A stretch of DNA of 64,000 bases from positions 3,587,501-3,651,500 of the forward strand of contig NC_070560.1 of the NCBI RefSeq assembly GCF_026914185.1, in the 5' to 3' direction. Source of the DNA: Puccinia triticina. Taxonomy: Eukaryota > Basidiomycota > Pucciniomycetes > Pucciniales > Pucciniaceae. The translations under genes and the position numbers were made by a program. Positions 1 to 64,000 of this stretch are shown piece after piece. Numbering within the stretch: the stretch's first letter is position 1; each line of letters starts with the position of its first letter. A model generated the notes under the pieces. The model saw nothing but the letters and a program-made list of their open reading frames with translations. It made no database searches and was not told the DNA's origin.

Positions 1-310
1 CCGAAACGGCATGGGGCATCCGTGAGCCCATGTCATCCTGTCATTCAACAATATCATCGGAGGAATACGACTCCCCAGATGACGTGCAGAGGGCATCACG
101 TGATGCGATGGCCCGGATCCGCCGAGCCATGGACGCCGCGGGATGTCAAACGGGGGTGGCATTAGACAAAGTGGCGGCTTGGGAAGCCGCAGAGGCATTG
201 GACGCAGCGGCTCAGCGGCCACAGGATGAATAGCAATAAGATCTTAATCAGATCCATGGACGCCGCGGAGGCATTGGAAGCAGCGGCTCAGCCGCCACTG
301 GAAGAATAGC
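1..310 (+). other. Small ORF end with a partial duplication, possibly linked to the Harbinger element
   Basis: A plus-strand reading frame ends at 233 (from about 30, 67 residues, rich in Ala and Asp). Its last part is repeated downstream: a block around 128-142 and another at 201-220 recur near 256-270 and 281-300, the second copy ending in its own stop at 307. This looks like a short direct duplication of a gene's 3' end. Harbinger elements usually carry a second Myb/SANT-like gene beside the transposase and this position would suit it, but no such domain can be seen and the window edge cuts the sequence. Function unknown. Confidence 0.25.
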
Positions 311-618
311 ATCGCCATATGATTTGATGGATTACTTTAATCACAAGAAGCTAACTACACTAAATAAGACCGGAGCCTATCCCTAATTGAGTTCATGTGT
401 TCAACTGGAGGATTAGGCTGATAGCCAGCTCTGTCCCCAGCGCGCGCATCGGCCGCGGGTACCTTGTTAAAAAGATCCTCATTAGAGCTCCTTTCGTCCC
501 ATACTTGAAGGTAGAGAGAGCCTCGTCTTTGTAAGAGATTATGAAGAATCATACAGGCAAACGTGTTCTTTCTGGCTCGAAGGGGCTTGGCCTTTTGTGC
601 CGTCAGGAGGATCCGGAA

Positions 619-621
619 TCA
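619..621 (-). other. Nonsense codon in the Harbinger transposase
   Basis: TGA read on the minus strand, directly after GQLKN. Coding similarity continues in the same frame on the other side, so this is a point mutation and not the natural end. Confidence 0.8.
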
Positions 622-882
622 ATTCTTCAGCTGACCAAAGGCCCGTTCAACAACCATCCTGGTTGAAGAGTGGATGAAGTTGAAATCCACATTGTCTTTG
701 CGCGCCAGTGAAGGATACGGTACCAGTATCCTGACGTTAGATGGATAGCCGGCGTCGCCTATGAGGTAAGAGCCCTCAGGTATCATCAGCGCAACTGGCG
801 AGGCTGGTGAAAGACTATGACCCAGTTGTGAACGCCAAAACAGTCGGCTATCGTGCATGGAGCCCGGGGCACCCCCGCTGAC

Positions 883-952
883 CTGAACCAAAAGTATCAG
901 TGACCCAAGCTGAACAGCCAAAGGGCAGGGAAAATAGAGCTAATGAATGTAC
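883..952 (-). other. Intron 2 of the Harbinger transposase
   Basis: GTACAT donor and TTCAG acceptor, 70 bp. Splicing joins FHN to VSGGAPGSMHDSR, the expected order around the first two catalytic blocks. Confidence 0.75.
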
Positions 953-1656
953 ATTATGGAAGTTACCGTCACTGTCCACGACGCATTGGAACACAATGGA
1001 CGACCAACTTTTCCTATTGACATACCCTTTCCAGCGATCCTCTGCCGGCATGGCCAACGGGATGTGCGTCCCGTCAATCGCACCAACAATGTCCGGGATT
1101 CCATGCTTCTCTTCAAAAGATGCTTTGATCTCATCCCATTGTTCATGATTGTCCAGACGAGGAAAGCTGGCATCAATGGGAGGGATCAGTCATAGACGTT
1201 GGGAGAGGATTACAGAAGCACACACCTGACGGTATTCAACCTGAACGTCTGCAGGACGGCAGTAACAAACCGCGCAGACGCTTTATCAGCCGTTTCCTTG
1301 CCAATGCTAAAAACGTGGCCAATCGTAACATAACAGGACCCGTGGCCAAGCTGATAAAGGCCAACGGCAACCTGAGCCTCCACGGATAGCGGATCTCCAC
1401 GCCGCAAGGGATCGAGCTGCAAAGTATCTCGTAAGCTGTCGGCTAGCCAGTGGAAATCGGCCAAGGACATTCGGAAATATTCAACAAATCTCGTGTGTGG
1501 CATGAGGGGATCGTTCCATGGCTCCCATCGGGGGGGTCGCTTAAACGCCTGCCGGGTTGCTCGTATATAAACCTCTTTGTGCGGGTGCTGATTGGAGAAC
1601 CAAAAGGCCATCAACTGATTCGAGGTGTTGATGTTGAGGAGCGGGGGAGGTCGCAT

Positions 1657-2229
1657 TGTGAGCAGTGTGGCTTTGGCAGACGACTCAGAAATTGTCTTGT
1701 TCCACCCAGGAGGATACTGGCGCTGCAGAAACCCCAGGAGGCTGGCTATGTATTGCAGTGTGGTGGAGAGGCTCCACGATTAAGCCATGTCCGTTCCAAT
1801 AACGGAGGTGGCTTGCGTGGTACACTGGCTACAGGCTCTTGAGTCTTATGTACACGCTTTGTGGACGCGTGGCATTGGGTGTTTATAACTGCACCCAATG
1901 ATCTGAAATTCAATCAAAAGATATTTGAAAGAAAATAAAATAAAATAAAATTGTAATTTCTTTTGAAAATCTTTTCAGTTACTTTTCGAAAAAATCTCGA
2001 ATTTGCGTTTATAATTGCTGCCTATTTTTTTCTTATTGTTCAACTTTGAAGATCTTGGGTATCCCAGCATAGGGGATAATTGACCCAACATACTTGCGAC
2101 TTTCATCATTTCTCTTCAATTTTCTCCATTGGATCTTCAGAGTTGGGCAGACGTTTGTGTCTATTTCCTAGAGATTCTGAGTTCTTCCTCCAACTATTAC
2201 ATTACCCTCTCTGACTAGGAAAAACAAGC
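1657..2229. other. No gene recognised
   Basis: Sequence upstream of the transposase, becoming AT-rich with A/T runs from about 1900. I see no ORF with family resemblance and no clear TIR. Confidence 0.5.
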
Positions 2230-2299
2230 ATGTTGTGATAAGGCTAAGCAGTACGCCTATCCCTTGCAAGCTCTATTCCCCCCCAAGAGTAGTTCCACA
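2230..2299 (+). repeat. LTR 3'-end remnant related to the Ty3 element at 20.5 kb
   Basis: The stretch around CAAGCTCTATTCCCCC and GAGTAGTTCCACA at 2268-2299 closely matches the 3' end of the 869-bp LTR (CAAGCTCTATTCTCCCC, GAGTAGTTCCACA at 21,400-21,429). The start of the LTR cannot be placed, so this is a fragment or a highly diverged copy. Confidence 0.55.
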
Positions 2300-4269
2300 A
2301 CGCGCGCTTTGAAATTGCAACAGCCCAGGTTGTAGCCAGCTGGCCCAGGGCTCCCTGAAATGAAGGACTTGTGATGAGTGGGGTTTTCATTCCAATTCAA
2401 ACAAGCCCCACCAGAAAGGCTGACACAAAATCCGACCAGTTCAAGCCAGCACAATTCAGCCAGCCTGTCAATTTTCTTCTATGGCAACCCAAACCTCACT
2501 GACACTGCAAAGCCTTACTCCAGGCTGCCGTTGGGCTGTCAGGGTTTCCAAACCGCTGATTGACCACAAACGGTGCCACATGTCCAACAAAAACTCTCAT
2601 GACAGTGTGATGTGCAAACAAGGTCATGAGAAATTGGGTGGCTGACAGTCAGTCAGAGGTGGCTGAAGTGCATCCATCTTTCATATGAAGGATCCATCAT
2701 TTGTGTCCGGACTAACTATGTGCCAATGAATTTGGCCAGAGAAACAGGCACCGGTGGGCAAGACATAGCAATTAGAAAATAGACATTGGTGGTACGTAGA
2801 ATCATTGCTGTTCAAAAAATTTAGAAATTCTGAGGTGAGATAGGTTGGTCAAATTCAGCAGGCGTGTCACTAAAATAAAAATAGGATCAATAAAACTCTC
2901 ACCATCCTCAAGTCATGGCACCGTGTCCTTCATTCCTGAGGATTCCCGGCTGCAACATTCTCTTTGTTCCTGGTGCCTGGATCACCCTTGTTCTGGGCCC
3001 CAGAGCTTCTAGCAAATCTTTGTTCATTATTGATCTCCTTCACATTTGCCTTTATGCAGTACCTTTGGAGTTGCAAGTGGAGTAATTTAGATTGAAGGTT
3101 TGCATAGCCATCATTGTTAGTGATTTGGTGGTTCAAAATGTCCAGGAAACATTTGCGGTCTGCAGAGTGGATTGACAATATGTTGCTTAAGAGGAGAGCT
3201 TTGACAAAATTGGACTCTAACTTTCAGACTTGGAGATAGAAATGATTGTACAGCTTGTTGCCAAGTTCTCAAGTTGGCTATCTGGAAGACGTTCTGAGCT
3301 TAAAACCGGGAGAAATTTATGCATAGTAGTGATACACTCAACTGGCAATCCAGGTGGATTGATGACCTTCATGATGTTGGATGGCTTGGATATGCCGGAG
3401 ATTTGGCAGGCAGCATTGGCATTGGCATTTTTTTTTTTTCAATTTGTGTGAGCCCTGTTTGATTTGACAGAGAAGGCTCACAATTTGTTGAGCAGGACCT
3501 TCAGCTTGCCCTTGCAACCTAGCAACCAATAATTGGATGGAATGGAGTGTTGTGATGATCCCACCCCCAGCAGGAGTTGTGCTGGCAGTTGAGCCTGAAG
3601 GCAGTAAATAAGGTCAAAACAGAGTCATAAATTGAGCCTGTTACATCTAAAGATTGCACACCTGTGTCCATGGCAGAAGGAGGTACTGATCAGGATGGAA
3701 GAAGTGTAATCACTCATTTGGTAATAATAAATAATGAGATGGAAGATATTCAAGATGCTTTGGAGAGAAGCTCTAGAGAAACATTCCAAAGCACTGCAGC
3801 ACCAGGATATTTCAGAAGCATCAGAGAGACAGCTTCAAAGGGATGCATTTTCCAAGTATCAAGATTGTGAAGAATTGCTGTAATGTGAAATATTGCAAGC
3901 AGGTTAGTAATGAACATGCAGTGGCATACTGCTGATCACCTGTCCTTTGGCTGTTTAAAACACATTCTGATTCACCAAGAGTCTGCCTGCAGGCATGCCA
4001 AATTGATTACACTTATCCATTGATGTTGCATGCACCAGACCTTTTGGTCCTCAACTTTGCCATGTCCCTCAATTGCAGACGCAACATGGTGGATCTGGAG
4101 GAGGGCCCCAGCAGGGTCTCTGTCGCCCAGAGACAAAGGTTCAAGCTTCCTGTAATGGGCACCTGCTTGCCAACATAGGAGGACTGATTTGTTTCAGTTT
4201 GCCAAGAAACACCCATGTTCAGATGCGTAAAGGGTGGCTCTCTAACCATTTATTTTAATTTGTTCTTAA
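2300..4269. other. No gene recognised
   Basis: Mixed-composition DNA with only short uncharacterised ORFs on both strands. No recognisable protein domain or element boundary was found. Confidence 0.45.
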
Positions 4270-4622
4270 GAGCATCTCCAGCAGTCCGGGGGTAGTGCTG
4301 ACTTAAACAGGCTGTGGCTTGGGTCGCACCAATTTTTGCTTACTCAAGTGGTCCATGTGCTTTTGAAGGTCCAGCCAACCTCATCCTTCACAATACAACC
4401 AGCATTCCCTGTTGGGTGGCCCTTGTGCAAGAAGTTACTTTTTGATGGAAGCATAAAAAATGTATCATTTTTGCCTCAGGCCTGCTACATTCCCATGTCA
4501 ATAGCAGCCTGTGGAAGCCAGCGGCAGGTTCAGAGACTTGGAAATCTCTGAGAGATTTTAAAAAAGTGAATCTCTTCCTGCCAAAAGTAGCGCAATCCAC
4601 CCCCGGACTGCTGGAGATGCTC
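4270..4622. mobile_element. Harbinger-type MITE, 353 bp
   Basis: Perfect 24-bp terminal inverted repeats: GAGCATCTCCAGCAGTCC plus GGGGGT at 4270-4293, and the reverse complement at 4599-4622. Flanks are TAA on the left and TCA on the right, a decayed version of the 3-bp TWA duplication typical of Harbinger elements. A second member with perfect TTA duplications is at 63,429-63,709. No coding capacity. Confidence 0.8.
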
Positions 4623-4840
4623 TCATACTGTACTTGTCCTTCCACAGTCCACCCACCAGATGTGACTCACTTTTGGCAGCCCAATAATTCTTCTGACTTC
4701 GCAAGGACATGCATTGTGGTGGCAGATTGGGGCCTTTGGACTCATTGGTGCCCATAATACTGTCCGGGGGGATTAACATAGTTCCAAGTGTCCTGACCAA
4801 GTTCTTTGGGATTAGGCGCACGTAGTGCTTCACAATATCC
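4623..4840. other. No gene recognised
   Basis: Spacer between the MITE and the TAGC-rich patch. Nothing recognisable. Confidence 0.4.
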
Positions 4841-5530
4841 AATGGTGGGCTGCTACTTGTTAATGTAGTGGTAATTGTTTTTAGTAAAAACTCACAGAGT
4901 TAGTGGGACTTTATGCCACAACACTTAACCTGTAGCGTAGCTTGTTGTTTCTGGACTAACACTAAAAAATATGTTAGTACAGAAAAAACATTGCAACACT
5001 AACTGTTAGCATAGCGGATTGACCCCTAACAGATTTTTGCCCCCTGGTAGCGTAGCGCATTGATTGCTGACAGAAGTTTTCCCCTGGTAGTGTCACACAA
5101 TAAACTCCCTGCTATTCTAGGGTTGGAAAAAGGAAAAACTGGGCTGTTGCTGCCAATTTTTATACCCAGGAGGCCACTAACATTTAGTGTAGCTTTATTA
5201 TAGGCTAATGCTACCCACAAAAAATGTAGTGTTTGCAGCTGTTGAAAAAAACTGCTAACACTTGAACAGACAAGAAGATGGATATTGTCACACACACAAC
5301 GGAAAACTTGTTTTCCGGGCTGAAGACTTGGTCTCAGATGTCTAGCAAGTGTCACGGAGTGTAACCTATTGGTTAGGTTACAACAACGCTGCACTGGCCC
5401 TTTTTTGTGCTTTTCTTCTTTTTGAGTAGCATTAGTGGGATGAATCCAGCCACTAACAGTAACTTTCACATAGCATAGCTAAAAGACCTAACATATGCTA
5501 TGCTACAGCTGCTGTTAGCGTTGCTGGCCC
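4841..5530. repeat. TAGCG/CGCTA-rich repeat patch
   Basis: Words such as GTAGCGTAGC, TTAGTGTAGC and CATAGCATAGC recur over about 690 bp, alternating orientation, with CTAACA/TGTTAG words between them. Similar patches lie at 18,490-18,612, 31,250-31,390 and 46,940-47,270. This looks like a dispersed non-coding repeat family. No element ends could be fixed. Confidence 0.5.
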
Positions 5531-6478
5531 ATCATTGTCCAAGGTGGAGTCTGAGGGATATTAATTTGATAGTATACTGGCAGCAATATATTTTATCCTC
5601 TTTCATCTGGATTCTGCCTGTAAAAGAAATTCAGATTTAATAGGGGTCTACAAGATGAATGATCTGATTATTCCCATTTTGGTGGAATCCGGAAAAGATG
5701 GGGTTAAGAAAGACACTTTGGGTTTTGTGACAAGAAAGCTAAGACTGGCATTGAAAAAAGTAGGAGAACATCATTAATAGCCGTAAATGGCCAGCAGTGC
5801 CTTGGGCTCCACTGGTTGGGTTTGGAATGGAAGCCTGAACAAAAAGGGAACACGTGTAGTATGCCAATAAAAGACAAAGCCTAATCTTGAATGGTGTGGC
5901 GTACCAGAAGGGACTACATCATAGCAAACAATTAGCAGGAGTGACGTGAGTAGTAGAACTCACAAACACTCCTGCCTAACTTGATTGTTCCCCGGCCAAG
6001 AGACAAAGAGAAAGATGCAAAGAGCTGCAATCCTACTGATTGCAGCAAGAACATAAAAAGGGCAACCATTGAGCAAGGAAAGGCCTCCCCAGATTTAAAA
6101 AACACTTTGCTGCCATGTCAGCCCCGCCCTTGCCTTTTCAACTCGTCCACCTGCCTGATGCCGCTTTGGTCTTGGTCTTTTAGTCAATCCAGTATTTTGA
6201 TAGCGGACTTCTCCTGAGAGTAAGTTGACTGTTTTCTTTTCTATTTGGCTTCTATACCACAAAACCCACTCCTGGGGGGAGTTTTTGACATTCATAAACA
6301 CCCCTTTTACCGGGCCCCAGATGACACAGGCACCTAAATACCTCTGCGCAGACCCTAAATGACCTTTGGAGTACACTTAAGCACTGGAGGCACTCCTGGT
6401 CCCTCCGCTACATATTGTTTTTTTCTAAAAATAACTTAGGTTATTTTTTGTCCTCACAAAAATTGTATTGCATGCACC
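5531..6478. other. No gene recognised
   Basis: No ORF with recognisable similarity, no long repeat and no element boundary were seen. Confidence 0.4.
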
Positions 6479-6610
6479 TTAGCACCAGAGCACAGTTGCT
6501 GGTGTAGCTGGAGGAGTTATCAAACTCTTGGCGTCCCCAAGCCTGACAAAAAGGTTTAACAAAGGTTGTAAAAGGCCTTGCTGCTTAGTCTCAATAAGAA
6601 GCCTTTCCTG
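6479..6610 (-). pseudogene. Possible O-acetylhomoserine sulfhydrylase C-terminal relic
   Basis: The minus frame contains FVRLGDAKSLITPPATPA just before its stop. It resembles the C-terminal block of PLP-dependent O-acetylhomoserine (thiol)-lyases, where a Gly-Asp-Ala-Lys-Ser-Leu-Ile run precedes a Pro/Thr-rich loop. The rest of the enzyme is not visible. A shorter relative lies at 58,433-58,480. A short relic at best, and a chance match cannot be ruled out. Confidence 0.35.
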
Positions 6611-6789
6611 CACTATGAGAACTAGTGTTTGCACCAAGGTGATGGTTTGAGAGGTAAGTTGAATGGCATTGGAAACTGTGAGAAATTCTTGCAGGACAAA
6701 GGTGAATCTAGTCCAACCATATAGCTTATGACCTGCGGCAGCCAGTTGGTTGCAAAAGGAAAACATAGTTAGCCTGATCATCAGCATTG

Positions 6790-7608
6790 AACTGTGTTAG
6801 AGATTCTAGCCAACCTTGTGCAGCAAGATGTTTGTCTGCCATATTCCATTGGACTGTAAAAGTTGAGAATAATGAGTTGCAAGATGGAGCTTCAATACTA
6901 ATTTCCCCCAGGATTCTTGGATCTGAGGACCTTCACTTAATTTGTTTCCTGCCTCAAGATGAGGGGCAAATTTGTTGACCTTTCCAATGAGGCAGAGATT
7001 CAATATGGAGACTTTGAGCTGCAACATAAATTCAAGGAGGACACAGGACTCAAGGAAAATAGCAGTACAGCTAGTACTTAAATGGCAGGTTGAGTGGAAT
7101 TTTGGAGATCAAGGGAACTGAGTTTGGGCATCTGGCCATAGGAAATAACAGTCAACAAGGATGGTTATACATAAAATTATGATGAGAAGGATGATGTAAA
7201 AACAGCTCCTTGTTTTGTAAGGCATGTTGAGCTTTATCGAATAACACATTTGAAACAGCTTTCCAGGAAACCTTCATGGGGAAGGTCAGAAAAAGTGTAC
7301 AAATTTTAAGAACCCAGGAATGTAGGCCAACATGTATAAATGTATGTATAAAATGGTTACAGGTTTGAACGGTGAGAAGGTTCTAGCTTAATTCATAGAT
7401 CAGACAGGCCCAATCAAAGCCCAACACCTATCTCATCTCTGGCTTGTCTTCCAAGATCCTCCAGGAAACTGCCATTGTAGAAGTTGACCGCCAAACACTG
7501 GGGACCTTTTGCGTTTTGAAATGCTTGTTGATTTTTGGCAGACTTTATGTGGGATTTTTCAAGAAGTTGATCCGGACCAAAAGCTTTCCAATTGCCCTCT
7601 GTCTTCCT
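6790..7608. other. No gene recognised
   Basis: Only short unrelated ORFs. No domains, repeats or element ends recognised. Confidence 0.4.
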
Positions 7609-7959
7609 TCAAATCGTGAGCTGATCCACCTTTTCCGCTAGGAGTGAGGCCGTCTTGGAGCACCATTTGAGTTTTGCCTTGACTAAAGCTCCGCCTGTTG
7701 CTTCCTCCATGTCTGAGTTACATAGAGGATCTTCAAAGATTGCTTTAATATTGAATTTTGTAGCTTTTGAGTCAAACAAGATCTCATACTGTCTGAGGTA
7801 CCCTTGCATCTCTTCCACCTTGATCTTGTATGCTGGGGCTAAAGAGTATGGAAATTTGATCAGAAATAATGATTGCATAATTTGTTGGAAACTGAAATCT
7901 GGACTTACAAAGGCAAGTGGGCCTGTTTGTTCTTGATTCAAGGGAAAGCACGGCTCCGG
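7609..7959 (-). pseudogene. Spliced gene fragment of unknown function, copy 1
   Basis: Minus-strand exon from about 7838 downwards, containing IKVEEMQGYLRQYEILFD and rich in charged residues, preceded by an intron at 7839-7908 (GTAAGT donor, TTTAG acceptor, 70 bp) and the end of an upstream exon. A diverged duplicate with the intron at the corresponding place lies at 9840-10,300, so the splice structure is conserved and the fragment derives from a real gene. The copy is interrupted by a solo LTR starting at 7960. I do not recognise the protein. Confidence 0.45.
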
Positions 7960-8912
7960 TGTGGAACTCCTAAAAGATCAGGAAAGAGCTGTGAGAGGAA
8001 ATAGTCAACTACACTACTAATAATGTAGAAGACCCTCTTGACTAATGTTGATGGAGAGAGGGTTACACTAAGAAAAAGAAAAGGGTGTGGCTGATGATTC
8101 TCTTTGAATTAGATGACTTTAACACTTTACAAGTTTGAGGTGTATCAATCCTACTAAGTGAGAGAGGAGAAGTGAGATTGGGGGAAAAAGCAGAAGCTCT
8201 TTGGAGTCACTCTGAGATGGGTAATGAGATATATGCTGGGGAATATATAATTTCAGATGGGGTGAAAAGTTATCTAAAGTGAGGTGTGTAAAGGTGCTAC
8301 AGAGAGTGTGGGGGGGAAGGGGCATACAAAGTGTAGTGGGTGAAGGTGCATATAAGGGTGGTGTAAAAGGTGCTACAGAGGGGATGTAGTAGAAAGTGCA
8401 TGATGGGGATACAACATCTAGAGGGGTGTTTATATATGTGAGAAGTACTACAAGGGGGTAATCCATGATGAGCACATGGTAACAGAATCTGAAGATGAGC
8501 AGTAATGATGAAGGTGCAATGACCAAGGAGTGTACATGAAAGGTAACTATCTAGAAGATTAAATAATGATGAGCATTTGGTAATAACTACAAGAGCTATG
8601 AAGGGATGTACTGCTGATTCATTCATATGAAGGGGAAAATGAGTAATGAAGTTATGTAAGATCTGCAGTCTTATGTAGCTATGATACTAATGAATGATGT
8701 ATGTAATAACACTAAGGATATGTATGAAGAAAATACCTGTCAAAACTATACATGCCAATAACTTCTGATCCATTTGGAAATCCTAGGTGAAATGAGTGGG
8801 TGACTAGGGGTAAAATGGGGTGTTAAATCTGAATATGAAGTAATAATGAAGTATTTATGAAGGGTTTAGGTGATATGAGGGTGATAGTATGAACAGGAAC
8901 AGGGTTACCACA
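7960..8912 (-). mobile_element. Solo LTR, Ty3 family, 953 bp
   Basis: On the minus strand it starts TGTGGTAACCCTG and ends AGGAGTTCCACA. Its 3' end shares the TTTTCTTAGTG, CAGCCACACC and GTTCCACA words of the 869-bp LTR at 20.5 kb, so it belongs to a related family. It is flanked by CCGG at 7956-7959 and 8913-8916, a 4-bp target duplication. The duplicated fragment near 10,050 shows the empty site. The internal part is low-complexity, and long minus-strand ORFs at 8119-8626 are by-products. Confidence 0.75.
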
Positions 8913-9839
8913 CCGGCAGGCTGGGAAGAATCACTGTAATTTTCACTGGTGATGTGGCTTGCAAAAGTAGGTGCATCACTGAAGTAGTGATTCTTGCCAA
9001 TGAGCTTGGACCCTGCCCAGAGTCAACGCTGGCTAGAAGAATTCAAGAAAAGCACTACTTACAGGGAGAAGACTAAGATATGCCGCAGTCCAGATGTAAA
9101 CCCCCCTCCTCCTTGATGGTTCACAAGGTGACACAACCCATGTCACACCCTTGTACCTAGCCCAGTCCCATTCCTTCTCTGGCTCAGTAGAGAACTGGCA
9201 CCCTTCTCTCTGAGCCAGGTAAGCTCTTTCCTCTTTTCTCTTCTTCCTCTTGAGTAGAGAGCTGACACCCTTCTCTCTGAGCCAGAAACCCAATCACCGC
9301 TGTGTTTGGTCCCAGAACTGCTCTAGGCTCTCTGTCTTGTCCCTTGCGCCCGCTCCAGCTCACTCTTAGTGAAGGACTAACAGAGTCCTTACACCAGAAA
9401 AGACTCACAATGCAGGGGTGTTGCACTGGACAGATGAGAATTTCCTGTTGTTTCTAGGGCACTCTGGCCATCTTGCAAACATTGAGATTTTGTTGCAGCA
9501 GCAATGCTGGTCAATGCGCTTGCGCCCTCCAGGAGATGACCAATATTGGCCTGATGACCTGAATCTTGTGCTTGTACCAATGGCAGTTCCAGAGCTCTAC
9601 AACTCACCTGCTTGCTAGTAGGCAAAATCTTGTTTTCCAATCCTGTGAGCGTAGCAAGGTGGGAATCATCAGCCATATAACAAGCAACCTTGAAATAATT
9701 GAAATCCCAACATGCATGCAGGATTGTTTGAGGCAATAAGTTAGGCTCTGCAACATTTAGCACACCAACACTGTCTTGGGAAAAGGCTATCAAGCCTGGG
9801 CGTTATTTTTGATCACAAACTAGCTTTTTGTAAAGAGGG
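8913..9839. other. No intact gene; short duplicated block
   Basis: The first part continues the gene fragment broken by the solo LTR. Around 9187-9290 a block with CACCCTTCTCTCTGAGCCAG occurs twice about 66 bp apart. Nothing else recognised. Confidence 0.4.
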
Positions 9840-10300
9840 GTAATATCAGATTTTGTAGCTTTTGAGTTGAATGGGATCTCATAATGTCTGAGGTACCCTT
9901 GCATCTCTTCCACCTTCATCTTGTGTATGGTGGGGCTACAAAGTATGGAAATTTGATATGTTAGAAATAATAATTGCAAAATTTATTGGAAACTACAATC
10001 TGTACTTACAAAGGCAAGTGGGCCTGTTTGTTTTTAATTCCTGTGGTAGTGCAGCTCTGGCAACCTGGGAAGAATCACCATAATTTACATTGATGCCCTG
10101 GCCACCTCGCAAATGTGGATCCATCCCTAAAGAAGTTATTCTTGTTGATGAGCTTGTGCACTCCTGGTGCTTGCCATTGGTGAAACCTATTGTCAAGACG
10201 TATATAAAAGGCCAGAGGTCTTTTGAGCCAGGTGCCACGGTGGTAGTAGTAGCTGATAGCACAATAAACATACCACGCATCACCAGATTGGACAACTTTG
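9840..10300 (-). pseudogene. Spliced gene fragment of unknown function, copy 2
   Basis: Diverged duplicate of 7609-7959 plus the region that follows the solo LTR there. The intron is at 9936-10,009 (GTAAGT donor, GTAG acceptor). Upstream coding-like sequence on the minus strand runs from about 10,295. The downstream exon carries stops, so this copy is decayed. Near 10,050 it reads through where copy 1 carries the solo LTR. Confidence 0.4.
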
Positions 10301-12658
10301 TAGATTACTGACCTGGAAGTAAAGCCAAGTAAGTATATCAAGATATTCAGCCTTTTATTTTGATGGGTCCTGATGGACATACAATTAACTGCTGTGACAC
10401 GAGTTGGCTCCCGGTGTGGCTAGGTTATTTTACACTGAGCTATGCTATCAGACGCAGCCCCCCCCTCTCAAGCGAAGATCAAAGTTTCCTGCTAAGGAAA
10501 AATAGGATCCGGTGCATCAAACCACTGCAGAGAAGTGGAGCATTCATGTTTTCACAGCCTGCCACACCGTTGTTGTATGTTTGCACATGAATATGACAAG
10601 TGGCAACACAGTTTTCAATGCTCAATGCATATAAATCTTGACCATTTTGTCACTTGACTTCTAATCTTGCTCTGATCAAGCAGCCTACGTCAGCGTGCAC
10701 GTTCCAAAAGCTTAATTTTGTGTTTGTTGGGCAACTTTCAAGAATTACAAACCAATACCCACTACATATTACCACGCCGGAAGACTGTAACCAAACAACC
10801 AAGATACTTGCCAAGCTCCTTCCGCCCTGGATTGCTTGCTCTCATCTGATGAGGGCTGCCAAACTGCTCCAAGCAACAATGATAAACAGATTCTCTCCAA
10901 CGCAGCTCAATCGGCTCCAGGGTACATCACTTAACATCTGATCAAGCAATAACAGGTAGACTCATGATGTCCGATCTTGTCAAACCAAACAGCACTGCTT
11001 TCCTAGCTTGAAATTACTTGTCCAATCAAGCTCCCAGCAGCTTCTGTAGTTGAGCTGCCTTGGTCCAATGGCAGATTTGTATCCAGGAAGCCATCCTATA
11101 CACCATGAAAGACCTGAGGGGACTAGGCGGTAGGTGACGTGAAGCTAACTCCAGCCTTAACTCCAACCATACACTTTTGGAAAAGTGGTAGAACCCCCTG
11201 ATGATGACAAAGGGGCCATTGTTATTCAAATGCTGGAGTGCCACTGGAATTCCAGCATATTTTACTGAATGTCACCTGACACCTGTTCACATCATTTTTT
11301 CCATGGTGATATATCCAAGTATTTTGCAGAGGTGAGCACTGAAGCCTGGCTAACTACACGCTTGTCCTCCTTTTTGGGTGCACTACATCTTCAGGCCCTG
11401 TCTATCAACAAGATTCTCACAGATTCCTTTTTTAAAGTCCAGCAGAAAACCACAAAAATAAAAAAACCATCTATTCTATCCAAGTTCTTTGCTTTCAACT
11501 CCCTCAGAAATACCATCAACCAAAAAAAAACTTATCTTGAATCTACACCTTCTGTATAACTGAAGCATGGATATTGATAATATGATCAGGCACTCAACTA
11601 ATCCAGAAACCAGACTATCTGCCTCCAGGATACAATCCCAAGTCCTGGCATGTCTCAGTAGCAGAATTGAGGACAAATCTGATAGCTCATGGCATACGTG
11701 CGGCCATAGGCAACAAAAAAGCACCAATGGTAGCGTAAGCCATGACTTACTCCCTCTTACACTGCATAATTTTGAATTACTCATTCTTGTTACAAATGCT
11801 GGCACATTATCTGCCTTCTTCTCAGTGTGTTGAAAGAGAAGCTTGTACCCATGATCCCTGTAAGTAATGCTCATCTCCAAATTGCCTAGGTACTCAGCCA
11901 ATTGAAATACTTGAATTTCTTGATATTGATGTTATGCGGCAGGAACTTCTCAAAGCCCGCTGCAAGGTGAAGGCATCTTGCGCCGGTATTTTTGATGTTA
12001 GGCTTGGTTGCGTGGCAGGCGGAGCACAGGACAATGGGCTTAGAAGATCTGAAGAATGCAAGTGTCACAGTTTGTAGATAAAAAGTATGAAGATGAATAA
12101 TTGGATGATTTTCAAGAGAGAGCAAAACAAGGCTCCATTTATAGTAAACAGGTATCTACAAAGGTCGCACATGATACAATGAAACATTAGAAGAAACAGA
12201 TAACAAAGGAAACAAGGCTGAAACACAGGCCTAGCTGGACTGGGCCGTTGTAATAACAACCAGGGTGAGCTACTGGGCCTAGACTATACTAGGCCAACCA
12301 GCCACAAAGTAGTGGTTGGGTTTCTAAGATAGCCCAACGGCTACAGTTGCTACCTTATGGATGAAGATAACAAGGTAGCTAGTATGCCATCTACCAGCCA
12401 GAATAAAATCAAATCTTGAACAAGCAGATCTCCAAAAAAGGCAGACAAGAAGATAACCAAAGTGGTAGGTATGCTGTCTAATCTCCCTTCATCCGCTTGG
12501 AAGAGACCTATGTAATCACTGTATGTTTCTGGCCACAGGCTCCGCAGTGAACTTGACCTCTAAACGGCCAAAGCCAGCGCGGGATTTGTCTAAAATTGGC
12601 AAGATAGAATCAAGGCCTTCCTGCCAAGATAGCAGTAAGTCCTACTACCTTGTTGCGT
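10301..12658. other. No gene recognised
   Basis: About 2.3 kb with several short ORFs of no recognisable family. I found no inverted termini or long tandem repeat. It may consist of old element remnants. Confidence 0.4.
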
Positions 12659-12838
12659 TGTGGAACTCTCACGCAACAGGTAAGTAGAGCTTGGAGGGGA
12701 ATATTACAAGTATCACAAATCTTGTCACGCTACAAGGGTGCTTGAAAGGCTGCTCTCCTGTAATAAACTCTGGGAGTACACTAGAATTAAAGTGTGGTGT
12801 AATCTCCTGATGATTTTTAGTCCAAGTTTAGCTACTTA
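12659..12838 (-). repeat. Possible LTR 3'-end remnant
   Basis: Read on the minus strand, the sequence resembles the 3' end of the Ty3 LTR: CCAAGCTCTACTT followed by GAGAGTTCCACA ending at 12,659. The other end is not identifiable and the match fades within about 100 bp. Confidence 0.4.
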
Positions 12839-13043
12839 GGGCCTGTACCATGGGCCTCAATTTGAAAAAGTTCAACTTTTTTTGCCTTGTACACAAAAAT
12901 TGAAAACTAGCAGAGGGTTCAAATGTTGAAATTTTTCACATTTGGGCTCAAGCCTACATTTTGGCCAGGCTCAGTTTTCCCAAGAAATTTTGCAGCAAAT
13001 AAATTTGGAAAATTTCAATTTTTGTGCCCTATGGTACAGGCCC
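12839..13043. mobile_element. MITE, 205 bp
   Basis: Inverted termini GGGCCTGTACCATGGGC at the left and GCCCTATGGTACAGGCCC at the right. Flanks are TTA (12,836-12,838) and TCA (13,044-13,046), a possible decayed 3-bp duplication. AT-rich interior, no ORF. Confidence 0.65.
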
Positions 13044-13160
13044 TCAATAAACCTTATAGGGATTTGAGAATTGAAGCAATTTTTAGAAGAGAGCAAATTT
13101 AGAAGAGTTCAATTTTTGAAGATAATATTTGAAGTGATGAATGGTATATATTCTAAAATA

Positions 13161-13337
13161 GGGAGTATCAAATATGAGAAATCCACAATTAGAAACCAGT
13201 CAATTAGCCAAAAATGAAATTGTTCACCAGTGGATCATAAAATGGGGTAGAAGAAGGACCGGCATGTTTTAAAAATGATGGGTTTTTTCAATCCAGTCAA
13301 TTAAATAATGGTGGATTTGGTCATATTTGATACCCCC
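13161..13337. mobile_element. MITE with TA duplication, 177 bp, copy 1
   Basis: Termini GGGAGTATCAAATATGA and TCATATTTGATACCCCC, flanked by TA on both sides (13,159-13,160 and 13,338-13,339). A related copy is at 54,374-54,549. Non-coding. Confidence 0.75.
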
Positions 13338-13549
13338 TATTATGAAATAAAAAAATGAAAAATGTGGAATTTTTTTAATTTCTTGCAAATTTCTCAGAAT
13401 GTTCATTACTGTTCAAACCAAGGAGGAAAAATTGGAGAACAAAATATGGCATACAACAAGAATGATAAGAAATGAAAAAATTTGAAAATATTTTCAATGA
13501 TTTTTTGGGTGGATGGGTTATCAACCAAACTCAGGGACTGTAGCCCAAA

Positions 13550-14000
13550 TTACCACTGCATGTATTATCCCCTTGGACATGCCTGTCCAACAAGGGCTTG
13601 GATGGGCATGTCTGACCAGATGTTGGACATGTGTGTCCAACGGGTGGTTGAACCCACCCATTGGATCCGTCTGTTTGAGCAGAACTTGGACACTTCTGCC
13701 CAACAGGTTCTTGAGCAGCGGGGCCCAACCACTGGTCGGACTTGCAAGACTGCGCTCCAGTCGGGCAGTGTGGCTTGAGCAGTCCTTGGACCAGATGATC
13801 GGACAGCCTTGCCTGACTAGACGTTGGCCAAGGCTGCCCGACCAGTTCCCACTTGTGGGATTACGGTGTTCAACAGGTCAGCTAATTGGACAGAGCTGTC
13901 CAACAAGTGAGTCCAACGCTTGCGTGTCCAACATATGAGTCCAACGCTTGCGTGTCCGACAAGTCTGAACTCGTTGGACATGTAGGTCGGACAAGTGGTG
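13550..14000. repeat. Patch of TGTCCAAC/GTTGGACA words
   Basis: The word TGTCCAAC or close variants (TGTCCGAC, TGCCCAAC), together with its reverse complement, recurs at irregular spacing over 450 bp, forming imperfect palindromes. Overlapping ORFs in several frames are a consequence. Not a CRISPR: there is no fixed repeat or spacer length. Confidence 0.55.
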
Positions 14001-14800
14001 CCAATATCCAACTCGCCAGGGGGGAATCCCTCTTGGCAGGCTGGATGCACATTTATCAAGCCTGTTGGGAGGGGATGCTGGTGCTGATGTCCAGCTCACC
14101 GGCGGCGCAGGCTGGATACATATTAATTTATGAAACATCCAGCCTGCGCCAAGCAGGAATGCTTCTTGACAGGCAGCTCGCCAAGAGTCTTTCCTCCCAG
14201 CTAGCTAGACACATAAATATGTATCCAGAGGGCCAAGAAGGTTTCCTCCTGGCAAGTTATATATCTAGCTAGCCATGAGGTCTTGGTATACATCATGTGT
14301 ATCTAGCTAGCTGGGCACCTCTTAGACCAGGAGATACCACTGGCTGAGGAGGTGTACATACATCCCCAGCCAAAGGGATTCCCCTAGTCAAGGCGGTGTA
14401 CACACTTCTGACCTTAGGAATCCCTCCAATCAGAGGAGTGTAAACCTCCTTGACTGAAAGAGTCTATTGGGTCAAGGAGGTGTACCTTGACCAGGGAGTT
14501 TGAGTTATGCAAACCTCCTCAACCAGGGGGTTCCCTCTGGCGGGGAAAGTGTCCTTTGGTTAGTGGGTTGAGCCATCACAGGCAAACTTCTTTAGCAGGA
14601 GGCAGTTTTGAGGGGAGAAAACTACTACATAAAGCTGCTTGGGCAGTATTAGTAAGGTGGGGAAAAAGTCTCCCCATGAAACTGCTTGCGCAGTTTACTG
14701 AGGAGGAAACCTCCCCACAAAACTGCCTGGCAAGTTTGCTGAGGAGGAAAACACTTCATAAAACTGTTTGGTTAGTTTGGTGAGGAAATAAATCCCCACA
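14001..14800. repeat. Successive short repeat patches (CTAGCTAG and GTGTACA words)
   Basis: 14,000-14,320 carries paired words around CCAGCCTG and CTAGCTAG. 14,330-14,500 repeats GGTGTACA with CCTCCTTGACC-like words. 14,580-14,780 repeats a GAGGAGGAAA word followed by a CACAAAACTGCTTG-like word. No protein-coding gene recognised. Confidence 0.45.
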
Positions 14801-14899
14801 TAGAGTGGTGAGGAGGAAAATTACCCATGTACCAAATTTAACAAGGGCCCTGCCCTTGGGCAGGGCAGTCCTCTGCAACAGCAAGCCTAAAAAGGACTG

Positions 14900-15255
14900 T
14901 TTAAATGGTGTAAACCACAGTTTAATGAAAGGTGTAAACCAAGGTTCCAATGGTGTAAGCCAAGTTTTAAATGGTGTAAAACCACCGTCTAAATGGTGTT
15001 AACCACAGTTTACAAGGTGTAAACCTCAGTTTACCAGGTGTAAACCTCATTTTACAAGGTGTAAACCTCAGTTTACCAGGTGTAAACCTCATTTTACAAG
15101 GTGTAAACCTCAGTTTACCAGGTGTAAACCTCAGTTTACAAGGTGTAAACCACAGTTTAGATGGTGTAAAACCACGTTTCAAATAGTGCAGAGCTACAAC
15201 TTACATTGTGTAAACCAAGGTTTAAAAGGTGTAAACCAAGGCTTATGTCAGCGGC
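14900..15255. repeat. 21-bp tandem repeat with GGTGTAAACC core
   Basis: About 15 head-to-tail units of roughly 21 bp, each with GGTGTAAACC followed by a CAGTTTAC or CATTTTAC word. Because 21 is a multiple of three, a minus-strand ORF with a 7-residue repeat (FTPGKLR, FTPCKMR) arises at 14,967-15,182. I treat it as a by-product. Confidence 0.75.
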
Positions 15256-15279
15256 GGCAATACCAAGACGTCAGTCTGC

Positions 15280-15640
15280 TAGCTACACTGCAAGGTGAGA
15301 GATATAGTAGTATTGCAGAAGGTAGCGGCACAGCACTGCCAATACAATTGTATTGGTTGTCCGTATTGGCGCTTAAATTGGACACTTTGAACCAATGTTA
15401 CATTGGTCCAAGCGTCCGATGCAATCCCCTTGCAATGTTACATCATTTTTGGCCAATAATACATTGCCAGGGTCCAATATGAAAAGGATCCCGGGAAATA
15501 TTATATTGCCGGAAATCCCACTGATGCAACCCCGGCTTGATGCTATGTCGACCGGGTTGCAAACCAACTCAAAGGGAAACCAACATATCATCACCCCAGT
15601 GCAATGTTACATTGGCCAACCGCGACACAACAGTTGATAT
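15280..15640. repeat. Patch of CAATGTTACATTG words
   Basis: CAATGTTACATTGG and related palindromic words recur here. The same word class is found at 60,780-61,020, next to the gypsy integrase fragment. Confidence 0.5.
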
Positions 15641-15699
15641 AAAACCGCCTGATGCGCTTTAGGATTGGCGTGCACAATACTTTGTCAGAGCTCATCAGC

Positions 15700-15965
15700 A
15701 GAACATCCCCTCGCACGAGTTGCTGGCAATGACTCTCCCCAGCCTCCAGCCCATTGGATCACAATGATTCTGCCGGTCCTTAACGCTGTTCACCAGCTTG
15801 TCTTCATTTGCGCCGGTCCAAGCAAAGACACAGCCCTTGCCGACTTCCTTGATCAAGAGCCCTCCTCCGCCAGAACCGCAAGTCTCCCCAAGCTCCCCCC
15901 CTGTCATCTGGTTTGTTCACCAGGCTGTTGCGGCAAAGACTCAGTACCCGCGCACTGTTGCTCCC
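15700..15965 (+). pseudogene. 6-phosphogluconolactonase C-terminal relic
   Basis: 6-phosphogluconolactonase hydrolyses 6-phosphogluconolactone in the oxidative pentose phosphate pathway. A plus-strand frame carries NDSPQPP, then WITMILPVLNAVHQLVF and CAGPSKDTALADFLD. In this family the C-terminal half has a DSPKPP-type motif followed by a hydrophobic LPVLN strand and a Gly-x-x-Lys segment. A frame change near 15,900 is then needed to reach PPVIWFVHQAVAAKTQYP, the family's WF-D-A-A-like end. The N-terminal half is missing. A frameshifted, truncated copy of a host gene inside a GC-rich block. Confidence 0.6.
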
Positions 15966-16284
15966 GGCGCTGCTTCTTCAACCAAAACCCAGGCTCAAAA
16001 ATTGGCAGCCTTCAATTGGAAGACATGGGGCCATGTCCAGGTACATTGAAATCAGTGTTTTTTTTATTTTTGTGTAGTTGTTTCTCCTTGCCAATTTTGA
16101 TTTTTTACTTCTTTGATCCTTTACACCCCAAATGAAGAAGACAAGCCAACTGGCAAGCAGTTTCAATGTGCAGGCAATCAACGTGCTTGTTTTCAGTTGA
16201 CAGCACAGTCTCAGGGTCTACCCCCACATTGGTGGCATGCTTACTGCCCCGCACAACCAATCTTTGAGCTACTCCCCCTTCCCC

Positions 16285-16745
16285 TTGACCACAAAGATGT
16301 GTGGGCTGGTTGAGGCCACTCAGAAGAACGGCAAGGTCTGTTGGGCCCTCGGCATCCAGCCCCAACGAGACATCATCAAGTCCCGCAAGTCCGCCGCCGA
16401 CGGCGCCACCAAAACGTCCAAGCTGTTCCCCGTCATGGACGCCCTCAACACCAAGCTCCTGTTTGTCTGCTCCTCCGCCCTGCCCGCCGACCAGCTTGAG
16501 CCCTCCACACAAGCCGCCGTCAACCAGCTCAGGGCCATCAGGACCACCGCCGCTAACTGGTCTCCTCACCCCATCCTTTCCCTTCTTTTGAGTGTGTGTG
16601 CTAATCAAGCAGAGATGTTTGCAGTCGGCCCAAGCCTGTCGAAGCCGCTTGAGCAGTACAACAAGGCTGTGCACAACATGACCCTCAAACTCCATGTTGT
16701 ACACATTGGCGTCCACCCGCGACATCTGGACAGGCACAGCTAGCC
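16285..16745 (+). pseudogene. GC-rich coding-like block of unknown origin
   Basis: Between about 16,300 and 16,570 one plus-strand frame shows strong C/G preference at third positions (runs of GCC, CTC, AAG, TCC codons), unlike the surrounding repeats. Visible text includes KNGKVCWALGIQPQRD and SKLFPVMDALNTKLLFV. This suggests an exon of a host gene, but I cannot name it. The frame runs on to 16,743 with weaker coding character. Another frame is open over the same stretch because of composition. Confidence 0.4.
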
Positions 16746-16899
16746 GGGCCCATTGGCGCCAACAAATCCGCACAGACGTGCCCAATCAGCTGCCGATCCG
16801 CTTTGAGGGCACCTGAGCTTAAGCACCCCCCCTCTCAGAAACTGTTGCTGACATCATGGTCAGGGAGAGGAAGACAGACCAAATGCAGGCGCCAGCAGC

Positions 16900-17250
16900 A
16901 CACCAATTGCTGACCAGCCCCTCTCCCGCATCCGCGGATACGAGTCAATGACAGAGGATGACAAGGTGCTGGTCAGTGTTCAGCACGCTCTACAGCCTCA
17001 AGCACTGAGCCTCCGAGGGCATCCAGGTCATCTGGATGCACTCAGAGGCCACCTGAACCAGTTTGGCGGCGTGTGCGCCAGGTGGGGTGTGCTTGGCGCC
17101 TGGACCAACCTTGGCCGCAATGCCACTGAGAGCTCAGACGTCCCATCCCGTCCCCACCCTCCCTCTACCAGGTGTTCCTGGCTTACACGTCTGGACTCTC
17201 CGTTGTTGTCCGTCACCAAGTTGGCCCAGTCTGTTTCTTCAAGATAGATC
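16900..17250 (+). other. GC-rich segment, possible exon remnant
   Basis: Continues the GC-rich block with open frames on both strands, including LSLRGHPGHLDALRGHL in one plus frame. No recognised domain. It may be another piece of the captured or decayed gene upstream. Confidence 0.25.
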
Positions 17251-17785
17251 AAATGATCTTCCATACAGATATGAAAAAAATCTTCATGACCTCATAAAGA
17301 TTCTATTAAATTGTTTTGAGATGGCATTATTTTTCAGAAATAGAGATAAGTTAGTTTGTTGCACCTCCTGACAAATACTCAAGAGACTCAACTATTGCCT
17401 GGTATATAATCAATCTATTCAAAAGAAAAATAAATTAAAACTTCAACAGACCTGAATTATTTTGTGTTACATTTCCTTCATCAAATCTGTGCACAACATA
17501 ATGGTTTGCAGCGTTTTTCTATTGGACTCAATTGATAGCTACATTCTGCAGCATCATTTGAAGGAAGAGTGAAAGGTTGTTAGTGAGTGAAGGAATTATT
17601 CAATTTCTACAAGACAGCCTTGAGGGGAGATATTGCAATAGTGATGTAAAAATAATTCATTGAAATTTGAATTTTTGAGATGACATGATTAATGATCCCT
17701 CAAGCAAATTCATTCAGGTCACTCAGACTGATTTACTGAAACTGAAACAGCCAATATGAACTGTAATGATCCTTCACTGCTGTTA
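17251..17785. other. No gene recognised
   Basis: AT-rich sequence with no notable ORF or repeat. Confidence 0.45.
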
Positions 17786-17966
17786 GCCCTGTTCACATTG
17801 GGAACTCTAAGCGTAAATTTAACAGGTTTACACATAAAATTTTATAAACCTATTTTCACCGCCAGATACCTATGGTTTTCAAGTTTCTGGAAAAGTTAAA
17901 AAATTCAACAAATTTTTATGGTAAACCTGTTAAATTTACAATTAAAGTTTCCAACGTGAACAGGGC
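17786..17966. mobile_element. MITE with TA duplication, 181 bp
   Basis: Inverted termini GCCCTGTTCACATTGG and the near-complement at the right end. The arms extend inward through GTAAATTTAACAGG, so the element is largely foldback. Flanked by TA at 17,784-17,785 and 17,967-17,968. Non-coding. Confidence 0.75.
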
Positions 17967-18171
17967 TATTGGAAGGTGCACAGAGACAACACTGAAACAA
18001 TCAAGCTACATGAAATGTAACACTGTTACATTCTGCCGTAATGGCACATCAATATAAAAAAATGCCAGAATTGGCGCACATCATTTATGGGCCAATTCAA
18101 ACCAATGCAGATGATTGGCCAACAAATTGATGTTGCCTATGCACATGTTGTAGCACAGCTTGCAATCAATA

Positions 18172-18378
18172 GGGGGGGGGGGGTTCACAATAGGATAAAA
18201 ATAAAACTTTAGAGCCAATTTTAAGGCCTTTACAGACAATTGTTTAAAAAATGAAGAAGTTCCTCTGATTGCCAGGGGACACCTAATCCTGTACATCCTG
18301 CCATATTTTTGAAAAGTTGTTGATAAAGGCCTTAAAATTGACTCTCAAGTTTTATTTTTATCCTATTGTGAACCCCCC
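18172..18378. mobile_element. Foldback MITE with TA duplication, 207 bp
   Basis: Arms of about 60 bp: GTTCACAATAGGATAAAAAT after a G-run at the left, and its reverse complement before CCCCCC at the right. Flanked by TA at 18,170-18,171 and 18,379-18,380. The left G-run is expanded to about 12. Confidence 0.75.
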
Positions 18379-18489
18379 TAATACACTAGACTACTTTATT
18401 ATTTGTGTTTGGGTTTTCTACTTTTTTTACCCAATACTCAACAGAACACCCATACACAAAAATGTAATGGTGAAACACAATAATTGTGT

Positions 18490-18612
18490 TACTTGCCGCA
18501 ACACTGGTCCGCTACGATAAACTAGCGGTAGCGTGCGCTAACTGCTAGTTAAGCGTTGCGTAGTTCCTGGCACAATGTGTAGCACCGCTACGGGCCACTA
18601 CGCTACACTCAC
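18490..18612. repeat. TAGCG/CGCTA-rich repeat patch
   Basis: Dense CGCTAC, TAGCGG and GCTAACTGC words over about 120 bp, of the same kind as at 4.9 kb and 47.1 kb, directly beside a CACTR element insertion. Confidence 0.5.
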
Positions 18613-18613
18613 A

Positions 18614-19522
18614 CACTGCAAGAAAAACTCTAGAAACTGCTTGCAGTTGAGATGCAAGAGCTCAAGGCAAGCTGTGCCTCATGCAAGAATCAAGCACTGG
18701 TTGATTCCATGCACATTGTATAATATATGCAACAGTGAGTCTGAGGTACAAAAAACTGAGTACATGCAGGCCCCAAAATACTGAGTTGATACCTGTTCAA
18801 ATTCCCCTTTCATATGAAAGTTCCCCTTTCATGTGCACATACCCCTTTCATGTGCACATGTCCCTTTTATATGCATTCACCCCTTTCATAATGTGTACAT
18901 ACCCCTTTATGTGCACATACCCCTTTCATGTGTGTGTATCCCTTTCATGTGCATATATCCCTTTCACAATGTGTACATACCCTTTTCATCATGCATTCAT
19001 GACCCTTTGATGTTTACATTTCCCCTTTGAGTTTTTTACATCCCTTTCAATACCCCTTTCATCATTCAGGTGATGTTTACATATCCCTTTCATGTGGGAA
19101 GACGCCTTACTGCACATACCCCTTTCATGCATACATACCCCTTTAATCATTTGTGTATATTATGTTTTGATACACCTTATCACATTCCCCTTTCATGTGT
19201 ACATATTCCTTTCATATGTAGATATCCCTTTAATGTGTACATACCCCTGTTATGCTATTCTGGCTGGATTCAATGGCAGATGGAATGTTTACTAAAAGCA
19301 AAAAAAAGGTTGCTCAGGGGTATGCTCATTTGCAAGGTTGAACATTTGCCTCAGCCTACTGCATGAGCACTACAGCATGTTCAGCATTGAAATACTGAAC
19401 AAGGTACACACTCAAGGTGCACCAGCATGGAATTTGGGTGCTTGACTCCAGCTTGAGCTGAGGCTTGATTCAAGCTTGCTGCATCTCAACTGCAAGCAGT
19501 TTCTAGAGTTTTTCTTGCAGTG
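18614..19522. mobile_element. Non-autonomous CACTR (CMC/EnSpm-like) element, copy 1, 909 bp
   Basis: Starts CACTGCAAGAAAAACTC and ends with the inverse GAGTTTTTCTTGCAGTG. The inverted arms run about 50 bp, through AGAAACTGCTTGCAGTTGAG. Flanked by ACA at 18,611-18,613 and 19,523-19,525. A CACTR terminus with a 3-bp target duplication is the signature of the CMC/EnSpm superfamily. The interior carries a pyrimidine-rich minisatellite and no transposase. A second copy is at 36,469-37,340. Confidence 0.8.
18795..19255. repeat. CCCCTTTCATG minisatellite inside the CACTR element
   Basis: About 20 imperfect units of 16-22 bp built on ACCCCTTTCATGTGCACAT. Reading frames over it give proline/phenylalanine repeats on the plus strand, not a credible gene. 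The same array lies in the copy at 36.6-37.1 kb, with different unit numbers. Confidence 0.75.
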
Positions 19523-19525
19523 ACA

Positions 19526-20560
19526 GGCGCTGACAGCTCTGTTTATGAAGCTTAGGGCAAAAAACTGTCAGAAATAAGGGTTTTTGGGCCCTATCAGTAT
19601 AACTGTGCTGATGTAAACTACCAAACTTGTTACATGGCAAATATGGCCACTATAAGGGTTTTAACACTCTGTAACAGAGGAGGAATTAATTATGTAATTA
19701 ATAATATGTAATTATTAATTACAGGGAATTAATTTGCCGTAAAAGTAGGTGGTAAGCACTTAAACTGATTGGCTACTTGACAGAGGCGGTGGTCTTACGG
19801 CAACTACTTATAAGGATATAGCTTTAAATATGCTGATAAGGGATTTTTGATGATTTAAAGGGTCTAATCCAGTGATTTTGTGTGCTGGGGATGGTTTATA
19901 AGGAAAAGGGGCTACAGTAGTAGCAGAGGAGAATATTCACGGCAAACTTACTGTTTATGGGCGGTGAATGGTCTGGGGGATCTTTTCCTGAGAGCCAAAT
20001 AGGCATCTATTTATAGAGGGGACTTCAGTGGGCGCAACCACTAAGTCCTTTTCTCCCTATGGGAGTATCCTGAGGTGTACACGTGAACAAGGCTTGGCTG
20101 TGGGCAATTTATTTGTATTATAATAGACTAATTTCCCTGACTCTGTCACATGACATGTTTATAACCAATTGTCATGTGAAAGAGCTTCAGCAGAAGTCTA
20201 CATAATACTTTTACGGGGTATTTTTACACAAGTAATATTACTCTTTAATGTACAATAGTTTATTTTTATGTACTTTGTTCATTTTACTAATTTGGTGTGT
20301 GTAATGCTATTTTTGGGCGCTTTCTGGGGCCAATTCTCATTTATACAATTAGTACATGAAAGAATAGGAATAAGGGGTTACTTTGAGTGGGTGAGCCCCT
20401 TAATTTATGATGAGGAATCTGATTCTGCAATAATAATTTAATAATTATTATTATTTACTAAGTTATTGCAGTCTTTTTGGATACTTGATGTATCTCTAAG
20501 GCTGACAGGCACAAATAGTGCTATCCAGTTTTTAGCGGCTGATTAGCACTCACAGAGCGG
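19526..20560. other. No gene recognised; target region of the retrotransposon
   Basis: AT-rich sequence with short inverted words (TAATTAATAATATG near 19,690). The last 60 bases contain TAGCGG and TAGCAC words of the family that resumes at 31,176 after the retrotransposon. Confidence 0.45.
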
Positions 20561-21429
20561 TGTGGTGCTCCATTCCAAACCATAAGTAGTATTTTATTGC
20601 TTTCCTTTTCATATATTCATCATTACATTGCCCATTCCCCCATAACCCTTCACAAATACCTCATTATTATTTCATATTCAGATTCTACGCCAAATTTCAC
20701 CTATAGTCACTCATACATAGTACCCCTTTATCTTCAATGGTTCAATAGTTATAGAGGATATAAGACTTACAGAGACCTTACAATCTTCATTAGTTACAAT
20801 ACTCATTTCATTAGTAACTTGCTTGAATCATTACATCACATTCTTTTCACAGATATTTTCTCACATACTAAACCCTTTACATACATTACTCATTATGTAC
20901 TATGCCTATTGTACACATTACATCATTGGATCTGTGCTTACCCCTTTCAGTAGTGCTCATCATTACAAGCTGTTACTATGTTCACATCACTCTTCCCCAT
21001 TTGTACAACCTTCATTCCCATAGCCAGAACTCCTCATTGTCTGTGCTCATCCTTCCTTCATATAAGAACTGTCCTTCCCCCCTCACTTGTACCTTATGCA
21101 GAATTTATAGAGAATTTTAGATACAGAAATTATAGTGCCCATTCTCATCAACCCATTGCCATTGAACCATCACCAATTGCTTTCCCCCCCTTCAACTATT
21201 ACTCCAACCATCTCACCCTCAGTAGTCAGTAGTCAGCTCATAGTACTAGCTCCTAAGATCAAGTAGAAATCAGCCACACCTTTTCTTTCTTTTTCTTAGT
21301 GTTACTCTCATCCCCTCAGCATTAGTCAGGAAGGCAGCCTCATCAGCACCCTTGCATAGCTTACATTAGTACTAGTGTTGCTATCCATTTCCCTTCCAAG
21401 CTCTATTCTCCCCTTTGAGTAGTTCCACA
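20561..21429 (+). repeat. 5' LTR
   Basis: Begins TGTGGTGCTCCATTCC and ends GAGTAGTTCCACA (TG...CA rule). 869 bp, aligned end to end with the 3' LTR. Confidence 0.93.
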
Positions 21430-21431
21430 AG

Positions 21432-21448
21432 TGGTGTCCCAACAGTGG
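21432..21448 (+). promoter_or_regulatory. Candidate primer-binding site
   Basis: TGGTGTCCCAACAGTGG starts two bases after the 5' LTR. A TGG start fits pairing with the CCA end of a tRNA. The tRNA cannot be named from this sequence alone. Confidence 0.5.
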
Positions 21449-21643
21449 CTTTTCTATACTTCAGATATCTTCAGCCTTAGTAACACTTTTACCATCAGCT
21501 ACATACTACTTCACCTACACTCCTCATACTCCTCCTTTTATAAACCAACTCCCTGCTTTTAGAATCAACTTCAACCAACAGTAACACTATCAGCACCTTC
21601 ATTATCAACCTTCAGATTCAGATTCAACTTACCTACTTCAATC

Positions 21644-24088
21644 ATGTCTGCCCAAGGATCTCCCAACAACAATGTTGCCCCCAGTCTTTACCCTCCAGTG
21701 GATCCTTCCAGTACTGCTGCAGTTCAGGACTCCACCACTTCCAATGCTGGTCAGACTCAGGTTCCTCCCACTGGTCCAGGTCACCAACCTTCTTCTACTG
21801 GTCCAGGTCCTCAGGCTCCTTCCAATGCTCCAGATCCACAGGGTTCTTCTATTCCACAGGCCAACTCCAGTTCTTGCAGACCTCCTCCTAGACCTCAGAC
21901 TTCCAGTGCTCCTAGATTCACAGGATACAGGGATACCAATCAGCCATCAGATGATTCAGAGGATTTAAATGTTCCACCACTCCGCTTTCCCAGATTCCAG
22001 TGCCAAAGGGATCATTCAACTCACTCTACCAGGTTCAACACCCACTTCTTGAACAGAGAACCAGCCATGCCAAGGTACCAGGATCCAGTCAGCAGAGGAG
22101 TCAAGATTAAACCCATGGACAAGGAGCTCTTCTTTGATGGAACCAACATGCCTGTAGAGAAGTTTATTAGAAGGTATGAAAGTGCTGGAAGAGATGATGG
22201 TGCTAACTCTAAGGAACTGGCTGGACAAATCATTGCTTTTATCAAAGGATTGGACCTAAAGGATGAAGTGGAAGACATGTCAGGCCATGAAAACTTGGAT
22301 TGGGAAACCTTGAAGAAACAGCTACTCACCAGGTTTGGAACTTCTCAGCCTTTGGTCAGATACACCAGGGAGGATCTCAGGAAACTAGTCTACAAATCTG
22401 CTCAGGTTGGAGGAATCAGCACTTTGGAAACCTTCAACACATTCAGAAACAGGTTTGAAACCATCACTCACTATTTGGTAAGAATGGGGTATAGTACCAG
22501 CTTGGAGGAATTCAGACATCTTCTCTTGGAAACTCTCCACAAGGATTTGGACCAAAGGGTTACTAGGAACCTGATGAGGGACAATCAAATGCTAGCCTCA
22601 AAGGATGGAGGTGATATCTCGCCAGACACTGAAACTCTTCTTACCTACATTCACCAGGAGGTTTATTCAAGATCAGTGGTCAACAGAAGGACTGAATGGA
22701 GGGCAGAAGAGAAATCCACTTTGGACAACTTACTGGGTACCTCCAAACCTACACCTGCTACTCATGGAACTGCTCCTACTGCTTCTACTTCTCTGGACAA
22801 ACAAGTGGAACTCCTTACTAAACAGTTTGCATCCCTCACTTCTGGAAAAGGACTTCCTCCCCACATGGACAAACCTGCTAGGACCTGGCCATTCAAATGC
22901 TATTATTGTCATCAGGAAACCCATGGAACCAACAGCTGCTCTCAACTTGCCCAGGACATGTCTAGTGGTGCTGTTATCAGGGATGGAAAGGATTACAAGC
23001 TTCCAGACAAATCAGTTATTCCATGGATTCCAAGCAGACCAATCAGAACCCCAGTGGAGGAGTACTCTAAAACTAAACTCACATCTTCTTTTGGCCAACT
23101 AGAGGAGGACCCAGCCTATTATCAATCCCACAGTTATGAAGCAGACCTTGGAAAGAGGACCAGAAACAACTCTAAAGATCAGGATGAAGAGGAACCAGCC
23201 AAGTCAGACAAAAGAACCAGAAAGGAAAAACAGGACCTAATGGACATGGATACAGAGGACTTACTTCACATGGCCCAGCCCCCCACTCCTAGTGCTTCCA
23301 AAACTCCTGCTTCTAAAGGCTCCCCTCAAGTCAGGTTCCAGGATAAGGACAAGGATTCAACCACTACACCTAAGGACAAACCAGTTAAGAAGACCTATTT
23401 GGAAAAGACTTTGGCCAAGGAATACCCAGGAATTGAAGAAGAAGTGGCTAGTAGGATGTTGACTGCAGGAAAGATGGAGTTGGCCTTTGGAGAAATCTTT
23501 GCTATATCACCAGGAGTTACTGACTGTATCAGGAAGAAGATAACCAACAGAAGGGTCCCATTGGATGGTGTCAAATCAGCAAACTTCACAGACATGGAGG
23601 ATGAAGAAGAACCAGCACAGGAGCCACCCACTACTCACTACTCCTGCCCCCTTGGATACATCACCATCACTATTGGAGGAGAGAAACATCAAGCACTCTT
23701 GGATACTGGCTCTATGGTCAACATTATTCCTGAAACTCTTGCACACAAACTTGGATTGGTACTCACTGCTAAATCTATGAAGCTCAAAGGGATTGGAGGC
23801 CACCTTACTGATATTCCTGGGATTGCTGAAGATGTGGAGGTAACCATTGGGAAAGTAGTCAGGACTGTTCATTTCTGGGTAGCCAAAGGACCAGTTCAGA
23901 TGATTATTGGAAAGCCTTTCTTGATGGATGTCTCAGCCAACATCAACTATAATGGAGCCAGAGGAGAAGCACTTTCAATCATGGATTTAGCTGGTCAGAC
24001 TTTCTTGGTTCCAATCATTCTCCCTAGCAATCAGAAGTGGGAAACCAGCATACCTTCCAATTCTGGTCTGGTAAATTTTTTAGATTGA
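21644..24088 (+). CDS. Ty3 gag-protease polyprotein, 814 residues
   Basis: Structural and protease polyprotein that would build the virus-like particle. Residues 1-120 are rich in Pro, Ser and Thr. A helical retrotransposon-gag region spans about 150-340 (LFFDGTNMPVEKFIRRYE, then WETLKKQLLTRFG). A CCHC zinc knuckle, CYYCHQETHGTNSC, lies at 419-432. An acidic, Lys-rich linker follows, then a retropepsin-like aspartic protease with LLDTGSMVN (Asp at 687). The ATG at 21,644 is the first in this long frame and follows 214 bp of leader. No internal break. The protease sits in the gag frame, and pol follows in the -1 frame with a 52-base overlap and a slippery heptamer. Confidence 0.92.
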   Translation: MSAQGSPNNNVAPSLYPPVDPSSTAAVQDSTTSNAGQTQVPPTGPGHQPSSTGPGPQAPSNAPDPQGSSIPQANSSSCRPPPRPQTSSAPRFTGYRDTNQPSDDSEDLNVPPLRFPRFQCQRDHSTHSTRFNTHFLNREPAMPRYQDPVSRGVKIKPMDKELFFDGTNMPVEKFIRRYESAGRDDGANSKELAGQIIAFIKGLDLKDEVEDMSGHENLDWETLKKQLLTRFGTSQPLVRYTREDLRKLVYKSAQVGGISTLETFNTFRNRFETITHYLVRMGYSTSLEEFRHLLLETLHKDLDQRVTRNLMRDNQMLASKDGGDISPDTETLLTYIHQEVYSRSVVNRRTEWRAEEKSTLDNLLGTSKPTPATHGTAPTASTSLDKQVELLTKQFASLTSGKGLPPHMDKPARTWPFKCYYCHQETHGTNSCSQLAQDMSSGAVIRDGKDYKLPDKSVIPWIPSRPIRTPVEEYSKTKLTSSFGQLEEDPAYYQSHSYEADLGKRTRNNSKDQDEEEPAKSDKRTRKEKQDLMDMDTEDLLHMAQPPTPSASKTPASKGSPQVRFQDKDKDSTTTPKDKPVKKTYLEKTLAKEYPGIEEEVASRMLTAGKMELAFGEIFAISPGVTDCIRKKITNRRVPLDGVKSANFTDMEDEEEPAQEPPTTHYSCPLGYITITIGGEKHQALLDTGSMVNIIPETLAHKLGLVLTAKSMKLKGIGGHLTDIPGIAEDVEVTIGKVVRTVHFWVAKGPVQMIIGKPFLMDVSANINYNGARGEALSIMDLAGQTFLVPIILPSNQKWETSIPSNSGLVNFLD

Positions 24089-25335
24089 GACCAGGTTTTC
24101 AGTTCCCCTCTCTTACAACTGCAACCCTGGAAAACAACCAAGAGCAACAAACTGTAGTCACTCATTCAGCAAAATATAAATCAACTCTAAAAAAAATAAA
24201 ACCAGTAAACCAACCAATGCCATTATCTTTCAACCCTCCATTATCAAGGCCACCACTCTCCAGAGATCCTTACCTCACTCCTTTAAACCCTTTTCCTCCA
24301 CCATTCACTCCTACCTCCAAGATTACTCAAGAAAGGCTGGACCTCATCAACTTTGGACCTCCTGGATGGCTCTCTCCTCAGGAATATCTCCTGCTGGTAT
24401 GGGTAATTGTGATTAGACAAGGTGCTTTGGCTTTTGTAGAAACAGAAAGAGGCCTTCTTAAACACACCTATGGACAACCTTATATCATTCCAGTCATTCC
24501 CCATGAACCTTGGCAACAGAAACCAATTCCAATCCCTGCACCCATCAAAGATCAGGTTATAGAATTGGTAAGGGAAAGACTCAGCACTGGCCTCTATGAA
24601 AAATCCTTTTCCAGTTATTCCAGCCCTATATTTTGTGTAAAGAAGCAGGATGGTAAGCTTAGAATTGTACATGACCTTCAGAAACTCAACAAAGTCACCA
24701 TTAAAGACGCTGGACTACCACCAAAGACAGAGGAACTCATTGAATCATTCACTGGAAGGGCTTGCTATGGACTAGGTGATATTATGGAAGGATATGATGA
24801 AAGAGAATTAGCTCCAGAATCCAGACCTTTGACCACCTTTGAAACACCTCTTGGAAGATTTCAACTCACCAGATTGCCCCAAGGAGCCACCAATTCAGTT
24901 GCAGTTTACCAGGCCCAAATGATGTGGATACTCCAGGATGAATTACCTCAACATATGGGAATCTTTGTGGATGATGGAGGTATAAAAGGACCAACCTCTG
25001 ACTACAATGAAGAAAATCTAAAGGACAACCCCCAGATCAGAAGATTTATCTATGAATATGCCATTACTCTGGAGAGGATACTTTTCAGGATTGAAGAAGC
25101 TGGACTCACTATCTCTGGGAAGAAATTTGCTTGCTGTGTACCTGCTCTGGATCTGGTTGGTCATGTGGTTTGTAAAGAAGGAAGAAGGATATCCATCAAG
25201 AAGCTCAACAAAATTGAAACCTGGCCAACTCCCACCACTCCTTCAGATGTCAGGGGATTTCTAGGTATCTGTGTATATGTTAGAATGTTTATTGAAAATT
25301 ACTCAGCCATCACTGCTCCGCCAGGATGCCTTTGA
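24037..25335 (+). CDS. Ty3 reverse transcriptase (pol, first part)
   Basis: Copies element RNA into DNA. The frame overlaps the end of gag by 52 bases. Motifs in order: PIFCVKKQDGKLRIVHDL, the catalytic Asp in LGDIMEG (about residue 248 of this frame), LTRLPQGATNS, and FVDD for the YxDD box (Asp 312-313), then GKKFACCVPALDLVGHVV. All three catalytic Asp are present. The frame ends at 25,335, just after SAITAP, where related elements have about 15-25 more residues before the RNase H linker. A small deletion probably removed them and shifted the frame. Translation is expected by frameshifting from gag. Confidence 0.88.
   Translation: MGNQHTFQFWSGKFFRLRPGFQFPSLTTATLENNQEQQTVVTHSAKYKSTLKKIKPVNQPMPLSFNPPLSRPPLSRDPYLTPLNPFPPPFTPTSKITQERLDLINFGPPGWLSPQEYLLLVWVIVIRQGALAFVETERGLLKHTYGQPYIIPVIPHEPWQQKPIPIPAPIKDQVIELVRERLSTGLYEKSFSSYSSPIFCVKKQDGKLRIVHDLQKLNKVTIKDAGLPPKTEELIESFTGRACYGLGDIMEGYDERELAPESRPLTTFETPLGRFQLTRLPQGATNSVAVYQAQMMWILQDELPQHMGIFVDDGGIKGPTSDYNEENLKDNPQIRRFIYEYAITLERILFRIEEAGLTISGKKFACCVPALDLVGHVVCKEGRRISIKKLNKIETWPTPTTPSDVRGFLGICVYVRMFIENYSAITAPPGCL
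24076..24082 (+). promoter_or_regulatory. Candidate -1 ribosomal frameshift site, T TTT TTA
   Basis: In the gag frame the codons AAT TTT TTA GAT TGA give the heptamer T-TTT-TTA six bases before the gag stop. This is the X-XXY-YYZ type used by lentiviral gag-pol. A-AAT-TTT, another permitted heptamer, overlaps it at 24,073-24,079. A -1 slip enters the open pol frame directly. A downstream stimulatory structure was not evaluated. Confidence 0.6.
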
Positions 25336-26737
25336 AGACCTCAAGAGGATTGTTGGAACTGACATCACCCTGAAGAAGTTGGACTATGGACCTAATGCTG
25401 GCTTAATCAAACTCTCAGTGGACTCTAGTGTTATTGCTGCAGGGGCTGTACTCACTCAACAGGATTCTGATGGACTGGATAGGCCTGTGTTATATGAGTC
25501 AGTAGTCTTTTCACCCAGGGAATCAAAGTACTCAAAATCCAAATTAGAACTCTGTGGTGTTGCCAAGATCCTCAAGAAACTTCAAACCAAACTCTGGGGC
25601 CAACATTTTCAGCTTAGAGTGGATGCCCAGTGCCTTATTGGAATGATCAACAACCCCTCTCTTCCCAATGCCCCTATGAACAGATGGATTGGATTTATTC
25701 AGTTATTCTCCTATGACCTTGTTCACACTCCTGGAAAAACTTTCACCTTACCTGATGGACTCTCCAGAAGACCTCCTGATTCTGATGAGGAAGACTGCCC
25801 TAGTTTTGATGAAGATGAGACCTGGATCAAGCCTCACCCTGGATTTGGAACTAAACACTCTTCTTTTGGCCTGCTTCTGGGGACATCAGCTCAGTTGGGG
25901 GAGGGGGTAAGTAACTTGCAGCAAGGAATTTGGAAGCACCTCCAGGAATACCTTTCAACCATGAACAAACCTCCAGGATGCAGCAGCCTGGAATTCAAGC
26001 AAATTTTGCACAAATCAGCCAACTTTTTCCTTTCCAATGGAGTCTTGCACAGGATCAACAAACCATTCTCTCAGATAGTAGTCACCTCTCCTTCAGCTCA
26101 GAATTCCATCCTTAATTCCCTTCATGAATCCTTAGGCCACAGAGGTATTGTTGAAACCTACAGAAGAATTAAACTCAGATTTTGGTGGCCAGGTCTCAAG
26201 AGAGGTGTTACCAAGTGGGTCCAGTCTTGTGAAGCTTGCCAGAAGAGGAGTTCAAAATTGCCAATGGAACCCAAGAAACCTACAGGAGCAGCAACCATCT
26301 TTGGAAGAGTCAGTTTGGATACAGTTCACATCAAAGCTGGCAAATGGAAATACCTGGTAATTGCAAGAGATGACCTTTCTGGATGGGTAGAGGCAGTTGG
26401 ACTAGAAAAGATTCAGGCAAAGAAAATCTCTCAGTGGTTCTTGGACAACTGGATCTACAGATATGGAGCCCCTTGGTCAGTCACAGTGGATGGAGGCTCT
26501 GAATTTGGACAACAATTTCAAAAATCCCTTCTGGAATCTGGAATCAAAATCAAAGTCACCACTCCTTATTATCCTGAAGCAAATGGTATGGTAGAAAGAG
26601 GACATCAGGCAATTAAGGATACCTTGGTCAAGCTCTGTGGAAAGGAAGGCAAGAAATGGAGGAATTATTTACCTTTGGTTTTATTTGCAGACAGAATTTC
26701 CACCAAAAGATCAACTGGATACTCACCTTATGAATAG
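25336..26737 (+). CDS. Ty3 RNase H and integrase (pol, second part, out of frame)
   Basis: Continues pol in another frame, open from 25,271. It begins RQDAFEDLKRIVG, then RNase H: KLSVDSSVIAAGAVLTQ, KSKLELCGVAKIL and QLRVDAQ. Integrase follows: an HHCC zinc domain (His 285, His 290, Cys 320, Cys 323, counted from 25,271) and a catalytic triad with Asp in SLDTVHI (about 350), Asp in TVDGGSEF (about 407) and Glu in GMVERGHQ (about 442). The frame stops at a TAG at 26,735-26,737, in mid-integrase after GYSPYE, while homology goes on in a different frame. The catalytic core is whole but the chain is interrupted at both ends. Confidence 0.85.
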
Positions 26738-27155
26738 TTCTTGGACAGCCCCCATCTTACCCATTGACCTAGAATTGGAAACCTTCTTTGGAGTGGATTG
26801 GTCAAAGGTAGAATCAACTCAGGATCTTTTATTGGCTAGGACTCAGCAGCTTGAAAACAGGGATACCATCTTGCAGCAAGCACACCAGCAGCTTATGGAT
26901 TCCAGGAAGAACTCTGTGGACTATTGGAACAAAAAGAAAACATCAAGGCAGCCACTAAAGAAAGGTCAATTAGTAGTAGTGTATAATAAATCTTTGGACT
27001 CTCAGTTTGGCAAGCTCTTTGAAAATAAATGGAATGGCCCTTACAGAATCAAGGCTCAAAACCCAGGAGGATCTTATATCTTGGAAGAATTGGATGGCAC
27101 AGAATTAGCCAGAAGGTTTGCTGCAACCCATGTCAAGGAATACCACTCCAGGTAA
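26738..27155 (+). pseudogene. Integrase C-terminal part, separated by a stop and frameshift
   Basis: From APILPIDLELETFFGVDW the integrase tail continues in a new frame, with a coiled Gln-rich stretch and a GPY/F-type module (KNGQ-like LVVVYNKSLDSQFGK, then WNGPYRI and ATHVKEYHSR). It ends at a natural stop at 27,153-27,155. The junction with the upstream frame carries a TAG and about one base missing. Confidence 0.75.
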
Positions 27156-27335
27156 AAATAATAAATAAGGAATAATCAATTCATTTCTCTTCTCTTTTCT
27201 CTTTCTTATCTTCTTACACAATAACATAAAAACAAAATAAAAATCAAATCTATAAACAACCCAGAAATAAATCAATATAAATCAGCCTCAAACACTCTCA
27301 AATAAAATAACTAAATATAAAATCAAAAAGCTCAC

Positions 27336-28113
27336 CTCTTCTTCTTTTATCACTACATCACCCTCTTCCATTTTACTTTCCTCCTTCTCCTTCTCCTTTT
27401 CTTTTCCCTTCTCCTTATCTAAAAAAATAAAAAATCAAAAGACATAAAAAAAAAAGAAAATTAAAAGCTAAAAAGTCCTCAATAAAGAATAAAAATAGAA
27501 TAGAACTTACCCTCAGCTCTTATCCTCTCTATTTCTGCTTCTACCCTCCAACCATCTTCTTCCTCTTCCACTTGGTCCCTCACTCTTAACAACTCCAGGG
27601 CATTCCTCTCCTCAGTTTCCGCTACAATGGCATCTATTATAGAATGAGTATCCATCTAACAATCAAAACAGAAGCGGGGATTAAAGTATTAGTATTATAG
27701 TCAACTTTCTTCTTCTATTTTTCTTTCTGTCATATACATACAGAATCCACTTGACATACATGTGCAAAGGCGTCGTGGAATCGGCTGTATAACCTGAGAC
27801 GGGTGTTTCGTGCCACTAGCGGGTCGTCGAGGTCCTCACGAGTGAAGGCAAGGAGTCCCTGCTGGATATAATGACAAAGAGCATCCACTTCTTCTGGTTT
27901 GAAGCTATCCCTTGTAAAAGCATTGTACGCGGGAACGTTGTTAACAAACAAGTGCGCTCGTCGGATAGAAAACGGGAATTCATGCGCAGGTCTAATAACG
28001 GCTTCTTTGTCGAGCTGCAAAGAGGATATGGACGTGTTGGACGGATAATCTTTTGAGTTTTCAGTGTTATCTTTTGGCGACGATGGCGTGGATATAGCGC
28101 TGGATGAAATCAT
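27336..28113 (-). CDS. Antisense spliced gene inside the retrotransposon
   Basis: Unrecognised protein encoded opposite to gag-pol, between pol and the 3' LTR. Exon 1 is 28,113-27,742 (124 codons, ATG first in frame), exon 2 27,655-27,511, exon 3 27,418-27,336. The introns 27,656-27,741 (86 bp, GTATGT...TTAG) and 27,419-27,510 (92 bp, GTAAGT...TTAG) keep the frame exactly across both joins (phase 0, then phase 1). The first part is Ser/Pro-rich. The middle is globular-looking (PFSIRRAHLFVNNVPAYNAF, then SFKPEEVDALCHYIQQGL). The last exons are strongly charged, Glu/Lys-rich and probably helical. A third donor (GTGAGC) at 27,335 may lead to a short terminal exon; otherwise the frame stops soon after. 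Total about 200 residues. Exon 1 is more GC-rich than the element around it, so capture from the host is possible. A TATA box and a CRE-like site lie upstream. Confidence 0.7.
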
Positions 28114-28139
28114 TATGGATAACGTAGAGAGATAACGGG

Positions 28140-29150
28140 GTTGTTCCGTTGGCCGACAACCTGGGCCTTATATAAGATACCACTTCTTATTCATATTATG
28201 ACGTCACTATGGACGCCTTCACCGCTCAGAATTGTGTGGCGCGGATTCTCTTCCATTTTCTTAATGTTGACTCTGGTGTTTGACCCAGTTTAATTAATCT
28301 TTGGATCGCTTTTTGGACCATCTACTTGTCATTCATTACCTCAAAAACCGCTTTCAGGCAAAAGGCAGGCTCTAGGAGTCCATCTGGACAGTCCTGTGGC
28401 TGTACCTTCAGCTTATCTTGTTGTGTATTCCCTTATTTTCAACTCTTTTGCGGCGGAAACCGCGGAAAATCATAATGAAGCTTTTAATCGCTCAAATAAT
28501 CAATTGGCCGGCTTCAAAGTTAATATTGATCATTACAGTCTTCATAAATTCAATCTCGCCTTTCATCTGAACTCGGTTTCAGCCCATTCTATCGAGGGAT
28601 TGAAAAGTTATACGCGCTCAAAGTCTCTCTAGTATTTCCACGGTCTCATTTACGGTTGTCATTCAGCGTTCACGGCTGCCCATCGGCCGAATTAATCTTT
28701 AATATTGTTTGATTGTCATCTCAAATTATCCTTCTGGCCTTTCTAATGAACTCAAAATCAGAACTTTTCATCAACGGAAAGCCAAGTTATACCCAAAAAC
28801 ATATTACCTTATATTTACGCGGTGTTACTACTACGCGCGCCCGCGGATTTCGCTTGGATCTTTAATTGGCCCTACATAACTGATACTCAACCCTTAAAAA
28901 TAACCAGTATATAACATTTTAATCTTCAGAATCGGCTCTTTCGAATGAACTGGGTTTGGAGGATTTTCATTGAGCCGTTCCAAAGATACAGGTCGACCAT
29001 TTCTTTCCTTTTTTTTTGGCGTTCCGCACGCGCGCCTCCCGCATGGAGCCCCCGCTCAGACATCAGGACCCCTCTTTTGACAGCACACGCGCACTGACAC
29101 AGGTTCCATTCCTTGTTTGGACAAAAAAAAAAAATTAAGGCTTTTTCGTC
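28140..29150. other. Non-coding 3' region of the retrotransposon with diverged repeats
   Basis: About 1 kb without a convincing ORF. A block of roughly 65 bp, with a pattern like CTTTCNNATGAACT-(10-20)-TTTTCAT, appears in three diverged copies near 28,560, 28,740 and 28,940. Around 29,020-29,100 there is a GC-rich stretch with GCACGCGCGC. Confidence 0.4.
28167..28206 (-). promoter_or_regulatory. Promoter-like sequence of the antisense gene: TATA box and CRE
   Basis: CTTATATAAG (28,167-28,176) lies about 55 bases upstream of the antisense ATG. The palindromic ATF/CREB-type site TGACGTCA (28,199-28,206) lies about 86 bases upstream. Both are palindromes, so orientation is taken from the gene. 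Confidence 0.55.
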
Positions 29151-29403
29151 AAAATGGTGAATTCCAAAGTGCCCAGTACTGGGAGGAAGGAGGAATCATT
29201 CATACTTTCCACATTATGGATCCATCCATCCATTCATTTAATCATCATCATCCTGAATAATCCCTTCTTGAAAAAAATTATCATCCACTCATTCCCTAAA
29301 CACCATTTATCAATCATTCTTTCCATCATCCACCAATCATTCTCCGGCATCATCATCATCATCATCAATCAATTATTCTTTCCAACCATCCTTCTCAATC
29401 ATT

Positions 29404-29694
29404 ATGGTCAGTTTACCAATGGATCCAACTCCTGCAAATCAAACCTCTTCAATCACTCCCAAACAGAAGAATTATCAGTGTTTATATTGCTTTCAGAAGG
29501 GTCACACCATTACTAGGTGCCATTTAGTTACTTATGATAAACAGAAAGGTTTAGTTAGACATATTGGTAAAGCAGGCATATGGCTTCCAGATAATTCCTA
29601 CATCCCTTTAGATTTTTCTAGGTCTGTTAAAAGCTTAGTTGAACTTCTGGTAGCTGCTGGGACACTTTCAGAAACCACCCAATTGGATCAGTAA
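29404..29694 (+). CDS. Free-standing zinc-knuckle protein (nucleocapsid-like), 96 residues
   Basis: Small basic protein with a CCHC knuckle, CLYCFQKGHTITRC, at about residues 26-39, likely to bind nucleic acid. The part after the knuckle (KGLVRHIGKAGIWLPDNSYI, then a Pro and RSVKSLVE) parallels the part after the knuckle in gag (a Gly-x-Val-x-Arg run, LPDKSVIPW, RPIRTPVE). It is therefore probably a duplicated or recruited gag nucleocapsid segment. It starts at ATG 29,404 after a long CATCAT-rich leader and ends at a natural stop before the polypurine tract. No break. Role unknown; RNA packaging or chaperone activity is inference. Confidence 0.7.
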   Translation: MVSLPMDPTPANQTSSITPKQKNYQCLYCFQKGHTITRCHLVTYDKQKGLVRHIGKAGIWLPDNSYIPLDFSRSVKSLVELLVAAGTLSETTQLDQ

Positions 29695-30289
29695 CATTCT
29701 CTGGACAGCTTATCAACCTCTCTGGACTTCAAATTCTCTTCACAAGAACTCTACATCATATACTCAGATACTCAGAAATTCAGTCATTCAAACTCCAAAT
29801 CATTCACAACCTTCAGAAACTACAATTATCAACCCCATCATTCATCATCATTGCATTGCATTCTTCCTTGGTCTCATTGTCAGGCAGGAAAATTATTGTA
29901 TTCTTCAGAGTGGCAATTAGTCTAATATGTGTCTGTCTCAAGGATATTGCCTTCAGCAGAGTTAGATCTTCTTAAACATTCACCCCTCATTGATAATTGG
30001 ACCTTCTGTTGGATACTGGACTCTTTGGATTGGATACTGGACTATGGATATTCTGGATACATAGGACTATTGGACTTTGGATTGGACTTGGATACCTTGG
30101 ACTCAGATATACTGGACTCTTTCTCCTTGGCTTTGGACACTGGACTCTGGATTTGGACTGCTACTCAGGACTTTGGATTTCACCCTTTGGAGGAATAACA
30201 CTGGACTTTGGACCTTGGACTCTTGGACTCAACATTCTTCAACTCTTTCTGGATCACCCTTCTCTTTGGTGCATTGCCTGGGGACAGAC

Positions 30290-30306
30290 AATAAGTTGGG
30301 GGAGGA
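30290..30306 (+). promoter_or_regulatory. Polypurine tract
   Basis: AATAAGTTGGGGGAGGA immediately precedes the 3' LTR start, the expected priming site for plus-strand DNA. Confidence 0.75.
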
Positions 30307-31175
30307 TGTGGTGCTCCATTCCAAACCATAAGTAGTATTTTATTGCTTTCCTTTTCATATATTCATCATTACATTGCCCATTCCCCCATAACCCTTCACA
30401 AATACCTCATTATTATTTCATATTCAGATTCTACGCCAAATTTCACCTATAGTCACTCATACATAGTACCCCTTTATCTTCAATGGTTCAATAGTTATAG
30501 AGGATATAAGACTTACAGAGACCTTACAATCTTCATTAGTTACAATACTCATTTCATTAGTAACTTGCTTGAATCATTACATCACATTCTTTTCACAGAT
30601 ATTTTCTCACATACTAAACCCTTTACATACATTACTCATTATGTACTATGCCTATTGTACACATTACATCATTGGATCTGTGCTTACCCCTTTCAGTAGT
30701 GCTCATCATTACAAGCTGTTACTATGTTCACATCACTCTTCCCCATTTGTACAACCTTCATTCCCATAGCCAGAACTCCTGATTGTCTGTGCTCATCCTT
30801 CCTTCATATAAGAACTGTCCTTCCCCCCTCACTTGTACCTTATGCAGAATTTATAGAGAATTTTAGATACAGAAATTATAGTGCCCATTCTCAAAAACCC
30901 ATTGCCATTGAACCATCACCGATTGCTTTCCCCCCCTTCAACCATTACTCCAACCCTCTCACCCTCAGTAGTCAGTAGTCAGCTCATAGTACTAGCTCCT
31001 AAGATCAAGTAGAAATCAGCCACACCTTTTCTTTCTTTTTCTTAGTGTTACTCTCATCCCCTCAGCATAATTCAGGAAGGCAGCCTCATCAGCACCCTTG
31101 CATAGCTTACATTAGTACTAGTGTTGCTATCCATTTCCCTTCCAAGCTCTATTCTCCCCTTTGAGTAGTTCCACA
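30307..31175 (+). repeat. 3' LTR
   Basis: 869 bp, begins TGTGGTGCTCC, ends GAGTAGTTCCACA. Differs from the 5' LTR at about eight positions, mostly in its last third. Confidence 0.93.
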
Positions 31176-31560
31176 GCGGATAGCACTAAGAGAGGCGACA
31201 TAGATTTCAGAGGAGCCTTTTGTTGGTAGTGGGAAATCACTGATTGCTAACAGAAATCCCCATTGGTGGTAGTGTACATCCGCTGCGCTACGCTCAACTA
31301 ACTACTGAAAGTACTTTGTGCCTCTGGCACACTGAATAGTGCCCCGTCACTCTGAATAGTGTTGATCTGCTGCGCTACGCTAAACTAACTACTGAAAGTA
31401 GTTTGTGCCTCTGGCACACTGAATAGTGCCCCTGCACTCTGAATAGTGCCCCAGCACTCTGAATAGTGCCCTGGAACTCCAAATAGTGCCTCTGGCACTC
31501 TGCATAGTGCCCTGGCACTCTGACTAGTGCCTTTGGCACTCTGCATAGTGCCCTGGCACT
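31176..31560. repeat. TAGCG-type flank and seed of the satellite
   Basis: A roughly 120-bp block with CTGCGCTACGCT, ACTAACTACTGAAAGTA and TGTGCCTCTGGCAC occurs twice (31,270-31,350 and 31,365-31,440). It leads into irregular AGTGCC...GGCACT units, which look like the source of the array that follows. Confidence 0.6.
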
Positions 31561-34500
31561 CTGAATAGTGCCTCTGGGACTATGAATAGTGCCTCTGGGA
31601 CTATGAACAGTGCCTCTGGGACTATGAATAGTGCCTCTGGGACTATGAGTAGTGCCTCTGGGACTATGAATAGTGCCTCTGGGACTATGAATAGTGCCTC
31701 TGGGACTATGAGTAGTGCCTCTGGGACTATGAATAGTGCCTCTGGGACTATGAGTAGTGCCTCTGGCACTATGAATAGTGCCTCTGGGACTATGAATAGT
31801 GCCCTGGCACTCTTGAATAGTGCCTCTGGCACTATGAATAGTGCTCCGGCACTCTTGATTAGTGCCTCTGGCACTATGAATAGTGCCCCGGCACTCTTGA
31901 TTAGAGCCTCTGGCACAATGAATAGTGCCCCGGCACTCTTGATTAGTGCCTCTGGCACTATGAATAGTGCCCCGGCACTCTTGATTAGTGCCTCTGGCAC
32001 TATGAATAGTGCCCCGGCACTCTTGATTAGTGCCTCTGGCACTATGAATAGTGCCCCGGCACTCTTGATTAGTGCCTCTGGCACTATGAATAGTGCCTCT
32101 GGCACTATGAATAGTGCCTCTGGCACTATGAATAGTGCCTCTGGCACTATGAATAGTGCCTCTGGCACTATGAATAGTGCCTCTGGCACTATGAATAGTG
32201 CCTCTGGCACTATGAATAGTGCCTCTGGCACTATGAATAGTGCCTCTGGCACTATGAATAGTGCCTCTGGCACTATGAATAGTGCCTCTGGCACTATGAA
32301 TAGTGCCTCTGGCACTATGAATAGTGCCTCTGGCACTATGAATAGTGCCTCTGGCACTATGAATAGTGCCTCTGGCACTATGAATAGTGCCTCTGGCACT
32401 ATGAATAGTGCCTCTGGCACTATGAATAGTGCCTCTGGCACTATGAATAGTGCCTCTGGCACTATGAATAGTGCCTCTGGCACTATGAATAGTGCCTCTG
32501 GCACTATGAATAGTGCCTCTGGCACTATGAATAGTGACCCAGCACTCTTGATTAGTGCCTCTGGCATTATGAATAGTTCCCTGGAACTCTTGAATAGTGC
32601 CTCTGGCACTATGAATAGTGCCTCTGGCACTATGAATAGTGCCTCTGGCACTATGAATAGTGCCTCTGGCACTATGAATAGTGCCTCTGGCACTATGAAT
32701 AGTGCCTCTGGCACTATGAATAGTGCCTCTGGCACTATGAATAGTGCCTCTGGCACTATGAATAGTGACCCAGCACTCTTGATTAGTGCCTCTGGCATTA
32801 TGAATAGTTCCCTGGAACTCTTGAATAGTGCCTCTGGCACTATGAATAGTGCCCTGGCACTCTTGAATAGTGCCTCTGGCACTATGAATAGTGCCCTGGC
32901 ACTCTTGAATAGTGCCTCTGGCACTATGAATAGTGCCCTGGCACTCTTGAATAGTGCCTCTGGCACTATGAATAGTGCCCTGGCACTCTTGAATAGTGCC
33001 TCTGGCACTATGAATAGTGCCTCTGGCACTGTGAATAGTGCCCTGGCACTATGAATAGTGCCCTGGCACTATGAATAGTGCCTCTGGGACTATGAATAGT
33101 GCCCTGGCACTCTTGAATAGTGCCTCTGGCACTATGAATAGTGCTCCGGCACTCTTGATTAGTGCCTCTGGCACTATGAATAGTGCCCCGGCACTCTTGA
33201 TTAGAGCCTCTGGCACTATGAATAGTGCCCCGGCACTCTTGATTAGTGCCTCTGGCACTATGAATAGTGCCCCGGCACTCTTGATTAGTGCCTCTGGCAC
33301 TATGAATAGTGCCCCGGCACTCTTGATTAGTGCCTCTGGCACTATGAATAGTGCCCCGGCACTCTTGATTAGTGCCTCTGGCACTATGAATAGTGCCCCG
33401 GCACTCTTGATTAGTGCCTCTGGCACTATGAATAGTGCCTCTGGCACTATGAATAGTGCCTCTGGCACTATGAATAGTGCCTCTGGGACTATGAATAGTG
33501 CCCTGGCACTCTTGATTAGTGCCTCTGGCACTATGAATAGTGCCCCGGCACTCTTGATTAGAGCCTCTGGCACTATGAATAGTGCCCCGGCACTCTTGAT
33601 TACTGCCTCTGGCACTATGAATAGTGCCCCGGCACTCTTGAATAGTGCCTCTGGCACTATGAATAGTGCTCCGGCACTCTTGATTAGTGCCTCTGGCACT
33701 ATGAATAGTGCCCCGGCACTCTTGATTAGAGCCTCTGGCACTATGAATAGTGCCCCGGCACTCTTGATTAGTGCCTCTGGCACTATGAATAGTGCCCCGG
33801 CACTCTTGATTAGTGCCTCTGGCACTATGAATAGTGCCCCGGCACTCTTGATTAGTGCCTCTGGCACTATGAATAGTGCCCCGGCACTCTTGATTAGTGC
33901 CTCTGGCACTATGAATAGTGCCCCGGCACTCTTGATTAGTGCCTCTGGCACTATGAATAGTGCCCCGGCACTCTTGATTAGTGCCTCTGGCACTATGAAT
34001 AGTGCCTCTGGCACTATGAATAGTGCCTCTGGCACTATGAATAGTGCCTCTGGCACTATGAATAGTGCCTCTGGCACTATGAATAGTGCCTCTGGCACTA
34101 TGAATAGTGCCTCTGGCACTATGAATAGTGCCTCTGGCACTATGAATAGTGCCTCTGGCACTATGAATAGTGCCTCTGGCACTATGAATAGTGCCTCTGG
34201 CACTATGAATAGTGCCTCTGGCACTATGAATAGTGCCTCTGGCACTATGAATAGTGCCTCTGGCACTATGAATAGTGCCTCTGGCACTATGAATAGTGCC
34301 TCTGGCACTATGAATAGTGCCTCTGGCACTATGAATAGTGCCTCTGGCACTATGAATAGTGCCTCTGGCACTATGAATAGTGCCTCTGGCACTATGAATA
34401 GTGCCTCTGGCACTATGAATAGTGCCTCTGGCACTATGAATAGTGACCCAGCACTCTTGATTAGTGCCTCTGGCATTATGAATAGTTCCCTGGAACTCTT

Positions 34501-36258
34501 GAATAGTGCCTCTGGCACTATGAATAGTGCCCTGGCACTCTTGAATAGTGCCTCTGGCACTATGAATAGTGCCCTGGCACTCTTGAATAGTGCCTCTGGC
34601 ACTATGAATAGTGCCCTGGCACTCTTGAATAGTGCCTCTGGCACTATGAATAGTGCCCTGGCACTCTTGAATAGTGCCTCTGGCACTATGAATAGTGCCC
34701 TGGCACTCTTGAATAGTGCCTCTGGCACTATGAATAGTGCCCTGGCACTCTTGATTAGTGCCTCTGGCACTATGAATAGTGCCCTGGCACTCTTGATTAG
34801 TGCCTCTGGCACTATGAATAGTGCCCTGGCACTCTTGATTAGTGCCTCTGGCACTATGAATAGTGCCCTGGCACTCTTGAATAGTGCCTCTGGCACTATG
34901 AATAGTGCCCTGGCACTCTTGAATAGTGCCTCTGGCACTATGAATAGTGCCCTGGCACTCTTGAATAGTGCCTCTGGCACTATGAATAGTGCCCTGGCAC
35001 TCTTGAATAGTGCCTCTGGCACTATGAATAGTGCCCTGGCACTCTTGAATAGCGCCTCTGGCACTATGAATAGTGCCCTGGCACTCTTGAATAGTGCCTC
35101 TGGCACTATGAATAGTGCCTCTGGCACTATGAATAGTGCCTCTGGCACTATGAATAGTGCCTCTGGCACTATGAATAGTGCCTCTGGCACTATGAATAGT
35201 GCCTCTGGCACTATGAATAGTGCCCTGGCACTATGAATAGTGCCCTGGCACTATGAATAGTGCCCTGGCACTATGAATAGTGCCCTGGCACTCTTGAATA
35301 GTGCCTCTGGCACTATGAATAGTGCCTCTGGCACTATGAATAGTGCCCTGGCACTCTTGAATAGTGCCTCTGGCACTATGAATAGTGCCTCTGGCACTAT
35401 GAATAGTGCCCTGGCACTCTTGAATAGTGCCTCTGGCACTATGAATAGTGCCCTGGCACTCTTGAATAGTGCCTCTGGCCCTATGAATAGTGCCCTGGCA
35501 CTCTTGAATAGTGCCTCTGGCACTATGAATAGTGCCCTGGCACTCTTGAATAGTGCCTCTGGCACTATGAATAGTGCCCTGGCACTCTTGAATAGTGCCC
35601 TGGCACTCTTGAATAGTGCCCTGGCACTCTTGAATAGTGCCTCTGGCACTATGAATAGTGCCCTGGCACTCTTGAATAGTGCCCTGGCACTCTTGAATAG
35701 TGCCTCTGGCACTATGGATAGTGCCCCAGCACTCTTGATTAGTGCCTCTGGCACTATGAGTAGTGCCCCGGCACTCTTGATTGGTGCCTCTGGCATTATG
35801 AATAGTTCCCTGGCACTCTTGAATAGTTCCTCTGGCATTATGAATAGTTCCCTGGCACTCTTGAATAGTGTCTCTGGCACTATGAATAGTGCCCTGGCAC
35901 TATTGAATAGTGCCTCTGGCACTATGAAAAGTGCCCCGGCACTCTTGATTAGTGCCTCTGGCACTATGAATAGTGCCCCGGCACTCTTGATTAGTGCCTC
36001 TGGCACTATGAATAGTGCCCCGGCACTCTTGATTAGTGCCTCTGGCATTATGAATAGTTCCCTGGCACTCTTGAATAGTGTCTCTGGCACTATGAATAGT
36101 GCCCCGGCACTCTTGAATAGTGCCTCTGGCACTATGAATAGTGCCCCGGCACTCTTGATTAGTGCCTCTGGCACTATGAATAGTGCCCCGGCACTCTTGA
36201 TTAGTGCCTCTGGCACTATGAATAGTGCCCCGGCACTCTTGAATAGTGCCTCTGGCAA
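31561..36258. repeat. 21-bp dyad satellite, about 220 monomers
   Basis: Head-to-tail 21-bp monomers of two main kinds. One is AGTGCC-TCT-GGCACT plus ATGAAT; the other is AGTGCC-CC/CT-GGCACT plus CTTGATT or CTTGAAT. Every monomer is an inverted repeat with 6-bp arms. The kinds alternate in some blocks and are homogeneous in others, and a marker unit with GACCCAGCACTC occurs at 32,535, 32,765 and 34,445, showing duplication of larger blocks. Because 21 is divisible by three, frames of 340-720 residues are open on both strands (NSASGTM repeats plus, IVPEALF repeats minus). They end where 20-bp monomers occur near 33,045 and 35,230. I regard these ORFs as by-products. Confidence 0.93.
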
Positions 36259-36468
36259 TACATCTTTGCCCATCTGCCAAGGTTCTTGTGCTTATCTGCA
36301 GCTCAATAGCCATATGGCATTATTCTTATCCCCTCTCCCTCAAACAGGCTCAGGTATTCTTATCATCTAGATAATATATCTGTACATCTTTGGTTACCTG
36401 CTGGCATTGCTGAAACATTTCACAGGCAAGGGTCAGTTTTGTTGGCATAAAACGCTTGTGGTGCTTAT
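36259..36468. other. Spacer between satellite and CACTR element
   Basis: Non-repetitive, no gene recognised. Confidence 0.4.
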
Positions 36469-37340
36469 CACTGCAAGAAAAACTCTAGAAACTGCTTGCA
36501 GTTGAGATGCAAGAGCTCAAGGCAAGGTGTGACTCACGCAATAATCAAGCATTGGTTGATTCCATGCACATTGCCTAATTCATGCAAGAGTGAGTGTAAG
36601 GTACAAAAAACTGATTACAGGAGTTGATACCTGTGCAAATACCCCTTTTATGCGAAAATTCCCCTTTCATGTGCACATACCCCTTTCATGTGCACATATT
36701 CCTTTTGTATGCATTCACCCCTTTCACAATGTGTACATACCCCTTTCATCATGTGTACATGACCCTTTCATGTTTAAATGTCCCCTTTGAGTGTTTACAT
36801 CCCTTTCAATACCCCTTTCATCATTCAGGTTTACATACCCCTTTGATGTTTACATATCCCTTTCATGTGCAAATACCCCTTAATTCACATACCCCTTTCA
36901 TGCATACATACCCCTTTCATGCATACATACCCCTTTCATGCATACATACCCCTTTCATGCATACATACCCCTTTCATCATGTGTACATATCCCCTTGATG
37001 TGGTAATACACATTCTCACATTTGCCTTTCATGCATACATATTCTTTTCATCTATACATATTTGTTTCATGTGTACATACCCTTTTTATGTTATTCTGGC
37101 TGGATTCAATGGTGCATGGAGTGTTTAAGAAAAGAAAATAAAAGGGTGCTCAGGGGGATGCTCATTTGCCTCAGCCTACTGCATGAGAACTACAGCATTT
37201 TCAACATTGAGATGCTGAACAAGGTACACACTCAAGTGCACCAGCACGGAATTTGGTGCTTGACTCCAGCTTGAGCTGCGGCTTGATTGTAGCTTGCTTC
37301 ATCTCAACTGCAAGCAGTTTCCAAAGTTTTTCTTGCAGTG
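36469..37340. mobile_element. Non-autonomous CACTR (CMC/EnSpm-like) element, copy 2, 872 bp
   Basis: Same CACTGCAAGAAAAACTC ends and CCCCTTTCATG minisatellite as copy 1. Flanked by TAT at 36,466-36,468 and 37,341-37,343, a different 3-bp duplication from copy 1, which proves independent insertion. The right arm shows CCAAAG where copy 1 has CTAGAG. Confidence 0.8.
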
Positions 37341-37343
37341 TAT

Positions 37344-38290
37344 TGTATTAAGGTGGACCCAGACTGGTGTGTTTTGTGTCAAATCAAACCAGAAATAAAT
37401 TTTTTGGCATCTCTCAAGGCTAACTGGACCCTCCCCTTGGCAATTGGAGGTTGCTTTGCTCCCCCAAGGAGGGAGTTAACCAAGTAGGTTGGTCTCAAGG
37501 CAAGTTTGGCTGGACAGAAATTTTCTTTGGGCAGCCTTAATTATGTACTACTTGAGCATTTTTGTAAAGAAACAAAAGCAGAAACGTGCATAGCAAAGTT
37601 CTTGGCGCGCAACGCCTTGACGGCAACAATCACGGCGGGAACAGCTCAGCTGTTGGCGCTGCAACAATAGCCCCGGCATCGGGGATGCAAAATTGCTAAT
37701 TATACATAGGCTGTTCCATTGTGTGTGTTATTTTTCTTCTGGCTGGGTCAGGTGCGTTGGTGGCTGCTTGAGTGCAGAGGGCTCAGAGCGCCACCAGCTG
37801 TGTGAGGCTGCTTGGGCTCATGTGGTGCCCAACCAGCTCTGTGAGGATGGTTGGGCTCATGTGGTGCCCAACCAGCCTTTGCCCTGGGCACACTGGTCTT
37901 GGCGGGGATGGGTCGGTAGGATACAACCCATCCAAAAAGGTGTTGAAGCCAACCCCACCAAAATGCCATGTCAGCGGATCAGGCCAAAATCCAAGCTTGA
38001 CCAATCCACCACGTTCAACCCTGCAGTTGAATTCAGGGCGGACAGGTCGGTGCCCGCCTTGCCCGCCCACACCACTTCATGAGTTGGAGCTTGGATTTGA
38101 GTACCTGATTAATATTTATGCCTTTTCCAAGCCTAGTTCTTGATGACTGTGATCAGAAGAGCTTATGGCAGTACCTGGTTGGTTTCAGAACCCTTCTCAG
38201 TATATGTGTTTGTCACTTTCTTCCTCATTTTTCGTAATTTTCTCACCTAATCCTTAATCCTCTCCTTACCTCACTCTCCCACTCACTAAA
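37344..38290. other. No gene recognised; one 39-bp direct duplication
   Basis: GC-rich in the second half. A 39-bp unit containing TTGGGCTCATGTGGTGCCCA occurs twice in tandem at about 37,798-37,875. Several short overlapping ORFs on both strands, none recognised. Confidence 0.4.
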
Positions 38291-38296
38291 CTTCAC

Positions 38297-39103
38297 ATGG
38301 CCCTGTTCACCCCCATACCAGGTCAACCTGTCTTACCCCACAAACCACCACGCATAGCAAACCCCCCAACCTTTGTTGATATGGCTGTCTCATCTGACCG
38401 ATTTATAAAGACCACAGAAATCTACTGTAGGCCATCCATCCCACATCCAAACTGATTTGCTGACTTTGCTGAAAACTGTTTGGTTTGACAGGTAAATCAA
38501 TGGTGCCCCTGGATTCTACTCCGCTTGCCAAGGCAACAAACCCAATGGTGAAAACAAGTCTTCTGTCTATTACCCAGACTGGGCAGTCCCCAAATCTCAA
38601 TGCCTATTTGAAGTTCATTGCCCTTTTTTCTTGAATTCTGAATGAAGCACTCCTTGTATGTATGTCCATCCTAGAACCATTGGCTGCTATCCTCATCCCT
38701 GAGATAAGAGACCTTATTGAAGCAACCCGTGCCCAAACCCAAGTCACCCTTGCCCTTCAGGATGAATGTTGTGTCAGCAACCAAGCCGTTGTAGCCCTTC
38801 AGGCCAAATGTTGTGCCACCAACCAAGCCGTCGTTGCACTCCAGGAGGAAAGTCGTGCCACCAACCAAGCCGTCTTTGCACTCCGGGAGGAAAGTTGTGC
38901 CAACAATTGAGGGATTATGACCCAGCTTGTCACTATTGACAACCGACTTGGCAACATTGAAAACTGCTTGACTCAAATTGAAGAAATCACCAACACCCAG
39001 CTCAATCTTGGCCGAGAGATGGCAGATCACTTTGGCATCCCTGCTCTGCAAGTCCCCGCTGGCCGCGCACCAGGCCGACTAGGATTACGAGACTGTGTAT
39101 AGT
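38297..39103 (+). pseudogene. Decayed gene with 14-residue heptad-like repeats
   Basis: Reads from an ATG at 38,297 (MALFTPIPGQPVLPHKPP) through two TGA codons and a frame change to a second segment at 38,662-39,103. That segment holds four imperfect 14-residue repeats (ALQDECCVSNQAVV and variants), then an in-frame TGA at 38,908-38,910, then MTQLVTIDNRLGNIENCLTQ, a likely coiled coil, and a stop at 39,100-39,102. The third repeat keeps an Arg codon CGT where three others have TGT, so C-to-T change explains several lesions. Function unknown. Similarity to a transposon-encoded coiled-coil protein is only a guess. Confidence 0.5.
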
Positions 39104-39544
39104 TGTTCTTTATCTCAGACTATGTAGCATTTCCCCAATAGCCATCTGTCTTGCCCCCTTCCTTTTCCCCTCCGCCTTTTTTTGTCAGCTTGTCCTCTTC
39201 TTCCATCGGCCTGCGCCTCAGTCGGAGTCTGTCCATTCACATGCCATCAGCAATCCATCCACAGGATGCCACCTGAGTGCTCCATCTAAAACCCCCCTAC
39301 AGACCCCCTCATAGAGGCAATCACCCGGGGCCCTAAGGTCCAGAATGGTGGGGTTTTTTGAATATCTGAATATTTGAATATCTCAGATATCAGCGCCAAA
39401 ACTTCAGCTTACTATGTAACACCCAGCACCCCACCCCGCTTGTGTAACACCTTACTTTTACTCACAAGTCCCAACCACACGTATAAGGGTTGAACCCTTC
39501 AACCTAAAAGCGTTCATTGATAAAATGTGAAGGACCAAACGGTC
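39104..39544. other. No gene recognised; left flank of the 6.2-kb transposon
   Basis: Contains GAATATCTGAATATTTGAAT near 39,358, a short repeat. The last seven bases, AACGGTC (39,538-39,544), are the left target duplication of the next element. Confidence 0.5.
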
Positions 39545-39556
39545 TTGAACTTAACT

Positions 39557-39594
39557 AAGTCCCTCCCCTGCCTGAGGCTTCGCCGGAGGGACTT
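39557..39594. repeat. Hairpin inside the left TIR
   Basis: AAGTCCCTCC (39,557-39,566) pairs with GGAGGGACTT (39,585-39,594). The same hairpin lies in the right TIR. Possibly part of the transposase recognition site. Confidence 0.5.
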
Positions 39595-40037
39595 ATGACT
39601 AATCTGCACTTCTCGCGTGAGAGATATTTTTGATTTGGTGGTGTTTTCATTTGATCCACCAAATCTCAACCCTGACCATTCCCAACCTTCTAAGTTTTTG
39701 GTGGATGGTACGCCTGCATCTGCTCCTCCTTCTGATACAATTTGAGACTCCCTCGCCTGCATCTTCACCCTTATATAATTTTTTCAAAACAACCATTTCC
39801 TCCAAATTCTTGCGGGTTCCACCGGATCAGAAAATAATCGCCCGTGCGCCGTCATCTCAAGGTCCATTCACTCATACAACGTTATAAAAGCACGTGCGTC
39901 TCTTTTTTTTTAACCAATCCTTGCTCCTTGGTCCCAATCAAAGATTACTTAGCGCTGATCATCCACCTCCTCCACCAATCAGAATTCTGGTTTCATTCCA
40001 ACGCATACATCAAATCCAATTGCCTTGCTGCGCAAAA

Positions 40038-42876
40038 ATGTGCCTGGATAACCTACCCCGGCTTCCGCACTTGGAGGATAAATTGAAGTTTTTTGACAAG
40101 GTATTGCACCCTTATTGGCTTGACCCAAAGAAGTTTTTGCAGGCTTATCTTACACATGAAGATCCAAAAATAAAATAAAATCGTCGGTTGTGGGGAGCGC
40201 CAATTGGATGGCCAACAACAATAGCCATTTTGAATGCAATCAAGGATCTTGTTTGGTTCACTTCTGAAGGAAAATCTTGTTGGAATCAGTACATTCTATC
40301 CGAGGTGGGTCTCTCTTATCATTCTATCTCGGCTCGGTTCTAAATTCTCTTTGGATGACAAGGTTCTGACACATTTTTTTTGATTGACCAGGCACAAGCA
40401 ATCCTTGACGCCAAACGTGGAGGACGCGGACGAGGGAATTACTTTAATGCTAGAAAAATAACAGCAGAATTTTTCTCGGACGAATCGAAGGCCCTTCGTA
40501 TGGAAAAACTGGTTGCAGAGGATATGCCGTTCCTCTACAATCTCATCCTGCACAAAGCACAAAGGCATTGACCAGCTCCTTCTCCAGCTGTCAAAACCAC
40601 AGCTACATCAAGTCAATCAAGAGACAATTGTCCCAATCAGACTCAGACACCGGCAAGAGATTCAGAGTCAGGATCAGAATCTGACTTGCAATCTGAGACC
40701 AATACAGCACCAGCGGCATCCCAGAGAGAAACCCCGCTAGCCAAAAAAACCGCCCTCGAAGAGATTGAAGACTGTGAATCACCCTTTGACCTCACAAATC
40801 GACCCCACGTTATTGCCTTAACTGTCTGCTTGATTGTCGCCTTTGCGGCCAACCAACAGGACAATGCCCTCCAGATACAGAACTCTGTTGTATTGCTTGC
40901 GTGTGGTGTCACTAAAAGGGTCAGCGCCTATCTTAACTATATCGGCTTGGCATCGTCTCGTTGAACGGCTCACCGAGCAATTAGTTCTCTCGGCAGAATC
41001 ACAGAAAGCGAGGTTGCCAGGCAAATGACCAGCCATAAATTGCCAATGACCCTAATCATATGCCTGGACAACCTCGACTTTGAAGAGTCTATCCACGAAA
41101 AATCGATTGAGAAGACCACGCAGATGTTCCACGGCACCTGGGGCTACCTTCACGTCCCTGATGCGCAATTGATCAGCCAGTTTGACCCTGAAGAATTCTC
41201 TCTCAAGTGTTACCAGAAAGCTATACAGGACTCGGCAGATATGCAGGTGGAACCATCCTGGTTTTTACCAGACAATGACTCGAGATTGCATTTTTGGGAT
41301 GTCCTCAAAAGTCAAATCACTAAAGTTTTACTGGACTACATCGCAACTCCATCTGATAAAAATCAAAGCTAAACACCTTTCCACCTCCACTTGATCTAAT
41401 AGCTGTCAAGAAACCTGAGTTTTTGATGTTCAAACTGATGATTGCCTCAGATAACTCCTCCAAGGGCGTTGGTGAGGTCCTGGAAGGCTTCTTGCGTCAA
41501 ACAAACCTGAGCTCCAATACCCTTGGCTACAAGTGCTTGAGGGCGATCTGGCAACCTGCATGAATCTCAAGAGCCTCAGAGCTCAGCGAAAGCCCAGCGG
41601 ACACGTTCAAGACAATCTCTCCGTTTTTTTTTTTTTTTTTTTTTTTTTTTGTTTTGCTTCTTGGGGCCTCCCATGTCCTCTGGAATTTTGCCCAGGCCGT
41701 ATTCCTTCTTCATTTTGGCAACCCATCAGACTCGCAAGACTTAGGTGCTTGGCATACGCTATCTTCACTAGGAATACCCTCAGAGCGACCAACCACAAAG
41801 AAGGATTTCACTTTGATGCTCACGCACATGACTAAATGTCATGAAGCAACAATTGTACACTGTCTTTTGTAAGTGTACCACACTTCAGCTCCTATTCATT
41901 ATTACTAAGTATTCTTTTTTGGATCAGGACCGTGATGAATCTCCCAAAAGCCCTGCTACCAGAGGAAAAGGCCAAGCTCTCGTCCCAAAGACTCAACGAA
42001 ATTGTTGATTTGTGCTCCACTCAGTTTTTCTCGCCAGCGGCGCTGCAAAGTGCTTCTGCGGATTCAGCAACCGGATTAAAAAACACTCTCCTTTGGCTAC
42101 GTGATTTCGCCACGATAATCGAATGTGATCGCGCAATGCGGGCGGGAGATATTGGAAGGGTCCTCAACATGTGGAAACGTTGGACGGTGATGGCGCATGG
42201 AATTAAAGGTCTTAACAACTATGCAATTTACTTGCCCAGGATGATACTGCTGTTAACAAAGGTCCTTCCAAGTGGCCTTGCAAAAACTTTATTGCATTCC
42301 CTTCTGATTAATCCAACCGGACGTCCAAACCACTTCGTTGCCAAGGATTTCTTCTTGAAGAACAACAACTTTTGGCTCAAGTACTTTTACAATCATAGTG
42401 GCATTGGTACAGAAATTTGCCGCTTGAAAGATGTTTTCTCGCTTATAAATCATACCTATTGTGAGCTTTCTTACATCTTCTCTTCCATTCTTTCCTGTAA
42501 GTTTTATTTTCTGATCATATCTTTCCTTTGATTCTTAAAGCTGCGCAAGCTGGTACAGGGAATTAAAGGGGATTTGGGAAAGAACATCATTTACCAATCT
42601 CACAAACATTATTTAACAATCAGCTCAATAAATAGCTATCTGGGAATGGCCCAACAGCACAGCTTGCTTTCAAAAACGTCTTTGTACAAATTGAAAACTG
42701 TTGACATCTACAAAGCCGGATCGGCAGCGTTACATCAAGATTACCAGCAAAAGAAGAAGAAGCTAAACCGGATGCAACCATCAACTATACTACTGTATTA
42801 CACGCCGACCGGTCCAATTGAAGAGGCAAACATGTTTGACAAAGAAGAAGAGGATGAGGGTGACAATGAGACTTGA
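40038..42876 (+). pseudogene. DUF6589-like gene, probable transposase, decayed
   Basis: Large fungal protein of the DUF6589 type. Segments in order: MCLDNLPRLPHLEDKLKFFD; after an intron ending at CAG near 40,391, AQAILDAKRGGRGRGNYFNA; IQNSVVLLACGVTKRVSAYL; LIICLDNLDFEESIHEKSIE; MFHGTWGYLHVPDAQ; LQVLEGDLATCMNLKSLRAQ; LLGASHVLWNFAQAVFLLHFG; after an intron from about 41,870, NLPKALLPEEKAKLSSQRLN; and, after a further intron near 42,500-42,540, a C-terminal exon ending EEEDEGDNET at 42,876. The Asp in LDNLDF and in LEGDL are candidate catalytic positions. Lesions: TAA at 40,176, TGA at 40,569 and 40,962, frame changes near 41,375 and 41,530, and a run of 27 T at 41,624-41,650 that breaks the reading frame before LLGASH. 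The start is uncertain. Confidence 0.65.
41624..41650 (+). repeat. Poly-T run inside the DUF6589-like gene
   Basis: 27 consecutive T between the segments ending QDNLS and LLGASHVLW. Expansion of a short T run is the simplest explanation. Confidence 0.7.
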
Positions 42877-42880
42877 GTGT

Positions 42881-45136
42881 TCACTTTCCCGTTCCACCCA
42901 TTAATTTTTGCCGTTTTCTCTCCGCACCTTGTTCTGCATTTTTCCTTTTTGTTTCTTCTGCTTTTTGTTGGCGTCTTTCAAGAGTGGCTTTATTCCTTTC
43001 TGAGAGTTCTTTTTTCTTTTCTTCCTCCGCAACCTGCTTTTTTATTTCTAGAAGCTCCAAGTAATCCAAGTATGAGGCTCTTCTGACGTAGCTGTTGATC
43101 TGTTCAAGCAAGTGTGCCATTTGACCATTGTGAGCTTCACCACCAGAAAAATCTTGGAGTTCCTTATCTGAAGCACCACCACAAAACGCTACAACTACCC
43201 TCCGTGCCTGGAAAATCCCAAAGTGATTGTTGGGTTCAAACTCTGAATGCTCGGCTTCAATTTGAGTGTAATGGAATTCAGCGAATTGTTCAACTAAAAA
43301 CTTGGCAAATTTTTCCAGTTCTCCAGCTAGCGGTTTGGTTCCCGTGTCTGCCTTAACAGCCGATTGAGTTGTGGATACCTTTGGAACGCTTGGCGGCACT
43401 GGGACATTGATTGATAAATCTCTAGAGGTGATGTTTTTGCTGAATTTTTCTGTTGTGAGATGTTTGAAAGCTTCAAACAAATGTTTTGCACTTTTGGGGC
43501 CTCAGTTGGAGCACAAACATGTTTCAAACTTCTTTTCCTGCTCTCTTAATCTTTCAAGCTTCACATTTGGATTGGCTTTGTCTAATGGAACATATCCTAG
43601 TCTGCAACAGCCAATAATATCCAGTCAAAAACCATGATGTTTGCATTTAAATATTGGCGCCAACGCACAAAAGCTAAACTCACAAATTATCAAGAGACAT
43701 CACAATGCGAAGGCACACTGGGGTGATGGCAAGTGCGTCCATCCTATCATCATCGGATTGCTTCATTGGAGTTACAAAATCATTGATTTTATTTTTTCCT
43801 GACCTCTGATTGGTCTCAACCAGCATTATACCAAGACCTGGATTATTTTCCCCGCAACCACACCTCCCAATCATCTGGCAGATGAAGGATCACCTCGGCC
43901 AACGTGGACCACACACCTCACCCGCTTCCAGTTCTGGCCCAATCCAAGGGCCATTGTGCATGAGATAATTGAAAACTTTTCATTTTTGAAACCGTTGATT
44001 ATATCAACTTTATCTAGGTTTCCGGTACACAAATGGTAACAACGAGCAAATGAGCTTTTTGGGTCCAAGTGTCCGCCTCAAATCTTGCAAGACTCATGGA
44101 TTGCTCGAAGAACCTGCCAGGTGAGATTTTGGGTTGGCGCATAAATGAGGGTTGGAGGAATTTGGTTGTCTGGGGTTATATTTCTGGTTGCAAAGAGCCG
44201 TTTGAGATCATGACATGATCCCAGAGACAATTTCATTGGAACACGGATGAGCCGAATTTCTGGACGGGTGAGTTTGCCTTGGACTATTGCTATGTTTTCC
44301 AGTAAGATTTTTAAGCTGTTTAGTATCTTCTCGATTGCGACAGGTCTGCAGGTCGCTGAGAGTAAAAGGATAGGTACACCATGTGCTTCAAGAAGTCTGG
44401 CCCCTAAGTCTCCATAAGAAGGCCAAAAAATATCTCTGTCTTGGAGTTTAAAATGACAGCTGATTTTTTTTCCGAGTCCGCTGGCAACTAACCCCCACAC
44501 ATATATCATGTGTGCTTCATCAACAACCGTCAAGACTAATTTGGATAGGAATTGGTGGTTGAAAAATATCTGCCGGAACATTGAATTATTCAAAAGAACC
44601 TCGGGGCTCTAATACATCATCAACATCAGCTTTAGTCGATACTCCTATAGAACAACATAAATTAAAATCTCTAACCAGGTAAATAAAGGCGTAGTCCCCT
44701 CTAAGGACCTTTTTCTCAACATCAGGTGTGAAGTTCATCTTAGTCAAATTTACGGCTTTGATATTCACATTCTTATTTTCCAGCACCTGATTGACACGTA
44801 TTTAGGGATTGAAACATAAGTAAGCTACTATACATCGGAACATCAAAAACTGCATACATAACTCACTTGATTATCTCCCAGCGAGTCCAAAGGATTCAAA
44901 ACCAGGATGATTGGTTTCTTGTACGCAGGAAAGAGGCAATAGTATACTTTGCCAATCCTCGTTTTGCCGAAACCGGTGCCAGCAAGCGTAAATGTGTGTT
45001 TGCGACAAACCAAGCTGATCACCGTTTCCATTTGGATCAGCTTCAACGGTTCCGAGTAATACTTGGCTACAGTAAGGGTGATATGCTCGGTAAGTCCGGC
45101 ATTGGACATTGTGTCAAATTCTTCCCGCAACTTCAA
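42881..45136 (-). pseudogene. RecQ-like DEAH helicase, decayed
   Basis: Superfamily 2 ATP-dependent DNA helicase, presumably assisting transposition. From the ATG at 45,136: a Q-motif-like LKLIQMETVISL, Walker A AGTGFGKT, then an intron (GTGAGT donor at about 44,870, CAG acceptor at 44,787) and VLENKNVNIKAVNLTKMNF. A second intron ends just before PEVLLNN. DEAH follows in VVDEAHMIYVWG, motif III in LLLSATCRP, motif V in ISCTMALGLGQNWKRV, motif VI in QMIGRCGCG. The last exon ends with a Glu/Lys-rich coiled segment at 42,881. Lesions: TGA at 44,078-44,080, a frameshift near 43,873, TGA at 43,502-43,504, and Cys where motif VI normally has its second Arg (TGC for CGC). It faces the DUF6589-like gene end to end. 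Confidence 0.75.
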
Positions 45137-45628
45137 TTTTGAGGCTGCATTTTATTCTTGAGATAGATTGAGGGTGGCTAGGTTGCCATCATCCTCGTCA
45201 GTTGCTTCCATGGCTGATTGATGTAGTTGTCCAATAATGACAAGGTTCTCTTCCGATGTTATTTTATTCTTTTCTTGTCAATCAAGCTCAAGGTTCTTTT
45301 TGTGGCCTCAAGTTTTTTTCTCCATTGATTGTTGGTCATTTGGGCGCAATCAGGCTCACTAGCTCCGATTGGGTCAGTGCTTTATGGAAATACCAAATGA
45401 AATGAGAATGAAATGTAGTGATGTGCTTGACATCACAGTGATTTTATTTTTTATTCTGATTTTCAAAATATTGATTTTAGAGATAGAGGAGCTAGATACA
45501 TGGAGTAAAAAAGTACATGATAATTTTATTGAGAAGAATTCCGTTCAGAAAAAATGGGTCCCGTAAGGGGAGGTTGAGAATTGTTGGAGTCGTGAGGAAT
45601 ATAACCACAAGCGTGGTCAATTATCCGG

Positions 45629-45709
45629 ATCTCTCACGCAAGAAGTGCGGATTAGTCATAAGTCCCTCCGACAAAGCCTCAGGCAAGAGAGGGACTTAGT
45701 TAAGTTCAA
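45629..45709. repeat. Right TIR of the 6.2-kb transposon
   Basis: Reverse complement of 39,545-39,625 with about six C/T differences. Ends at GTTCAA, followed by the AACGGTC target duplication. Confidence 0.8.
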
Positions 45710-45716
45710 AACGGTC

Positions 45717-46930
45717 TACCATGAGCATCCACCGCCTGACACCAGCAACACCACAGGCTCTCCTTGCCTACCGGCCGGCCTACATACATATCTTGTATCT
45801 CTACCTTCAGCTCCGGTCTTGTATCATCAACTGTTGACAATCTCTCTGTCCATTTGCTATTGGTGATCCCTTTGTTGTGGATCTACATATTTTACATCTC
45901 TCTGCTCATCAATAAATCCCCCTTGGTCCTCAGAATGGTCTCTTAGGCGTTGAAACCTCTCTACACGCGTCTGAATCTAGTTCTAGTGGTCGGTACAGCC
46001 TTCTTGCCATTGGAAAATCTTCATCAAACTTCATAGTTTCATTTTGGTCGTTGGTACCTCCTTGTTGGTTGTTGAATGGACTTTTTGTCGGTGGATTCAT
46101 CCTACAGTCGTCAGGACGTCCTTCTTGTCCCGTTTGGCGGGTCTTGATGAACTCAAAGTCAGCAAGGCCGAGCTTTGGAATCAGCTGCGCTACTTGTGAT
46201 TTCCTAAGCATAGTGCCGGCGTCCAAGGCAATCATCATCATATCAATTTTTTTCTGCTAGTCCTTCTGGCGGGATCTTTGTGTATTTGAAACAGTCAATT
46301 ATCAAAATCAGGGGCGCCAATGAAGATTTTGCAAGCACAGTACCGGCGTGCAAACAAACTTGTTGGGGTTCATGCGCCCCCCCTCCCCCCCCCCTTCCCC
46401 CCCCCCCCCTTCCTAATGCAGTCCACATGAATGATACAACTCTGTGAGCTGATTGAATTCTCGTCTATGGGGTTACAACTCGTTCACTTCTTCACACCAG
46501 CCAGTAATGTTAGCTGTAGAGGCAGAAATGATTTTTGCCGGGAGCAAGGAGGACCTAAAGCTTGACGGGCCAGCAGGATTTCACCACTTAGACGGAGATG
46601 GTTGCGAGGAAGCAAGGAGAACCTGAATGGACTAGCAGTAGTTCATCTCTTCAAGTGAATTAAATAATCTTCTACATTAAGCATAATTGCACTTCATCTG
46701 ATTTATTATTTGATCGAGAAATGTACAAACATACACATGTCATGGCAAAGATTTTTAAGTGGGTTGAACTCCAAAAGAAATGCTACCCACTGCAGTACTG
46801 TGTTAATTTGATTGATTTTGTGTATTGTTCAGACTGTCCTTGATAGAGGGTCCCCTTTTGCAAGAGTAAGAGCCTGTAGTGCTGGTCCAATTGTCACTTG
46901 AAATACCATCCTTTCATCAAAATAAGGAAA
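45717..46930. other. Mostly non-coding; possible duplicated exon remnant on minus
   Basis: Two minus-strand segments resemble each other: ALDAGTMLRKSQVAQLIPKL (near 46,200) and CLHAGTVLAKSSLAPLILII (near 46,350), about 165 bp apart, suggesting a tandem duplicate of an unknown coding segment. At 46,379-46,410 there are long C runs. The rest is featureless. Confidence 0.35.
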
Positions 46931-46939
46931 GCATCCCTG

Positions 46940-47270
46940 ATATGTATCTAGAGAGCAAGGCTGGTTCAGCTACGCTATCATTAGCAATATTGCAGCGCAG
47001 TCTAGCTTAATTCTGGTAAAAATAATGGGGTTCCCTGTTAGCTGTCAGCGCAATTAAGCTAGCACTAACCACTGCCAAACAAAAACTACGCCCACTACGC
47101 GGCGTTATGCCGCTATTCAGCAAGATTTTCTGCAAAAAGTGGCACAAAACAGCATAGTGCTAGGGTAGCGCCCCTAACAGTCTGCTAATACTATGGCCGC
47201 AGCGGACAACAATAAAGGTTGCTACACTACACACGGGGGCCATTCAGCGTAGTGGCCCACTTTTCTGGAG
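46940..47270. repeat. TAGCG/CGCTA-rich repeat patch
   Basis: Dense GCTACGC, TAGCGC, GTAGTGG and CTAGCACTAAC words with GCGGCGTTATGCCGC, a short palindrome. Same family as the patches at 4.9, 18.5 and 31.3 kb. Confidence 0.5.
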
Positions 47271-47367
47271 ACTTATCTGCAGCTTTTTTCCGCTTCAGTG
47301 AATCTGAACTACTCTGAAAAAAATAGGTGATGTGTGATGGTCCTGTTTATAAGACGCTCAAAGGAGC

Positions 47368-47628
47368 AAATGCAGATCTGACAATAAGAAGTGCGTTGCG
47401 GTGGGCTCAAGCACGGGCAGTATTGGATCCAAACTCGGTGTTAATTGCTACTCACCTGACAATAAGAAGTGCGTCGCGGTGAGCTCAAGCACGGGCAGTA
47501 TTGGATCCAAACTCGGTGTTGATTGCTACTCACCTGACAATAAGAAGTGCGTTGCGGTGAGCTCAACCATGGGCAGTATTGGATCCAAACTTGGTGAAGA
47601 GAGAAAGGAGCCGGTACTGCCGTGTTGA
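47368..47628 (+). repeat. 87-bp tandem repeat, three units, open frame with Cys-rich 29-residue units
   Basis: Three near-identical units carrying GACAATAAGAAGTGCGTTGC and GGCAGTATTGGATCCAAACT. One plus frame is open through all of them and encodes CYSPDNKKCVAVSSSTGSIG followed by SKLGV, ending at 47,626-47,628. The last unit is truncated. The units differ by few bases and the frame is kept, but the start is unclear (GTG at 47,401 is the track start, with sense codons before it) and no signal peptide is visible. It may be the tail of a repeat protein gene or simply a tandem repeat. Confidence 0.5.
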
Positions 47629-47639
47629 CTAGACTAAGT

Positions 47640-48440
47640 ACAATGTGGACTGTGCTGCAGATATGCATGTATCTACATGATTTGATACATGCATAACTTG
47701 AAGATAAACTAAAATGACTAAAGTTTACCCTGTTGGCTTCTCCTTACTCCAACACTGTTTGTATTACTTCAGGGTTTTTTTTAAACAAAAATAGCAAACA
47801 AGTTTTTTGTCACAATACATGGTGAAGTCTAAAAATTTCAGGGGATTAGCTTTGATGAGAGATTTTGCTGGCATGTGCCCTGTAATCTTCATAAATCAGG
47901 TGTGGTGGATTGAAATATATCAGGAGTTGTGTGCTTCCCCTACTGCCAGTAGGGAAAATGAAATGAAATTGAACAACCTTGTTGTTGGATGTTGCTACAG
48001 TTATGGTGTTCAAAGTTGATTTATGCAAGCATAAATCATAATTTCATAAAGAAGATGCAGTAATATTACATAATCAAACTTGTGTGATCCCCTGAAAATA
48101 AGGATTCATGAATTTATGATTCATGCATGCATAAATGAATTTTGAACACCATAAGTTTAGAAATCTCAAAGTATTAAATCCAAACATAATTCTCCAGGCC
48201 ACAATACTCTTAGCAATGTGTTTTGCTTATTTTATTCAACTTTCAGAGATGAGCAGTGGTAACTGGAATCATTTTTTTTTTTTTGAAAACAAACACACCT
48301 ATTGGGATATATGTGGGCTAATTGGATCTTTCCAAAGCATTTATCTTCCTTCATGATTTCCATGGAATTGGCAAATATCATCTTCTTTTTAATCATGGTA
48401 AAGGTTTGTGCAATGGTTGTTTGAGGAGTGGTCACTTGAA
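47640..48440. other. No gene recognised
   Basis: AT-rich. An imperfect inverted pair around ATTTATGCAAGCATAAAT (48,020) and ATTCATGCATGCATAAAT (48,120) is the only pattern noted. Confidence 0.4.
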
Positions 48441-49037
48441 CAATAATAGGGGGTTACTAAAGGTACCCGGTTTTTCCGCGTTTGTACCCGGTTTTTGCGT
48501 ACCCCCTTTTCTGCGTTTGTACCCGGTTTTTTTCTAATCGTTTCTACGCAACGCAAATAGGCTTCAAATTCATGTAAAATCCTTAAAATAATTATCATGC
48601 ATTCAAAATTCCAAAAAAGCAACTTTGAATGATTTAATTAATTTTTTGCATACCCCCTTTTCCCAACTGTATACTAAGGGAATATTTTTTTTCTTACATG
48701 TACCAGGGTTCCAAAAGATTGAGGGAACATTTAAAAATGCATTTGAAGCTCCCTTTGAAATTTTGGAGAGAAAAAAATAGGTACGTGGCGCGCGTAGTAG
48801 GAAAATGGCTGCTACCTGTATAGCTTTTTTGTTACACATTGAAAGAGTCTATAAATTTCAGAAATGTTTCTATGGTGTATATTCTGTGCGCCATTGAATT
48901 TATAGCAATGGGGTAAACTCCAAACATGAGATATAGGGGGGGCGGGCAGCCTTAATAGGAACAATCTGGCTAATTGAATATTGTTTTTGATAAATTTCCC
49001 AGAAGTCCAGGGACTTCAGGGGTTATATAATGATGCA

Positions 49038-49062
49038 CTAGAGGCCAAGGCGGCTTCGCCGC
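49038..49062 (-). terminator. Helitron-type 3' hairpin and CTAG end
   Basis: GCGGCGAAGCCGC (49,050-49,062, minus) forms a 6-bp GC-rich stem, eight bases before CTAG. In Helitrons this structure marks the 3' end of transposition. Confidence 0.65.
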
Positions 49063-50071
49063 TTCAGGGGGTGTGTTAGGCCATTGTAACCCCCCTCTCT
49101 CAGTTCAAATTCAATCCAGATGCACTGCCCAGCTCCCCCTCTCACCCAGTGCCAATGAAAAACAAAGTGTGGGGCAGGGAAATGTAAAAAAGTATGACAA
49201 GACTCTTAACGCAAGATTGAGGATGAAGACCTTTCAACATTTGGACTCAAGGAAACAAATTAAAAAGACTGATTCTTACAAGAAGCTTGCTAGAAACCAA
49301 AAAAAATTGTATTCCTAGTGCAGCAGAAGAGGCTGAACCCCGCAGGACATGCAGGGCTTCACACAGGGCCCCAGGCCAAAAGAGATGATTTTGTTGTGTG
49401 ACTCAAACTAAGGCGGAGATGGGCTGTCTAGTACAAGCGCCCTGCCGGGCTCAATGACCAGAAATCAGCCTGAGACCATCAGGAGCCCACGCGCCAAATG
49501 ACACCACAAATTACAAAGTCTCTCTGGATGGGGCAACCTGTAGTCTTCCTGTCTCCTTCCAATTGCTTCCTGTAAGGGGTGGCTGTCCCCTTAGAAGGTA
49601 GCCACTGATTGATTTCAGTGATACCAGGACTGAAGAAAGGAATGTGGGTTTGATTTCCAGCAGGAGGCAGATTTTTTAATTGCTATAAGAGATAGAAAGC
49701 AGTGAAAGGAAGGAAACCATGGTGATGATGAGTAAGAATAAGAAAAACTATGCAAAAGGATTCAAGATCTTGGTATTCATCTTGGTAAATGATGGTAGCC
49801 TTTAATGGCAATGCATGATAGCTTGTTTTAAGTTTTGATGGTTTTGTGAACAACAAATTTAAGAGCTTCATGATTGGTAGTGCCAACAAAGCAAGGTTGA
49901 TCATTGGTTGTGGGTCAAGCGGTTGAATTGGGTAGCTGGTAGAGGAGCAGCTTGATTGTTCAGGCTGATGAGTTTGCCAAGTTGATGATTGATCACACAT
50001 CTCACACTTGCAGCAAGATCTCCAATGAGCTCCCTTTCTGTTTTTTTTTTTTTGAGTGCTTGATAGTGTGG

Positions 50072-51059
50072 TCAATGGAATATATCATGTCTTGATTTTC
50101 TGTTGGCCACCTCCCACACGCGCATCATTTCATCGTAACTGATGCTCAGGATCTTGTCCCCCGTTGAACTGCAGTATGCCAAGGAAAAAGCCAGTCCGGG
50201 TGCGTGACTCCCCAGACAGCTCCCCTGCTCTACATCGCCGATCTTGCTGCTTGGCAGGAGACCCAATAGGGCCTGTAGGACCCAAGAACTATGAGTAATA
50301 ACAAAAGCCGTGCTGGGGGTTTAACAATCTGCTATTGCAACTTGGGGTTTAGGTAGAAGAGAGCAAGCATAAAAAGAACCTACCACATCTCTTGGTTCAG
50401 TCTGGCAGTCACTGCCAGTCTGTCTCCAGAGTGGGTATAGATAGTGAGGCAGCTGATCTTCTTCTTAGAGGCTGTCCAACAACAGGCGGAAGAATTGGGT
50501 TGGCGGAGGTTGCAATGGACAAGCCCGCCGGCGGTGTCGGAGGCCCAAAGCTTGCGGCCGTGGTTTGACAAGTCAAAGGCGGAGAAGAGGATGGTGTCAG
50601 CGGGAGAGAGAGCCTGGAAATTGACGATCTCTGTGCTCTGTTGACGCTCGAAATTCAACTCCTGGATTGTGCAGTCGTGCGAGCTTGTGATGAGAAGATG
50701 CGGGTGTCTTGGATGGGCTTGGGTGGGCAAGACAGGCAAGTTGCGGGCATGGCTCTGGACAAAGTAGGACAACAGAGGACACCCCTTCCACATACTCCGG
50801 CCAATATTCTGATTCATCCACTTCTTTTTTGACCTGCCTGGCTGGCAAAAAAACAGATGGCATGCTTGACACCTTGGCCTTGTTTGTCAACGACGTCCAG
50901 CGATTTGCATTGGTCCGGATGGAAGGACACCAAGCAGAAGCGGTTGGGACAGACTTTACAGAGCGCTTGCAGCTGCAGGCTGTTCAATTCTTTGGCCAAG
51001 CAGTTGTAGTTGTTGTTGTTTCCAGGCAAGTAGGCAAGATTGACCTCTTCCTGCTTCAT
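50072..51059 (-). pseudogene. Cmr1/WDR76-like WD40 gene fragment captured in the Helitron-like element
   Basis: WD40-propeller protein fragment similar to the DNA-damage-binding Cmr1/WDR76 family. From the ATG at 51,059: NCLAKELNSLQLQALCKVCP and NRFCLVSFHPDQCKSLDVVD; then VKKEVDESEYWPEYVEGVSS in a second frame; then VQSHARNLPVLPTQAHPRHP, LLITSSHDCTIQELNFE and FSAFDLSNHGRKLWASD in a third. An intron runs from about 50,386 (GTAGGT donor) to about 50,276 (TACAG acceptor). The next exon has GSHAPGLAFSLAYCSSTGDK and ILSISYDEMMRVWEV, then a stop at 50,072. Frame changes near 50,880 and 50,770 may be lesions or missed splice sites. The retained intron means genomic capture and not a retrocopy. The N-terminal part of the host protein is missing. 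Confidence 0.6.
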
Positions 51060-51755
51060 TTTTTGGGAAAAGGTGTCAGCAAGAGCTGAAGATGGACAGT
51101 TCTGTAGAGCAAGAGGGATGGGGTGTGGTTGTGTAAATTAGCAAGCAGGGCGTTGTGACAGCAAAATGTGCAATGGAGGTGGCTGGTACATGCCATGCAG
51201 TGGGTGAGGAAAGCAGAAAGTCAGGGGTCTTTGACGGTTGAAAGGGAATGTACATATCACTGCCTCACTAAGAAATTAACAGCCAGGGTGTTTGTTGTGG
51301 TGAATCATGGGCGTTGGAGAGCTTGTGGTGACCGTGTTGGTTTTGCCTGGTAAGTTGGAGGCGTTCATGGCAAGGTAGACTGGCCTGGCGTGGCAAGGGC
51401 TACAATTGATGGTCAGGGGGGAAGCTGGTGGTGGTGGCGGACAAGTGTTTGCCTATTTAAAGAGGGTATCGCCCATGAGGATGTCCCCCCAGGGGCTCCG
51501 GTTTCGTCCTACCCCCTCCCTGGGAGCCCACTAATCACTTGATTAGGGCCTTCCTGGACTGCTATAACATCTGGCACACTTTTGCTTGTTGCTACGGCAC
51601 AGCTGGAGGGTCATCCATAGGGCCTTCATGCCTTTGGGGATTTCAACTTGTGCCTGTGTTTACTTGTTGTGTGGGCTATTTTTTGTTGTAACTTTGTATT
51701 TAAAACACCCCAAAACTTAGATCCAGAAGTCTAGAATTTTGTGGATTTAAGAAAG

Positions 51756-51915
51756 TGGGATATTCTCTGCGCTCTGAAAATTTTGGCAATATTGGTACCT
51801 CAGAACATCAGATATAAGGGGTGCGCAGTAAGGCAATATGACTACCACACACCCCTTATATTTCATGTTCTGAGGTAGAAATATTTCCAAAAGTTTCAGA
51901 GCACAGAGGATATGC
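51756..51915. repeat. Central part of the outer palindrome
   Basis: TATTCTCTGCGCTCTGAAAA at 51,761 is answered by the inverse of TTTCAGAGCACAGAGGATA ending near 51,912, and CTCAGAACAT...ATAAGGGGTG pairs with its inverse. The symmetry centre is near 51,835. Confidence 0.65.
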
Positions 51916-51977
51916 ATCATTATATAACCCCTTAATTCCTTAGATTTCTGGGAAATTTATCAAAAACAATATTCAAT

Positions 51978-53407
51978 CGGACTTACTTTGCGCACTGCAA
52001 AAAAGTCTTTGCGCACTGTGGGGGTCGTCGTCTCGACGTCCCGCCCCCAGTGCGCGCTTCCGCCACGGCTCTTTGCGCACTGTGCATTCCCCCAAAAAAT
52101 CGGCTTACTTTTCTGGAGATATTTCTCAATGAGTCAATAGAACGACCTTTTATGACCCCCCCAAAAAATAATCAAGTCATTTGGTGGTCTCCTTGAGCCT
52201 AGATAAAATTGAGATAAAATAATCATATTTTAATGCGGCAGGGACCTGTAATATTGCTTCCTGTGCCCCAGTAGCCCCAAAAATTTCACAGTGTCATGGT
52301 ACATGTTCAAATTCATGATCTGATAATTTTCAGAATTTTTCCCAGAGATATAAGGGGTGCGCGGCAGGCTTAGTAGGAAAATTACTGCTAACTGTATAGC
52401 TTTTTTGTTACACACCCAAACAGTCCCAAAATTTCAGAAATGTTTTCATTTTGGATACTCCCCGCGCCGTAAATTCCTTGGCAATATTGTGTCATGATAA
52501 CATGAGACATAAGGGGTGTGCGGTAGGCTTAGTAGGAAAATTACTGCTAACTGTATAGCTTTTTTGTTACACACCCAAACAGTCCCAAAATTTCAGAAAT
52601 TTTTTCATTGTGGATATTCTCCGCGCCATAAATTTCTTGGCAATAGTGTGTCATGATAACATGAGATATAAGGGGTGCGCAGCAGGCTTAGTAGGAAAAT
52701 GACTGCTAACTTATCTGATGTTTCAATGACACACTATTGCTAAGAGCTTTATGGTGCATAGAATATGAAAAATTGAAACATTCCTGAAAATTTCAGACTG
52801 TTTCAGCGTGTAACAAAAAATCTATACCTGTAGCAGTCATTTTCCTACTAAGCCCGCCGCACACCCCTTATATCTCATGTTATCATGACACAATATTGCC
52901 AAGGAATTTATGGCGCAGGGAATATTCACAATGAAAATATTTCTGAAATTTCAGGACTGTTTGGGTGTGTAATTTTGCAAAAAAGCTATACAGTTAGCAG
53001 TAATTTTCCCACTAAGCCTGCCGCGCACCCCTTATATCTCTGGGAAAAATTCTGAAAATTATCAGATCATGAATTTGCACATGTACCATGACACTGTGAA
53101 ATTCTTGGGGCTACTGGGGCACAGGAAGCAATATTACAGGTCCCTGCCGCATTAAAGTATGATTATTTCATCTTAATTTTCTCTAGGCTCAAGGAGACCA
53201 CCAAATGACTTGATTATTTTTTGGGGGGGTCATAAAAGGTCGTTCTATTGACTCATTGAAAAATATCTCCAGAAAATTAAGCCGTTTTTTTGGGGGAATG
53301 CATAGTGCGCAAAGAGCCGTGGCGGAAGCGCGCACTGGAGGCAGGACGTCAAGACAATGACCCCCACAGTGCGCGAAGAGTTTTTTGCAGTGCGCGAAGT
53401 AAGTCCG
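51978..53407. mobile_element. Foldback element, 1.43 kb, with 8-bp target duplication
   Basis: Starts CGGACTTACTTTGCGCACTG and ends with the inverse. The arms are complementary over nearly their whole length (about 700 bp), with the centre near 52,710. Flanked by TATTCAAT at 51,970-51,977 and 53,408-53,415. Eight-bp duplications suggest mobilisation by a hAT-like transposase. A roughly 165-bp unit (GTTACACACCCAAACAGTCC ... AACATGAGATATAAGGGGTG) is present twice in each arm. No ORF of interest. Confidence 0.8.
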
Positions 53408-54373
53408 TATTCAATTAGCTAGATTGTTCCTATTAAGGCTGCCCACCCCCCCTATATCTCATGTTTGGAGTTTACCCCATTGCTATAAATTTAATGGTGC
53501 ACAGAATATACACCATAGAAACATTTCTGAAATTTATAGACTCTTTAAATGTGTAACAAAAAAGCTACACAGGTAGCAGTCATTTTCCTACTAAGCGTGC
53601 CAGGTACCTATTTTGTTCTCTCCAAAATTTCAAAGGAAGCTTCAAATGCATGTTTAAATGTTCCTCCAATATTTTGGAACCCTGGTACATGTAACAAAAA
53701 AGATATTCCCTTAGTAGACAGTTGGGAAAAGGGGGTATGCAAAAAATCAATTAAATCATTTAAAGTTGCTTTTTTGGAATTTTGAATGCATGATAATTAT
53801 TTTAAGGATTTTACATGGATTTTAAGCCTATTTGCGTTGCGTAGAAATGAGTAGAAAAAAACCGGGTACAAACGCAGAAAAGGGGGTACGCAAAAACCGG
53901 GTACAAATGCGGAAAACCCGGGTATGTTTAGTAACCCCCTAAATAAATATATATTTACATATAATAATTATACTAGAGGACAAAGCGGCTGCGCCGCTGC
54001 AGGTTCCAGATGCCAAGCTCCTCTTTTGTACTCAGCAGTCATTAATGTAATCACATTTTTTATTAATCCCAGGGGCAACAGTATGTATACCACCAGCAGG
54101 CAAAGATGTCTTTTTCTCAGTGCAAGTAAAAAAGATTCAGAAGATGATGGAGTGGGTGGATATTTCACCTTTCAGGCTCTATGGCCATGGTATTGTGTAA
54201 ATTATGTTTGTTCAATCATAATTTATCAAAAAAAACCTACAAACTGAGGCACCTTTTGTCAGTGACATATGGCAAGCATAATAATTCAGAATCCCCATTG
54301 TGGTGACACCTGTCAATTTTTGGGGGAGTTGCTCAGGTGTCACACATGATGTGATGTAAAAATAGCATTATTA

Positions 54374-54549
54374 GGGAGTGTCAAATAGATAAAATGAACA
54401 ATTAGATACCATTCAGTTCTCCAAAAATAAAACCTTTAATTGTTGGCTCCCAAAGTGTGGTAGGTGAAGGACCAAAATGTTTTGAAAATGGTAGGTTTTT
54501 GAAACCAGCAAATTAAATAATGATGGCTTTGGTCATATCTTATACCCCC
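54374..54549. mobile_element. MITE with TA duplication, 176 bp, copy 2
   Basis: Relative of 13,161-13,337: starts GGGAGTGTCAAATAGATA, ends TCATATCTTATACCCCC, flanked by TA on both sides. Confidence 0.7.
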
Positions 54550-55630
54550 TATCATGTTTGCCATATAACTCCAACAAATGAGGCATAATTCTTAACAGAG
54601 TAATTTAAGGGACTCAGAATAACTACCTAGGAGCTTCCTCCAAGAGATAAAATTACAAGGGGTTGGTCAGCTGTTAATTTTGCAGCTTGGGCTGACTGAG
54701 GTGTTCTTCTTCTTTGTGGCTGTCAATCAGGCTATGTGAACTTGATTTGAATTGAATACTAAAGTATAAAAATGCACTTTTTATTGAGGAACATGATGCA
54801 AATTGGGCTCTATCTCATTATATTAACAAGAATTTCTCATGAAGCATCTGGTGATATTGGCCAAGCACCAACAATTAATGCATGAATGAGTTTTGGCCTC
54901 TTGGCATTGCTCTCCTACAACATTGGAAATAAAATACTTTGGCTTTCCATGACCAACTGACTTACTTTTTCAAGCTGACTGGAGCAAAAGAAAGGGACGG
55001 GCTATTGTTGGTCGTTGCACCTGACAGCATTGGGGGAGTTTGCCTGAGTGTTGGTGGGGGTTGAGTAGTAACATGGTCAACAGGACTTCCTGTTATTTTT
55101 GCGGTGGGCCGTAGGCGACTTTGCACACCAGAACAATACTTGCCAGACCCTGACGTTGCAAGGTTGCTAAGGCAATGACCCCGCTTGCGTGGGGGTTGGT
55201 TGCTGTGTTTGACAAGGTTGGAGCGGCAAGGCGGGAGGGTGGGAGCTGGTTGTTACCTGATTGGCCTGGTGCAGTTTGGACTGAGTTGTAACTCCCTCAA
55301 CCGGATGATTAGCAGTTTGAATTTGATTACTCTACTTTTGGATGGGTTCTCAGTTTTTTCAGAGTGGGGGGCGACCTGAGGAGGCAATCCAAGAAAATTT
55401 TTTGCCGCATTGGGGGATTGGGGGTCTCCACTGGACTCAAAGGGCAATATCATAGATCAGGAGATTAGGATACGGGCAATGCTCACCAAAAAATTTAAGC
55501 GACTTGATACTTGGCAATAATATTTGCCAAACAATTGTGTATTCTCGTCCTGCCTCCAACAAGAGGATAACCCATATGATCCAGGTCAATGTCAAGCATT
55601 AATCTTGGCATGTTAGGCGTCTGTCAACAA
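54550..55630. other. No gene recognised
   Basis: Interior of the probable second Helitron-like element. Short ORFs only; more GC-rich after 55,000. Confidence 0.4.
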
Positions 55631-56050
55631 AACTAAAAATCTAGCCTGCGGCAGTGAAGATACAGCAGATTAGCATCCGGCCAAGTTTGACCAATGAGGG
55701 AGGTTAGGGGAAGATGATTGCCCGCTTTGGGTGTATATGTATCAGGATTTTGAAGAGGCGTTGCTAGGGGCTGATGAAACAATGAAACACTCCGCCGTCA
55801 ACAATTGATTTGGGTGAGCAGCCGGGAGCCCATGAAACGGAATAAAAGCTAAAAATGAAGCCTGCGGACGTGAAAATACAGCAGATTAGCATCTGGCCAA
55901 ATTTGAACAATGTGGCAGGTTAGAGAAGAATGCTTGCCAGCTTGGGTGTGTATGTTTCAGGCTTTTGACGAGGCGTTGCTAGGGGGTGATAAAACAATGA
56001 AACGGTGCGCCGTCAATGATCGATTTGGGCAAGCAGTTGGGAGCTAGGCT
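55630..56050. repeat. About 217-bp tandem duplication
   Basis: Two diverged units starting near 55,634 and 55,850. Each has CTAAAAAT, then GCCTGCGG, ATACAGCAGATTAGCATC, GAGGCGTTGCTAGGGG and AACAATGAAAC in the same order. Confidence 0.7.
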
Positions 56051-56312
56051 GAGTTTGTTATGTATAACCCATCCAAGTCCTGTGCGTTGGACAAAAAAAG
56101 AAACATGCCAGTTGATGATGCTTATGGTTCCAAAAAAAGGTCTAACACGCAACTTGTGGGCTTTGTTTCTCATCACCAAATTCCCCTTTTGGTCCCAGGA
56201 AGAGGAATATTTCTGGGCCGAGGCCAGTGGAAGTGCACTTATACTGTACAGTGTCAGGCCTTGCTCAGCTACTTCATTGTTCTCCCTGATAGAACCTGCC
56301 AGAAGGGAAAGG

Positions 56313-56590
56313 TTAGGACTCAACTCTCTCCATGCAGGTCGCAACCAGTCTCAGAGTTTGGCAGGCCGCAAAGTCACCGCCTAGCTTGACTCCGTTGCGC
56401 AGCCACATGTGGCTGCTTGTACATTGCTCAATCGTCCGGATTGCAAGGCTCGACCTACCCAAAGCGCAGATTGCCCTGGCTGCCGAGAATGTGCGCTCAA
56501 CGCTTGCCAAGCTGGCCGGACAGGCAAGGTCATCCCAAGCCAAAGATCCCAGCACCCGGAAATCCTTTGAATGGGCCTACGGGGAGGTGA
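56313..56590 (-). pseudogene. hAT transposase C-terminal (dimerisation) remnant
   Basis: Minus-strand frame containing HSKDFRVLGSLAWDDLACPA, then SLASVERTFSAARAICALGR and SSLAIRTIEQC. This is the hAT C-terminal dimerisation domain, where an S-x-x-x-ER-x-FS core precedes an R-x-x-L segment. Only this end survives. The 8-bp duplications of the nearby foldback element would fit a hAT source, but no link is shown. Confidence 0.7.
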
Positions 56591-56599
56591 GTAAAAATA

Positions 56600-57356
56600 G
56601 ATTAGTTGCGTTGCAGCGAGATAATGGGGGATGGTTGTGACAATACGGCTTCCAAGAGGGAAGTGCGTGGTTGTGATTGGTCAAATGTATATTTGCCTTG
56701 GCGAGTTCCTAATCTAAGGTGGTAACAAGCAGAAGCTGAGTGGCGGAGGGGGCACTGTATCATGTTGCGGTGGCGTGGGGAGAGATAGCTGGGGGCCTGG
56801 TGATGGCAAAAGCTGCGGCGGCCCTGGGCCAAGTGACCAAAGGGTTGTGGCTTTTTTTGGTGGTTTTTTATCATTCAACAGCCATTGTCATAGCCAAGGG
56901 CCAACAGTGGGTAGGAGACATGGTGTGTTGGACGGAGTGGCGGGCGTTGGCATGGAGCAGGTTGGAGTTGCGCAAGTTGGTGTGATGGCAAGGAGAGGAC
57001 ACAACAGGGAGATTTGCCTATAAATAGAGGCAGTCTGGGATTAGCAATTCCTCAGGCAACTCCTTGGGCTGTAATTCCAGCTCGGGGGTCGTCTCACCCC
57101 GTCCGCTGTTGCACTTGCGCAGTTTGGCGGGGATATTTGTGGACCCCCCTGTGCTTTAGGGCTGGGGGTCTTCCTCTCAGCACTTGTTAAACCTGCTAGA
57201 CAGGGATGGGTGTTGGGCCATGGTGCATCAGCTTGCTGTGCTGGGTGGCTGGTTGCAGACCTGTTTTGTACTGTTGTATTTGAGTAATTATTGTTGTGTT
57301 TTGCAGATTTCTGAGCTGAATCTCATCCTGTGGATTCTTGTTTTGTAAAAGGGGGA
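56600..57356. other. GC-rich segment with TATA-like promoter sequence
   Basis: No recognised gene. GCCTATAAATAGAGG near 57,015 parallels GCCTATTTAAAGAGGG near 51,452 in the other Helitron-like element, each about 300 bp from its 5' end. It may be a shared promoter or subterminal region. Confidence 0.4.
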
Positions 57357-58430
57357 ACCTCTGAACTTTTTTTTTGTATTTTGCTCATTTGTAGGGGAAA
57401 CCCTTGATTTTTTTCTCTATGAAACTGAGGCTTTAATATACTTGGATGTATTATATGTACATAGATTTAAAACATACATATGTAGATATAATAAATAACA
57501 AAAAATAATGAGACAGAATATTATAAACACAAGCACAGGATGGAGTATAAAATAATCCATCCTTATGCCAAATTATGTGAAAGGTAAATTATATTCAATA
57601 AATTTACCCGCGCGCTGGACTGAAATGCAGTGCGGGTGAATTATATGTACAAATGTGCCCGCGTGCGCACAATAAACAGCACAAGTTTATTCTTTGAAAA
57701 ATACCTGTGCGCGCAGTTTATTTGCTCGTGCGCGCGGCTGTGTAAATGTTACACATGTGAAATTTGTTACATGCATATCCTAGCTGGAGACCGGAGTACC
57801 TAAAGGATAACTTAACCGCTACGACTAACTTGACGGAGACAACTCACTACCTGCTACTACCTTGACGGAGAATACCCAACGGAACCAAACGGAAGATTCC
57901 AACAAGTCAATTCATTGATAAGATACAAACCATACCCCAATTACAATCAAGGATAACCGACCCCAACCAATTTGTGTGACTCAATACCTTCCTCAAGCTG
58001 GACAAAAATATTATTTAAAGAGGTAAATTCTCCTCTTTCTTTTTCCCTTCCCTCAGCTAAGACACCACAAACAGAAACCTGACTACTTGATCAAATCAAA
58101 CTCCTTTTCAGAACTCAATCAATCCAGCAGTCAGTTTCCTTCCGTCTCAGCCTTTGTCATCATTTGTGATATCAGAGAACGCCATGATACCAAAAGGGAT
58201 ATTAATAGTAAGTAAGAACCCTTCTTTGTTATTGCCGTGATTCCTTCCTTTATCTGTAAGACTGGGATCCAAGACCAAACCTGCTCGCAGGCCCCAGCAG
58301 CCATTCTCAGAGGGATTAAAACCACCCCCGTCACAACGGGCCCCTCTTTAAAAATTTCTTTATTTTATTCTTTAAAAATAAATAAAAAAACCCCAAAAAC
58401 AAAAAATGTATATCTTTTTTTTATCATCAT
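57357..58430. other. No gene recognised; possible LTR end near 58,165
   Basis: 57,600-57,735 holds alternating GCGCGC/GTGCGC stretches. TATTATTTAAAGAGG at 58,009 and TGATATCAGAGAACGCC at 58,165 resemble a TATA box and an initiator-Met-type primer-binding site, as in Copia LTR ends. No second LTR or coding region supports this. Confidence 0.35.
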
Positions 58431-58432
58431 CC

Positions 58433-58480
58433 GGTGTAGCTAGAAGAGTAGTAGCTCTTGGCATCACCAAGGCTGACAAA
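58433..58480 (-). pseudogene. Short relic related to 6479-6610
   Basis: Minus strand reads VSLGDAKSYYSSSYTG, matching the GDAKS block at 6.5 kb. It ends exactly where the palindrome-arm copy begins. Confidence 0.3.
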
Positions 58481-59024
58481 AAACAATATTCAATTAGCCA
58501 GATTGTTCCTGTTAAGGCTGCCCGGCCCCCCTATATCTCATGTTTGGAGTTTACCCCATTGCTATAAATTTAATGGAGCACAGAATATACACCATAGAAA
58601 CATTTCTGAAATTTATAGACTCTTTAAATGTGTAACAAAAAAGCTATACAGGTAGCAGCCATTTTCCTACTACGCGCGCCACGTACCTATTTTTTTCTCT
58701 CCAAAATTTCAAAGGGAGCTTCAAATGCATGTTTAAATGCTCCCTCAATCTTTTGGAACCCTGGTACATGTAAGAAAAAAGATATTCCCTTAGTACACAG
58801 TTGGGAAAAGGAGGTATGCAAAAAATTAATTAAATCATTCAAAGTTGCTTTTTTGGAATTTTGAATGCATGATAATTATTTTAAGGATTTTAGATGAATT
58901 TTAAGCCTATTTGCGTTGCGTAGAAATGAGTAGAAAAAAAACGGGTACGAACGCGGAAAAGGGGGTACGCAAAAACCAGGTACAAACGCGGAAAAACCGG
59001 GTATGTTTAGTGACCCCCTTATAA
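58481..59024. repeat. Single arm copy of the palindromic element
   Basis: Closely matches 53,408-53,941 in the same orientation, from AATATTCAATTAGCCAGATT to GTATGTTTAGTGACCCCC. Only one arm is present, so it is a solo arm or a truncated copy. Confidence 0.8.
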
Positions 59025-59104
59025 TAAGTTGAATTATGTGTGTATTCAACAATTTATACATTTATAGTGAGCACTGCTCTTACCACAAGTATTCAACCAC
59101 TTTA

Positions 59105-59490
59105 TCCCACTTTCTCAAATCCACAGAATTCTAGACTTCTGGATCTAAGTTTTGGGGTGTTTCAAATACAAAGTTACAACAAAAAATAGCCCACACAACA
59201 AATAAACACAGGCACAAGTTGAAATCCCCAAAGGCCCGAAGGTCCTATGGATGACCCTCCAGCTGTGCCGTAGCAAAGAGCAAAAGTGGGCCAGTTGTTA
59301 TAGTAGTCCAGGAAGGCCCTAATCAAGTGATCAGTGGGCTCCCAGGGAGGGAGTAGGACAAAACCGGAGCCCCTGGGGGGACATCCTCATGGGTGATACC
59401 CTCTTTAAATAAGGAAACACTTGTCCGCCACCACCACCGGCTTCCCCCCTGACCATCAATTGTAGCTCTTGCCACGCTAGGCCAGTCTAC
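59105..59490 (+). mobile_element. Helitron-like 5' end, truncated copy
   Basis: After a host A it starts TCCCACTTTCTCAAATCC and matches the reverse complement of 51,760 back to about 51,375 with small differences. The similarity stops abruptly at 59,490, where unrelated repeat sequence begins. No 3' hairpin was found downstream. Confidence 0.65.
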
Positions 59491-60090
59491 CCGGGAAACA
59501 GAAAAAAAGTCTTGCGGTTTGTACAGCGCTTTCTGTCTAGCATTCTGTTCTAACGACGGCGCGCGCACCCAATAAGTTACTTGACCAAATTTGAAACCCT
59601 GAGATGGACACCTTCCCCTCAGATTTATTGCATGATTAGTAGCTCAAAATAGCTACCTGGAGTTCTTCTTTCAATTGGTCCCGGTTCCAGAGAGTTTGGG
59701 TGAGAATATCAGCTTCTACATTTTTTTCTTTCTTGCTTCTTCTGCCGGACACCTTCTCATAAACTTTATTGCATCATTATTGGCTCAATTGAATCACCTG
59801 GATCTCTGCTTTTGATTGATCTTGGTTTCAAAGAATTATATTTATCAGCGTGGATTTTACAGCAGTTTCCATCATGCCTTCTCCAACCGCGGGGCGCGCG
59901 CCCCCAATGGAAGCTTGACCAAAATTCAAACCCTGCAATCAACACCGTTCCCTTGGATTCATCACAGTCTTGTGCCATCAAATGAAGCGCCTGGATTGCA
60001 CCTTTCAATTGATCCAGTTTGTAGTGAATTCTATTGATGGGCGCGGATTCTACAGCGGCTTCTGTACAGCCTTCCTTTCCGGACACTCAA
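59491..60090. repeat. Imperfect tandem repeats of about 150-190 bp
   Basis: Three diverged units near 59,580, 59,770 and 59,945 share CGCGCGC, ATTGCATCATTATTGGCTCA-like words, a CACCTGGAT-like word and TTGACCAAAATTCAAACCCT. No gene recognised. Confidence 0.45.
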
Positions 60091-60380
60091 CCCAGAGTGT
60101 CCGGTGGGCAGCTTTGTTTGGTGTCCATCCTGGAGTGCCCAATTGTGGGTGCGCATATCTGCACAAAAAGCGTCCATCGGACACTCCTGATGGAGATTGT
60201 CCGATGGATGCTATGTTTTTGGCAACCAAGTGATGCTCCGGGGCAAAAGCAACACTTGAACGCTTTTTGGAAAGCGTCCAAGTGATGATTTTGCCGTGGA
60301 AGCGTCCATCAGATGCTCTGGGAGCATCCTTTGGACGCTTCAAGGGCAAAAGCGTCCATCAGATGGGGCCGTTTCCCAGA
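60091..60380. repeat. Patch of GCGTCCATCGGAC words
   Basis: GCGTCCATC, GTCCGATGGA and AGCGTCCAAG recur in both orientations over 290 bp, in the same style as the patch at 13.55-14.0 kb. Confidence 0.5.
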
Positions 60381-60399
60381 AACCTGCCCCGTGGTGTAC

Positions 60400-60650
60400 T
60401 TTGATTGGTTCTGAACCGGTCACCTTGAAGAATGTATGCCCTTTGCGATAACCGGTTCAGAACTGGTCATCAAGAAAGTGTACCCTCCTGGACGACCGGT
60501 TCAGAACCGGTTGTCATACAGAGTGTACACTCCTCAAAACAACCGGGTCTGAGCCGGTCATCCAGGTACATATACTCTATGATGACCAGTTCTGAGCCGG
60601 TAGTTGCAAAAGTTTTCCCCTCATTGATGAACGGTTCTGGACTGAGGAGA
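60400..60650. repeat. Patch of ACCGGTTCAGAACCGGT palindromes
   Basis: Six units at 40-55 bp spacing, each with a near-perfect palindrome such as CCGGTTCAGAACCGG, separated by GTGTACNCTCCT-like words. Confidence 0.6.
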
Positions 60651-61060
60651 CAATTGCATTGGTTACCAATTGCATCCACCGGGGATTGCATCGGTCTCCG
60701 CAGCCAAGGTTACCTTGCCAAACGGCGGGGTTGAGTTGAGCAAGGCCCATGAGGGATAACTACCGGCCAATTCAAAATTGACAAAGCCAATATCAAGTTG
60801 GCCATTGCATTGCAGGCATCCAATGTGACATCACCCAATGCCAATGCAAAGTTGAGTGGGCTTTGCATTGGCGGGGGGAGTGGTTGACCTCACATCAACC
60901 AAGGATGTGATTGGTTGAGCCCCTGGCAATGTTACATTGCCAAGACCCACATTAAATAGGCCCATTGCAATGCAACATTGGGCGCGCGCAATGTTGCATG
61001 GGCTGGACGTTGTATTGGATGTTTCAACTGATGTAACATCAGATGAAATGTCTGATGCAA
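60651..61060. repeat. Patch of CAATGCAATGTTACATTG words
   Basis: GCATTGG, CAATGCAA and TGTTACATTG words in both orientations, then TGATGTAACATCAGATG near 61,030. Confidence 0.5.
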
Positions 61061-61202
61061 GCACGGATAGCGCTGTCTGACACAACTGCTGTCAGCCTTA
61101 GAGATACAACAAGTATCCTCAAGTCTGCAAAAACTGGTAAACCATTTACAAATCTTGAAATATTATTGAATATTCAAAATCCTTGTGTTAAATTAAGGGG
61201 GT

Positions 61203-61948
61203 TTGGCTGAACGGATGATCCAGACATTAAAGGAAATGATTAGGGGATACTGTGCCTTTGGATTGCAGTTTAAAGATGGTGAAGGATGCACTCATGATTG
61301 GGTGTCATTGTTACCTGCCCTAGAATATGCATACAACTCAAGCATTTATTCCACAAAAGGCAAGGCGCCATTTGAGCTTGAGAGGGGCTGGATACCACAT
61401 ATGCCGCAAGACTTACTCCTCAGCAAAGCAGTGACACTCCACCCCTTGGCGGAAAAATTCCAAGAAATGATGTTGAAAGCGGATCAACACGCTAGTGAAT
61501 GTCTGGGAGAAGCAGTCCAGTATAACAAAGACCGCTGGGACAAGACCCACCGAGAGCATGACATACAGGTAGGAGATCAAGTACTAGTTTCCACAGTTAA
61601 CTTTCAAAACCTTGGGGGGAACAGGAAACTCAAAGATGAATTTGTTGGGCCCTTCTTTGTGAAGCGTTGCATGGTCGGAACGCAGTGGAAATTATTCTAA
61701 CGGAAGGGTACAAACTCAAACACCCCACCTTTCCAGTGAGCCTGCTAAAAAAGTATATCCTACCAGGGGATCATCGCGGAGAACCAGAACCAGTGGTACC
61801 AGAATTGGATGACAATACCTTGCAAGAATTGACAGCCTTGAAGATTTTAGATGAGAAGCTGACACGAGTCAAAGGGCAAGACTGCCGCCTTTATTTGACT
61901 CAATTCAAAGCAAAGTCCGCAGAATTTGACCAATGGCTACGTAAATGA
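61203..61948 (+). pseudogene. Ty3/gypsy integrase C-terminal fragment
   Basis: Begins inside the integrase catalytic core (AERMIQTLKEMIRGYCAFG), passes ALEYAYNSSIYSTKGKAPFE and VGDQVLVSTVNFQNLGGNRK, then a GPFFVK (GPY/F-like) module. A one-base frame change near 61,670 moves to ILTEGYKLKHPTFPVSLLKK and a tail with ILDEKLTRVKGQDCRLYL, in chromodomain position, ending at 61,946. The 5' part of the element is absent. It differs clearly from the 20.5-kb element, so it is another family. Confidence 0.8.
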
Positions 61949-62530
61949 AAGATCCAGAATGCGGATACTCTTCTTTGCAAGTTTAGGGCTAACAAAAGAC
62001 AAGGCGGGACAACTCCCATCACAGCCGTCCTTTTTTGAAGTGGCAAGTGTCAGCTACCTGCTAGTACCAACAGCGCAGCATCTGAAAAAGCAGCCGCGTC
62101 TAGCAGCGCATAAAATACTTTTCACTAAATGAAAGGCCTGTGACTTGCAAAGCTCAGCAGCCAAAAGAGATCAACAGCGTACTGCGTATGACTTGCATGG
62201 TACAGCTGCAGCAAGAGATTGACAAGTTTCCCAGTATAAGTGAGGAGGAATTCTCCAGAGCGGAGATTCCTCAGATTTAGATTTACCAAGCCCGCTACTT
62301 TGTAGTTTTTGACCTTACTCGAATACTGCAATTGGGGCCTTTGAATCAATCTCTTTTCCTTCTTATCTTTTCAAACTTTCAACTCTTTGACTCGACCTCG
62401 TTGATAACGGGTAAGTTTGAGTTACCTCTCCCTTTCTTCCCTCAGCAATCCTCCTAAGAAGCGCCTCTAGCCTCCGCTTGACAGAAGTCAACAGCCCCTC
62501 CTAAGGAGGCGTGGTTATATCTTCCCACAG
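61949..62530 (+). other. Probable 3' end of the second gypsy element
   Basis: Non-coding sequence after the integrase tail with pyrimidine-rich runs at 62,345-62,390. An LTR is likely here but its ends could not be defined. Confidence 0.35.
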
Positions 62531-63425
62531 AGGCAGTCAAGTAGAGCTCCGACCTCTGAGTTGTGATTGCTAGATTCTCTTGTTTTATTCAGAGCTGCGT
62601 CACTAAAGAGACGCGCCCTGACACAAGATACCAGTAGGAATGTTGCCCAAGAAAGATTTGATGTCTTTGGAACTATGTGTTTCTTCAAGACTGAAGTGGA
62701 GGTATTGGACCTTGTAGCAAGGATCAAGGACAAGGCCAATTGCAGCAATTTCTTGAAAAGGTTCCCATTATTTGAGGAAATTCTTCTTCATTGGCTCAAT
62801 GATGTCAGACAGAGGATTGTTTTGGAGCCAAGAGCACTTTGCAAGTAGATTCTCAATTTTTTTTATCACCCGGTAAGTGTGGTTCATTGTTGGGTAAAGG
62901 CTGCCACTCAAAACAAGTGTGACTGACAGACGTACAGAAAGATGACTAGGGTGTTCAGCAGCTATTCTGTCAACTTTTTGACACACATAGAGTAACCAGT
63001 GTTGATACAAATTTTTGGAAGAATGCCAGGTTAAGGGCAGAAATCCTATAGGAGTGCTTGATCTATAAATCTGTCATAGCTTGGCATAGTCTATACCAGC
63101 ATTAATTGGCTTTACTTTTTCAGAAGGAAAATTGTTCAGGACACCGAAATGCTACAACATGAACCCTGAGATAATATCATGCCCGTGCACATTTTCCTTT
63201 TTTTGTTGAGGCCCTCCTCAGGTTTTAATACTTTGTTTATTCATAAGTTTTCATTTAGCATCTCAAACCATTTCCTGTTTTTTGGATTGTCTTTGTGTTC
63301 CGCAGCGCAGCCACGATTTCCCTAGTACTGACTTATAGGCTGTTCACAGGTGCCAGGCACTTGTTTGCGGGTACCCAGAACCCGCAGGGGTACTCGGAGC
63401 CCTCCTTCTTGCCCTCCCAAGCTCC
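62531..63425. other. No gene recognised
   Basis: A plus-strand ORF at 62,567-62,848 looks protein-like (RFDVFGTMCFFKTEVEVLDL) but no family was recognised. The remainder is featureless. Confidence 0.3.
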
Positions 63426-63428
63426 TTA

Positions 63429-63709
63429 GAGCATCTCCAACAAAGCCGCTGTTGCGCGGCCTGAGTCCAACTTTGGCGGGCCGGAGGTCGTTTTTGGCCT
63501 CCAGCGGAGCTGCTGAGAGAGCTGCCAAAATGAGCGGCTGTCAATCAAAGCCACCCTTGGTTGCTTTCTTTGGCAGCTTGGGCATGTATTGGCAGTGTGG
63601 AATCCAGTCTGTAATACAGACTGCTGTGACACAATAGTGACACCTTGCAACATCTGCTTGCAGGCTGCTAAAGGCAAGCTAATCCACCCCCGGACCGTTG
63701 GAGATGCTC
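63429..63709. mobile_element. Harbinger-type MITE, 281 bp, with perfect TTA duplication
   Basis: Termini GAGCATCTCCAAC and GTTGGAGATGCTC, flanked by TTA at 63,426-63,428 and 63,710-63,712. Related to 4270-4622, sharing GAGCATCTCCA and AATCCACCCCCGGAC near the right end. Confidence 0.85.
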
Positions 63710-63729
63710 TTACCATCTCCATTGGTATC

Positions 63730-63975
63730 CGGTGCCTTGCCCTAGTCAGTTAAGGAGGCTTTGTCTTCTGGCGGCGTTGTTGGTGGATTCCCAGCTCAGA
63801 CCAGGGCCTCCTCATTGGTGCCGTGATTGGCTCCTGTGCATATCCAACAGATACAAGGGCCGCCATCCATTCCTGGTTCTCTGTTCCGATCATCAAGCTC
63901 ACCACCCACAATGACTCCAAAGAGGCCCATCATCTGGCAATCAGGATCCTCAAACTGCTCTCTAAAGGCTGAGGA
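63730..63975 (+). other. Possible exon remnant at the window edge
   Basis: One plus frame reads LLIGAVIGSCAYPTDTRAAI, SWFSVPIIKLTTHNDSKEAH and LAIRILKLLSKG before a stop at about 63,970. It looks like real protein, but no family was identified. Confidence 0.3.
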
Positions 63976-64000
63976 TGTTCTGGATCCCCTCGACGGAGCC

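What the first reader, a model, noticed from the sequence alone, without database searches (positions are those of the whole stretch)
27336..28206. A spliced antisense gene with its own promoter-like sequence inside a Ty3 retrotransposon
Seen: three minus-strand exons joined by two GT-AG introns of 86 and 92 bp keep one frame of about 200 codons, with an ATG first in frame. TATA (about -55) and TGACGTCA (about -86) lie upstream. Exon 1 is more GC-rich than the element. Known: antisense ORFs occur in some plant LTR elements, but introns in genomic LTR-element sequence must be antisense to the element's RNA to survive reverse transcription. That is exactly the situation here. Inference: an accessory gene expressed from the opposite strand, perhaps taken from the host, which could regulate the element or its silencing.
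Basis: partly seen in the sequence, partly recalled or inferred. Interest (0 to 1): 0.87.

Follow-up and report, generated by a model that had tools for sequence, protein, structure and literature searches.

The report
Spliced antisense gene inside a retrotransposon
A jumping element in a rust fungus carries, on its opposite strand, an intron-containing gene that selection keeps intact in most of about a hundred copies, sits in a sharply bounded island of different DNA composition, and varies and reshuffles far more than the part of the element next to it.

Summary
The minus-strand gene has four exons (28113-27760, 27655-27511, 27418-27336, 27249-27244) and encodes 195 aa, the length and exon-1/2 junction of the Puccinia triticina gene model PTTG_07521. 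In 37 aligned copies splice sites are nearly invariant, introns vary in length, 15 of 18 exon length changes are in frame, 28 of 37 are open, and pN/pS is 0.22 (four other frames 0.99-1.64, the wobble-sharing one 0.38).

Of 111 close pol copies, 108 carry the gene antisense, downstream of pol. Two other pol classes carry different antisense genes there (17 of 20; 19 of 19), one probably a distant relative.

New: the element is a CpG desert (5 CpG seen, 304 expected, in 5' LTR-gag-pol) with one CpG-normal island (27771-29147) over the antisense promoter and exon 1. The cassette (about 27.25-29.8 kb) is 3-8 times more divergent than the pol stretch beside it in the same copies, and its parts are reshuffled.

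Most likely an element-encoded accessory regulator; function inferred, host origin not supported. Kind: antisense accessory ORFs (Grande, Retand, brtn), in a new variant.

The parts
20561..21429 (+). 5' LTR, 869 bp
   Evidence: 99.08% identical to 30307-31175, 8 mismatches, no gaps
30307..31175 (+). 3' LTR
   Evidence: D2 repeat
21644..24088 (+). Gag plus aspartic protease ORF (814 aa)
   Evidence: PF13650 6.5e-11; the Gag part is assigned by position and a CCHC-type motif read by eye
24037..27155 (+). pol: reverse transcriptase, RNase H, integrase; spread over three overlapping ORFs in this copy, while open frames of about 1058 codons exist in many other copies
   Evidence: Pfam RVT_1, RT_RNaseH, Integrase_H2C2, rve; open frames listed
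27760..28113 (-). antisense gene, exon 1 (118 codons, ATG at 28113)
   Evidence: pN/pS 0.24 in frame; 92 of 107 genome matches covering 100 or more of 118 residues have no stop (counted by hand)
27656..27759 (-). intron 1 (104 nt; GTATGT...TTAG)
   Evidence: donor GTATGT 37/37, acceptor AG 37/37
27511..27655 (-). antisense gene, exon 2
   Evidence: no length change in 37 copies; pN/pS 0.15
27419..27510 (-). intron 2 (92 nt; GTAAGT...TTAG)
   Evidence: donor GT 36/37, acceptor AG 37/37
27336..27418 (-). antisense gene, exon 3 (Lys/Glu-rich tail)
   Evidence: 14 of 37 copies differ in length, all by multiples of 3
27250..27335 (-). intron 3 (86 nt; GTGAGC...ATAG)
   Evidence: donor GT 34/37; acceptor AG in 32 of the 33 copies whose extracted stretch reaches it (counted by eye)
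27244..27249 (-). exon 4: last codon and stop (ATT TGA); several copies lack this stop and read on
   Evidence: matches the ...EEI end of P0001 and P0002
28168..28177 (-). TATA-like site
   Evidence: a TATAA or ATAAGG-type site in nearly all copies, shifted by small indels
28199..28206 (-). TGACGTCA (CRE-type palindrome)
   Evidence: 29 of 37 copies
28269..28278 (-). CACCAGAGTC, most conserved promoter block
   Evidence: 37 of 37 copies; also upstream of the antisense gene in L046 (81-85% pol class), with a similar distance (63 and 61 bp) to CGTCCATAGT; against 1000 shuffles, two colinear 8-mers in 10, a match of 10 or longer in 72
27771..29147 (.). CpG-normal island inside a CpG-desert element
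   Evidence: 78 CpG seen, 81.4 expected in 27337-29300; 5 against 304 in 20561-27336; 3 against 65.5 in 29301-31175; positions
27250..29800 (.). hypervariable, reshuffled cassette (borders approximate)
   Evidence: divergence profile, mosaic pairs, mutually rejecting trees

Best explanation
A Ty3/gypsy element of a rust fungus (most likely Puccinia triticina) carries between pol and the 3' LTR an antisense transcription unit of its own: a promoter region in a CpG-normal island, four exons, and a 195-aa protein (Ser/Thr-rich N-terminus, predicted helices, long charged C-terminal helix; prediction of low confidence). Shown: the gene is conserved in reading frame and splice sites across copies, travels with this pol lineage, and its region differs from the neighbouring pol in CpG content, divergence and genealogy. 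Inferred: host RNA polymerase II transcribes it from the island, three introns are removed, and the protein acts in trans as an accessory regulator of the element, most likely on its transcription or silencing. The introns persist because they lie backwards in the RNA that is reverse transcribed. Also inferred: cassettes are exchanged by template switching during reverse transcription, and rarer cassette sequences are favoured because host homology-based silencing, fed by sense/antisense RNA pairing over this region, acts on common sequences. That would let synonymous and flanking sequence diverge widely while the protein stays constrained.
For: Splice and frame conservation in 37 copies. pN/pS 0.22 against 0.99, 1.08, 1.55 and 1.64 in four other frames. 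108 of 111 pol hits at 93% or more have the gene downstream in antisense; no exon-2 hit lies on the pol strand within 3 kb. Different antisense genes at that place in 17 of 20 and 19 of 19 pol hits of the two other classes. Gene model PTTG_07521 with the same junctions, from a gene set guided by RNA-seq. In the same 28 copies: pol pS 0.075, pN 0.009; exon 1 pS 0.42, pN 0.097; exons 2-3 pS 0.18, pN 0.035. Transversion divergence 0.006 in pol against 0.058-0.083 in exon 1, promoter and upstream, so CpG decay is not the cause. Pol and cassette trees reject each other (AU p 1.4e-51 and 1.2e-8). Pairs such as L018/L015 differ by less than 5% from pol through the gene, then by 15-30% from 28300 to 29199. 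One upstream type (8% linkage) pairs with three exon-1 types. CpG positions in exon 1 and promoter do not change faster than other C/G (ratios 1.12 and 1.02), as expected if unmethylated.
Against: No expression, small-RNA or methylation data for this locus were available. The protein matches no known domain and the structure model is poor (mean pLDDT 55), so 'regulator' rests on analogy. In the 81-85% class 13 of the 15 full-length exon-1 matches are 95-100% alike, so hypervariability is not universal. Copies were chosen by cassette similarity to the window, and the profile starts at 25300, so gag and the first part of pol were not compared. The frame that shares the wobble position has ratio 0.38. 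9 of 37 copies carry stops or frameshifts.
Confidence: 0.6

Rival explanations
1. The antisense unit acts as RNA: its transcript pairs with the genomic RNA and silences or tunes the element; the protein is incidental.
For: Antisense transcription would make double-stranded RNA; PMC7264820 raises this for plant elements (passages). A promoter block is conserved in 37 of 37 copies.
Against: Codon-level constraint, in-frame exon length changes and conserved splice sites point to a translated product.
Confidence: 0.12
2. The gene is a host gene captured by the element.
For: CpG content and GC of exon 1 look like ordinary genic DNA rather than element DNA.
Against: No host homologue seen: 108 of 118 exon-2 hits at E<=0.01 belong to elements, two of the other ten lie in element debris, eight were not inspected. 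In the protein database only P. triticina hypothetical proteins matched (in one search only the 7984 candidates sharing most words were scored). A sister pol class has what looks like the same gene with the same intron position, so presence in the element is old.
Confidence: 0.1
3. The protein is a copy-number controller (a self-limiting factor, as plasmid incompatibility systems and yeast Ty1 p22 are recalled to be), and cassettes diversify so that elements stop repressing each other.
For: Many divergent cassettes coexist on near-identical pol: in 28 copies, 20 exon-1/promoter groups at 3% and 8 at 8%, against 2 and 1 pol groups; module reshuffling.
Against: Amino-acid change is constrained (pN/pS 0.22), not accelerated; no Gag similarity (best E 0.31).
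Confidence: 0.15
4. The cassette is merely old: divergent 3' modules were recombined onto one recently successful pol, with no present selection for diversity.
For: Mutually incompatible trees and mosaic pairs; divergence low on both sides of the cassette.
Against: Does not by itself explain why so many modules persist; not excluded by anything here.
Confidence: 0.3

Closest known systems
[quoted passage not shown] TRP28 domain)
   Same: Same position and orientation; present in most copies of some families; own promoter reported for Grande; function unknown, nuclear location in Grande (PMC7264820 and PMC11963269, passages)
   Different: The word intron does not occur in the main text of either paper; no TRP28 match here; CpG island, hypervariability and reshuffling are not in the passages seen
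brtn of Boty-like elements in Botrytis cinerea (Zhao et al. 2011, Virology; not read, seen only as a citation in PMC7264820 and in a passage and citation in PMC8365987)
   Same: Antisense additional gene in a fungal LTR element (title of the cited paper; BcGypsy1 in PMC8365987)
   Different: Its sequence and exon structure were not at hand, so no comparison was made
HTLV-1 HBZ, an antisense retroviral gene
   Same: Antisense gene in a retroelement; nuclear role (passage of PMC11963269); spliced (recalled)
   Different: HTLV antisense promoter lies in the 3' LTR (passage of PMC7264820) and HBZ is a bZIP protein (recalled); here the promoter-like region is internal and no bZIP match was found

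Membership tests
Antisense accessory ORF (aORF-3R type) of LTR retrotransposons | ORF between pol and 3' LTR, antisense to gag-pol | tested here: met
Antisense accessory ORF (aORF-3R type) of LTR retrotransposons | present in all or most copies of the family | tested here: met
   108 of 111 pol hits at 93% or more identity; 150 of 1044 first-look candidates were scored
Antisense accessory ORF (aORF-3R type) of LTR retrotransposons | transcribed from its own promoter | not testable with these tools
   only promoter-like motifs and their conservation
Retand TRP28 antisense proteins | TRP28 domain (PF04195) | tested here: not met
   no such Pfam match for window-type, L046-type or L047-type protein
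Botrytis brtn | sequence relation to BRTN | not tested
   sequence not at hand; no Botrytis protein among hits
HBZ-like antisense bZIP factors | bZIP domain | tested here: not met
   no bZIP match at E up to 10 in the four proteins, nor for the window protein at E up to 1
Transduced host gene | homologous gene outside the element | tested here: inconclusive
   none found, but eight exon-2 hits without a pol hit within 6 kb were not inspected and other rust genomes were not at hand as DNA
Ty3/gypsy retrotransposon (carrier) | LTRs, gag-protease, RT-RNase H-integrase order | tested here: met

The most novel reading that the evidence does not exclude
The antisense unit is a methylation- and small-RNA-facing control cassette: the one CpG-bearing, probably unmethylated stretch in an element that has lost CpG elsewhere, coding a constrained trans-acting protein while its nucleotide sequence is kept diverse and is shuffled between copies by frequency-dependent escape from homology-based silencing.
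Probability: 0.25. Interest if true: 0.88.

Novelty: new variant of a known kind. Interest (0 to 1): 0.72.

Why it matters
Antisense accessory genes of LTR retrotransposons are known, but their function is open. Here is a family of about a hundred copies in one genome with codon-level selection, conserved introns that mark the coding strand, and a module that evolves separately from the pol next to it. That makes questions about silencing, self-limitation and module exchange testable with stranded RNA, small-RNA and methylation data. The CpG desert with one island offers a way to ask how an element coexists with CpG methylation.

Tried and rejected
Host capture: not supported, no non-element homologue seen. 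CpG decay as the cause of the cassette's divergence: rejected, since transversions and non-CpG sites show the same contrast and CpG sites are not hypermutable. A second coding gene in the hypervariable upstream stretch 28150-29200: no frame on either strand below 0.63 in pN/pS per 150-base step, against 0.23 for exon 1. Gag-derived factor: best BLASTP E 0.31 over 11 residues. Known domain or solved relative: none (one MerR hit at E 0.24 and two weak hits to an exon-2 piece, all below cut-off). Rfam: none at gathering scores. Structure: low confidence, not used for a fold search. Relation of the 66-68% class's antisense protein to the window's: none by profile comparison. Relation of the 81-85% class's protein: weak (hhalign P 0.0047, probability 7.5%, 43 ungapped columns), and a control-like comparison of the 81-85% and 66-68% types over an Arg-rich stretch gave a similar P of 0.0091, so the P value alone means little; what speaks for kinship is that the ungapped alignment puts intron 1 at the same residue (118 against 128) and that promoter blocks are shared. 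A first promoter-colinearity test with too narrow an offset found nothing; the widened one gave 10 of 1000 shuffles. A first four-exon script was off by one base and reported 0 of 37 intact; corrected. The tally (106 rows, 14 with stops) omitted one row with a stop; the text uses 107 and 15. Loci L050 and L051 were fetched and only matched against the window.

Full report
SETTING. The window lies in a 122.8 Mb, 18-contig genome. The named protein relatives of the window-type and 81-85%-class antisense genes are all from Puccinia triticina (2 of 2, 6 of 6), so the genome is most likely that rust (inference; 18 chromosomes recalled). The carrier is a Ty3/gypsy element of about 10.6 kb, LTRs 20561-21429 and 30307-31175, 99.08% identical, with gag-protease and RT-RNase H-integrase. 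Its pol is spread over three ORFs in this copy; many other copies have an open frame of about 1058 codons.

THE GENE. On the minus strand between integrase and the 3' LTR lies a four-exon gene: 28113-27760, 27655-27511, 27418-27336, 27249-27244. I fetched 37 loci holding 37 of the 39 other scored matches and aligned them with the window (38 rows). One row (L044) was left out of all counts because its extracted stretch ends before exon 2, leaving 37. L011 and L045 are near-identical units of one tandem array. Donor 1 at 27759 reads GTATGT in 37 of 37; acceptor 1 AG 37 of 37; donor 2 GT 36 of 37; acceptor 2 AG 37 of 37; donor 3 GT 34 of 37. From ATG to the end of exon 3, 28 of 37 are open. Length differences from the window: exon 2 in 0 of 37, exon 3 in 14, all multiples of three, exon 1 in 4, of which 3 break frame; introns 1, 2 and 3 in 33, 36 and 23 of 37, not multiples of three in 19, 25 and 15 (a few extracts stop short of the end of intron 3). 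The public gene model PTTG_07521 (P0001) is 195 aa with the same junction and end; that gene set was guided by RNA-seq, with strand-specific libraries for most samples (PMC5295586, passages). This supports but does not prove splicing in vivo.

SELECTION. Over all pairs of 37 copies, pN/pS in frame is 0.22 for the spliced gene (exon 1 0.24, exon 2 0.15). The other frames give 1.08, 1.55, 0.99, 1.64 and 0.38, the last sharing the wobble position; the upstream control gives 0.69-0.86. Heterozygosity at codon positions 1, 2, 3 is 0.093, 0.064, 0.215. Random mutation leaves 5.9 of 36 copies without stops on average, maximum 11; 27 of those 36 are really open. Genome-wide, 92 of 107 exon-1 matches covering 100 or more of 118 residues have no stop (counted by hand).

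LINKAGE TO THE ELEMENT. With the integrase C-terminus as query, 150 scored hits (of 1044 candidates) fall into three identity classes. Of 111 at 93% or more, 108 have the gene downstream on the opposite strand; of 20 at 81-85% and 19 at 66-68%, none has it by sequence. Yet a member of the second class (L046) has an antisense gene at the same place, whose intron 1 lies in phase 0 just before a Met codon, as here, with shared promoter blocks and a weak profile match that puts the intron at the same residue (a similar P value came up between two types that look unrelated). That gene is found by 17 of the 20 pol hits of its class. A second member, L052, shows the same two exons; in L053 I found no such ORF. 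The third class (L047) has another antisense ORF of 138 aa, beside 19 of 19 pol hits of the class, with one stop among 34 matches, and no profile similarity to the window's protein. Three unnamed proteins 59-67% identical to it lie on contigs of 645-718 bases, origin not known. So an antisense gene at this place is the rule in this pol lineage.

TWO UNEXPECTED PROPERTIES. First, CpG: 5 seen against 304 expected in 20561-27336, 78 against 81 in 27337-29300, 3 against 65 in 29301-31175, the island running from 27771 to 29147. L046 shows the same contrast between its pol end (about 0.4 kb held) and its antisense gene, while the pol end of L047 is not CpG-poor. Within exon 1 and promoter, CpG positions do not change faster than other C/G. 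Puccinia graminis methylates CG in young transposable elements (PMC8444563, passages), so an element nearly without CpG and with one CpG-bearing island is notable; that the island is unmethylated is inference. Second, divergence: among the 28 of 38 copies passing a coverage filter, pol (25400-27150) differs by 0.023, exons 2-3 stretch 0.079, exon 1 0.17, promoter 0.15, 28301-29000 0.20, 29800-30300 0.038, LTR 0.07. 312 of 378 pairs differ by more than 0.15 over 27760-28900, with a mean pol difference of 0.025. Synonymous divergence is 0.42 in exon 1 against 0.075 in pol. Trees from pol and cassette reject each other. Mosaic pairs show one border near 28300; the other lies in 29200-29650, which most pairs do not align over, or, for L015/L016, near 28900. 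One upstream type occurs with three exon-1 types.

MECHANISM. Shown: a conserved antisense coding gene, conserved promoter blocks, separate module history. Inferred: transcription from the island, splicing, translation, and action as an accessory regulator. The reading I favour is that the protein helps the element's expression or evasion of silencing, and that the nucleotide diversity of the cassette is favoured because sense and antisense RNA pair there. A simpler alternative, old modules recombined onto a recent pol without present selection, is not excluded.

COMPARISON. [quoted passage not shown] I saw no report of an intron-bearing antisense gene in a fungal LTR element, of a CpG island of this kind or of such a cassette in the listings or the passages; most subscription papers are not in that library.

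VERDICT.

Noticed in passing
window 29404-29694: Plus-strand ORF with a CCHC-type zinc knuckle (weak Pfam match, below cut-off) like a second Gag tail, between the hypervariable stretch and the 3' LTR; few copy pairs align over 29200-29650.
   Followed up: partly
window 31511-35236: Long array of 21-base units giving open frames on both strands (MNSASGT / FIVPEAL repeats).
   Followed up: no
G000 C13:5463738-5474989: Four tandem copies of the antisense gene region spaced 3462 bp apart, each exon 1 with one TAA stop.
   Followed up: no
L047 (66-68% pol class): A different antisense ORF (138 aa) at the same place in 19 of 19 pol hits of the class, with relatives on short public contigs; two of these (P0007, P0008) share their C-terminal part exactly but differ in the N-terminal part.
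   Followed up: partly
window 20561-27336: Near-total absence of CpG over 5' LTR, gag and pol of an element family with many open copies; the pol end of the 66-68% class (L047, about 0.4 kb) is not CpG-poor.
   Followed up: partly
L048 (C16:3737000-3740800): A decayed, distant relative of the antisense gene (48-55%) near LTR-like fragments, with what looks like another repeat inserted.
   Followed up: partly
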